From an uncultured Clostridia bacterium (GTDB lineage: Bacteria > Bacillota > Clostridia > UBA1381): DNA of 44,060 nucleotides. Below, piece by piece: positions 1 to 44,060 of this stretch; position 1 is the first letter of the stretch, and every line of letters starts with the position of its first letter. Location of the stretch: NCBI GenBank assembly GCA_904420525.1, contig CAJFVT010000132.1, positions 1 through 44,060 of the forward strand. Direction: 5' to 3'. The notes under the pieces are model-generated. The model made no database searches. It saw nothing but the letters and a program-made list of their open reading frames with translations, and was not told where the DNA came from. The translations under genes were made by a program, and so were the position numbers.

Positions 1-2
1 AC

Positions 3-80
3 TACGAAACGACAGTTTCACGCAGAGGGTTAGCAGACTTCACCGATAGGATGTTTGAGTATGCAAAATCGTGTATATGA
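3..80 (+). CDS. C-terminal end of a LytTR-family response regulator (AgrA-like), truncated by window start
   Basis: Open frame from base 3 reads YETTVSRRGLADFTDRMFEYAKSCI* and overlaps the next gene by ATGA; LytTR-like tail in agr context. Confidence 0.6.
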   Translation, partial: YETTVSRRGLADFTDRMFEYAKSCI

Positions 81-1459
81 GTTTAAACGTAATTAATATT
101 ATTATATCTGTTTTTATTGAGAGCTTTTTATTAATATACTACTGCAATTCATCAATGGAATGCAAGGTATCAAAGACCAGGAGCGAAATTATTATCGCAA
201 TCGGATACCTCATTTACTGTGTTTTGTGTTTACTGAAAATAATGATAGTAAACATATGCGGTTTTGCCTTAATCACTCTTCTGGTCATATTGGCTGGATA
301 TAAGATAACAGTTAGACTTGCAATATTTAAAAGTTTAATACTTACTGCTCTTATGATGTTTGGTGAGCTAATTGGCTCATTCATTGTAGATACAGAAATA
401 TCTAATAATTTCATAACAAACATTACATTTATAGAGGGTGTAGTATTTTCGCTACTTTCCAAATTGTTGTATTCACTGTTTATCGTTATTCTCAGACAAA
501 TAACTGCAGCGAAGAATGGAGAATATACCACTAAAGAAATGACTTATCTTTTGCTTCTTCCGATATCGACATGTCTTTTCTTCTTTCTGTTTAATGATAT
601 AAGATTTACTCTTGCAGATGAAATTAGATTTCTATTTATAATATTTGGTATAATGTTGATATTTTCTAATTTCATAGTATATATAGTTTGTGAAAAAATA
701 ATTGTAAGCAATATTCAGATACAGAAATTAAAGCAGATCGAGCATAAAAGAGAAATAGACGAAAAAAGCTATCAGCTTGTAAAGAACAATTTTGAGGATA
801 TGAAAATAATGATCCATGATTTTAATAAGTACTGCAGCCATATAGAGGCAATGCTTGACAATGACCGTGAAGATGTCAAGACCTTTATAAATTCTATAAG
901 GCGCAAAAATAAAGCTCTGATGCTTACAGACTATACTAACAACAAGGCTCTTAATCTTCTTTTGTCACAAAAGCTCCGCGAATGCAGCGATCTGAGTATA
1001 AACTTTCAATTTAATATCCGCAGCACCGATCTCTCATTTATAAGCGAAAGCGACACTATATCTATATTTGCAAACCTTATAGACAACGCTATCGAAAGCT
1101 GCAATATATCTGAGAATAAGGATATAATCCTGAACATATACACAATAAACAACAGCTTTGTTGTTATATCTATAAATAACGGCGCTGACTTTGAGCCTGA
1201 CGTCTATAACGGCAGACTGCGTACAAGGAAGACCGATAAGGACAGTCACGGCATAGGCATGCTTAGCATCAAAAAGGCTCTTTCCGCTTACGATGGTGAA
1301 ATGAAGTGGAGCTATGACAGCGACAACAAGCTTTTCAATGTTTCTATCCTTATAAATTTAGAAAAATATAACAAGAAAGATGACCGAAGTTGTCAAAAAT
1401 CGACCGAAGTTGTAAAGGCTATTGACTCAGAAAAAGAACCGGTATATAATAATACATAA
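77..1459 (+). CDS. agrC: AgrC-like sensor histidine kinase (multi-TM N-terminus, GHKL ATPase C-terminus)
   Basis: N-terminal hydrophobic helices, then MIHDFNKYCSHIEAML, NLIDNAIESC (N box) and SHGIGMLSIKKAL (G box); followed by agrD/agrB. ATG at 77 preferred over GTG at 71. Confidence 0.85.
   Translation: MSLNVINIIISVFIESFLLIYYCNSSMECKVSKTRSEIIIAIGYLIYCVLCLLKIMIVNICGFALITLLVILAGYKITVRLAIFKSLILTALMMFGELIGSFIVDTEISNNFITNITFIEGVVFSLLSKLLYSLFIVILRQITAAKNGEYTTKEMTYLLLLPISTCLFFFLFNDIRFTLADEIRFLFIIFGIMLIFSNFIVYIVCEKIIVSNIQIQKLKQIEHKREIDEKSYQLVKNNFEDMKIMIHDFNKYCSHIEAMLDNDREDVKTFINSIRRKNKALMLTDYTNNKALNLLLSQKLRECSDLSINFQFNIRSTDLSFISESDTISIFANLIDNAIESCNISENKDIILNIYTINNSFVVISINNGADFEPDVYNGRLRTRKTDKDSHGIGMLSIKKALSAYDGEMKWSYDSDNKLFNVSILINLEKYNKKDDRSCQKSTEVVKAIDSEKEPVYNNT
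1382..1450 (+). promoter_or_regulatory. LytTR/AgrA-type operator plus sigmaA promoter for agrDB, embedded in the 3' end of agrC
   Basis: Direct repeats GACCGAAGTTGT at 1382 and 1402 (20-bp period), TTGACT 1422-1427, 17-bp spacer, TATAAT 1445-1450. Confidence 0.75.
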
Positions 1460-1483
1460 TTATAATAAAAGGAGTTGTTGAAA

Positions 1484-1639
1484 ATGAAGAACAAGATCAA
1501 AAAGGTTTACTTTGCTCTCATGGGGATAGTACCCGTATGCGCAGCATTCATGGTATCGACCGTTGTTAATTCCACATCCTGCTGGGCTGTAGGTCAGGAC
1601 GAAGTACCTGCGGGCGCAAAGAAATTCCGCAAATTCTAA
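1484..1639 (+). CDS. agrD: AgrD-like cyclic (thio)lactone autoinducer prepeptide, 51 aa (below ORF-track cutoff)
   Basis: MKNKIKKVYFALMGIVPVCAAFMVSTVVNSTSCWAVGQDEVPAGAKKFRKF*; AAGGAG RBS; amphipathic leader, Cys core, acidic/Pro motif, basic KKF tail; directly between agrC and agrB. Confidence 0.88.
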   Translation: MKNKIKKVYFALMGIVPVCAAFMVSTVVNSTSCWAVGQDEVPAGAKKFRKF

Positions 1640-1642
1640 AAC

Positions 1643-2242
1643 ATGTTCAAGGTGTTGTCAGGCTCGATAGCAGATAGAGCGATCAAAAACGGAGCTGTAA
1701 AATCTGAGGACAGGGAATTGACCGTATACGGTATAAATACCTTTCTTACAATTGGCGTGAATATCATATCAGCCTTGCTTATAGGCTTGATATTCAATAT
1801 GCTCATCGAGATCGTGCTGTTTCTCGTTGTTTACAAGCTGCTGAGGAAATACATAGGCGGTATACATGCAAACACAGCCCTAAGCTGTTATTTATCATCA
1901 TGCTTAACATACATAGCCGTGCTTACATGCATAAGATTTTATGATCTTCCCGGCGCTGTAACGACAATACTTGTATTATGTTCATCGGTGATACTGTGGA
2001 TACTGGCTCCTATAGAGGCAAAAAAGAAGCCTCTGGACGAGCTTGAGTATAAGGTGTTCAGGCGCAGAAGCCATATAATGATAATCATATGCTTTTGTGT
2101 ATTCGCAGCCTTTCATTATATACCGGTGCTTAATGCATACTCCGCAGCCGCAGCTATCAGCATATACACAGTCAGCATATTTGCAGTTTTCGGAAAGATA
2201 TCGATATTTAGATATCACAAAAGACAACATAATAGCTTGTAA
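1643..2242 (+). CDS. agrB: AgrB-like peptidase/AIP processing membrane protein
   Basis: Multi-TM protein with KLLRKYIGGIHANTALSCYLSSC (conserved His/Cys catalytic region of AgrB). Confidence 0.9.
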   Translation: MFKVLSGSIADRAIKNGAVKSEDRELTVYGINTFLTIGVNIISALLIGLIFNMLIEIVLFLVVYKLLRKYIGGIHANTALSCYLSSCLTYIAVLTCIRFYDLPGAVTTILVLCSSVILWILAPIEAKKKPLDELEYKVFRRRSHIMIIICFCVFAAFHYIPVLNAYSAAAAISIYTVSIFAVFGKISIFRYHKRQHNSL

Positions 2243-2256
2243 ATTTCTTTTTATCT

Positions 2257-2290
2257 AAGTCCCGAAATCAAAAGTTTTTGGGACTTTTTT
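2257..2290 (+). terminator. Rho-independent terminator of agr operon
   Basis: AAGTCCC...GGGACTT stem followed by T-run. Confidence 0.75.
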
Positions 2291-2321
2291 CTTTATTGTT
2301 GTGTATAATTAACAAATCCAT

Positions 2322-2390
2322 GACCGAAGTTGTCCATATCCGACCGAATATGTAAAACCTATTGACAGATTATTAATAGAAATATATAAT
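2322..2390 (+). promoter_or_regulatory. Second LytTR/AgrA-type operator plus promoter (P3-like)
   Basis: GACCGAAGTTGT at 2322 and GACCGAATATGT at 2342 (20-bp period), TTGACA 2362-2367, 17-bp spacer, TATAAT 2385-2390; same geometry as the agrD promoter. Confidence 0.78.
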
Positions 2391-2392
2391 AT

Positions 2393-2510
2393 GTTTGTAA
2401 ATAGTGTTATTCCAAAGCTGTCCGGATAAGCTGAGCCTTTCCACGACTGAAATATTTCAAATAAAACTCAGTTTATCCGGGCAGCCTCATTAACACTGTT
2501 TATAACATAC
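2393..2510 (+). ncRNA. Long structured 5' leader or regulatory RNA downstream of P3
   Basis: Inner stem 2417-2435 / 2467-2485 (19 bp, two G-U pairs) and outer stem about 2395-2409 / 2491-2505; apical TGAAATATTTCA palindrome; predicted +1 near 2397 at the stem base. Confidence 0.6.
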
Positions 2511-2696
2511 AAAAACAAAAAGAGAAGCTGTACAAAAATCAAAATAAGACTGGAAACCCTTATAAACGATTTATGCAAAGCATCTCTCCGATATAAGTAT
2601 ACTACAAACACTTTTATATGTGACCATGATGAATACGAATTTTACACCGTATTTTACCCTGAAACTTAATTGATCGATTTTGGGAGGTAATGTCAT

Positions 2697-4475
2697 ATGA
2701 AAAAGCGATCTATCGCACTCACAGCAGTATTTACAGCTTTATCTGCTTTATTATCCGCTAACGCAGGCACGGTCAATTGGACCGTGCTTGCATCGGAACA
2801 AGCAAACACCGGCGATAATGCCGCAGCGGAAAATATAACGTCAACTCAAGCTCCGTCCTCAAGCGGAAGATATACGGATGATGCGGGAAATATATATAGA
2901 TACTCGATCATAAATGATGGTGCTGCAGTATCTATAGATGGAAAGAGTCTTATAAAAAGCACGGAAATTGTACTTCCTTCATATATTGAGGGTTTGCCGG
3001 TCGAAACTGTAGATGGCAATGTGATCAGAAATACAAATGTCACATCGATCACTCTGCCGGAAACATGTAAAAAAACATATGGATTTTTGAATAATACTAC
3101 AATTGAAACTGTGACACTGAATGAAGGTTTGGAAATAATAGAATCACACTGCTTTGAGGGATGCACCTCTCTGACAAGCATTAATATTCCGTCAAGTATT
3201 ACAATAATAGAAAAGGATACATTTATCAATTGCACCTCTCTCAAACATGTTAAATTCTCAAACGGCCTTATAACTATTGGAGAGCGTGCATTTTCTCACT
3301 GTGACTTAATTGATATTAAACTTCCTGACACACTTGAAACTATTTACGGAAAGGGGTTTGGATTCAATTCATCAGTGAAAGAAATTATCATTCCCTCAAG
3401 TGTAAAAACTATATGCAATAGTGCTTTTATTAAATGTGGGCTTGAAAAAGTACAGCTACACAGTGGAATTCAGACTCTTGAAGCTGGCGCATTTTCAGGC
3501 TGCGATAATCTTAAAGAGATAACCGGACTTACAGATTCACAAATAGCAAAATTCTGGCTTGCATATAATGATACACCTTGGGCCAAATCCATAGTCAATG
3601 AAGAAGAACCGTTTATCATAGATGATAACAATAATCTTGTCGCATACGTAGGAAACGAAAACAACATAGTGATCCCGGATGGTGTAGAGGTGATAGGTCA
3701 GGATGCTTTTTCCGGAAAGGATATGACATCAGTAACTATTCCTTCAAGCGTAACGAAAATAGAACGCACAGCATTTTATGGCTGCGAAAATCTTGAGAGC
3801 ATAACTATTCCGGCATCTGTAAACAGCATCGGTCAATTAGCATTTTCGCACTGCACCAAACTAAAAAACATTACCTTCGAATATTCCAAGGGAATACTTT
3901 CGCTCGGCAGCAGTGCATTTCAATTTACTGCTGTAACCGCCGATACTTTAAATACTAATAAGCGAAAGTATACAGACCAGCAAAATCCGTTTGCGAACAC
4001 TGCCCTTGATCCCGAATATGCTCCCTCAGAAACGATCTTACCATCAGGATCACCTGAACCGGAGGAAACACCTGTACCTTCCGCTTCGGCACAGCCCACT
4101 GAGATACCGGAAGCAGCCGGAGAGCTTGACGTTTCTGTGAACAACGGAGAAGTTTTGATATCAGTAAACGGATCGCCTGTAACATTCCCGGATGAAAAGC
4201 CTTTCATCGACAGCAATGACAGAACACAGATACCGGTAAGAGCAGTAGCCGAAGCCTTTGATTGCAATGTGGACTGGAACGGCGATACACAGACAGTTAC
4301 TATAACAAAGGATGATAGGCTTATAGTTCTCAATATAGGAAACAAGAATATGCAGGTGGATAAAGAGATAATCACAATGGACACTGAAGCACAGATAATC
4401 AACGACAGAACATATATTCCTGCCCGCTTTGTGGGAGAAGCACTTAACATGAAAGTGAATTGGGATAATAGATAG
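2697..4475 (+). CDS. Secreted BspA-like leucine-rich repeat protein with C-terminal copper amine oxidase N-terminal-like (stalk) domain
   Basis: Signal peptide MKKRSIALTAVFTALSALLSANAG; repeated SITIPSSVTKIERTAFYGCENLESI units; PFIDSNDRTQIPVRAVAEAFDCNVDWNGDTQTVTI...RTYIPARFVGEALNMKVNWD. Confidence 0.87.
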   Translation: MKKRSIALTAVFTALSALLSANAGTVNWTVLASEQANTGDNAAAENITSTQAPSSSGRYTDDAGNIYRYSIINDGAAVSIDGKSLIKSTEIVLPSYIEGLPVETVDGNVIRNTNVTSITLPETCKKTYGFLNNTTIETVTLNEGLEIIESHCFEGCTSLTSINIPSSITIIEKDTFINCTSLKHVKFSNGLITIGERAFSHCDLIDIKLPDTLETIYGKGFGFNSSVKEIIIPSSVKTICNSAFIKCGLEKVQLHSGIQTLEAGAFSGCDNLKEITGLTDSQIAKFWLAYNDTPWAKSIVNEEEPFIIDDNNNLVAYVGNENNIVIPDGVEVIGQDAFSGKDMTSVTIPSSVTKIERTAFYGCENLESITIPASVNSIGQLAFSHCTKLKNITFEYSKGILSLGSSAFQFTAVTADTLNTNKRKYTDQQNPFANTALDPEYAPSETILPSGSPEPEETPVPSASAQPTEIPEAAGELDVSVNNGEVLISVNGSPVTFPDEKPFIDSNDRTQIPVRAVAEAFDCNVDWNGDTQTVTITKDDRLIVLNIGNKNMQVDKEIITMDTEAQIINDRTYIPARFVGEALNMKVNWDNR

Positions 4476-4506
4476 CCTGTATAAAATATTGTTTTTAATT
4501 TATTAA

Positions 4507-4546
4507 AAAAAGAGCGGCATTTTTCTGACATTGCCGCTCTTTCTGT
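4507..4546. terminator. Bidirectional terminator between convergent genes
   Basis: AAAGAGCGGCA ... TGCCGCTCTTT with flanking A-run and T-rich tract. Confidence 0.75.
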
Positions 4547-4548
4547 TT

Positions 4549-5895
4549 TCAGCTTCCATTTGCAGAAAGAAGACCCAGCGCGGCCAGTATCGTTCCGCTT
4601 ACCGCCTCCCAGTCCTCTGTTGTTATCTTGAGCAGATCTACATATTCTCCGCTCTTTGAAAAGCCGAAGTCACTGTCGTATTCCTCAGCCAGCTCTGTGC
4701 TTCCGGTCAGTCTGACTGTATCGTTTATATTTATATCTACATTTGAAAACGACACAGATGTGTCCGTTCCCATCTTACCGTATGCGCTGACGTCAAGCAC
4801 AATATCATCCATATTATAACGGATCCCAAAACTATTACTGTCAGATTCGATTGTCAAAACAGTTGCATTACCAATACTCACACTGTCATTAAAATTCCCG
4901 TTTGCGCCTGTGACAACGCGCCTTAAAGCATTCTGGACATCACCATTTTTATATACAATGATATCGCTGAATATATTGCTGCCGCCTCTGAGCGAAACTG
5001 TGTACGTATCGCCGCCGTCACGGCACACATCCAGCTCACGAAGCTTCAAATCATTTACTTTCAGCGTTATGTCATATTCTCCGCTCAAAACACTGAGCGA
5101 ATTTTTAATATCATCCGCCGCCTCTGCTTCAGAGATCCCGCTTTCCGCCGCTATCGCTTTTACCTTTTCAGCTCCGGCAGGAGTCGAACATATATATTCG
5201 GACAGCAGAGAAAGAACATTATCACAGAATTCCATGCTCAGATGCATTTTATATACATCAGCGCCCCTGGTCTTATTGTCTATCGTAACATTTGCTCTTC
5301 CGGCTTTATTTATTTCAACAGTTTGTGCGGCAGCCTTAAGCTCAGCATTTTTAGACTCTATAAAGCCGCTCAGCCCGTAATCTCCGGTCAAAAAGCCCCG
5401 CAGTATCTCCGCCGCAGCTCCGCTTTCAGGGAGCTGAAAAACAGATCCGAAAATAGATCCGTTCCATTCCTTCGTAAAATTATTTACCGGAAGCCTAAAG
5501 CCTCCGTTAAAAAGAGGTGTGCTTATCAGCAGCTGCTCACTGTCCTTGTATGTTTCAAATTTGAACCTGTCGTACAGATCGATCTCGGATACGGAGCATC
5601 TCCCGTCGCTGTTTACAATAATATTTACCGGCATACCGGCAAACACAGACTCCTCGGCTGCGCTCAAATTGAGCGTGAGCTTTCCGCCCTCATCTGAATA
5701 ATGCTTTATCAGCTCCGAATCTGTTTTGTCTATATATTCGAACGCGCTGTCCAGCTCTTCTCTAGTATTGAGCATACTCAGCAGCACGACCCTGTCCGGA
5801 GTTACAAAATACTTGTAAACACCAAATATTCCCGCTCCTACAGCCGCTGCTCCCGCAGCGGCGGATATTATTATGATCTTAGTCCTAGAACTCAT
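4549..5895 (-). CDS. Membrane-anchored hypothetical protein
   Basis: Single N-terminal TM (IIIISAAAGAAAVGAGIFGVYKYFV) and long extracytoplasmic domain; family not recognised. Confidence 0.7.
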   Translation of the reverse strand: MSSRTKIIIISAAAGAAAVGAGIFGVYKYFVTPDRVVLLSMLNTREELDSAFEYIDKTDSELIKHYSDEGGKLTLNLSAAEESVFAGMPVNIIVNSDGRCSVSEIDLYDRFKFETYKDSEQLLISTPLFNGGFRLPVNNFTKEWNGSIFGSVFQLPESGAAAEILRGFLTGDYGLSGFIESKNAELKAAAQTVEINKAGRANVTIDNKTRGADVYKMHLSMEFCDNVLSLLSEYICSTPAGAEKVKAIAAESGISEAEAADDIKNSLSVLSGEYDITLKVNDLKLRELDVCRDGGDTYTVSLRGGSNIFSDIIVYKNGDVQNALRRVVTGANGNFNDSVSIGNATVLTIESDSNSFGIRYNMDDIVLDVSAYGKMGTDTSVSFSNVDININDTVRLTGSTELAEEYDSDFGFSKSGEYVDLLKITTEDWEAVSGTILAALGLLSANGS

Positions 5896-5908
5896 TTTTT
5901 GACCTCAC

Positions 5909-6754
5909 TCAAATAGAAAAATACGGCCTTAGCTCCTCTATGCCCTTGAGCATATCCTCATATTCAGGGAAATCAGCCTTTATCCTCCTTATGCACCGGC
6001 GGCAGAAATCTGCGCGCAGCGCGCTGTTTTCACGCATCTGCCGCTTCATTCCCCATGTATGAGTAAACCATCGCTCACCATCCTTAAAAAGTCTGTCAAG
6101 CGTAGATATCACATACATATTCAAACCCAGCATAGCGCTGCACATAGGAAGCAGTCTTTGCTCAGCAAAAACCATATATGTAAGATTATCTCCGCCCTCA
6201 GTATTTTCCATAAATCTTACCGCCTCGCCGGTATAAAGCTTCGCCAGCTCTTCATTCTTTATGACATAGAATGCCGTGTTCGCCGGACGCAGACGCCAGT
6301 TCAGATCAGGATCGAAAATATAGCCCTGCTTCATATTAAAATGAGAAATATCCGGATATACGTCCGGATATATATCCTCATCATGGATAACTGCTATATC
6401 ACCCAGATTATCAAATGCGAGCTTATCCCAGACTATAAAATCAGTATCCATTACCGCTGCCGGAGTTCCGCTGTACATAAGGGAATATATCTTTCCGGCT
6501 GCCCAGAAAACAGCAGGGTCTATACTGTCCGGTATGCCGTCAAGCTCTGTCGTTATTTCGTTCCATATCCCGCACATACCGCGCTCTTCATAGTAACGCA
6601 GCCCTTCACTGTCAGTTATCATCTTTATCCTGCCGTTTTTTTTCCGCCATTTAAGAGCGGATAATATGGTTGTAAGTATATCAAAATCATCCGCATAATA
6701 TATACCATCCGATTTCATTCGCGGCGCAGTCCAGTTTGAATGAATAGCGTCCAT
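5909..6754 (-). CDS. Glycosyltransferase-like hypothetical protein
   Basis: Intact 281-aa ORF with AVMDTDFIVWDKL DxD-type motif; weak family assignment. Confidence 0.5.
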   Translation of the reverse strand: MDAIHSNWTAPRMKSDGIYYADDFDILTTILSALKWRKKNGRIKMITDSEGLRYYEERGMCGIWNEITTELDGIPDSIDPAVFWAAGKIYSLMYSGTPAAVMDTDFIVWDKLAFDNLGDIAVIHDEDIYPDVYPDISHFNMKQGYIFDPDLNWRLRPANTAFYVIKNEELAKLYTGEAVRFMENTEGGDNLTYMVFAEQRLLPMCSAMLGLNMYVISTLDRLFKDGERWFTHTWGMKRQMRENSALRADFCRRCIRRIKADFPEYEDMLKGIEELRPYFSI

Positions 6755-6774
6755 AAAATTCCCCCTTTCAAAGC

Positions 6775-7461
6775 TTATCCGAACCTTTCCTCATCAGATA
6801 CAGTTTTTACAGACAGCGTTACACCGTCACCCTGAGACAGTATAGAGGTCTCAAGCTGCGGATGCTCCATGAGCGCCGTTATGTACTCCCTGAGCCTGTT
6901 TATTATCGTTACCTTTCGCCTGACAAAATGTCCGTCATCAGCAGTCATTCCCTTGAACAATACATTATCCGAGATCAGCAGACCGCCCTTCCGAAGAAGC
7001 CTTACACAATCGTCAAGCATATAAATATAATGAGCCTTTGGTCCGTCCAGAAATATCATGTCAAAGCTCTCGTCGCCCTCTATATACCAAAGATAGTCCT
7101 TAGCATCGGCTTCCGCTATGTGTATGGTATCCTCTAGACCGGCCCTCTTTATATTCTCGCTCGCCTTTTTTATCATTTCTGTATCATATTCAAGCGTAAG
7201 TATTTTCCCGCCCTCGGCAAGCCCGCGCGCCATTATTATAGAGCTGTAGCCCACAGCGCAGCCGACCTCCAATATTTTTTTCGGTCTTACGAGCTTTGTA
7301 AGCACTGAAAGCAGACGCGCAGTCTCCGGCTCCGCAACAGGCACGGAATTTTCAGCCGCATACCTTTCTATATCTAAGAGCAGCTCATCCTTCTGCACCG
7401 TTTTTTTTCGTATATACGAGGTAACATAGGGAGTTACGATCGCATTCAAATCATAGTCCAA
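6775..7461 (-). CDS. Class I SAM O-methyltransferase (YrrM/TrmR-like)
   Basis: ILEVGCAVGYSSIIMA, LTLEYDTEMIKKA, FDMIFLDGPKAHY; adjacent to mltG as in yrrL-yrrM. Confidence 0.8.
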   Translation of the reverse strand: MDYDLNAIVTPYVTSYIRKKTVQKDELLLDIERYAAENSVPVAEPETARLLSVLTKLVRPKKILEVGCAVGYSSIIMARGLAEGGKILTLEYDTEMIKKASENIKRAGLEDTIHIAEADAKDYLWYIEGDESFDMIFLDGPKAHYIYMLDDCVRLLRKGGLLISDNVLFKGMTADDGHFVRRKVTIINRLREYITALMEHPQLETSILSQGDGVTLSVKTVSDEERFG

Positions 7462-7557
7462 GTCCAGACCTCCGAAAATATTATTAAGCTTAGTGACCGC
7501 GAAAAAGAACGTTCCGCAGTCACCTATATTGTTCAGCTGACTGCCCGCAGCCGGCTG

Positions 7558-8634
7558 TTATTTCATAGAATCCTCGTTCTCAACTGCCGAAGAATCCACA
7601 TTCATTACAAGATCATTCGATTCCATTGCGGCAACATGTTCCTCATACGTTGCAGAGAATATATGCTCGCCGCTCTTGCTTAAGCAGAAATAGTACGCGT
7701 CAGTCGCTTCCGGATACAGCGCCGCCTTTATACATTCCTCGCCTGGATTGCATATCGGCCCGACCGGCAGTCCGGCATATTTATACGTGTTATACGGTGA
7801 ATCTATCTCCGTATCGGCTATTGAAAGCACAGGCTTTCTCTCGCCCAGAACATACTGTACCGTTGCGCACGACTGAAGCTTCATACCCGAATTCTTTCTG
7901 TTATAGAACACTCCAGCTACCTTTGCGCGCTCACTGTCCGCATTCGTTTCACGTTCTACTATCGACGCCATCGTTACTATCTCGTCTACAGTCATTCCCA
8001 TTTCCGCCGCTCTGTCGTAATACTCCTGCTTGAACATATTGTCAAAGGTCTTGAGCATAAGATTTACGATATCTCTGCCTGTATATGTCGATGGGATCTC
8101 ATAAGTAGCAGGGAAAAGATAGCCTTCAAGCTTCACCTCACGGTCGGGAAGTCCCTCAAGAAATTTATAGTCGTAAAGCGATGGATCAAGCGCATCCATA
8201 AAATCATCCGCTCCGGAAAGACCGGCGTCATGCAGGGCTGTTACGATCTGAGTTATTTCATAGCCCTCCGGTATCACCACTCTTACAGTGTCACGGTCAG
8301 AGGTAACAAGGGCATTGAGTATGTCTCCGTAGCTCATGCCGCTGCGCACTGTTACCGCACCAGGCTGATACTGTCCGTCATAACCGCCGAGCTTTGACTC
8401 CAGCCTAAATACTGCCGGATACTTTATAGCTCCGTTTTCCGCCAGCAGCTCAGCAACTGCAGCCGCGCCCGCGCCGTTGGGCACCTCTACAGTTATATCG
8501 CTTTCTATGTCCACACCGCCGCTGTCCCTCAGTACGATGAAAAATCCCACGGCGCAGAAAAGCACTATCAGGGCTATTACCGCCACAACTATTTTCCATA
8601 TCCCAAATCCTGTTTCTTTTACTTTAATAGCCAT
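7558..8634 (-). CDS. mltG: Endolytic transglycosylase MltG
   Basis: LEGYLFPATYEI, MASIVERET, VAGVFYNR, LPVGPICNPG motifs; MAIKVKE start preferred over ORF-track start at 8676. Confidence 0.9.
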   Translation of the reverse strand: MAIKVKETGFGIWKIVVAVIALIVLFCAVGFFIVLRDSGGVDIESDITVEVPNGAGAAAVAELLAENGAIKYPAVFRLESKLGGYDGQYQPGAVTVRSGMSYGDILNALVTSDRDTVRVVIPEGYEITQIVTALHDAGLSGADDFMDALDPSLYDYKFLEGLPDREVKLEGYLFPATYEIPSTYTGRDIVNLMLKTFDNMFKQEYYDRAAEMGMTVDEIVTMASIVERETNADSERAKVAGVFYNRKNSGMKLQSCATVQYVLGERKPVLSIADTEIDSPYNTYKYAGLPVGPICNPGEECIKAALYPEATDAYYFCLSKSGEHIFSATYEEHVAAMESNDLVMNVDSSAVENEDSMK

Positions 8635-8659
8635 TTTTATCCTCCTGTATGTAATACAG

Positions 8660-9817
8660 TCACGACCCGTATACACGCTTTCCGTCTATAAAGGTCATAA
8701 CGCATTTTGCGCCGAACATGACCGGATTTCCAGTAAATACAGCAATATCCGCGTCCTTTCCGGCTTCCAGGCTGCCTACGCGGTCCGCAATGCCGCAGTT
8801 TTCTGCCGCGGTAAGCGTTACCGCAGACAATGCCTTTTCTATATCCATTCCGTGCTGTACCGCAAGCGCGGCGCAGAGCGGAAGATTTTCAATGGTTATC
8901 TCCGGATGATCGGTTATTATCGCAGTTTTTATACCCCTGTCCGATAAATTTTTATAGGTATCAAACGACAGATTTTTAAGCTCCGGCTTGCTGCGGTCAG
9001 TCAAGGTAGGACCCAGCATTACAGGCAGCTTTTCGCGCTCAAGCACGTCCGCTATGATATCTCCGTCTGAACAATGCTCTATGGTCACCCTTATATCAAA
9101 TTCCTTCGCAAGCCTTATCGCGCTGCATATATCATCAGCCCGGTGAGCATGTATCTTTACCGGTATCTCCTTATTTATGACCGGAAGCATAGCCTCAAGC
9201 TTTATATCAAGATCCGGCTTGTCATTTTCCTCGCTGTCCTCTCTGTAAAGCTCTAGCTCATCACGGTAATTCACAGCCTTGAAAAGCAGCTCGCGTATGA
9301 GCGCCATAGTTCCCATGCGTGTTACAGGCGACTGGTTCTTATCGTTATACACTGTCTTCGGATTTTCGCCCAGAGCCATCTTCATAGCGCAAGGCGCCTT
9401 TAAAACCATATCGTCTACGCACACTCCCGCCGTTTTTACCGCGGCGAACTGTCCTCCTACCGCATTAGCGCTGCCGGGTCCGGTCACCACAGTAGTTATA
9501 CCCGCGCTGCGCGCATCACAAAAGGCTCTGTCCTGAGGATTTATACCGTCTATAGCTCTGAGCTGCGGCATTATCGGATCACTGTCCTCATTAGCATCAG
9601 CGCCCTCAAAGCCGACCGCGTCTCCGAACAGCCCTACATGACAGTGCGCATCGATAAGCCCCGGCGTGACAGTAAGCCCCGCCGCGTCGATCATCTCATC
9701 CGCCTCTCCTTCATATTTTTTTCCCACATACCGTATTTTATCATTGAATACGATATCTCCTTTTTCAATAGCTGTTCCGCTGCCCGTTAATATACGGGCA
9801 TTTTTTATTATCGTCAT
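8660..9817 (-). CDS. Amidohydrolase family protein (imidazolonepropionase-like)
   Basis: TPGLIDAHCHVGLFGDAVGFEGADANEDSDP, HAHRADDI, AGKDADIAVFTGNP. Confidence 0.87.
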   Translation of the reverse strand: MTIIKNARILTGSGTAIEKGDIVFNDKIRYVGKKYEGEADEMIDAAGLTVTPGLIDAHCHVGLFGDAVGFEGADANEDSDPIMPQLRAIDGINPQDRAFCDARSAGITTVVTGPGSANAVGGQFAAVKTAGVCVDDMVLKAPCAMKMALGENPKTVYNDKNQSPVTRMGTMALIRELLFKAVNYRDELELYREDSEENDKPDLDIKLEAMLPVINKEIPVKIHAHRADDICSAIRLAKEFDIRVTIEHCSDGDIIADVLEREKLPVMLGPTLTDRSKPELKNLSFDTYKNLSDRGIKTAIITDHPEITIENLPLCAALAVQHGMDIEKALSAVTLTAAENCGIADRVGSLEAGKDADIAVFTGNPVMFGAKCVMTFIDGKRVYGS

Positions 9818-9823
9818 AGATCG

Positions 9824-10744
9824 TCAGTTTCCTTTTAATATATAATTTATAGCGCCCGTTGCCGCTACGGCTCCGTCCGCCGCCGCCGTAACTATCTGCC
9901 TGAGAGGCGATACACGACAGTCTCCGGCGGCAAATATACCGCTTATATTTGTGCTGAGATACATATCAGTCTTTATGAAGCCGCGCTCGCAGAGCTCGAC
10001 TCCGCAGCCCTTCGCCACAGCATTGTCAGGCGTTATCCCTATCGCGATTATAACTCCGGCCGCATTTATATAGCCGCGTTCGCCTGTCTCGGTGTTCTTA
10101 GCGATTATTCTTTCAAGCTTCCCGTTCCCCTCGAACTTTTCGGCCACCATGTCGGTGTATATCGTTATATTCGGCTCCGCCTTCGCCCTGTCGACCAATG
10201 TCTTTGACGCGCGGAACCGCTTTGAACGATTCATTATGAACACGTGCTCACAAAAGCCCGCAAGATAGAGTGCGTCCTCAAAGGCCGTGTTTCCTCCGCC
10301 GATGACCACCGTATCCTGACCCTTGAAAAATGCTCCGTCACAGGTAGCGCAGTAGCTTACACCGGCTCCGGCAAGCTCCACCTCGCCTTCAGCGCCGAGC
10401 TTCTTGGGCGATGCGCCGGTAGCGACTATAACTGTCTTTGTCTCATAAGAGTTTCTGCGTGTTTTTACCGTCTTTACGGCACCGTCAGCGTTTATTATCT
10501 CCCTTACCGCCTCCGATTTTATCTCAATACCGAATTTTTCCGCATGCTTTTCAAATGCCTCCATAAGCTCCGGACCTGTCGGAGCATTATAAAATCCGGG
10601 ATAGTTATCCACCTCATAGGTATTGGCAGCCTGACCGCCGCAGGATATCTTCTCAAGCAGAAGAGTTTTCATGCCGCCGCGCATAGCATATACCGCCGCG
10701 CTCATTCCTGCCGCGCCTCCGCCTATTATTATTATATCATACAT
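9824..10744 (-). CDS. trxB: Thioredoxin-disulfide reductase
   Basis: IIGGGAAGMSAAVYAMR, CATCDGAFF redox motif, GIFAAGDCRVSPLRQIVTAAADGA. Confidence 0.93.
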   Translation of the reverse strand: MYDIIIIGGGAAGMSAAVYAMRGGMKTLLLEKISCGGQAANTYEVDNYPGFYNAPTGPELMEAFEKHAEKFGIEIKSEAVREIINADGAVKTVKTRRNSYETKTVIVATGASPKKLGAEGEVELAGAGVSYCATCDGAFFKGQDTVVIGGGNTAFEDALYLAGFCEHVFIMNRSKRFRASKTLVDRAKAEPNITIYTDMVAEKFEGNGKLERIIAKNTETGERGYINAAGVIIAIGITPDNAVAKGCGVELCERGFIKTDMYLSTNISGIFAAGDCRVSPLRQIVTAAADGAVAATGAINYILKGN

Positions 10745-11010
10745 ATTTTATTCTACCTTTCATATACGCCCGTTTGTTTCCGTTTAAAGCAGCATCGCCA
10801 TACCGGTCTCCGCTGCTTGCGCCGTTATTAGGTGATTGCGCTGTTATCATTATTTTAGCATATTCACGCTCTAAAATCAATAGAAATTTCTTATTTATAA
10901 TGTGTTTGCTCTGAGTCATAATTTTTTTACAGGTTTGCTGTTTACTTTTCAGCAGTTTTGTGGTATTATATTTGTTGAAGTATTATTGATAAAAGAAAGG
11001 AGTATGACTG

Positions 11011-11928
11011 ATGTACGGCTCATCTTATTATAAGCTGGAAGCACGCAGACTTCTGAGCAAGGGCTACGGCTCCGCGCTTATCGGTACGCTTATCCTGCTG
11101 ATCCCGTCATACCTGATAAATCTCATAAGCAGTCTTTTTCCTCTGACGGCACAGGGATTTTTATGTGTGAGCGCAGTTTCATTCGTTTTTGCTATATTTG
11201 TTACGAACATACTTACTGTAGGCTATTACAGATTTCTTATGACCTATGAAAGGGAGGAGACCCCGAATACTGAAGGATCATCGCTCAAGCGTGACTATAA
11301 CCTTATAGTTTCAGGTTTTACCAAAAATTTTTCAAATACACTCAAGGTCACGTTTATGCGTGAGCTATACATGATAGGCTGGACACTGGTAGGGCTTGTC
11401 CCTCTGCTGCTGTTCTTCGGATTTATAGCGTTTTTATCATACACAACGGACGTTGTCTCAAATGTTTATGCGCTGTTCACACAGGCTATGACCAGTCCGA
11501 CAACTGATATGATACAAAACCTCTCGAATTATATAATGACAAACTGCCCGTATCTTCCGCCTGTCATGCTCATAACATTTTTTATGAGCATAGCGGCGTC
11601 TATTCCGGCTATTATGAAAAACTATGAATATGTCACCATACCTATGATACTTGCGGATTATCCGGATATGGACGTTCGTCACGCATTTGCGCGGACAAAA
11701 GATATTATGACCGGCTTCAAGATGAGATATTTTCTTATCCAGCTTTCATTCATACTCTATATCATCCTTGCGCAGATGATCTATATGATATCACAGTCGT
11801 ATCTGATATACGCTATAGTTATACTGCTGTTCAATCCGTACATGAGTATGACGTTCCTGCGCTTCTACAGGGAACGGAACAATACGGTCGAGTACAACAT
11901 ATCTGTCTACGGTCCGCATATGCCGTAA
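11011..11928 (+). CDS. DUF975 family integral membrane protein
   Basis: Multi-TM protein, MYGSSYYKLEARRLLSKGYGSALIGTL start, PMILADYPDMDVRHAFARTKDIMTGFK motif. Confidence 0.75.
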   Translation: MYGSSYYKLEARRLLSKGYGSALIGTLILLIPSYLINLISSLFPLTAQGFLCVSAVSFVFAIFVTNILTVGYYRFLMTYEREETPNTEGSSLKRDYNLIVSGFTKNFSNTLKVTFMRELYMIGWTLVGLVPLLLFFGFIAFLSYTTDVVSNVYALFTQAMTSPTTDMIQNLSNYIMTNCPYLPPVMLITFFMSIAASIPAIMKNYEYVTIPMILADYPDMDVRHAFARTKDIMTGFKMRYFLIQLSFILYIILAQMIYMISQSYLIYAIVILLFNPYMSMTFLRFYRERNNTVEYNISVYGPHMP

Positions 11929-11984
11929 ATAGTATCTGCAAATAATTTTATTTTATATAAAAATACATGGAAGGAATGATACAC

Positions 11985-13247
11985 ATGAAAATAGAGACCT
12001 TATGCGTTCAGGAGGGCTATTCGCCTAAAAACGGCGAGCCGAGAGTCCTGCCGATAGTGCAGAGCACTACTTACAAATACGATTCATCCGACTACATGGG
12101 AAAGCTTTTTGACCTTGAGGAGTCAGGCTTTTTCTATACGCGGATAGGCAACCCGACCGCGGCAGCTGTTGAAAAGAAGATCGCCGCGCTCGAAGGCGGT
12201 GTAGGAGCTATGCTCACGTCTTCCGGTCAGGCTGCAACGATGGCGGCAGTCATGAACATAGCGAATGCCGGTGACAATATAGTATGCTCCGCGGCATGCT
12301 ACGGCGGTACTTTCAATCTGCTTGGCGTAACGCTTGAAAAGTACGGGATCAGCACTACCTTTGTAGATCCGGACTCTGATCTTGAAACATTGAAGGCAGC
12401 TGTAAAGCCGAACACGAAGGCGGTGCTTGCCGAGACTATCTCAAATCCGTCACTCGTTGTTCTCGATATAGAAAAATTTGCTGAGCTGGCACATTCGAAC
12501 GGCATACCTCTGATCGTTGACAACACATTCGCTACACCTGTGCTCTGCCGTCCGTTCGAATTCGGCGCAGATATAGTTATCCACTCCACTTCAAAATATA
12601 TGGACGGACACGCGTGTGCGCTCGGCGGCGTTGTAGTTGACAGCGGTAATTTTGACTGGACAGCAAGCGGGAATTTCCCCGGACTTACCACACCGGACGA
12701 ATCATATCACGGACTCATATACACAGAGGCTTTCGGAAAAGCGGCTTATATACAAAAGGCTGTCGTTCAGCTTATGAGAGATATGGGGATGACTCCCGCG
12801 CCTATGAACGCATTTCTTTTGAATCTTGGTCTGGAAACGCTGCACCTCAGGATGCCGCGTCACAGCGAGAACGCGCTCAGAGCTGCAGAATTCCTTGAAA
12901 ATGATGACAGAGTATCATGGGTAAATTATCCGGGACTCAAATCGAGCAAATACCGTCCGCTCGTTGACAAGTATCTGAAAGGCGGCTCCGGTGTCGTATC
13001 ATTCGGAGTAAAGGGCGGCAGAGAAGCAGCTGTCAAGTTTCTTGACAGCCTCAAGATAGCGGCTATAGTCACACATGTCGCAGACGCGCGCACATGCGCC
13101 CTGCATCCCGCAAGCTCAACACACCGTCAGCTCACTGATGAGCAACTGATAGAATGCGGAGTAAGTCCGGATCTTGTGCGCTTCAGCGTAGGTATAGAAA
13201 ATGCTGACGATATCATAGCCGACCTTGATCAGGCGCTTGGTAAATAA
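11985..13247 (+). CDS. metY: O-acetylhomoserine aminocarboxypropyltransferase / Cys-Met PLP enzyme (MetY-like)
   Basis: METLCVQEGYSPKNGEPRVLPIVQSTTYKYDSSD-type N-terminus, IVIHSTSKYMDGH PLP lysine motif; ATG at 11985 preferred. Confidence 0.85.
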   Translation: MKIETLCVQEGYSPKNGEPRVLPIVQSTTYKYDSSDYMGKLFDLEESGFFYTRIGNPTAAAVEKKIAALEGGVGAMLTSSGQAATMAAVMNIANAGDNIVCSAACYGGTFNLLGVTLEKYGISTTFVDPDSDLETLKAAVKPNTKAVLAETISNPSLVVLDIEKFAELAHSNGIPLIVDNTFATPVLCRPFEFGADIVIHSTSKYMDGHACALGGVVVDSGNFDWTASGNFPGLTTPDESYHGLIYTEAFGKAAYIQKAVVQLMRDMGMTPAPMNAFLLNLGLETLHLRMPRHSENALRAAEFLENDDRVSWVNYPGLKSSKYRPLVDKYLKGGSGVVSFGVKGGREAAVKFLDSLKIAAIVTHVADARTCALHPASSTHRQLTDEQLIECGVSPDLVRFSVGIENADDIIADLDQALGK

Positions 13248-13254
13248 TAATTAG

Positions 13255-13292
13255 ACAATTGTAAAATGCGGCAGTGTTTTGCAATTGTTTCC
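13255..13292 (+). terminator. Hairpin between metY and tyrA (attenuator/terminator-like)
   Basis: ACAATTGTAAAA ... TTTTGCAATTGTTT, 12 bp with one G-U pair. Confidence 0.4.
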
Positions 13293-13323
13293 TTAAATAA
13301 TAATTGAAAGGATTGTACTTTTA

Positions 13324-14163
13324 ATGAAAATAGCTATTATCGGACTTGGTCTCATAGGAGGATCGATAGCGCGCAGGCTCAGAGGCTTCCGCGACTGTGA
13401 GATAGCCGCGTACAACAGGACCAGAGAAAGTCTTGATCTCGCTTTAAGTGACGGAGTTATCGACAGCGCGTATGACACGCCCGGCGCGGCGATGGAGGAC
13501 GCTGATATCATAATCATGTGCCTTTACCCGCAGCTCAATATAGACTTTGTCAGAGATAATCTCGATAGGATAAAAAGCGGAGCGGTCATAACAGATGTGA
13601 GCGGTGTCAAGGGCTTTATTATCCGTGAAATGAAAAAGATACTGCCCGAAAATGTCGATTTTATAGGAGGACATCCTATGGCGGGCAGGGAAGTAGGCGG
13701 ATACAAAAGCTCGACCGACACATTATTTGACAACGCACCGTATATAATAACTCCGGACAAGTCGAACAAGCCGGAAAACGTGCAGCTCATACGCGATATG
13801 GCAAAATACATCGGCTGCCGTATCGTTGTAACTACTACACCTGACGAGCACGATTCGATCATCGCATATACGTCACAGCTCATGCACATAGTAGCGGTGG
13901 CCCTCTGCGCAAACCCGCTCCTTGAACGCAGCGGCTCCTTTGCCGGAGGCAGCCTTCAGGACTGCACTCGTATCGCGGTCATAAATGAAACGATGTGGAG
14001 CGAGCTGTTCATAGAAAATAAGGAGCATCTCGCGGAGAGGATAACAGAGTTTCAGGATTGTCTTGAAAATATAAAACAGGCTGTTCTTAACGAGGACAGG
14101 GACAAGCTTGAGGATATAATGAGATTTGCCACAAAGCAAAAGCTAAAGTGGCTTGCAAAATGA
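13324..14163 (+). CDS. tyrA: Prephenate dehydrogenase
   Basis: IAIIGLGLIGGSIARRL Rossmann motif, IITDVSGVKG, FIGGHPMAGREVGGY. Confidence 0.88.
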   Translation: MKIAIIGLGLIGGSIARRLRGFRDCEIAAYNRTRESLDLALSDGVIDSAYDTPGAAMEDADIIIMCLYPQLNIDFVRDNLDRIKSGAVITDVSGVKGFIIREMKKILPENVDFIGGHPMAGREVGGYKSSTDTLFDNAPYIITPDKSNKPENVQLIRDMAKYIGCRIVVTTTPDEHDSIIAYTSQLMHIVAVALCANPLLERSGSFAGGSLQDCTRIAVINETMWSELFIENKEHLAERITEFQDCLENIKQAVLNEDRDKLEDIMRFATKQKLKWLAK

Positions 14164-14172
14164 GGTGAAGCT

Positions 14173-14649
14173 ATGCCAAGAACAAAAGAAGAGCAGGAAG
14201 GTTTGTCTCTGCTTGGAAATAAGAAAACTGAGTACAGGGATGATTACGCCCCGGAGCTTTTGGAAGCATTTGTGAATAAGCATCGGGACAATGATTATAT
14301 GGTCACATTCAACTGTCCCGAATTCACGAGTCTGTGCCCTATAACCGGTCAGCCTGATTTTGCGGAAATAATTATAAACTATATCCCCGATGTAAAAATG
14401 GTCGAATCAAAATCACTGAAGCTGTATCTTTTCAGCTTCAGAAACAGGGGAGATTTCCACGAGGACTGTATCAATATAATCATGAAGGATCTTATAAAGC
14501 TTATGGATCCGAAATATATAGAAGTTAAGGGCATATTCACTCCGCGAGGCGGGATATCCATCTATCCTTTTGCCAGCTACGGCAGAAAGGGAACTAAATA
14601 TGAAAGGCTTGCCGAGGAACGACTGTTTTCGTCTCTCGGGATGAAATAA
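14173..14649 (+). CDS. queF: NADPH-dependent 7-cyano-7-deazaguanine (preQ0) reductase
   Basis: [41 protein letters not shown]. Confidence 0.95.
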
Positions 14650-14661
14650 AGGAGTACAGCA

Positions 14662-15321
14662 ATGAAAAAAGCATTGGTAGTTTTATCAGGCGGACAGGAC
14701 AGCACTACCTGCCTGTACTGGGCTATAGACAGATTTGGGAAAGAAAATGTCTGCGCTGTAGGCTTTGACTACGGTCAGCGCCACAAAAAGGAGCTGGACT
14801 GTGCCGGTTCTATATGCACTGATGAAAATATCCCGTATGAAGTCATCCCAACGCCCATAATCAATCAGCTGTCGGCAAATTCACTCACCCGTGAGGATAT
14901 ACCTGTCGAGGAAACTAAGCCGGAGGGAACGCCGCCTAACACATTCGTTGAAGGACGCAATCTGCTGTTTCTTTCTTATGCGGCTATATATGCGAAAACT
15001 CACGGTATGACCGAGATCGTGACCGGAGTATGCGAAACGGATTTTTCAGGTTATCCGGACTGCCGTGATATATTTATAAAATCGCTCAATGTCACTCTTA
15101 ATCTTGCAATGGAATATAATTTCGTTATCCATACTCCGCTGATGTGGCTTGACAAGTCACAGACCTGGGAGCTTGCGGACAAGCTCGGCGTACTTGACAT
15201 TATATATAACAGGACACTCACCTGCTATAATGGGATACCCGGCGAGGGCTGCGGACACTGTCCCGCATGCTTCCTCCGCAAAAGAGGCTATGAGCAGTAT
15301 ATTGAAAAGAAAAATAAATAA
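14662..15321 (+). CDS. queC: 7-cyano-7-deazaguanine synthase
   Basis: [18 protein letters not shown]-loop, [14 protein letters not shown], [22 protein letters not shown]. Confidence 0.95.
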
Positions 15322-15333
15322 ACGGAGAAGATC

Positions 15334-15675
15334 ATGTACGAAGTAAAAAAACGTCTTGAGATATCCGCAGCGCACAGGCTTGCGCTCGGATATGAATCTA
15401 AATGCACGAACCTGCACGGTCATAACTGGATAATTGACGTGTATCTGCGTTCCAAGGAACTAAACGAGGACGGCATGGTCATGGATTTTACCCATATAAA
15501 AAAGGCTGTTCAGGACAAATTCGATCATAAAGTCATAAATGATGTTGTGGATTTCAATCCGACAGCGGAAAATCTCGCAAAATATATATGCGATACTCTT
15601 GCACCGTACTGCGTTAGGGTAGACGTACAGGAGAGCATTGACAACATCGCGTCATATATGCGCGACGACTATTGA
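15334..15675 (+). CDS. queD: 6-carboxytetrahydropterin synthase
   Basis: AAHRL...C.NLHGHNW zinc motif, GMVMDFTHIKKAVQDKFDHKVIND, PTAENLAKYI. Confidence 0.92.
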   Translation: MYEVKKRLEISAAHRLALGYESKCTNLHGHNWIIDVYLRSKELNEDGMVMDFTHIKKAVQDKFDHKVINDVVDFNPTAENLAKYICDTLAPYCVRVDVQESIDNIASYMRDDY

Positions 15676-15694
15676 GCTTAAAGTATGCTTGACA

Positions 15695-15720
15695 GCTCGC
15701 GAAACGAACGTTTCGCGAGC
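15695..15720. repeat. Perfect 12-bp-stem inverted repeat between queD and queE
   Basis: GCTCGCGAAACG-AA-CGTTTCGCGAGC, no following T-run. Confidence 0.8.
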
Positions 15721-15758
15721 ACCTAATATTATCAAGTCCAGAAGGGGGGGACCATAAT

Positions 15759-16442
15759 ATGCAGATCTCAGAGATATTCGACAGTATCGACGGAGAAGGG
15801 ATACGCGCAGGTCAGCTCTGCACATTCATACGTGTATTCGGCTGCAATCTCAGATGCTCATACTGTGACTCTATGTATGCTGTCGATGCGGGCTATTCCG
15901 ATACGCCTCCGTCCGAAATGGATGTGAGCGATATCCTTGCGCATGTCAACCGCAGCTACAAGCGAGTTACCCTTACAGGCGGAGAGCCTTTGCTTTTCCC
16001 GGAATCGGTGCGGCTCGTTAACAGGTTATGCGATCTGGGCTATGAGGTGAATATCGAAACAAACGGCTCATGCGATATAGCCGGATTTAGGAGTCTTATA
16101 AAGAACAGGCAGAATTTGTTTTTTACGATCGATTTTAAGCTCCCGTCCAGCGGTGAGATGTATGCGATGCGTCTCTCAAATTACGACAATCTTGAGCCGC
16201 ATGACGTGCTGAAATTTGTTATAGGCTCTGAAGAGGACGCGTCGGTAGCAGCATCATTTGCAAAAAGTATAGCCGAAAAATACGGTGATAACGCGCCTTA
16301 TATATTTGCCGGAGTCGTATTCGGCAAATATGAGCTCAAGGATGTTATAGATGAATTCATGGCCGATCCGGCGCTCAAGGACGTGCGGTTCCAGATACAG
16401 ATGCACAAAGTGATATGGGATCCGGACGCCAGAGGAGTCTGA
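15759..16442 (+). CDS. queE: 7-carboxy-7-deazaguanine synthase (radical SAM)
   Basis: EIFDSIDGEGIRAGQLCTFIRVFGCNLRCSYCDSMYA, RVTLTGGEPLL; que operon context. Confidence 0.92.
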   Translation: MQISEIFDSIDGEGIRAGQLCTFIRVFGCNLRCSYCDSMYAVDAGYSDTPPSEMDVSDILAHVNRSYKRVTLTGGEPLLFPESVRLVNRLCDLGYEVNIETNGSCDIAGFRSLIKNRQNLFFTIDFKLPSSGEMYAMRLSNYDNLEPHDVLKFVIGSEEDASVAASFAKSIAEKYGDNAPYIFAGVVFGKYELKDVIDEFMADPALKDVRFQIQMHKVIWDPDARGV

Positions 16443-16446
16443 GGAA

Positions 16447-16480
16447 GCTGTCGCGTTAAGAACCGCATAGGACTGCTCGC
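16447..16480. repeat. Dispersed short repeat, copy 1
   Basis: First 17 nt identical to 28381-28397, remainder similar; both lie just after a stop codon. Confidence 0.7.
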
Positions 16481-16550
16481 TTTTAGATGGGCTGCAGCAA
16501 GCTCGCTGGGTTTTGCAACAGTCTCTCTGAAAGCGTCAGTCCCTTTTCAT

Positions 16551-16982
16551 TTACCTCTGCCATTTGAACAGCATCACTCCGCATATCATAAGAGCAATGC
16601 CTAAATACTTTGTCCAGTCAAAAGCTATCCTTTCACTTTCCATGAGTCCGAACGCATCTATCAGAGCCGCCGTTATAAGCTGTGATATCAGTATTACGGA
16701 TATTGCAAGGGTAGGATTAAGGCTTGAAACAGATCTCATGACCGTTATGGTTATTATCAGTCCCAGCACACCGCCCAGAAGATACAGCTTATTTACATCT
16801 GCTATACCGCGGATACTGCCGTTTCCGAACAAAAACATAACTATCAGTGAAAGTATGAACGCCGTTCCCTGAACATACATATTTGCCTCATACATTCCTA
16901 TCTTTTCACCCAGCCGTGTATTCATAACACCCTGTATGCTCATCGCTGCGCCCGATATCACCGCAAATACAAATCCCATCAT
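16551..16982 (-). CDS. DMT (YdcZ/EamA-type) family transporter
   Basis: ~143 aa, 5 TM helices, GAAMSIQGVMNTRLGEKIGMYEANMYVQG. Confidence 0.75.
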   Translation of the reverse strand: MMGFVFAVISGAAMSIQGVMNTRLGEKIGMYEANMYVQGTAFILSLIVMFLFGNGSIRGIADVNKLYLLGGVLGLIITITVMRSVSSLNPTLAISVILISQLITAALIDAFGLMESERIAFDWTKYLGIALMICGVMLFKWQR

Positions 16983-17059
16983 AATTATATGTCACCTCAA
17001 AAAAATAAACCTGTACATATGCTATACAGGCTTATTATATCCATATTATATTATAATTA

Positions 17060-17881
17060 TCACAGCTCGCCTAAGACCGCCTTCACACAGTTCGGCTTTT
17101 TAAAATCCTTCGTTCCTGTTCCGATACCTGTTTTTATTATCTCCATATCAGGGCAGGGGAGATACTCTGACGCAAAATGCTTTATAAGAGCCGCTCCTGT
17201 TGGAGTGCAAAGCTCTCCTTCCTCATCTCCGCTTTCAGTTGGTATATCCTTTACTATGTATGCCGTCGCAGGCGCGGGGACGGGTAATATACCGTGAGCG
17301 CATTTCACATATCCGGTTCCGAGACTGATCGGGGACGCCTTTATTACATCCGGCTTTATCTCTTCTATGAGCATACATACCCCAACTATATCAGCTACCG
17401 CATCCATCGTTCCTACCTCATGAAAATGCACCATATCAACGTCACAGCCATGAGCGTATCCCTCCGCCTCGGCTATTATCCCGTATACCTCAAGCGCGTT
17501 TTTCTTTACGCTGCCGCTTACGTCAAGATTATTTATTATTCCCTCTATATCGGCAAGGCTCGTATGATGATGTCCATGATGATCATGCCCGCGATCATAA
17601 TCGTGATTGTGACAGTGTTCATGATCTCCTTCATGATCATGGTGACATTCTTTTTTATAACAGTCCTCAGTAAGCTCCTGTTCACCGTTTACAAATATAT
17701 CTACATGTGTCCCCTTGATCCCGCATTTTTCGTCATCACGCAGCTCGGCTTTTATTCCCGGTATACCTATCGTATTCAGCCTCTCTTTTACTGTCCCTTT
17801 GTCTGGTACCAGCTCCGCCAGGGCCGCCATGATCATATCGCCAGCCGCTCCCATTGAGCAGTCAAAATATAAAACCTTCAT
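17060..17881 (-). CDS. larC: LarC N-terminal part (LarC1-like), nickel pincer cofactor biosynthesis
   Basis: MKVLYFDCSMGAAGDMIMAAL, His-rich stretch, VHFHEVGTMDAVADIVGVCMLIEE, PTGAALIKHFA; ends PNCVKAVLGEL* with no LarC2 downstream. Confidence 0.85.
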   Translation of the reverse strand: MKVLYFDCSMGAAGDMIMAALAELVPDKGTVKERLNTIGIPGIKAELRDDEKCGIKGTHVDIFVNGEQELTEDCYKKECHHDHEGDHEHCHNHDYDRGHDHHGHHHTSLADIEGIINNLDVSGSVKKNALEVYGIIAEAEGYAHGCDVDMVHFHEVGTMDAVADIVGVCMLIEEIKPDVIKASPISLGTGYVKCAHGILPVPAPATAYIVKDIPTESGDEEGELCTPTGAALIKHFASEYLPCPDMEIIKTGIGTGTKDFKKPNCVKAVLGEL

Positions 17882-17898
17882 GTTATCTGCACCTCTCC

Positions 17899-18654
17899 TT
17901 ATTTGCTTTTTTCTCTTTCCTTAAGATCAAATGCTATCCCTTCAAAATATCCTGAAAGCGCCTTGTATATTTCTTTTCTTTTTCCCAGCGCTTTATCTAT
18001 ATCATCTGCGGTAAACTGCAGCAGCGCATTATTATCATACAGCCGGACTCTCAGATCAGAAAAGCCCATTTGAAACAGTTTATTTTCTGCATTTTCTATC
18101 CTCCTGAGCTTTTCATCAGTAATTCGACCGCAATTCATTATCCGTGTCGCAAGACATGAATAGGACGGCTTATCCCACGTGAACAGACCTGCCTCTCTTG
18201 AAAGCGTACGGACCTCTGACTTTGTAAGCCCGCATTCACGCAGCGGTGACACTACGGAAAGCTCCGCTATCGCTGCCATTCCGGGACGGTCTCCCGCATC
18301 ATCAGACGCGTTTGTTCCCTCCATTAATATCATAAAGCCGTCATCCGCCGCCTGTTTTTTTATTTTGCTCAGTATCATTTGCTTACAAAAATAACATCTG
18401 TTTTTCGGATTGGATGAGATATCCTCATTTTCCAAGATATCCAGCTGTATAGTTTTCATCTCCACATTGAGTTCATCTGCCAGTTTGACCGCATCATTAT
18501 ATTCAAACTCCGGCTGAAACTGTGTTTTTACATAATATGCCTTTACGCTTGCACCGTATTTTTTTGCGGCATACAACAGATACGAAGAGTCAACACCTCC
18601 CGAAAATGCTATAGCAGCCTTTGTTTCACTATTAAAAAAGTCATTTAGCTTCAA
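17899..18654 (-). CDS. larE: ATP-dependent sacrificial sulfur transferase LarE
   Basis: AIAFSGGVDSSYLLYAA, NRCYFCKQMIL, EGTNASDDAGDRPGM, WDKPSYSCLATRI; upstream of larC. Confidence 0.9.
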   Translation of the reverse strand: MKLNDFFNSETKAAIAFSGGVDSSYLLYAAKKYGASVKAYYVKTQFQPEFEYNDAVKLADELNVEMKTIQLDILENEDISSNPKNRCYFCKQMILSKIKKQAADDGFMILMEGTNASDDAGDRPGMAAIAELSVVSPLRECGLTKSEVRTLSREAGLFTWDKPSYSCLATRIMNCGRITDEKLRRIENAENKLFQMGFSDLRVRLYDNNALLQFTADDIDKALGKRKEIYKALSGYFEGIAFDLKEREKSK

Positions 18655-18688
18655 GAAAACACCCTCTCAAAAAATCAAAACATAAATC

Positions 18689-18729
18689 AAGGATGCGGCA
18701 TAATTAAGCCGCATCCTTTGTTTTTTTGA
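18689..18729. terminator. Terminator hairpin
   Basis: GGATGCGGC-ATAATTAA-GCCGCATCC with T-rich flank. Confidence 0.7.
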
Positions 18730-18742
18730 TAAACGCTTCAGC

Positions 18743-19273
18743 TCATTCTGTCTTACTTAAACTTTCCGAAGCAGATACAGTCTCTTTGTCATCATTATCC
18801 GTAACTGTTTCCATATCAATACTGTATTCAATATCATTTTTCTTTCCAATCATCTCACAGATCACATCAAGTATCTTTTGCTTAGTTATCTCACGTGCAT
18901 AAGCAGTTTTCTCGTCAGAAGCAGGCGCTTCCCTGCTCATTATCTCATTAAGAGCGTTGAGCTGCTTTTCCGCTATATCAAAAGCTCTGTTCTTAGTCTG
19001 CATCTCTTTAAGTGCATCCATCATGCTCATGCTTACCTTATCCGGATCATTCATATCAAAGAGCTTTTCCTGCAATTTTGAAAACTGATTGTCTATTACG
19101 TCATATATCTTGTCAGACATTTTATTATCCTCCATATCACGGGCGCATAGACATATGGTATTTTCATCTATCCAATGCGCCCTCCCTTTCTTTACAAGTC
19201 CTGAGGCACGCTTTGGATACGTGCTTCCTGCCGTTATTCCGTTTTCATCTATCACAGTAATGTTTTTTGCCAT
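18743..19273 (-). CDS. Hypothetical protein with N-terminal ITVIDENG..YPKRASGLVKKGRAHWIDENTICL domain (RRXRR-like) and coiled/helical C-terminus
   Basis: Intact ORF; MAKNIT start preferred (track start 19282). Confidence 0.6.
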   Translation of the reverse strand: MAKNITVIDENGITAGSTYPKRASGLVKKGRAHWIDENTICLCARDMEDNKMSDKIYDVIDNQFSKLQEKLFDMNDPDKVSMSMMDALKEMQTKNRAFDIAEKQLNALNEIMSREAPASDEKTAYAREITKQKILDVICEMIGKKNDIEYSIDMETVTDNDDKETVSASESLSKTE

Positions 19274-19388
19274 GGGTGTCATCCCCCCTGTAATAATTTA
19301 TTCTGTTTTTTGTTATGGGTGCCGTCCCCTCATATGTTTATTTTATCATATGCCATGCCAAATTGCAATACTTTTTTATTGTTTTATA

Positions 19389-19429
19389 AAAAAACAGCCG
19401 GAGCTTTTTCTCTATCCCGGCTGTATAAC
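19389..19429. terminator. Terminator downstream of DUF805 gene
   Basis: ACAGCCGG...CCCGGCTGT flanked by A-run. Confidence 0.6.
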
Positions 19430-19434
19430 TATTC

Positions 19435-19824
19435 TCATCTTCTTTTTTTATTTCTAAACTTCTTTTCACGCGGATCTCGTCCGTAATCGTTCGTCCCTCT
19501 GTCACCTCTGCCCAGAAAAAAGAAAAGAGAAACTACGGTACCTATTCCCGGAACAAGATTTAAAAGCACCCACCATCCTGTCCTGCCAAGATCATGCCAC
19601 CTTCTCGACATCACAGCCAATGCCGGGATGAATGTAAGAGCTGCATATATTATAACAGCATATGTAAGAACTGTATGTATCGTTCCTGTCTGATACGTCG
19701 CATGTAAAATCAATATAGCAAGTATTATTGCCGCATTAACGATAGTAAATCCCCAATATTCTCTGCGCGAAGCGCGTCCTCTGAATGCAGCGTATTTTCC
19801 CAGACATCTGAAATATGAAAGCAT
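19435..19824 (-). CDS. DUF805 family membrane protein
   Basis: YFRCLGKYAAFRGRASRREYWGF, SRRWHDLGRTGWWVLLNLVPGIG. Confidence 0.88.
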   Translation of the reverse strand: MLSYFRCLGKYAAFRGRASRREYWGFTIVNAAIILAILILHATYQTGTIHTVLTYAVIIYAALTFIPALAVMSRRWHDLGRTGWWVLLNLVPGIGTVVSLFFFLGRGDRGTNDYGRDPREKKFRNKKRR

Positions 19825-19974
19825 ATTTTTTATTTCCTTTCAAAATATTTTATCCTTATTTATTCTAATTATAACACCAAAAACATAGCGTGTCAACCAT
19901 AGTTTTCTCAGATCTCTCCATTATATGAATTTACGATCATCTATTCGATTATTTACAGGGAAGAGGAGCAGGGG

Positions 19975-20142
19975 TCATATGCTCATGACGGACATGACCC
20001 CTGCAGCCGCTATGCCGGCCGCTAAGATCGATACTCCTATCCCGGCAAGAACGCCTGAATTCTTGAAGCTGTATATTGAAAAAACTATACTTCTTATAAA
20101 AATACAAAGCAGCGCCAAAAAATAAATAACAGTCAGATACAT
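19975..20142 (-). CDS. 55-aa small two-TM protein, fourth gene of ger operon (Ger D-subunit-like)
   Basis: MYLTVIYFLALLCIFIRSIVFSIYSFKNSGVLAGIGVSILAAGIAAAGVMSVMSI*; CGGAG RBS; starts 13 nt after the gerC stop. Confidence 0.65.
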   Translation of the reverse strand: MYLTVIYFLALLCIFIRSIVFSIYSFKNSGVLAGIGVSILAAGIAAAGVMSVMSI

Positions 20143-20155
20143 ATTTTTTCTCCGA

Positions 20156-21430
20156 TCAATTATAATAAGTCATTCCAGTCCTTTTCATCTTTATTTCAGT
20201 GTGGATATCAAACTGCCAGTCCTCGGCTTTGAAATTCTCACAATACTTTTCATACTCTTCTATAGTAAGAAATTTACTTTTTAATTTTCCTCTTATTCCT
20301 AATGGATCAACACCCATTTCATTATACACAGTACTTACAAAACTTTCAGCTCTCTCATCTGTCATTTCTGATATTATCTTTTCTATTTGATCAATAGAAT
20401 GTTCAGCACTGTATTTTTCTGAAACTGACTGCAGCTCACATATAAGTCTTACATATATATCGATTTTTTTATTTTCAATATCTATCTTATATATAGGCTT
20501 CGTTCTTTCTTCGAGCTTGACAGTGATCGGTATCTCAGGCGTACTGTCAGCATAATACGTTACATAATCATCACGGAATTTTCCTACGAGTATATTATAC
20601 ACCTCAGCCTCAGTACTGCCCATTTTTCCCACAAATTTATCTCTTTTGAAAATAGCTATTCCCATCGCTTCACTTTTATTTGTTATAGTTACTCCTGCCT
20701 GACCCGCAAGCTTATCATTAGTACCGCTTTCAAATCCCCCTTCATTTTTGACTGCTTCCTCCTGGCTCTCATTTGTTATGCTTTCGTTTCCTCCGCTTTC
20801 ACCTGAGCTTTCGTTTGTTGCTTCAGACTTCTCCTCTGCCTTTGCTACTCCTGCAAGAGGAAGTATACAATCCTCATTTTCAGATGCGCACGCAAAATAA
20901 AAATCAAGAGCTGTATTCTTTGGTATACTGCTTTCATTATTGTTTTCATACGTCAGCTGATAATATTTAGATGGATTGAGTTCTATGGTTGGTTTTACCT
21001 CCTCAAGATATTCACCGACATTTTCCGCTACAGCTATATATACCCCCGGACGTATTTCATCATTTCTTGACAATGTGTCATTTATACCATTCAAGCCATC
21101 CGCTGCTACCTCCTCTGAAACAACGATCAGTTTTGCATGGGACATTGAAAAGTTTTTTGATACTATTGAATTTGCATTATTGACTGCGGAATATATAGTA
21201 GGCGCTTCCACTGTCATATTCTCAACGATATCTCCGCCGGATCCGCCTTCCTCAGATGATCCGCCGCTTATTTTAGTTGGATTTGCAAACTGTATAGTGT
21301 AAAGATATCCGGATTCAGCCTTATCTATCCCAAGCGCGGTAACATACGCTATGTCATTTGGTTCCTCGCCTACGCATGACGTCAGCAGCAGCATAAGCGG
21401 CATAAGAATTAAAAGTCCAAGTTTCTTCAT
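20156..21430 (-). CDS. gerC: Ger(x)C family spore germination lipoprotein
   Basis: LLTSCVGEEPNDIAYVTALGIDKAESGYLYTIQFANP lipobox and GerC N-terminus; C-terminal Ger(x)C domain. Confidence 0.9.
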   Translation of the reverse strand: MKKLGLLILMPLMLLLTSCVGEEPNDIAYVTALGIDKAESGYLYTIQFANPTKISGGSSEEGGSGGDIVENMTVEAPTIYSAVNNANSIVSKNFSMSHAKLIVVSEEVAADGLNGINDTLSRNDEIRPGVYIAVAENVGEYLEEVKPTIELNPSKYYQLTYENNNESSIPKNTALDFYFACASENEDCILPLAGVAKAEEKSEATNESSGESGGNESITNESQEEAVKNEGGFESGTNDKLAGQAGVTITNKSEAMGIAIFKRDKFVGKMGSTEAEVYNILVGKFRDDYVTYYADSTPEIPITVKLEERTKPIYKIDIENKKIDIYVRLICELQSVSEKYSAEHSIDQIEKIISEMTDERAESFVSTVYNEMGVDPLGIRGKLKSKFLTIEEYEKYCENFKAEDWQFDIHTEIKMKRTGMTYYN

Positions 21431-21462
21431 ATTATATACAGCCTTTCATCTTAAGCTAAAAA

Positions 21463-21478
21463 TGTTTCACGTGAAACA
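21463..21478. promoter_or_regulatory. parS: parS site (perfect palindrome)
   Basis: TGTTTCACGTGAAACA, exact consensus ParB site. Confidence 0.95.
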
Positions 21479-21480
21479 TT

Positions 21481-22551
21481 CTATTTTCTATTTCTGTTTC
21501 TTTTTTTAATTCTGTGAAACAGTCCGACAGCAAGAGGAAGTAAAAATACGGGGATATACATCCACCTTGTTATGGTCATCTCCCACTCGGTAGTAACACT
21601 TAAAGATCTGGGGAATACAGCTGCTCCTATAAGTATCACTGCAATAGCTGCAATATTTATCTTTGCAGAGCTTATTTTAAAGCTTGTCTCCCATACCTCA
21701 GTCAACACGGCAAGATACACTGAACCATAAAGCAATATAGATATCGTCCATATAAACTGAAATACAGCTTCAAATCTTGAAAAGAAATTACTCAAATATA
21801 TCATTCTCTCAAGCTGATAAACAGGTACAAGAAAATTTTCCGATGCGGGATACGCATACGACAATGTGTAAGCCGCAGTAATACAAAATGCACACAATCC
21901 TCCTATTATGATCGATTTTGTTCCGGTTTTCTTATAATTATCTATTGACTTCGTATGCGATATCAGCATATTCAGAAGCAGGATATCCGAAAATATCGAT
22001 AAACCCGATATTCCTTCAATAAACAGCTTAAAAGGACCCTTTCCAAAAATAGGGAATATAAGCTCAATATTATATTTTGGTATAAGCAGCAGCAAAAATA
22101 TAACGAACACTATCCCCGCTATTGGTATAAATATCTCATGCACGCGTCCTATAGCCTCTATCCCGCACATTGCTCCCAAAATAAGCGCCGCAATAAATAT
22201 AACACCTATGATCTCCTCCGGAGTATTCTGCAAAAGCACAAGCTTTATTATTTCCGGAAATACGCGGATAAGACTTACCACATTTGCGGACATCACAATA
22301 AACAATATGACACCAACAATAACTCTCAGGCATGTTCCTCCGACTTCAGCCGCAGCATCTATAATATTTCTATCTGTATTGTATATAAGCCTTATGGCTC
22401 CGAACAATAAAACAGCAAGAGCTGTACAGTAAAGCAAATTTATCCATGCGGCATTGCCGCACATGAGGATAAGCACACGCGGATACGTAAGAAGCATTTT
22501 TACCGCGATGGCATTTACTGATATTGTTGTAAGCTGCTTTTGTGTAAGCAT
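21481..22551 (-). CDS. gerB: GerAB/ArcD/ProY family spore germination permease
   Basis: ~10 TM; LTQKQLTTISVNAIAVKMLLTYPRVL N-terminus; between gerA and gerC. Confidence 0.9.
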   Translation of the reverse strand: MLTQKQLTTISVNAIAVKMLLTYPRVLILMCGNAAWINLLYCTALAVLLFGAIRLIYNTDRNIIDAAAEVGGTCLRVIVGVILFIVMSANVVSLIRVFPEIIKLVLLQNTPEEIIGVIFIAALILGAMCGIEAIGRVHEIFIPIAGIVFVIFLLLLIPKYNIELIFPIFGKGPFKLFIEGISGLSIFSDILLLNMLISHTKSIDNYKKTGTKSIIIGGLCAFCITAAYTLSYAYPASENFLVPVYQLERMIYLSNFFSRFEAVFQFIWTISILLYGSVYLAVLTEVWETSFKISSAKINIAAIAVILIGAAVFPRSLSVTTEWEMTITRWMYIPVFLLPLAVGLFHRIKKRNRNRK

Positions 22552-22588
22552 AGCATTCCTCCGTTATGTCTCAGCAAACATATTTGTT

Positions 22589-24211
22589 TTATTTGTGCCT
22601 CCTGTTTCTCAGAAACCACCTCCTGCTTATAGCAGGCTCTATAATCTTATCCTCAGTTTTAAGATAATCCGGACGCTTTTCCTTTTGCCAAACACTGTTC
22701 ATCATGATAGCCGATTCCATTGATCTGTTTCTGATATGCAGCGATGGTGATAAAAACGGTACTCCAAAGCTCTTTATCGAGCCAAGATATAAACTATATA
22801 ATACTATGCCTACAGCTATACCGTAGAAGCCCATAAACGCCGCTAAAAATATAAACATCAGCCTCAAGACTCTGTATGTCCATCCGAGTGTATAATCAGC
22901 AGTTGAAAATGAACCTATACCTGTTATAGCTATCACTATTATCATTATCGGACTTACTATCTTAGCGCTGACAGCCGCCTGTCCCAAAATGAGACCTCCG
23001 ACTATTCCTAATGTAGAACCTATGGGCGAAGGCATCCGTATGCCGGCCTCACGTATAAGCTCAAATGATATATCCATTAAAAGCAGCTCTATAAGACTAG
23101 GGAAGGGAACATTTTCCCGGGCGGCGCTTATAGAGTAGAGAAGATATGTCGGTATTATCTCATGATGGAACTGTGTTATCGCGAGATAGAGCGCGGGAAG
23201 CAGAAGTGAGAGGAACATCCCGGTAAGCCTTATCAATCTTGACATTACAGCGAACGGCACACTCAGATATTCATCAGAAACAACATGCATAAGCTCAAAT
23301 GCATTTGACGGAAGGATAAGAGAACGCGGTGAACCGTTCAAAATGGCTACACATCTTCCTTCCGTTAAGGCACGCGCGGCTCTGTCAGGACGCTCCGTAG
23401 ATATTATCTGCGGTGTTATAAGATTAGATTTGTCAGAGATAAACATCTGCAGCTCCTCAATACTTATAACATAATCAACAGAAATATTGTCTATTCGCCT
23501 TTTTACTTCACTTACAAGCTTTTTGTTCGCAACACCGTCTATATATAAAAGGACCCCCCTTGTTCTTGACACCTTCCCGACCGTTATTGCCAGGGCCACC
23601 AGTCTTTCGGTCTTTACTATTTTTCTCACAAGAGCAGTATTTGTTCTAAGCATTTCTGAAAATGCCTCCTGCGGACCATAGATAGACTGTTCATTATCAG
23701 GCTTTCCTATAGTTCTGTGCTCCCAGCCTCTGACGTCAAACAAAAAAGCTTCACTTACACCTTCCACAAATAAAGCGCACGAACCAAAATTGATGTCATC
23801 CGCTATAATATCAAGATCATTTGATTTGCGCATCTGCGCATGAGTAGTAAATCTCTCCGATATTTCAGCTTCCGCCTCGTCTTCCTTTATATAGGGAAGC
23901 TCCATTAAAGACTTAATAATATTATCGTCAACATAAGCGGTCGTTACCATTCCCTCAATAAAAACGACAAACGCGCGTCGGTCGCCTTTCATGATTATGC
24001 TTCTGATCACTATATCATTATTATCCGGAACTCTATACCTCTTTTTCATGTACGAATAATTATCGTCATAGCTTTCACTCACATATTCCTTTTTGATTTT
24101 TTTCTCTTCACGCACATCAAACTCTATATCATTATATTCATTTACTTCAAATTCTTCCGGTTCACTTTTCGGTGAATACACAAATGCCTTTTTTAATATA
24201 TCCTTAATCAT
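22589..24211 (-). CDS. gerA: Spore germination protein GerA family
   Basis: RAFVVFIEGMV, LYIDGVANKKLVSEVKRRID, EEL..FISDKSNLITPQIISTERPDRAARALTEGRCVAILNGSPRSLILPS. Confidence 0.93.
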   Translation of the reverse strand: MIKDILKKAFVYSPKSEPEEFEVNEYNDIEFDVREEKKIKKEYVSESYDDNYSYMKKRYRVPDNNDIVIRSIIMKGDRRAFVVFIEGMVTTAYVDDNIIKSLMELPYIKEDEAEAEISERFTTHAQMRKSNDLDIIADDINFGSCALFVEGVSEAFLFDVRGWEHRTIGKPDNEQSIYGPQEAFSEMLRTNTALVRKIVKTERLVALAITVGKVSRTRGVLLYIDGVANKKLVSEVKRRIDNISVDYVISIEELQMFISDKSNLITPQIISTERPDRAARALTEGRCVAILNGSPRSLILPSNAFELMHVVSDEYLSVPFAVMSRLIRLTGMFLSLLLPALYLAITQFHHEIIPTYLLYSISAARENVPFPSLIELLLMDISFELIREAGIRMPSPIGSTLGIVGGLILGQAAVSAKIVSPIMIIVIAITGIGSFSTADYTLGWTYRVLRLMFIFLAAFMGFYGIAVGIVLYSLYLGSIKSFGVPFLSPSLHIRNRSMESAIMMNSVWQKEKRPDYLKTEDKIIEPAISRRWFLRNRRHK

Positions 24212-24358
24212 CTATTTCACCCTTTCCATCCTTATTTATAAATCAATAAACGTTTTAGATCAAAATGTAAACGTTACTTGTCATAAATCATGTTTCTAAT
24301 GAATATATTATTTACTGTATTTTGTTTTTTAATTATTAATTTTAAAAAAATTTAAAAA

Positions 24359-24374
24359 TGTTTCACGTGAAACA
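24359..24374. promoter_or_regulatory. parS: parS site (perfect palindrome)
   Basis: TGTTTCACGTGAAACA upstream of parA. Confidence 0.95.
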
Positions 24375-24457
24375 TTTACAAATAGAAAATTTGTGATATA
24401 ATAGAATATAGTGATCGGGTTCACTGCTACTATTATGAAAGGTATTATTAATAAGGG

Positions 24458-25222
24458 ATGGGAAAAATAATTGCTGTTACAAATCAGAAGGGCGGAGTAG
24501 GTAAGACTACTACTTCAGTAAATCTTTCCTCATGTCTTGCTTATGAGGGAAAGCGTACGCTGCTTGTGGACTGTGATCCGCAGAGCAACAGTACAAGCGG
24601 TCTTGGCTATGAACGCGGAGATTATTCACTTTCCATATATGACTGTCTTATTTCTCCCGAAAGGACAAGCGATGCGATAATAAAAACAAAATACGTGGAT
24701 CTATATCTGCTTCCATCATCATCAGATCTTTCAGCCGCTGAAATAGAGCTTGCGTTTGAAGACAACCGAGAGGGCTTTTTAAAAAATGCCCTAAAAACAG
24801 TTCGTGATAAATTTGACTACATAATAATAGACGCACCTCCGGCTCTTGGAATGATCACTATAAATATCATGACTGCCTGTGACAGTGTTCTTATACCGAT
24901 ACAATGCGAATATTATGCACTTGAGGGTCTGTCGCAGCTTATCAGTACCATACGGAAAATCAAAAAAAGCTATAATAGGAATATAGAAATAGAAGGCGTA
25001 CTCGGTACCATGTATGATGGACGAACAAACCTGTCTATCCAGGTCCTCGATGAAGTAAAAAAATACTTTCCTGATCTGGTATATAAATCTATCATTCCGA
25101 GAAATGTGAGGCTCTCGGAGGCACCCAGCTTTGGGGAACCAATAATAAAATATGACAGGACCTCAAAAGGCGCTGACGCTTATATAAGTCTTGCAAAAGA
25201 GATAATAAGTAAAAACTCGTAA
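24458..25222 (+). CDS. parA: Chromosome partitioning ATPase ParA/Soj
   Basis: GKIIAVTNQKGGVGKTTTSVNLSSCLA deviant Walker A. Confidence 0.96.
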   Translation: MGKIIAVTNQKGGVGKTTTSVNLSSCLAYEGKRTLLVDCDPQSNSTSGLGYERGDYSLSIYDCLISPERTSDAIIKTKYVDLYLLPSSSDLSAAEIELAFEDNREGFLKNALKTVRDKFDYIIIDAPPALGMITINIMTACDSVLIPIQCEYYALEGLSQLISTIRKIKKSYNRNIEIEGVLGTMYDGRTNLSIQVLDEVKKYFPDLVYKSIIPRNVRLSEAPSFGEPIIKYDRTSKGADAYISLAKEIISKNS

Positions 25223-25267
25223 ATAAATATAAATTAAAATAATATTTGCTTTTAAGGGGGTGATCAA

Positions 25268-26116
25268 ATGCAGAAAATGGGTCTTGGGAGAGGGCTTAAT
25301 TCTCTCTTTGACGAAAAACCATCTGAAGAGGAATACGACAATATAGTCAATCTAAGGATCAATCTTATAGAACCAAATAAAAATCAGCCCAGAAAGAAAT
25401 TTGATAAGGAAAAGCTTGAAACTCTTGCCGAATCGATAAAAGAAAACGGACTGATACAACCTATAATCGTTGTTAAAAACAATGATATGTACAGAATAGT
25501 TGCCGGAGAACGCAGATGGAGAGCAGCAAAAAAAGCAGGTCTTTCCGAAATACCGGCCGTTGTTCGGGACTATACAGAGCAGGAAATAGCTCAGATAGCT
25601 CTTATAGAAAATCTTCAGCGCGAAAATCTTAATCCGATAGAAGAAGCAATGGGCTATAAAACTCTTATAGATAAATTCAATATGACACAGGAGGCTGTTA
25701 GCAGCAGTCTAGGAAAATCACGAAGCTCTATAGCAAATTCCATAAGACTTTTATCTCTTGATGAGCCTGTCCAGGCAAAGCTCATAACAGGTGAGATATC
25801 AAGCGGTCATGCCCGCGCTCTTCTGTCTGTCGAAGATACTGAATTAAGACTTAAGCTGCTTGAAAGCATTCTGGAAAAAGGATTAAATGTACGTCAGACC
25901 GAAGCTCTCGCAAAGCACCTGCAAAGCACGGCTCCTAAAAAAAAGAAGCCGATTATTGACGAACAGCTCGTAGCTGAAATAGAAGCCACCGAAAACCGTC
26001 TTTCTTCACATTTCGGCACAAAAGTAAAGCTGGTCCATAATGAAAAGCATGGAAGGATCGAGATCGAATATTTCGGTAATGACGACCTTGAAAGAATATT
26101 GCAAATGCTTATGTAA
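25268..26116 (+). CDS. parB: Chromosome partitioning protein ParB/Spo0J
   Basis: GLGRGLNSLF, IVAGERRWRAAKKAGL, ALIENLQRENLNPIEEA. Confidence 0.96.
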   Translation: MQKMGLGRGLNSLFDEKPSEEEYDNIVNLRINLIEPNKNQPRKKFDKEKLETLAESIKENGLIQPIIVVKNNDMYRIVAGERRWRAAKKAGLSEIPAVVRDYTEQEIAQIALIENLQRENLNPIEEAMGYKTLIDKFNMTQEAVSSSLGKSRSSIANSIRLLSLDEPVQAKLITGEISSGHARALLSVEDTELRLKLLESILEKGLNVRQTEALAKHLQSTAPKKKKPIIDEQLVAEIEATENRLSSHFGTKVKLVHNEKHGRIEIEYFGNDDLERILQMLM

Positions 26117-26150
26117 TACATACAAATAAACTGCGGAAAGGTACGATACA

Positions 26151-26630
26151 ATGGAACAAATCTACTTAATTATTACAGCCGTTCTGGTAGTCCTCGTTAT
26201 TATATCTATAATAATAGGTATAAATAACAGCTCGAAAATCAATTCTATACTTGATTATTCGGAGGACGGCGATTTGGTTGAAAATTTGGATAAATATTAC
26301 AACAATATACGTGAACTGCAGAAAAAGCTCAAGATGAGTCAGCCTGTAAATATGTCTGAAAGAATATCAGGCTGTGAAGCTAAAAATAATCTGTCACTTT
26401 CGAAGATAGGCATATATCACTTTGACGCATTTGATGATGTAAAAGGGAACCAAAGCTTCGCTCTCGCGGTTCTGAACCAGTATAATGATGGATTTATCAT
26501 AACCTCACTTTACGGAAATACTTCATCAAACACATATGTCCGCTCGATAAAAGAGGGCAAGGCTGAGATCAAGCTGCTTGATGAGGAACAGGAGGCGCTT
26601 TCTAAGGCAATGGCGTCTAATATAAATTAA
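26151..26630 (+). CDS. DUF4446 family protein
   Basis: N-terminal TM, YDAFDDVKGNQSFALAVLN-type core (HFDAFDDVKGNQSFALAVLNQYNDGFIITSLYGN); downstream of parB. Confidence 0.85.
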   Translation: MEQIYLIITAVLVVLVIISIIIGINNSSKINSILDYSEDGDLVENLDKYYNNIRELQKKLKMSQPVNMSERISGCEAKNNLSLSKIGIYHFDAFDDVKGNQSFALAVLNQYNDGFIITSLYGNTSSNTYVRSIKEGKAEIKLLDEEQEALSKAMASNIN

Positions 26631-26647
26631 AAGGCAGGTCAATAACT

Positions 26648-27097
26648 ATGAGCAAAAATAATAAACAAAACAATTCAATGTTCATCTATACAGCTCTGAT
26701 ATTTGTTGTGGCTCTGATATTCATTATACTTGCCTTTTTTGGTCAGACAAATCTTTCAAATCTGCGCAGAGAAACTGAGGATATATCCTCAGCTGATCCG
26801 GTCCAGACCGAATCGGCAGCGGAGGCTGTTAGCACGGCACAGCCAACACCGGCGTCAAATGAAGAGCTAGCCATAATGGCAAATACGCTGTCCGGTCTCA
26901 GGGTAGAAAACGAAAATTTAAAAGGCAAAATAAATGTATATGATTCTCTGCTTGCGGCAAACGGATATATATCAGTAGGCAGCATCGATGAAGCCGAGAA
27001 TATATTAAATACAATAAACAGAAACAGTCTAAATGATGATCAAAAAATACTATTTGATCAGATCATAAATATAATAAACGAAGGAAAGGAACAGTAA
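26648..27097 (+). CDS. Single-pass membrane hypothetical protein
   Basis: N-terminal TM; intact ORF packed between DUF4446 and serS. Confidence 0.65.
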
Positions 27098-27098
27098 T

Positions 27099-28364
27099 AT
27101 GTTAGACATCAAAATTTTAAGAAACGATCCGGACAGAATAAGGGAGGCTCTCAAAAAAAGATGCAATGATCTTGATATAACACCGGCTATAGATCTGGAC
27201 AAGCAAAGACGCGAGATCCTGACTGAGGTTGAAAAGAAAAAAGCGACTCAAAATGAGATAAGCAAGAAAATACCCACAATGAAAAAGAACGGTGAGGACA
27301 CATCTTCTATCTTTAAAGAAATGAAGGAGCTTTCAAATGAAATAAAAGCTGACGATGATAAGGTCAGAGAAATAGACGCGCAGCTCCGTGATTTCATGCT
27401 GAGGATCCCTAATATCCCAAGCGATGACTGTCCTGTAGGCAAGGACGATACTGAAAACAGAGAGATGAGAAAAAACGGAACTCCGAGAGAATTCAGCTTT
27501 GAACCTAAAGCACATTGGGACATCGGAACAAATCTTGATATACTTGACTTTGAAAGAGGCACAAAGATCGCCGGAACAAGGTTTACCGTTTACAAGGGAC
27601 TAGGGGCAAGACTTGAGCGCGCAGTTATTCAATATTTTCTAAATACACATACAAGCAGAGGCTATACGGAAATATTCCCGCCGTACATGGTAAACCGTGA
27701 GTCTATGACGGGTACAGGTCAGCTTCCTAAATTTGAAGAGGATGCTTTTAAAGTGGTGAACAACGGATTTTTCCTTATCCCTACTGCCGAAGTTCCTGTA
27801 ACCAACCTTCACAGAGATGAGATACTTGACGGATCAAAGCTTCCTATAAAATATTGCGCATATTCTGCATGCTTCAGAGCCGAGGCAGGAAGCGCCGGCC
27901 GTGACACAAGGGGCATTATAAGACAGCATCAGTTCAATAAGGTCGAAATGGTCAAGTTTGTAAAGCCTCAGGACAGCTATAACGAGCTTGAGCTTCTCAC
28001 AAATGATGCGGAAATACTGCTTCAGGGGCTTGGTCTCCCTTACAGAGTCGTATGTCTCTCAACAGGTGACCTCGGATTTTCATCGGCAAAAACATATGAT
28101 GTAGAGGTATGGATGCCTTCATATAACAGATATGTCGAGATCTCATCATGCTCAAACTTTGAGGATTATCAGGCACGCCGTGCGAACATAAGATATAAGG
28201 AAACGCCTAAGGACAAGGCTCAGTTCGTTCACACCCTTAACGGATCAGGTCTTGCGGTAGGAAGAACAGTGGCCGCTATACTTGAAAATTATCAGAATGA
28301 GGATGGAACGGTAACTGTTCCTGAAGTACTCGTTAAATATATGGATACAGATATTATTCGGTAA
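27099..28364 (+). CDS. serS: Seryl-tRNA synthetase
   Basis: [74 protein letters not shown]. Confidence 0.97.
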
Positions 28365-28380
28365 TAATATAAAATAGCGG

Positions 28381-28415
28381 GCTGTCGCGTTAAGAACTGC
28401 GTGGGAACGGCTCGC
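28381..28415. repeat. Dispersed short repeat, copy 2 (copy 1 at 16447-16480)
   Basis: GCTGTCGCGTTAAGAACTGCGTGGGAACGGCTCGC vs GCTGTCGCGTTAAGAACCGCATAGGACTGCTCGC. Confidence 0.7.
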
Positions 28416-28532
28416 ATATGATATAATCCCCTTAGATCAGAAACATGAAATAACAAAAGTATTTCAATCTACTCTAAGGGGTTTTTTCTATGCAAATTTA
28501 TAAATATATTGATTATAAACAAAAATTGCAGG

Positions 28533-28664
28533 AGATATAAAGGAAGCGACACTGAGCGAAATAAGGTTAGAAATGAAATACATGGCTGTAAAAATATCCA
28601 CTGCTACAATTATGACAGATATCAAGAGCGGCTCAATTGTATAACGCCGATGGAGTATCATTAG
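28533..28664 (+). pseudogene. Decayed C-terminus of IS3-family (OrfB) transposase
   Basis: Frame reads ...NEIHGCKNIHCYNYDRYQERLNCITPMEYH*, matching the YIxYYNxxRxQxxLxGxTPxEYR end of IS3 transposases. Confidence 0.6.
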
Positions 28665-28692
28665 TATTTAAAAAGGGCAGCATAATATACAA

Positions 28693-28735
28693 ATACCGTG
28701 CCTGAAAATCAGACACGGTATATAAAAATTTTTTT
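28693..28735. terminator. Terminator-like hairpin
   Basis: ATACCGTG...CACGGTAT then A/T-run. Confidence 0.5.
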
Positions 28736-28795
28736 AACTGTCTACTTGACAGGGCGCATGGTTCAATCTGTAATAAAAGCGACAGCTTTTTTGCA

Positions 28796-30202
28796 TCAAA
28801 GGCTTTTATGCCTGTTCATATACTCCATAAATTCCTTATTGCTGCTGGTGGCTTTTAGCAGGTGCAGTACCTTGACATACTGATCCTGTCCTCCCTTTGA
28901 CAATTCATGACGTATAAGCAGATCTGTTCTCTTTTCCTCCGGAGAAAGTAGATTTTCATCACGGCGCGTTCCTGATTTAAGAACATCTATAGCCGGGAAA
29001 ACACGCTTTTCCTGCAGATATCTGTCAAGCTTCAGCTCCATATTTCCGGTACCCTTAAATTCCTCGAATATAACATCATCCATTCTGCTGCCTGTTTCGA
29101 CCAGAGCTGTGGCAACTATAGTAAGACTGCCTCCGTTTTCTATTTTCCGTGCTGCGCCGAAAAATTTCTTAGGCTTATGCAAAGCGGCAGGCTCAAGACC
29201 TCCGGACAAGGTCCTGCCTGTAGGATTTTCAACCAGATTATACGCTCTTACAAGACGTGTAATAGAATCAAGAAGTATCATAACATCCTTATTCTGCTCA
29301 ACAAGCCTGCATGCCCGCTCAAGTGTCATTTCCGCCAGACGGCAGTGATTTTCCGGAAGCTGATCAAATGTAGAATAAATAACGTCACAGTCAATGGATT
29401 TCTTTATATCTGTGACCTCCTCAGGACGTTCATCGATAAGTAATATTATAAGCTTTATATCCGGGCTGTTCTTTCTCACCGCATTTGCGATCTCTTTTAT
29501 AATAGTAGTTTTTCCTGCCTTCGGAGGCGCTACTATCATACCTCTCTGACCCTTTCCTATAGGTGAAACAATATCGATTAGTCTTGTTGAATAAATATTT
29601 TTTTCGGTTTCAAGCTTTATTTTTTCAACAGGGAAAACAGGGACAAGCTTTTCGAATGGACGGCGTTTTAACGCTACATCGATAGTATCTCCATTTATCC
29701 TTTTTACAAAAAGCAATGGCGAAGACTTATCTTCGCTTTCTATTATCCTGCAGTCTCCTGTTATCTCATCACCGGTCTTGAGGTTAAAACGTCTTATCTG
29801 AGCCGGTGAAACGTATATATCGCTGTTTGTTGAAGCAAAATTTTCAAATCTTAAAAAACCGTATCCGTCATTCTTCACATCAAGCACACCGCATACCTCT
29901 GTAACATCTGCGGGTCTCTCTCTTTTTTTTGTCTGAACATGCTCGTGCGCTTTTTCTTCCTCAGTTCCGTTTACTGTTCCGTTTTCTTTCTCATCAGACT
30001 TTTTCTCTTCCCTGACAGCATTTTTTTTCTCAGCTGTCTTTTTTATATCAACAATATTCTTTTTGCTCTCTTTTTCAGCTTCAATAATAGCGTTTATTAT
30101 ATCGTCCTTTTTCATCGTTGATATTTTTTTGATTTTAAAATCAGCTGCGATCAATTTCAACTCATCTTTTGTTTTCTTTTTCAGATCATCCAAATTAAAC
30201 AT
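28796..30202 (-). CDS. rho: Transcription termination factor Rho
   Basis: [50 protein letters not shown]; charged N-terminal insertion. Confidence 0.96.
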
Positions 30203-30313
30203 TTAAAATTCCTTTCCTTGAAATATTTATAACAAAAAAATCAATCTGATATAAATAAAAAATAAACTAATAATAACTTAGATTATTATATAATATTTTT
30301 TTTAAAAAGTCAA

Positions 30314-31090
30314 TCATAAAACAGAAAAAATATCCTTCTCTGTTGAATAAAAAAGCTCACAACCACTATTTTTTAACAATTGTCCGAATATATCAGCGGC
30401 AAATCTTTCGGTAGGATAATGCCCGGCGTCAATAACACATATCCCGCTTTCAACAGCATCAATAGCTGTATGATATTTCATATCAGCAGTTACCATAACC
30501 TGAGCGCCCATATCTGCCGCGGCTGGTATCAGATCAGCGCATGCACCCGAGCCTACCGCTGCTTTGTTTATTAATATGCCCATATCTCCGCTCACCTTTA
30601 CAAACGGAGTTTCAAGAGCATCTTTAACAGTCTCTGCAAACTCAGAAAGAGTTTCAGGCTTCTCCAAATATCCTATTCTTCCCAGACCGCACCCGTCAAA
30701 TCCATCTGCTTTTTCTATGATCTCCGTATTTATAAGTCCGAGCTTTTCCGCAAGCACATCATTTAATCCGCCGTCTGCCGTATCCATAGTAGTATGCGAC
30801 GCATACAACGCGATATCATTCTTTATAAGAGTCTCTATTATTTTTCCTGATGGTTCTGATATATCTATCCTATTTATACCACCGAACATTATAGGGTGAT
30901 GAGATATTATCATATCTGCCCCAAGCTCTGCCGCTTCATTCACGGTATAAATATCCGTATTCAAAGTCAGGTATATTTTTTTTACCTCTTTATTTTTATC
31001 TCCGCATAAAAATCCGGAATTATCCCAGTCATAAGCAAGTCCGATCGGCGCTTTTTCTTCAATTATTCTTATTATATCCTTAACTAACAT
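30314..31090 (-). CDS. Nif3-like dinuclear metal center protein (YqfO-like)
   Basis: APIGLAYDWDNSGFLCGD, MIISHHPIMFGG, VTADMKYHTAIDAVESG, DAGHYPTE. Confidence 0.92.
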   Translation of the reverse strand: MLVKDIIRIIEEKAPIGLAYDWDNSGFLCGDKNKEVKKIYLTLNTDIYTVNEAAELGADMIISHHPIMFGGINRIDISEPSGKIIETLIKNDIALYASHTTMDTADGGLNDVLAEKLGLINTEIIEKADGFDGCGLGRIGYLEKPETLSEFAETVKDALETPFVKVSGDMGILINKAAVGSGACADLIPAAADMGAQVMVTADMKYHTAIDAVESGICVIDAGHYPTERFAADIFGQLLKNSGCELFYSTEKDIFSVL

Positions 31091-31757
31091 GATATTCTAT
31101 CTCCTTTAGCTCCTCAAGTGCATTTTTGTAATATTCAAGCTTTTCGTTATCACAATTTTCCGACTTCTCCAGTCCTCTGACTATCTTTAAAAATTCACGC
31201 AGCTTCTTTTCATATAAAAATCTCAGCTTTGGATGTCTATAAAGCATTGGAGGGATATGATAATCTATATCCCTTTTATATGGCTCAGCCTCTCCCCTTG
31301 CAGCGATCATGATATTGTAAACATGATGATCCTCACATTCTATGTCCTCACATAATATCTTAAAATTATTTTTCAAAAGCCACTTTCTAAGCTCATACTG
31401 TGAGTTCATAGGCTGCAATACAAGCAAAGTATCCGCTGCTGTCTCTATATCCGCCGCTATTATCTCACTTATAAGTATCCCGCCCATACCGGCTATAATT
31501 GTAGTGTCAGCTTCTCCCGGTCTTAGAACTGAAAGTCCGCTGCCGAGTCTTGTCTCTATCTTTTCTGAAAGTCCGTGTTTTTCTATATTTGCAGCGGCTA
31601 TTCTCAAGGGGCCTTCCCTTACATCGGCAGCTATGACCCTTTTTGCTGAACCTCTCTTTATCAATTCGACAGGAACATACGCGTGATCTGTTCCTATATC
31701 CGCAGCGGTATCCGCTTTAACATATTTAGCTATACATTCCAATCTTGGAGTTAACAT
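31080..31757 (-). CDS. trmK: tRNA (adenine22-N1)-methyltransferase
   Basis: ADIGTDHAYVPVELIKRG, GMGGILISEII, LVLQPMNSQYELRKWL; paired with nif3-like gene. Confidence 0.92.
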   Translation of the reverse strand: MLTPRLECIAKYVKADTAADIGTDHAYVPVELIKRGSAKRVIAADVREGPLRIAAANIEKHGLSEKIETRLGSGLSVLRPGEADTTIIAGMGGILISEIIAADIETAADTLLVLQPMNSQYELRKWLLKNNFKILCEDIECEDHHVYNIMIAARGEAEPYKRDIDYHIPPMLYRHPKLRFLYEKKLREFLKIVRGLEKSENCDNEKLEYYKNALEELKEIEYHVS

Positions 31758-31787
31758 ATGTTTATCACCATTAATTACTATCCGCAG

Positions 31788-32060
31788 TATGGATAATAAT
31801 TATCCTCTCTGAAAATAAGATAATAACTTGATTTATCCACGTTATCCACAAGTTATCCACACTTTGTGAGGATATTTTTTTATATGATTTGTCATAATTA
31901 ATGTAAACCTTAATATTTCGCATATCTATCACATTTTTATTACATTTAGAAATATACATGCATTGTGGATAAGTGTGTGGATAACGTGGATAACTTCACA
32001 ATATCATCGCAATGAAGTGTATTTTTAAGGTTTATAACTTGATTTATACACAGTGGATAA
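31788..32060. promoter_or_regulatory. oriC: DnaA-box cluster (oriC upstream module)
   Basis: Forward boxes 31833-31841 TTATCCACG, 31842-31850 TTATCCACA, 31853-31861 TTATCCACA; reverse boxes 31964-31972, 31976-31984, 31985-31993; 32044-32052 TTATACACA; reverse 32052-32060; weaker reverse TTATCCATA at 31788-31796. Confidence 0.88.
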
Positions 32061-32063
32061 CTC

Positions 32064-32099
32064 ATCAAGATTAACATAATATATTATGTTAATCTTGAT
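32064..32099. repeat. Perfect 36-bp palindrome adjacent to DnaA-box cluster and fabG stop
   Basis: ATCAAGATTAACATAATATATTATGTTAATCTTGAT. Confidence 0.9.
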
Positions 32100-32100
32100 A

Positions 32101-32814
32101 TCATATAACCGTACCGCCGTTCACCGGCAAAACAGCTCCTGTCACATATCCCGCAGCTTCCGATGCGAGATAAAATACCGCTTCTGCAGTTTCGGCAGCT
32201 GTCCCCATCCTGCACATTGGTATCTCTTCGATAAATTCTTTCTTTTCGGCATCAGTAAGCTCAGAATTCATATCAGTATCTATAATTCCGGGTGATACAC
32301 AGTTTACGGTTATACCTGACGGAGCCAGTTCCTTTGCCAAAGCCTTCGTAAAGCCTATTACAGCAGCCTTTGATGCGCTGTAGTGTACCTCACAGCTTGC
32401 TCCTGTCTCCCCCCACATCGATGATATATTTATTATCCTGCCTTTTTTTAAACGGATCATATCATCCACAAAAAAATGTGTTACAACATACATTCCCTTG
32501 ATATTTACATCAAACATCCTGTCCCAGTCCTCTTCTGTTATATCCTGAAAAACCTTTATCTGTGAGATCCCAGCATTATTCACTATTATATCTGCGCCGC
32601 CGTGCTTTTTTATTTCACCGTATATTTTTGATATATCATCAAATGAAGAAATATCTCCGCAAAAAGCCAAAGCTCCCGTTTCATCGGAGAGCTTTTTTGC
32701 TTTTTCTTCACTATTTTTATATATAAAGAATACCCTATATCCTCTTTCAGAAAACATCCTTACACATTCCGCGCCTATGCCTCTGCTGCCGCCTGTTACA
32801 AGCACATTCTTCAT
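32101..32814 (-). CDS. SDR family oxidoreductase (3-oxoacyl-ACP reductase FabG-like)
   Basis: VTGGSRGIGAECVRMFSERG, NNAGIS, VHYSASKAAVIGFTKALAKELAPSGITVNCVSPG. Confidence 0.9.
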   Translation of the reverse strand: MKNVLVTGGSRGIGAECVRMFSERGYRVFFIYKNSEEKAKKLSDETGALAFCGDISSFDDISKIYGEIKKHGGADIIVNNAGISQIKVFQDITEEDWDRMFDVNIKGMYVVTHFFVDDMIRLKKGRIINISSMWGETGASCEVHYSASKAAVIGFTKALAKELAPSGITVNCVSPGIIDTDMNSELTDAEKKEFIEEIPMCRMGTAAETAEAVFYLASEAAGYVTGAVLPVNGGTVI

Positions 32815-32816
32815 AT

Positions 32817-34934
32817 TTAAAACTCCTCCGGCTTTTCACGAGGTACAAATGATGTGACTGCTGTATCTACTGCGTTTGGGGTACATTTTTCAATAGCCTC
32901 CTGCATAAGCACTACCTGTGAGTCTATTTTATTTCTGCCTCTGAGATCGACTTTACTGTAAATACCGTTATCCTGTATCGAAGCTCTCAAAGTATCCTCA
33001 AGCTGCAGATCAAGCACATGCTTTATTTCCTCGCGTATTTCTTCATCCTCAACAGGAAACATTATCTCAACACGCTTATTCAGATTTCTGTTCATCCAGT
33101 CGGCCGAAGCGCAGAATATATTTTCTTCACCATCATTATAAAAATAATATATCCTTGCATGCTCAAGATACCTTCCCGTTATCGATCTTACAGTTATATT
33201 TTCTGAAAGCCCGGGAACATTTGCCCTAAGACAGCATATCCCGCGCACTATAAGATCTATTTTAACGCCTGCCTGCGACGCTCTGTACAGGTATTCTATT
33301 ATCTCCTGATCCACAAGAGAATTCATCTTTGCTATTATACGAGCTTTTTTTCCGGCTTTTGCATGCTTTATTTCCCGTTCTATAAAATTCTCCGTTTTTT
33401 CACGAAGCCATATAGGAGCAACTATAAGCTTGTTCCAGCGCTTTGGCTCACAAAAACCAGAAAGCATATTAAAGAACGCTCCAGAATCGTCACCGTATTC
33501 CTTTCGACAAGTGAAGATACCCATATCAGTATAGAAATTAGCTGTTACATCGTTATAATTTCCTGTCGCAAGATGGACATATTTGATTATTCCTTCCTCC
33601 TCGCGTCTTATTATCTCTGTTATCTTAGAATGAGTTTTAAGTCCGAGAAGTCCGTAAATAACGTGACAGCCTGCATTTTCAAGCTTTTGAGCCCATACTA
33701 TATTATTCTGTTCATCAAATCTCGCTTTCAGCTCTACAAGAACTGTAACTGATTTTCCGTTCTGCGCCGCCTTTTCAAGTGATCTTATAATAGGCGAATT
33801 CCCGCTGACTCTGTATAGAGTCTGTTTTATCGCGAGTGTTTTTTCATCATTTGCCGCCGTTTCTACAAGATCCGTTACAGGCTTGAACGAATTGTACGGA
33901 TGGTGCAGATATATATCTCCCTTTTTTATCTCGTCAAAAATATCATCACAGTCCTGAAGCCGCTTTGGTATCTGAGGAGTATAGTTAGGATATTTATATT
34001 TACTAAATCCCTTCTGAGAATATATCTTATTCAAAAATGTCAGATCTACAGGTCCCTTTATGAAATAAATATCATCCTTTTTTGTATTCAGCTCACCGCT
34101 AAGTATTTTTAACAAAGATTCGTTTATATCATCCTCTACCTCAAGTCTTATTACCTGACTTCTTTCACGCTCTTTAAGATTTTTCTGTATTTCCTCAAGC
34201 AGATCCTCACTGTCATCCTCGTCTATAGGGATATCTGCGTCACGCATTACCCGGTACACACACGAGTCAATGATCTTATAGCTCGTAAATAGCTCTCCTA
34301 TAAACATCTGTATAACTTCCTCGATAAGTATAAAGCATGTCTCATCCTTCTTTTCAGACGGCAGCTTTATAACTCTTGGACATATAGTTGGAACAGGTAC
34401 AGTTACAAATCCCTTGATGTTGTTTTCCTTACTTTTTTTTACAAGCGCACATATATTCAATACCTTATTCTGAATAAGAGGAAACGGACGTGATGAGTCC
34501 ACAGCCATTGGCGTAAGTATCGGGAATATTTCATCATGAAAGTATGATGTAACATATTTTTTCTGTTTGTCTGACAATTCATCGCTGCTCAATATACGTA
34601 CTCCCGTATCTTTTGCCAAAAGCTGCATCAGACTTCTCGAATATGTTGAATACTGCATATCAACAAGCTTATGTGTCTTTTTCGATATCGCCTCAAGCTG
34701 TTCCTTTGCAGTCATGCCGGCGCAGTCTTTTTTATCCATTGATGATATATTTTTAAGTGATGCAACTCTTACCATAAAAAACTCATCAAGATTAGATGCC
34801 GTTATAGCAAGAAATTTTATCCTCTCAAAAAGAGGATGATTTTTATCCCTGGCTTCGTTAAGTATCCTGAAATTGAAATCCAGCCAGGAAAGTTCTCTGT
34901 TTATATAATTCTCAGGTGCCGAATAATTTTCCAT
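32817..34934 (-). CDS. ppk1: Polyphosphate kinase 1
   Basis: YINRELSWLDFNFRILNEA, DIYLHHPYNSFKPVTDLV, LKARFDEQNNIVWAQKLENAGCHVIYGLLGLKTHSK. Confidence 0.96.
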   Translation of the reverse strand: MENYSAPENYINRELSWLDFNFRILNEARDKNHPLFERIKFLAITASNLDEFFMVRVASLKNISSMDKKDCAGMTAKEQLEAISKKTHKLVDMQYSTYSRSLMQLLAKDTGVRILSSDELSDKQKKYVTSYFHDEIFPILTPMAVDSSRPFPLIQNKVLNICALVKKSKENNIKGFVTVPVPTICPRVIKLPSEKKDETCFILIEEVIQMFIGELFTSYKIIDSCVYRVMRDADIPIDEDDSEDLLEEIQKNLKERERSQVIRLEVEDDINESLLKILSGELNTKKDDIYFIKGPVDLTFLNKIYSQKGFSKYKYPNYTPQIPKRLQDCDDIFDEIKKGDIYLHHPYNSFKPVTDLVETAANDEKTLAIKQTLYRVSGNSPIIRSLEKAAQNGKSVTVLVELKARFDEQNNIVWAQKLENAGCHVIYGLLGLKTHSKITEIIRREEEGIIKYVHLATGNYNDVTANFYTDMGIFTCRKEYGDDSGAFFNMLSGFCEPKRWNKLIVAPIWLREKTENFIEREIKHAKAGKKARIIAKMNSLVDQEIIEYLYRASQAGVKIDLIVRGICCLRANVPGLSENITVRSITGRYLEHARIYYFYNDGEENIFCASADWMNRNLNKRVEIMFPVEDEEIREEIKHVLDLQLEDTLRASIQDNGIYSKVDLRGRNKIDSQVVLMQEAIEKCTPNAVDTAVTSFVPREKPEEF

Positions 34935-34963
34935 GCCTTTAAGATCCTTTCAATTTTTATTGT

Positions 34964-36487
34964 TTATATGTCTTTTTTCTTCAGTCTTGCTGGAATTCCG
35001 AACACGTCCTCAAAGAATTCCTCACGCTCTTCGAACTGCCACTGCTCTATAGTTATATCCGTATCTGTATAAGCGGTTATTATAAGCTCTCCGTTTTTAA
35101 GGGAAACTCTTATCCTGTCCACCTTCTGTTTATATTCATAATCTATCGAATGTGCCAGAGAAAGTATTGAAGAAAGCTTTGCTATAAGCAGTTTTCTGCT
35201 TTTTGAAAGGTATTCATACTCCTCAAAATCAAATATCCCATTATGAAACAATACCACAAGTGAAATTATATCATTATCCTTGTTTGACAGTCCCAAAAGC
35301 TTATTTGCCTTCGTTATATTATAGGAATATATATTATAATCATTTACATTTATATAAAGTCCGGTACTAGCAAATATAGCTGCTACTTTAAGAAGAACAA
35401 GATCAAACTTTGAAAGTCCGAATTTTTTCGAAAGAGCCATAAATATACTCTCGCAGTAGGAAACCACCTTTTCTATATGCTTTTTATTCGTGCCATACCT
35501 TCCCGCGTAATACATCGCACTTGAAAATATATCATTCGTAAATATATGCTTAGTATGAGTAAATTTATTCTTTTCAGCATATTCTACACATATGCCATCT
35601 GTAAATTCCACATCCGGCATAAAAATATTCTTATCTGTTTTATTTGTTGTAAAAGGTCTGTATAACAGCAGAGACGACATCATAAGCCTGCATTCCTCAT
35701 AGCTGAAATTATACTTATCTCCGAAATCATAAAGTCCGGTATCCATTATCTCATTATAAAGCGATTCAAGCTGAGCGGAAGTTACCTTATCATCCTTGAG
35801 CTTCAAAGCAGCCTTTATATTATCAGTATACGAGCCTATAAGTATTATATGCTTGTATTTAGGATCTGTGAAAAAGCTGTTCTTATACAGCTCTATCATG
35901 CTTCCGGCGTACTCCTTAACAAGCTTTGAAAATAAAATAGTATTGTTTCTCACACCGGACATTACCTCTGTTATCCTGAGCGAGCCAAGAGGCAAATTCT
36001 GAGAAAACTGCAGCTTCGACTTCTCATAGCTGGTTACCTGTACGCTTCCCGCTGAGACCTCTATTATAAGCGCTCCTTCACCTATTATATCATCAAAATC
36101 CTTCATATTCAGTGCAAGCGCCTTATAATGCAGAAAACGCTCTTCCTCATTTGAAGCTATCCCTACCTTAAGTCCGGTCCTTATAAATATCTGATCGCGT
36201 ATATATTCGCTGTTTGAAGCCTCGCGCACAGCTGAGGTAGCATAACAAATATAATCAGTTACTCCGTATTCGTTCATTATCCTTTTAAAATTTTCAAGAC
36301 AGCTGCATATCTCCCCCGTGAGCTCATAGCTTATCTTTCCAACATTATAGGTTTCCTTTCCTATAGATAGATTGCTCTCACAGCTATCAATAACTGTTAT
36401 CGAATCATTTTTTTTCAGCTGAAATATCTTCATGCTTATCCTTGAAGATCCTATATCGATCGCAGCAAATAAATTAAGTTTAGCCAT
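34964..36487 (-). CDS. ppx: Ppx/GppA family exopolyphosphatase
   Basis: AAIDIGSSRISMKIF, YATSAVREASNSEYI, LIIEVSAGSVQVTSYE; next to ppk. Confidence 0.85.
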   Translation of the reverse strand: MAKLNLFAAIDIGSSRISMKIFQLKKNDSITVIDSCESNLSIGKETYNVGKISYELTGEICSCLENFKRIMNEYGVTDYICYATSAVREASNSEYIRDQIFIRTGLKVGIASNEEERFLHYKALALNMKDFDDIIGEGALIIEVSAGSVQVTSYEKSKLQFSQNLPLGSLRITEVMSGVRNNTILFSKLVKEYAGSMIELYKNSFFTDPKYKHIILIGSYTDNIKAALKLKDDKVTSAQLESLYNEIMDTGLYDFGDKYNFSYEECRLMMSSLLLYRPFTTNKTDKNIFMPDVEFTDGICVEYAEKNKFTHTKHIFTNDIFSSAMYYAGRYGTNKKHIEKVVSYCESIFMALSKKFGLSKFDLVLLKVAAIFASTGLYINVNDYNIYSYNITKANKLLGLSNKDNDIISLVVLFHNGIFDFEEYEYLSKSRKLLIAKLSSILSLAHSIDYEYKQKVDRIRVSLKNGELIITAYTDTDITIEQWQFEEREEFFEDVFGIPARLKKKDI

Positions 36488-36666
36488 AACAAAACATTTC
36501 CTTTACAATATTTCTGAAAACACATTTTCCTACATTAATTATACAACGTTTATCAATAAAAAACAAGGTAAAATAAGAAATTTTACATATTAATAACATA
36601 TTTAAAATCAATTTAAAATACCACTGAAAAAAAAAATGCTACATAATATTTTTGAAAAATAACATA

Positions 36667-36695
36667 TTGCATTAAATAGATATTTGTGGTATAAT
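36667..36695 (+). promoter_or_regulatory. dnaA promoter
   Basis: TTGCAT, 17-bp spacer, TATAAT 36690-36695. Confidence 0.65.
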
Positions 36696-36759
36696 GTAAT
36701 ATGACATTTTATCAGATAAATTCAGAATCCGTAATGCATATATCAAAGGAGATTGAACT

Positions 36760-38106
36760 ATGGACTGTATGAAGATATGGGACGAGCTTCAGGAGGTTAT
36801 AAAAAACGCAGTCGGCGCTGAGGTAAGCTACACTGTTCATATCAAACCTGCTCAGGCGGTCATGTTTGAAGATTCAGTGTTTGTTATAGCAGTTCCTTCA
36901 TCAATAAACAAAAATATGATAGAATTCCGTTTTAAGGACAAAATAGAATCGATCCTCGAAGCGCATACCGGTCAGAAGGTAACTCTTAAGATCATACTTG
37001 AAAATGAGCGGGATAAATATGTAAAAAACACTGCCGGTCAGGAGCTTTCATCCGGATCAGAGATCTTAAACGATCATGAATATGCTGCAATAAATGAAAA
37101 ATACACTTTTGAAAACTTCGTTATCGGCTCGTCAAACGAATATGCAGCATCCGCAGCAATAAGCACAAGTGAAAATCCGGGAAGAATATATAATCCTTTG
37201 TTTCTCTACGGAAATTCAGGGCTTGGTAAAACTCATCTTATGTGTGCTATAGGCAATAAAATAAAAAAAGAACATCCTAATATGAAGGTCATTTACGTTC
37301 CTACAGAAACCTTTCTTAATGATTTTGTGAACTGCGTAAAAAACCATAAAATGGAATTTTTTCGTGAAAAATATAGAAAGGTAGATGTTCTTCTCATAGA
37401 TGACGTGCAATTCTTAAAAAATACAGAGGCTATACAGGAGGAATTTTTCCATACCTTCAACGATCTGTACAGTATGAACAAGCAGATAGTTTTAACAAGC
37501 GACAAAAAACCGGGAGACCTTATAATCCTTGAGGAAAGGCTCAGAACACGCTTTGCGCAGGGACTAACGATAGATATAGCTGTTCCTAATTATGAGACGC
37601 GTCTTGCCATACTCCGTAAAAAAGCTGAGGTAAACAACTATAATATTGATGATGAGATATTGAACTATATAGCCGACAGAGTAAAGTCCAATGTTCGTGA
37701 GCTTGAGGGAGCGCTTCTTAAAATAATCTCGTTAGCACAGCTCAAGCATAAGCCTATAGATATAGATCTTACCAAATATGCTATAGAATCTATTCTGCCA
37801 AAGGACGGGATCGTTAAGATAACACCTGACAAAATAATGGACAAGGTCTCTGTTTTCTATAATGTAACAAAGGACGAGCTGATAGGAAAAAGCCGTGTTA
37901 AATCACTCGTTGTACCCAGACAGATCGCAATGTATCTATGCTCAAAGCTTACCGACATGAATCCGGCAATGATAGGCAAGACCTTTGGAAATAAGGACAG
38001 AACAACAGTAGTCCATAATGTCCAGAAAATCGAAAAAGATCTTCAGGATGATGAAGAACTCAAGGTCAACGTAAATTATATAATAAAGGATCTGCAGACA
38101 ATTTGA
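36760..38106 (+). CDS. dnaA: Chromosomal replication initiator DnaA
   Basis: NPLFLYGNSGLGKTHLMCAIGN, LLIDDVQFL, VVPRQIAMYLCSKLTDMNPAMIGKTFGNKDRTTVVHNVQKI. Confidence 0.98.
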   Translation: MDCMKIWDELQEVIKNAVGAEVSYTVHIKPAQAVMFEDSVFVIAVPSSINKNMIEFRFKDKIESILEAHTGQKVTLKIILENERDKYVKNTAGQELSSGSEILNDHEYAAINEKYTFENFVIGSSNEYAASAAISTSENPGRIYNPLFLYGNSGLGKTHLMCAIGNKIKKEHPNMKVIYVPTETFLNDFVNCVKNHKMEFFREKYRKVDVLLIDDVQFLKNTEAIQEEFFHTFNDLYSMNKQIVLTSDKKPGDLIILEERLRTRFAQGLTIDIAVPNYETRLAILRKKAEVNNYNIDDEILNYIADRVKSNVRELEGALLKIISLAQLKHKPIDIDLTKYAIESILPKDGIVKITPDKIMDKVSVFYNVTKDELIGKSRVKSLVVPRQIAMYLCSKLTDMNPAMIGKTFGNKDRTTVVHNVQKIEKDLQDDEELKVNVNYIIKDLQTI

Positions 38107-38133
38107 TCTTTTTACTTTCATGAGTGAATAATG

Positions 38134-38354
38134 TGTTGATAATATGTTGATATTATTTTTGATCCTTATAATAGAAATTTTTTATTCACTGTGTCAACAT
38201 TTTATCAACACCCAGTTTTGTATAAAAAACAGCGCAGTTGCGGGAAAAAACGGACTTATCCATGTTATCCATTCCCCTACTACTACTACTATAATAAAAT
38301 AATAATAATATATAAATATATATGCCTGAAAGAAAAAACAGGATGTGTTGATAA
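38134..38354. promoter_or_regulatory. oriC: oriC unwinding module: DnaA boxes plus DnaA-trio element
   Basis: Abutting boxes TTATCCATG 38256-38264 and TTATCCATT 38265-38273, CCCC, then CTACTACTACTACTATAATAAAATAATAATAATA from 38277; variant boxes TTATCAACA at 38202-38210 and (reverse) 38134-38142, 38346-38354; TTATTCACT 38182-38190. Confidence 0.88.
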
Positions 38355-38413
38355 AACTATCCTCACTTATAAAAGCTAAAGACATATAAAAAAATGAAAG
38401 GAATATATTTATC

Positions 38414-39550
38414 ATGAAATTCGTATGCTCAAGATCTGTATTGATACAGATATTAAATATTGTTCAAAAGGCAATAGGCTCAAAAAGTCCTATGCCTATA
38501 CTCGACAGTATAAAAATAGACGCTCAAAGCGGGGGACAAACAGTATTTACAGCTAACAGTATGGAGTTCTGTATTGAATATAATGCGGAAATAACGGTAT
38601 ATGAAAGCGGAAGTGTTGCTCTCCCCTCAAAGATATTCGGGGAGATAGTCAGAAAGCTTCCTGAAGGAGAAGCTGAGATAACAGTTAATCCTGAAAATTT
38701 CCATACTACTATAAAATGTGAGGCAAGTGAATTCAGCATTCAGGGACTGAGCGCTGAAAAATTTACGGCAACACCTATAGTTGATGAGAAATACAGGCTA
38801 AAGCTCAGTCAAAAGGAGCTGAAACAGATCATAAGAAAAGCATATCCGTTCATATCGCAGATAGAAACAAGAAAGCCTGTTCTGATGGGAGCGCTTTTTG
38901 ATCTTAAAGGAAAAAATATGACGGTAGTAGCAACTGATTCGCACCGTCTTGCAGTTATAAATACAGAGGTAAATTCCGATATCGAAAATCAGAGATTTGT
39001 TATACCCGGTACAAACCTAATGAAAATAGGACAGATATTGTCTGATGAGGACGACGCGGAGGTCGATGTTATAATATCTGATAACTATGTAATGTTTGAT
39101 TTCAAGGCTTATCAGATATATTCGAGACTGCTTGAAGGAGAATTTCTTAAATATGAGGTTTTACTCGCTGCATCGAATTCTATTATAATAAAGGTCGATA
39201 AGCAGAGCATATCGGACAGTCTGGAAAGAGCAAACCTTATAATCAATGACGAGATGGTATCAAAAACAGAAAATAAGGTACCGGTAAAGCTGAGTATAGC
39301 CTATAATAAGGTGGATATTTCCTGTAAGACCACAAAGGGCTATGTAAATGATTCTGTAATAGTAGAGCATGAAGGCGGAGATATAATTATAGGTTTTAAC
39401 TGTAGATTTATGCTTGATGCTTTGAACGCATGTGATGATGAAACAGTTACAATGGAATTCTCGGCTCCGACAAGCGGATGCTTCATAAGACCGGGAGACG
39501 GCAGTGACAGATATACCTTTATGGTGCTTCCTGTACGCTTGTATAACTGA
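38414..39550 (+). CDS. dnaN: DNA polymerase III beta sliding clamp
   Basis: MKFVCSRSVLIQILNIVQKAIGSKSPMPILDSIKI, ATDSHRLAV, FMVLPVRL end. Confidence 0.97.
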   Translation: MKFVCSRSVLIQILNIVQKAIGSKSPMPILDSIKIDAQSGGQTVFTANSMEFCIEYNAEITVYESGSVALPSKIFGEIVRKLPEGEAEITVNPENFHTTIKCEASEFSIQGLSAEKFTATPIVDEKYRLKLSQKELKQIIRKAYPFISQIETRKPVLMGALFDLKGKNMTVVATDSHRLAVINTEVNSDIENQRFVIPGTNLMKIGQILSDEDDAEVDVIISDNYVMFDFKAYQIYSRLLEGEFLKYEVLLAASNSIIIKVDKQSISDSLERANLIINDEMVSKTENKVPVKLSIAYNKVDISCKTTKGYVNDSVIVEHEGGDIIIGFNCRFMLDALNACDDETVTMEFSAPTSGCFIRPGDGSDRYTFMVLPVRLYN

Positions 39551-39579
39551 TATTTGTACAGCAAAATGAGGTTACGGAT

Positions 39580-40206
39580 ATGGAATACAGATCAATCTTT
39601 TATAACGAGACTAACGAGAATACATATCTCGTTTATGATGAAAATACGAAAAATGGAGTCATAATAGATCCGGGCTGTTCAATGGAACAGATAGAAAAGC
39701 TCATAAATGAAAATGATGTTACAGTCAGATATATATTGCTAACTCACTGCCATTACGATCATATAATGAGCATGCTGCCATTGAAAGAAAAGACAGGTGC
39801 AAAGCTCGTTACAGGCGACAAGGGCAGCAGGAACATAGGTGATCCGTGTGTAAATCTTACAAGGAGCGGACTGGGGTATACTATAGAAAACGTAAAAGCG
39901 GATGTGATTCTTAAAGACGGAGAGATATTGAAGCTGGACAGCCTTGATATAAAGTGCATATATACGCCCGGTCATACTGACTGCGGTGTATGCTATTACT
40001 GCGGTAATGATCTTTTTTGCGGCGACACGCTGTTTCTTCGTTCCTGCGGAAGATGGGATCTGCCCACGGGAGATCAGCATACTCTTGAAAAATCAATAAG
40101 GGAAAAGCTCTATACTCTTCCTGATGACACTGCTGTACACAGCGGACATGGTGCTGATACGGCTATAGGCTATGAGAAGAAGTATAACTTCTTTGTTAAG
40201 GCATGA
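39580..40206 (+). CDS. MBL-fold metallo-hydrolase (glyoxalase II-like)
   Basis: LTHCHYDHIMSM, YTPGHTDCGVCYYCGNDLFCGDTLF, VHSGHGADT. Confidence 0.9.
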   Translation: MEYRSIFYNETNENTYLVYDENTKNGVIIDPGCSMEQIEKLINENDVTVRYILLTHCHYDHIMSMLPLKEKTGAKLVTGDKGSRNIGDPCVNLTRSGLGYTIENVKADVILKDGEILKLDSLDIKCIYTPGHTDCGVCYYCGNDLFCGDTLFLRSCGRWDLPTGDQHTLEKSIREKLYTLPDDTAVHSGHGADTAIGYEKKYNFFVKA

Positions 40207-41648
40207 TAAATATAATACAGAATGGATATGAATGTCCGTATGAAATGAAGCTGTTTGCAGATATGTTTTTTTCAGAGGACGAAGAAGTGCTGATAATGCA
40301 GAATTTGTCATACGAGAATAAGAAGATAAATACTTATACTCATATAGTATTCGGCGGAAGATCATATTTTGAGGATCACAGCTTTGATTTTGATGCGGAC
40401 GTAAGCTCCGAAAGACTTATAAAAAAGATATTTACAGCTTCCTGCACAAGATCATTTTCTCACGCAGCAATGAGAATAAGAAAAATAAATTTCAGCTGGG
40501 GCGTTATGTGCGGCATACGCCCGGCGAAAAATGTCCGTGAGCTTTTAGAAGCGGGCTATACGAAAAAGGAAACTGCGGATATATTTAAAAACGTATATGA
40601 GGTCTCTGAGGAAAAAACAGAGCTTGCCATACGCGTTGCCGAAAATGAAAAAAAACTTCTTGAAAATATAGGCGAGAACAGCGTAAGTTTGTATATAGGG
40701 ATACCGTTCTGTCCTACAAGATGTGTATACTGCTCATTCGTATCTGCTGATATGCGCGTCAGCGGCAGATATATGAATGAATTTGTCGATAAGCTGCTTT
40801 TGGAGATAGATAAAACTGCTGAAATAATAGACAAGCTCGGCGCGTATACCGAAACCGTTTATATAGGCGGGGGCACGCCAACGACCTTGAGTGCGGAGCA
40901 GTTTGAAATGATATTTGAGAGACTGGAAAGCCGTCTTGATACATCCGGGATAAAGGAGATAACGGTCGAGGCTGGCAGACCTGACACTATAACTGAGGAT
41001 AAACTCAGCGTGCTAAAAAAATATGGTGTAAATAGGATAAGCATAAATCCTCAGACCATGAACGATGAAACTCTTGTAAAAATAGGCAGGAGCCATGATA
41101 TAGAAATGATATACAGGGCTTACAGTCTGGCGCGCAAGACCGGGTTTGAGGTCATAAATATGGATCTTATAGCAGGACTTCCCGATGAAACGCCTGATAT
41201 GTTCAAAAGATCTTTGGACAAAGTAATAGAATTGGATCCGGAAAATATAACCGTGCATTCACTGTGCCTGAAGCGTGCCGCAAGATTTAAGATGACTGAC
41301 AACGAGCTTGCAAAGGCCGAGTATATGAATGAGATGCTCTCTTACACTCAAAAACGTATGCAGGATGAAGGCTATGAGCCGTATTATATGTATCGTCAAA
41401 AGAACAGCTCAGGCAATCTTGAAAATGTAGGGTATGCAAAGCCGGGAACCATGAATGCTTATAATGTGAATATCATGGAGGAAAAGCAGACTATAATAGC
41501 ACTGGGCGGCGGAGGATCAACAAAGCTTGTATCTGGGAACAGGATAGAGAGGATATTCAATTTTAAGGATCCTCTTGAATATATCAGAAGATTTGATGAG
41601 ATCCTGGATAAGAAGGATAAGATACCGGAGATTTTAGCAAATGGATAA
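40203..41648 (+). CDS. hemZ: HemZ-like coproporphyrinogen dehydrogenase / radical SAM protein
   Basis: SLYIGIPFCPTRCVYCSFVS CxxxCxxC, YIGGGTPTTLSAEQ, NMDLIAGLPDET. Confidence 0.87.
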   Translation: MINIIQNGYECPYEMKLFADMFFSEDEEVLIMQNLSYENKKINTYTHIVFGGRSYFEDHSFDFDADVSSERLIKKIFTASCTRSFSHAAMRIRKINFSWGVMCGIRPAKNVRELLEAGYTKKETADIFKNVYEVSEEKTELAIRVAENEKKLLENIGENSVSLYIGIPFCPTRCVYCSFVSADMRVSGRYMNEFVDKLLLEIDKTAEIIDKLGAYTETVYIGGGTPTTLSAEQFEMIFERLESRLDTSGIKEITVEAGRPDTITEDKLSVLKKYGVNRISINPQTMNDETLVKIGRSHDIEMIYRAYSLARKTGFEVINMDLIAGLPDETPDMFKRSLDKVIELDPENITVHSLCLKRAARFKMTDNELAKAEYMNEMLSYTQKRMQDEGYEPYYMYRQKNSSGNLENVGYAKPGTMNAYNVNIMEEKQTIIALGGGGSTKLVSGNRIERIFNFKDPLEYIRRFDEILDKKDKIPEILANG

Positions 41649-42618
41649 TGAAGTATTTAACAGTATAATAAATGAATATGAAAAGCTGCGTTCAGATGAA
41701 AAGCGCGAGCGTGATATGAGAGTTAAAAAGGTATACAGTGAGGTTCCGGAAATAGAGGAAATAGATAAAAGGATAGCAAGGATCGGAGGAGAAACGCTCA
41801 GAACGATCTTGTCTGATCCTGAAAATACCGGAGTAAAGGATGAGATGAAAAATAAATTTAAGATACTCTCTCAAAGACGTTCTGAAATACTGCGCAGCAG
41901 AAATATTCCTGAAGATTTCGATAAGATACGATTTAAATGCAGACTCTGCGGTGACACAGGATATGTAGAAAATAAGGGAAGATGCAGCTGCTTTAGGCAA
42001 AAAGTGATAGATCATTTATACAAGCAGTCAAATATGAGCGATCTTTTGCAAAAACAGAATTTTTCCACCTTTAGGCTTGATTATTACAGCGATAAGCCTG
42101 TAAAGGGGAGAGAGAAAACACCGTATGAAAATATGCTGAATATAAAAAGATACTGCGAGCAATTCGCGGCTGATTTTGATGAACAGCATAAGAGCCTGAT
42201 TTTTTACGGGGACACAGGACTTGGCAAAACATTTATGTCAAGCTGCATAGCAAAATACCTGATGGATAATGGAAAAACTGTTTTGTATATAAGAGCCGCG
42301 AAGCTGTTTCGTATGTTCGATGATGATAAATTCGGACGTCTTACAGACGGAATGGAGGATGTGTACAGGTCAGATCTTCTGATAATTGATGATCTTGGCA
42401 CAGAATCTGTATATAAGAATAATAACTCATATCTTCTGGAGCTTGTAAACGAAAGAATAATAACCGGAAAAAAAATGATAATAAACACAAATCTTAATTT
42501 TGAAGCGCTTGAAAAGCAGTATACAAAGCGTTTTAGTTCCAGAATTTTAGAAAACTTCAATATGCTGTATTTTTACGGTGAGGATATACGAAGACAAAAG
42601 CTTTTCGGAAAAGTTTGA
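41641..42618 (+). CDS. DnaC/DnaI-like ATP-binding helicase-loader family protein
   Basis: CRLCGDTGYVENKGRCSCFRQK zinc motif, LIFYGDTGLGKTFMSSCIAKYL, LLIIDDLGTE. Confidence 0.88.
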   Translation: MDNEVFNSIINEYEKLRSDEKRERDMRVKKVYSEVPEIEEIDKRIARIGGETLRTILSDPENTGVKDEMKNKFKILSQRRSEILRSRNIPEDFDKIRFKCRLCGDTGYVENKGRCSCFRQKVIDHLYKQSNMSDLLQKQNFSTFRLDYYSDKPVKGREKTPYENMLNIKRYCEQFAADFDEQHKSLIFYGDTGLGKTFMSSCIAKYLMDNGKTVLYIRAAKLFRMFDDDKFGRLTDGMEDVYRSDLLIIDDLGTESVYKNNNSYLLELVNERIITGKKMIINTNLNFEALEKQYTKRFSSRILENFNMLYFYGEDIRRQKLFGKV

Positions 42619-42621
42619 ATA

Positions 42622-42667
42622 ACAGGGATCGGATCAAGGCACAGCGTGATCCGGTCCCTGCTTTGTT
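42622..42667. terminator. Terminator between dnaC-like gene and convergent lipoprotein
   Basis: CAGGGATCGGATCA...TGATCCGGTCCCTG. Confidence 0.65.
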
Positions 42668-42965
42668 ATTCGCCCTTTACCGCATCTCCGACTTCATTAG
42701 CAGCATCGCCTACAGCGTTTCCTGCGTCCTCAACAATATTTCCGGCATCGTCAATAACATTTCCGGCGCCGTCGACTATATCCTCAGTTCCATCCTTTAC
42801 ATCATCACCCATATTATTATGCTCGGACGGAGCATCTGTTGCGGATGATGTAACAGCCGGGGTATGATCAGTTTCGGCTGTGTTTTCATGATTTTCCTTG
42901 GCTGAGCATGCCGAGAGTACGGAAGCGCAGAGCAGTGCGAAAACCATAAGTTTTATAGTATTCAT
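42666..42965 (-). CDS. Small lipoprotein with degenerate DDAGNxVxDAGN repeats
   Basis: Lipobox LSACS; GAGNVIDDAGNIVEDAGNAVGDAANEVGDAV repeat tail. Confidence 0.7.
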   Translation of the reverse strand: MNTIKLMVFALLCASVLSACSAKENHENTAETDHTPAVTSSATDAPSEHNNMGDDVKDGTEDIVDGAGNVIDDAGNIVEDAGNAVGDAANEVGDAVKGE

Positions 42966-43145
42966 TTCCAGTCAATTGACTCCTTCCATGATGTTAATAA
43001 AATTAATCAAGTTAATTTCAAAATTAGTATTGCACATAAAACATTTTTTTATTACAAGAATTTATTATGAGACAATTTATACAAAAGAAAAGTGGAAAAC
43101 AACATAAAAATCGGCAAAAAAAGTTTGTAAAAAATGAAATAATAC

Positions 43146-43174
43146 TTGACATTCATCTCATAATAGTATAAAAT
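43146..43174 (+). promoter_or_regulatory. Promoter of ribosomal (str) operon
   Basis: TTGACA 43146-43151, 17-bp spacer, TAAAAT 43169-43174. Confidence 0.55.
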
Positions 43175-43205
43175 ATTATAGGTTTGACGCATAAAGTCTG
43201 CCATT

Positions 43206-43469
43206 ATGGCAAAGGAGGTGTTTGATTTGTTTGAAGCGTCTGAAAAAAATAAATATATAATCGGAGCAAAACAGGTCAAAAATGCCATTAGAGCTGGAAA
43301 AGCATCAAAGGTATATGTTGCCTCCGACTGCGATCCTGAAGTCAGCGGGCCTGTGATAGAGCTTGCGGAAAGATACAGTCTTCCTCTGTTTTATATAACT
43401 ACCAGAAAGGAACTCGGAAGAATGTGCGGGATAGATGTAAAGGCAGCCTGTGCGGCAGAAACCTTATAA
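43206..43469 (+). CDS. Ribosomal L7Ae/L30e-like (YbxF-type) K-turn binding protein
   Basis: IIGAKQVKNAIRAGKASKVYVASDCDP; upstream of rpsL. Confidence 0.88.
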   Translation: MAKEVFDLFEASEKNKYIIGAKQVKNAIRAGKASKVYVASDCDPEVSGPVIELAERYSLPLFYITTRKELGRMCGIDVKAACAAETL

Positions 43470-43493
43470 ATAAAAGAAAGGAGTAACTCGATA

Positions 43494-43916
43494 ATGCCTA
43501 CATTTAATCAGTTGGTTAAAATCGGAAGAAAGACATCAAAGAAAAAGTCAACGGCTCCTGCTCTTAACAAGAGCCTCAATTCTTTGAAGAAGAAGACTAC
43601 GGATAAGGCATCGCCGCAGAAGAGAGGCGTATGCACTGCTGTAAGAACTGCTACACCGAAGAAGCCTAACTCGGCTCTAAGAAAGATAGCCAGAGTTCGT
43701 CTTACAAACGGTATAGAGGTAACAGCTTATATTCCGGGTATAGGACACAACCTTCAGGAACATAGTGTTGTTCTTATCAGAGGAGGACGTGTTCGTGATC
43801 TTCCGGGTACAAGATACCATATCATCAGAGGTACGCTTGACGCTCAGGGCGTAAACGGTCGTCTTCAGTCAAGAAGTAAGTATGGTGCAAAGAAACCGAA
43901 GGCTGCAAAGAAATAA
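43494..43916 (+). CDS. rpsL: 30S ribosomal protein S12
   Basis: [13 protein letters not shown]...[63 protein letters not shown]. Confidence 0.99.
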
Positions 43917-44060
43917 TCCGGCAGCGTAAAAATCATATCACAAGTGCATAGCGAGTTATTTACTATATATTTGCTGCACTGACGGAATTTTGAAAGAATA
44001 AGTTCAGAGTACCTGTGATATTCATGAATGCGGAATGCTCCGCACATACTATGAAGGAGG

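Follow-up and report, generated by a model that had tools for sequence, protein, structure and literature searches.

A stretch of 44,060 nucleotides from an uncultured Clostridia bacterium (hereafter the window) carries what is, in our judgement, probably a quorum-sensing locus of the agr type, in which the locus's own LytTR response regulator activates two tandem promoters. The locus reads agrA-agrC-P2-agrD-agrB-P3 (Table 1), with agrD directly upstream of agrB, and the first promoter, P2, overlaps the last ~25 codons of agrC and faces agrD-agrB. What is new here is the tandem P2/P3 plan, together with a probable antisense RNA and a series of cargo cassettes; the 20-bp phase of the operators, which a sequence-only reading of this DNA had put forward as a special feature, is ordinary for LytTR sites, because repeats that lie 11-13 bp apart and ~10 bp upstream of the -35 element are usual for this family (PMC6193735). 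Three elements go beyond that earlier reading: the P3 leader with its fold, a probable RNA gene on the opposite strand, and the cargo cassettes.

Table 1 Features of the agr-type locus in the window, and further members of the candidate antisense RNA family.
Feature	Position	Strand	Remarks
agrA-like LytTR response regulator, 3' end	3-80	+	last 25 codons; rest lost at contig edge
agrC-like sensor kinase, GHKL domain	77-1459	+	ORF; PF14501 E 2e-19, 70 bits
Module 1 (P2)	GACCGAAGTTGT 1382-1393, GACCGAAGTTGT 1402-1413, TTGACT 1422-1427, TATAAT 1445-1450	+	
P2 operator	1382-1413	+	two 12-bp direct repeats, period 20
P2 core promoter	1422-1450	+	TTGACT-N17-TATAAT; 11/12 consensus positions
agrD, signal precursor	1484-1639	+	TIGR04223 quorum_AgrD (NCBIfam) 23 bits, cut-off 19
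agrB, signal-processing membrane peptidase	1643-2242	+	PF04647 E 2e-35, 122 bits, cut-off 23
Intrinsic terminator between agrDB transcript and P3	2257-2294	+	11-bp stem plus T tail
Module 2 (P3)	GACCGAAGTTGT 2322-2333, GACCGAATATGT 2342-2353, TTGACA 2362-2367, TATAAT 2385-2390	+	
P3 operator	2322-2353	+	two 12-bp direct repeats, period 20
P3 core promoter	2362-2390	+	TTGACA-N17-TATAAT; 12/12 consensus positions
Long 5' hairpin of P3 leader	2391-2512	+	apical GAGCCTTTCCACG kept in L044
sRNA-like gene, antisense to leader (candidate family member)	2505-2624	-	promoter, hairpin AGAGAGAT...CTTCTCT, U-tract; model R1 96 bits
Antisense RNA family member, L044	3541-3661	+	
Antisense RNA family member, L051	1970-2088	+	
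Antisense RNA family member, L155	1501-1620	-	
Secreted protein, presumed P3 cargo	2697-4475	+	BspA-type leucine-rich repeats PF13306 E 4e-63; Cu_amine_oxidN1 PF07833 E 3e-35

Two promoter modules of one plan flank the signal genes

The sequence-only reading had proposed two LytTR-type operator/promoter modules of the same plan, ~940 bp apart, that resemble the staphylococcal agr P2/P3 pair except in pointing the same way, and this proposal held up well: the positions that it gave for the 12-mers, the -35 elements and TATAAT are exact to the base, its '20 bp' is correct as a start-to-start distance, both P2 and P3 lie on the + strand, and the modules flank agrD-agrB, with the two-promoter plan and a locus-specific operator kept in relatives. 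The full-module pattern, defined as a repeat matching at at least 9 of 12 positions at period 20, with the -35 in phase, a 17-bp spacer and a -10, matches in the 44-kb window at 1422 and 2362 only; it has no match on the opposite strand of the window and none in 100 dinucleotide shuffles, and the chance expectation for the repeat pair in the window is 0.00. The second 12-mer of the operator stops 8 bp upstream of the -35, which together with the period of 20 agrees with the spacing of LytTR direct repeats. The core of LytTR operators is [TA][AC][CA]GTTN[AG][TG]; judged by eye, the window repeat ACCGAAGTT deviates from this core at GTT, and relatives match it, for example L048 with ACCGTTTAG. 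We note that the P2 operators are overprinted on C-terminal kinase codons, at 1382-1459 of the window (DDRSC and STEVV, in two frames).

The window starts in the end of a probable LytTR regulator gene, which supports the P2/P3 reading. The fragment of AgrA that is present, YETTVSRRGLADFTDRMFEYAKSCI*, aligns by eye to the C-terminus of AgrA from the related locus L044 (..YEITPSRRGAVNFRNAMFEHAKSI*), and it is from this intact orthologue, with its Response_reg and LytTR domains (PF00072 and PF04397), that the adjoining regulator, of which the window has the last 25 aa only (encoded at 3-77), is judged to be a LytTR protein.

A further suggestion of the earlier reading, that the operator could define a regulon genome-wide, was not supported by scanning: in the bacterium's own genome (2.5 Mb, 88% complete) the repeat pair is unique to the agr locus, where it occurs at the two modules, the two extra sites that appear when 3 mismatches are allowed are both unconvincing, and the window operator was found in none of 15 congeners. 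As the genome encodes eight further LytTR proteins above the family cut-off, one of these might read the operators in place of the adjoining AgrA. We consider this very improbable given that the operator is confined to the agr locus and that operator changes in relatives track the locus.

The two-promoter plan recurs in related loci

AgrB relatives were gathered from the family, order and class, and the larger loci were inspected. A search with AgrB alone returned no close relatives in genome contigs or viral contigs; close relatives were recovered with alignment A1 where AgrB alone had failed. A second module stands 3' of agrB in 10 of the 13 testable loci (6 clear-cut, the remainder by eye), a count from which L045 was left out because its sequence is cut off. 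A strict scan found both modules in the window, L044, L046, L048, L051 and L087 (= L174, = G218), the last of which belongs to another family of the same class. The second modules called by eye are those of L047, L050, L053 and L054, three of which (L047, L053 and L054) are degenerate or divergent, with a P2/P3 identity of 0.45 in L047 and L053; L049, L052 and L091 have no P3 module.

Operators vary by locus (GACCGAAGTTGT, GACCAATCCTGC, AACCGTTTAGGC and CAGCATTTGAAC are examples), and the identity between P2 and P3 operators averages 0.73 within a locus versus 0.49 between loci, a result reached in 0 of 200,000 permutations in which, because the sequences are related, the compared loci are not independent trials. 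That P2 and P3 share an operator within each locus is what would follow from a single regulator acting on both promoters of its locus. Autocorrelation at lag 20 across 20 modules is 0.58, versus 0.18-0.30 at other lags.

In the window itself the 47-bp units of modules 1 and 2, at a measured offset of 940 bp, are 83% identical, a likeness that would also be seen if module 2 were a silent copy left by local duplication. We find such a copy hardly credible, however, since the second modules of relatives mostly have a near-consensus -35 and -10, and since the modules were kept while the stretch between agrB and P3 diverged (55%). Our preferred reading remains that P2 and P3 are both working promoters of a single regulator.

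Predicted signal peptide and circuit

In AgrD from 14 of 14 relatives, C, S or T stands four residues ahead of the Gly of a conserved GQ (C/S/T-x-x-x-G-Q). From this pattern we infer that the signals are five-membered (thio)lactones closing on the Gly of GQ; the ring predicted for the window is Cys-Trp-Ala-Val-Gly (CWAVG), preceding QDEVP, with SxxNG or TPING elsewhere. Ser or Thr replaces Cys at the ring position in agrD of L047, L048, L049, L050, L053, L054 and L091, for which lactone rather than thiolactone signals are therefore predicted.

In the mechanism that we propose, AgrB would convert AgrD to the cyclic peptide, and its sensing by AgrC would yield phosphorylated AgrA, which would occupy each direct-repeat pair on one face of the helix, beside the -35. 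P2, from within the end of agrC, would amplify agrDB and so provide feedback. P3, past the agrB terminator, would be the output, with a predicted transcript that starts with a long folded 5' leader and runs on into the gene for a secreted surface protein. The terminator 3' of agrB (2257-2286; to 2294 in Table 1) suggests that the P3 transcript is separate from that of agrDB.

P3 is followed by a conserved, folded leader

The P3 leader (~300 nt) folds far better than shuffles do (z = -6.5 for the whole leader). Comparison of its 5' hairpin between the window and L044 gives 27 consensus pairs, of which 0 are broken, with 5 one-sided changes and 1 two-sided change, and the conserved apical loop is pyrimidine-rich. 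Between the same two loci identity is 87% in the leader tail, as against 78% for agrB DNA and 43% past the element, and despite the common leader the downstream proteins are unrelated (17%). The idea that the terminal hairpin is a MITE was dismissed, as the genome has only one copy of the 306-bp leader and the arms differ in sequence without loss of pairing. A short palindrome resembling GTGAGNTTATCACA recurs in the forward P3 leaders of L048, L051, L165, L167, L161, L153 and L155, and might represent either a conserved hairpin of small size or a protein site.

These properties raise the question of whether P3 serves chiefly to make a regulatory RNA that acts in trans, as an analogue of RNAIII, with the downstream gene incidental. 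A leader more conserved than the adjacent coding DNA and shared by loci with unrelated downstream proteins, its strong fold and conserved apical loop, and the case of L046, where no secreted gene stands close downstream of P3, would all suit such an RNA. We nevertheless judge it unlikely. The leaders of L053 and L169 are short (~100 nt) and run directly into a secreted gene, and it was on finding these that the idea of P3 giving an RNAIII-like RNA only was demoted; moreover, a signal-peptide frame stays beside the leader in cassettes, no terminator was detected upstream of 2697 in the path of the P3 transcript, and a search of window positions 1-6000 against Rfam, taken as far as E = 5, did not return RNAIII. 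The leader's Rfam matches (microRNAs and others) are weak and far under gathering scores, and no hld-like small conserved peptide was seen among the leader's listed ORFs. We favour P3 as an output promoter whose leader continues into the secreted-protein gene.

A candidate RNA family lies antisense to the leader

Opposite the tail of the leader, a short RNA is probably transcribed from a promoter of its own, antisense to the leader and convergent with P3. Members follow a common plan on the minus strand, TTGACA-N17-TATACT, then AAGAGAGAT...CUCU and then a U-tract; TTGACA is present in 11 of 12 members, a TATACT/TATAAT-type -10 follows at ~17 bp, and the U-tract is found on the minus strand only. 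In the window copy the promoter is GTCACA/TATACT, with a degenerate -35 where relatives have TTGACA, and the antisense RNA may therefore be weak in the window. A covariance model matches in 10 of 70 family genomes, with about ten members strong and the last few weak, and it scores the opposite strand far lower. Across 12 sequences, 14 two-sided changes were counted in the closing helix, a figure reached in 0 of 500 shuffles and far lower in slid controls, in a test that leans toward the model because the alignment was fitted to it. As no Rfam family matches this RNA, we regard the element as a candidate for a new small RNA family.

In relatives, the element lies ~66-78 nt 5' of the ATG of the secreted-protein gene and is divergent from that gene. 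This fixed distance could instead mark a cis-acting hairpin within the P3 leader, with no separate RNA and with the apparent promoter being a protein-binding site; the hairpin is near-symmetric, so that both strands fold, and the window -35 is degenerate. Such an arrangement seems to us quite unlikely, given the near-constant TTGACA with its -10 at ~17 bp, the strand-specific U-tract and the far lower opposite-strand model score. Taking the element as an antisense RNA, we suppose that it could oppose P3 output before quorum, tune it, or act in trans.

Cassettes place the same control region before unrelated secreted proteins

In relatives a unit of operator, leader, antisense RNA and signal peptide appears to be reused before unrelated secreted proteins. 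Two pairs of cassettes, each pair within one genome, are 100% (L153/L163, genome G069) and 96% (L165/L167, genome G029) identical over 330 bp upstream, and this identity of 96-100% spans from ~-450/-510 through the signal peptide. The paired signal peptides are 81-93% identical and the mature proteins 11-18% (unrelated), an apparent exchange of cargo at the signal-peptide boundary.

LytTR-like modules also precede cassettes without agrDB (L166, L165/L167, L161 and L169). The operator of L169 is ACAAATGTTGCA twice and that of the agrD promoter on contig G069:C194 is ACAAATGTTGCA/ACAAATATTGCA, the first repeats being equal and the second nearly so. At L169 (G069:C8, near 2600-2984) and L166 (G069:C78) the 3' end of a kinase gene gives way directly to an operator-promoter and then a secreted gene, with neither agrD nor agrB present. 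Cassettes often have a second gene behind them with SLH or Cu_amine_oxidN1 domains, which suggests surface display; among the secreted proteins of 170-210 aa, six matched no Pfam family.

We tentatively raise the possibility of quorum-controlled cargo switching, in which operator, leader, antisense RNA and signal peptide would stay fixed while the mature protein is swapped by recombination, and in which the antisense RNA, as a new family, might restrain P3 transcripts below quorum. If so, a population would alter its secreted product under quorum with its control unchanged.

Comparison with known systems

RNAIII-type second promoters are classically staphylococcal. To have a second AgrA-type promoter conserved in gut Clostridia would show how an agr locus acquires a dedicated output. 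The sharing of one operator by P2 and the targets would give a rule by which the agr regulon of uncultured bacteria could be read from sequence, and an opposite-strand RNA family with swapped secreted cargo would be new.

The streptococcal blp bacteriocin clusters (BlpR, LytTR family) reuse one operator/promoter and leader peptide before differing secreted cargo. Unlike blp, the cassettes described here carry a folded leader and an antisense RNA, and their cargo consists of 170-210 aa Sec-type proteins or larger surface proteins rather than small double-glycine peptides. The HdrRM and BrsRM systems of Streptococcus mutans, which combine positive autoregulation with control of bacteriocin genes, likewise use direct repeats 11-13 bp apart, 4-11 bp upstream of the -35 (PMC6193735), but they have no AgrB/AgrD peptide signal and no matched pair of promoters around signal genes.

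Closer in gene order is agr2 of Clostridioides difficile, which shares with the window the order agrACDB and a REC-LytTR AgrA (for the window, predicted from the L044 orthologue); the portion of the C. difficile account drawn on here puts forward one transcript spanning agrACDB, and it reports neither an RNAIII transcript nor a second promoter such as that of the window locus (PMC3754575). The agr system of Staphylococcus aureus has the same AgrA-AgrC-AgrD-AgrB parts and a P2/P3 pair, its two regulator-dependent promoters serving the signal genes and a structured RNA, RNAIII, which is also an mRNA encoding delta-toxin (PMC3673130). Compared with S. aureus, the window lacks an Rfam RNAIII match and has its genes in the order agrACDB, P2 being placed within the end of agrC; its P3 lies downstream of agrB in tandem with P2, whereas the staphylococcal pair is divergent, and leads to a large secreted protein, with a probable RNA on the opposite strand.
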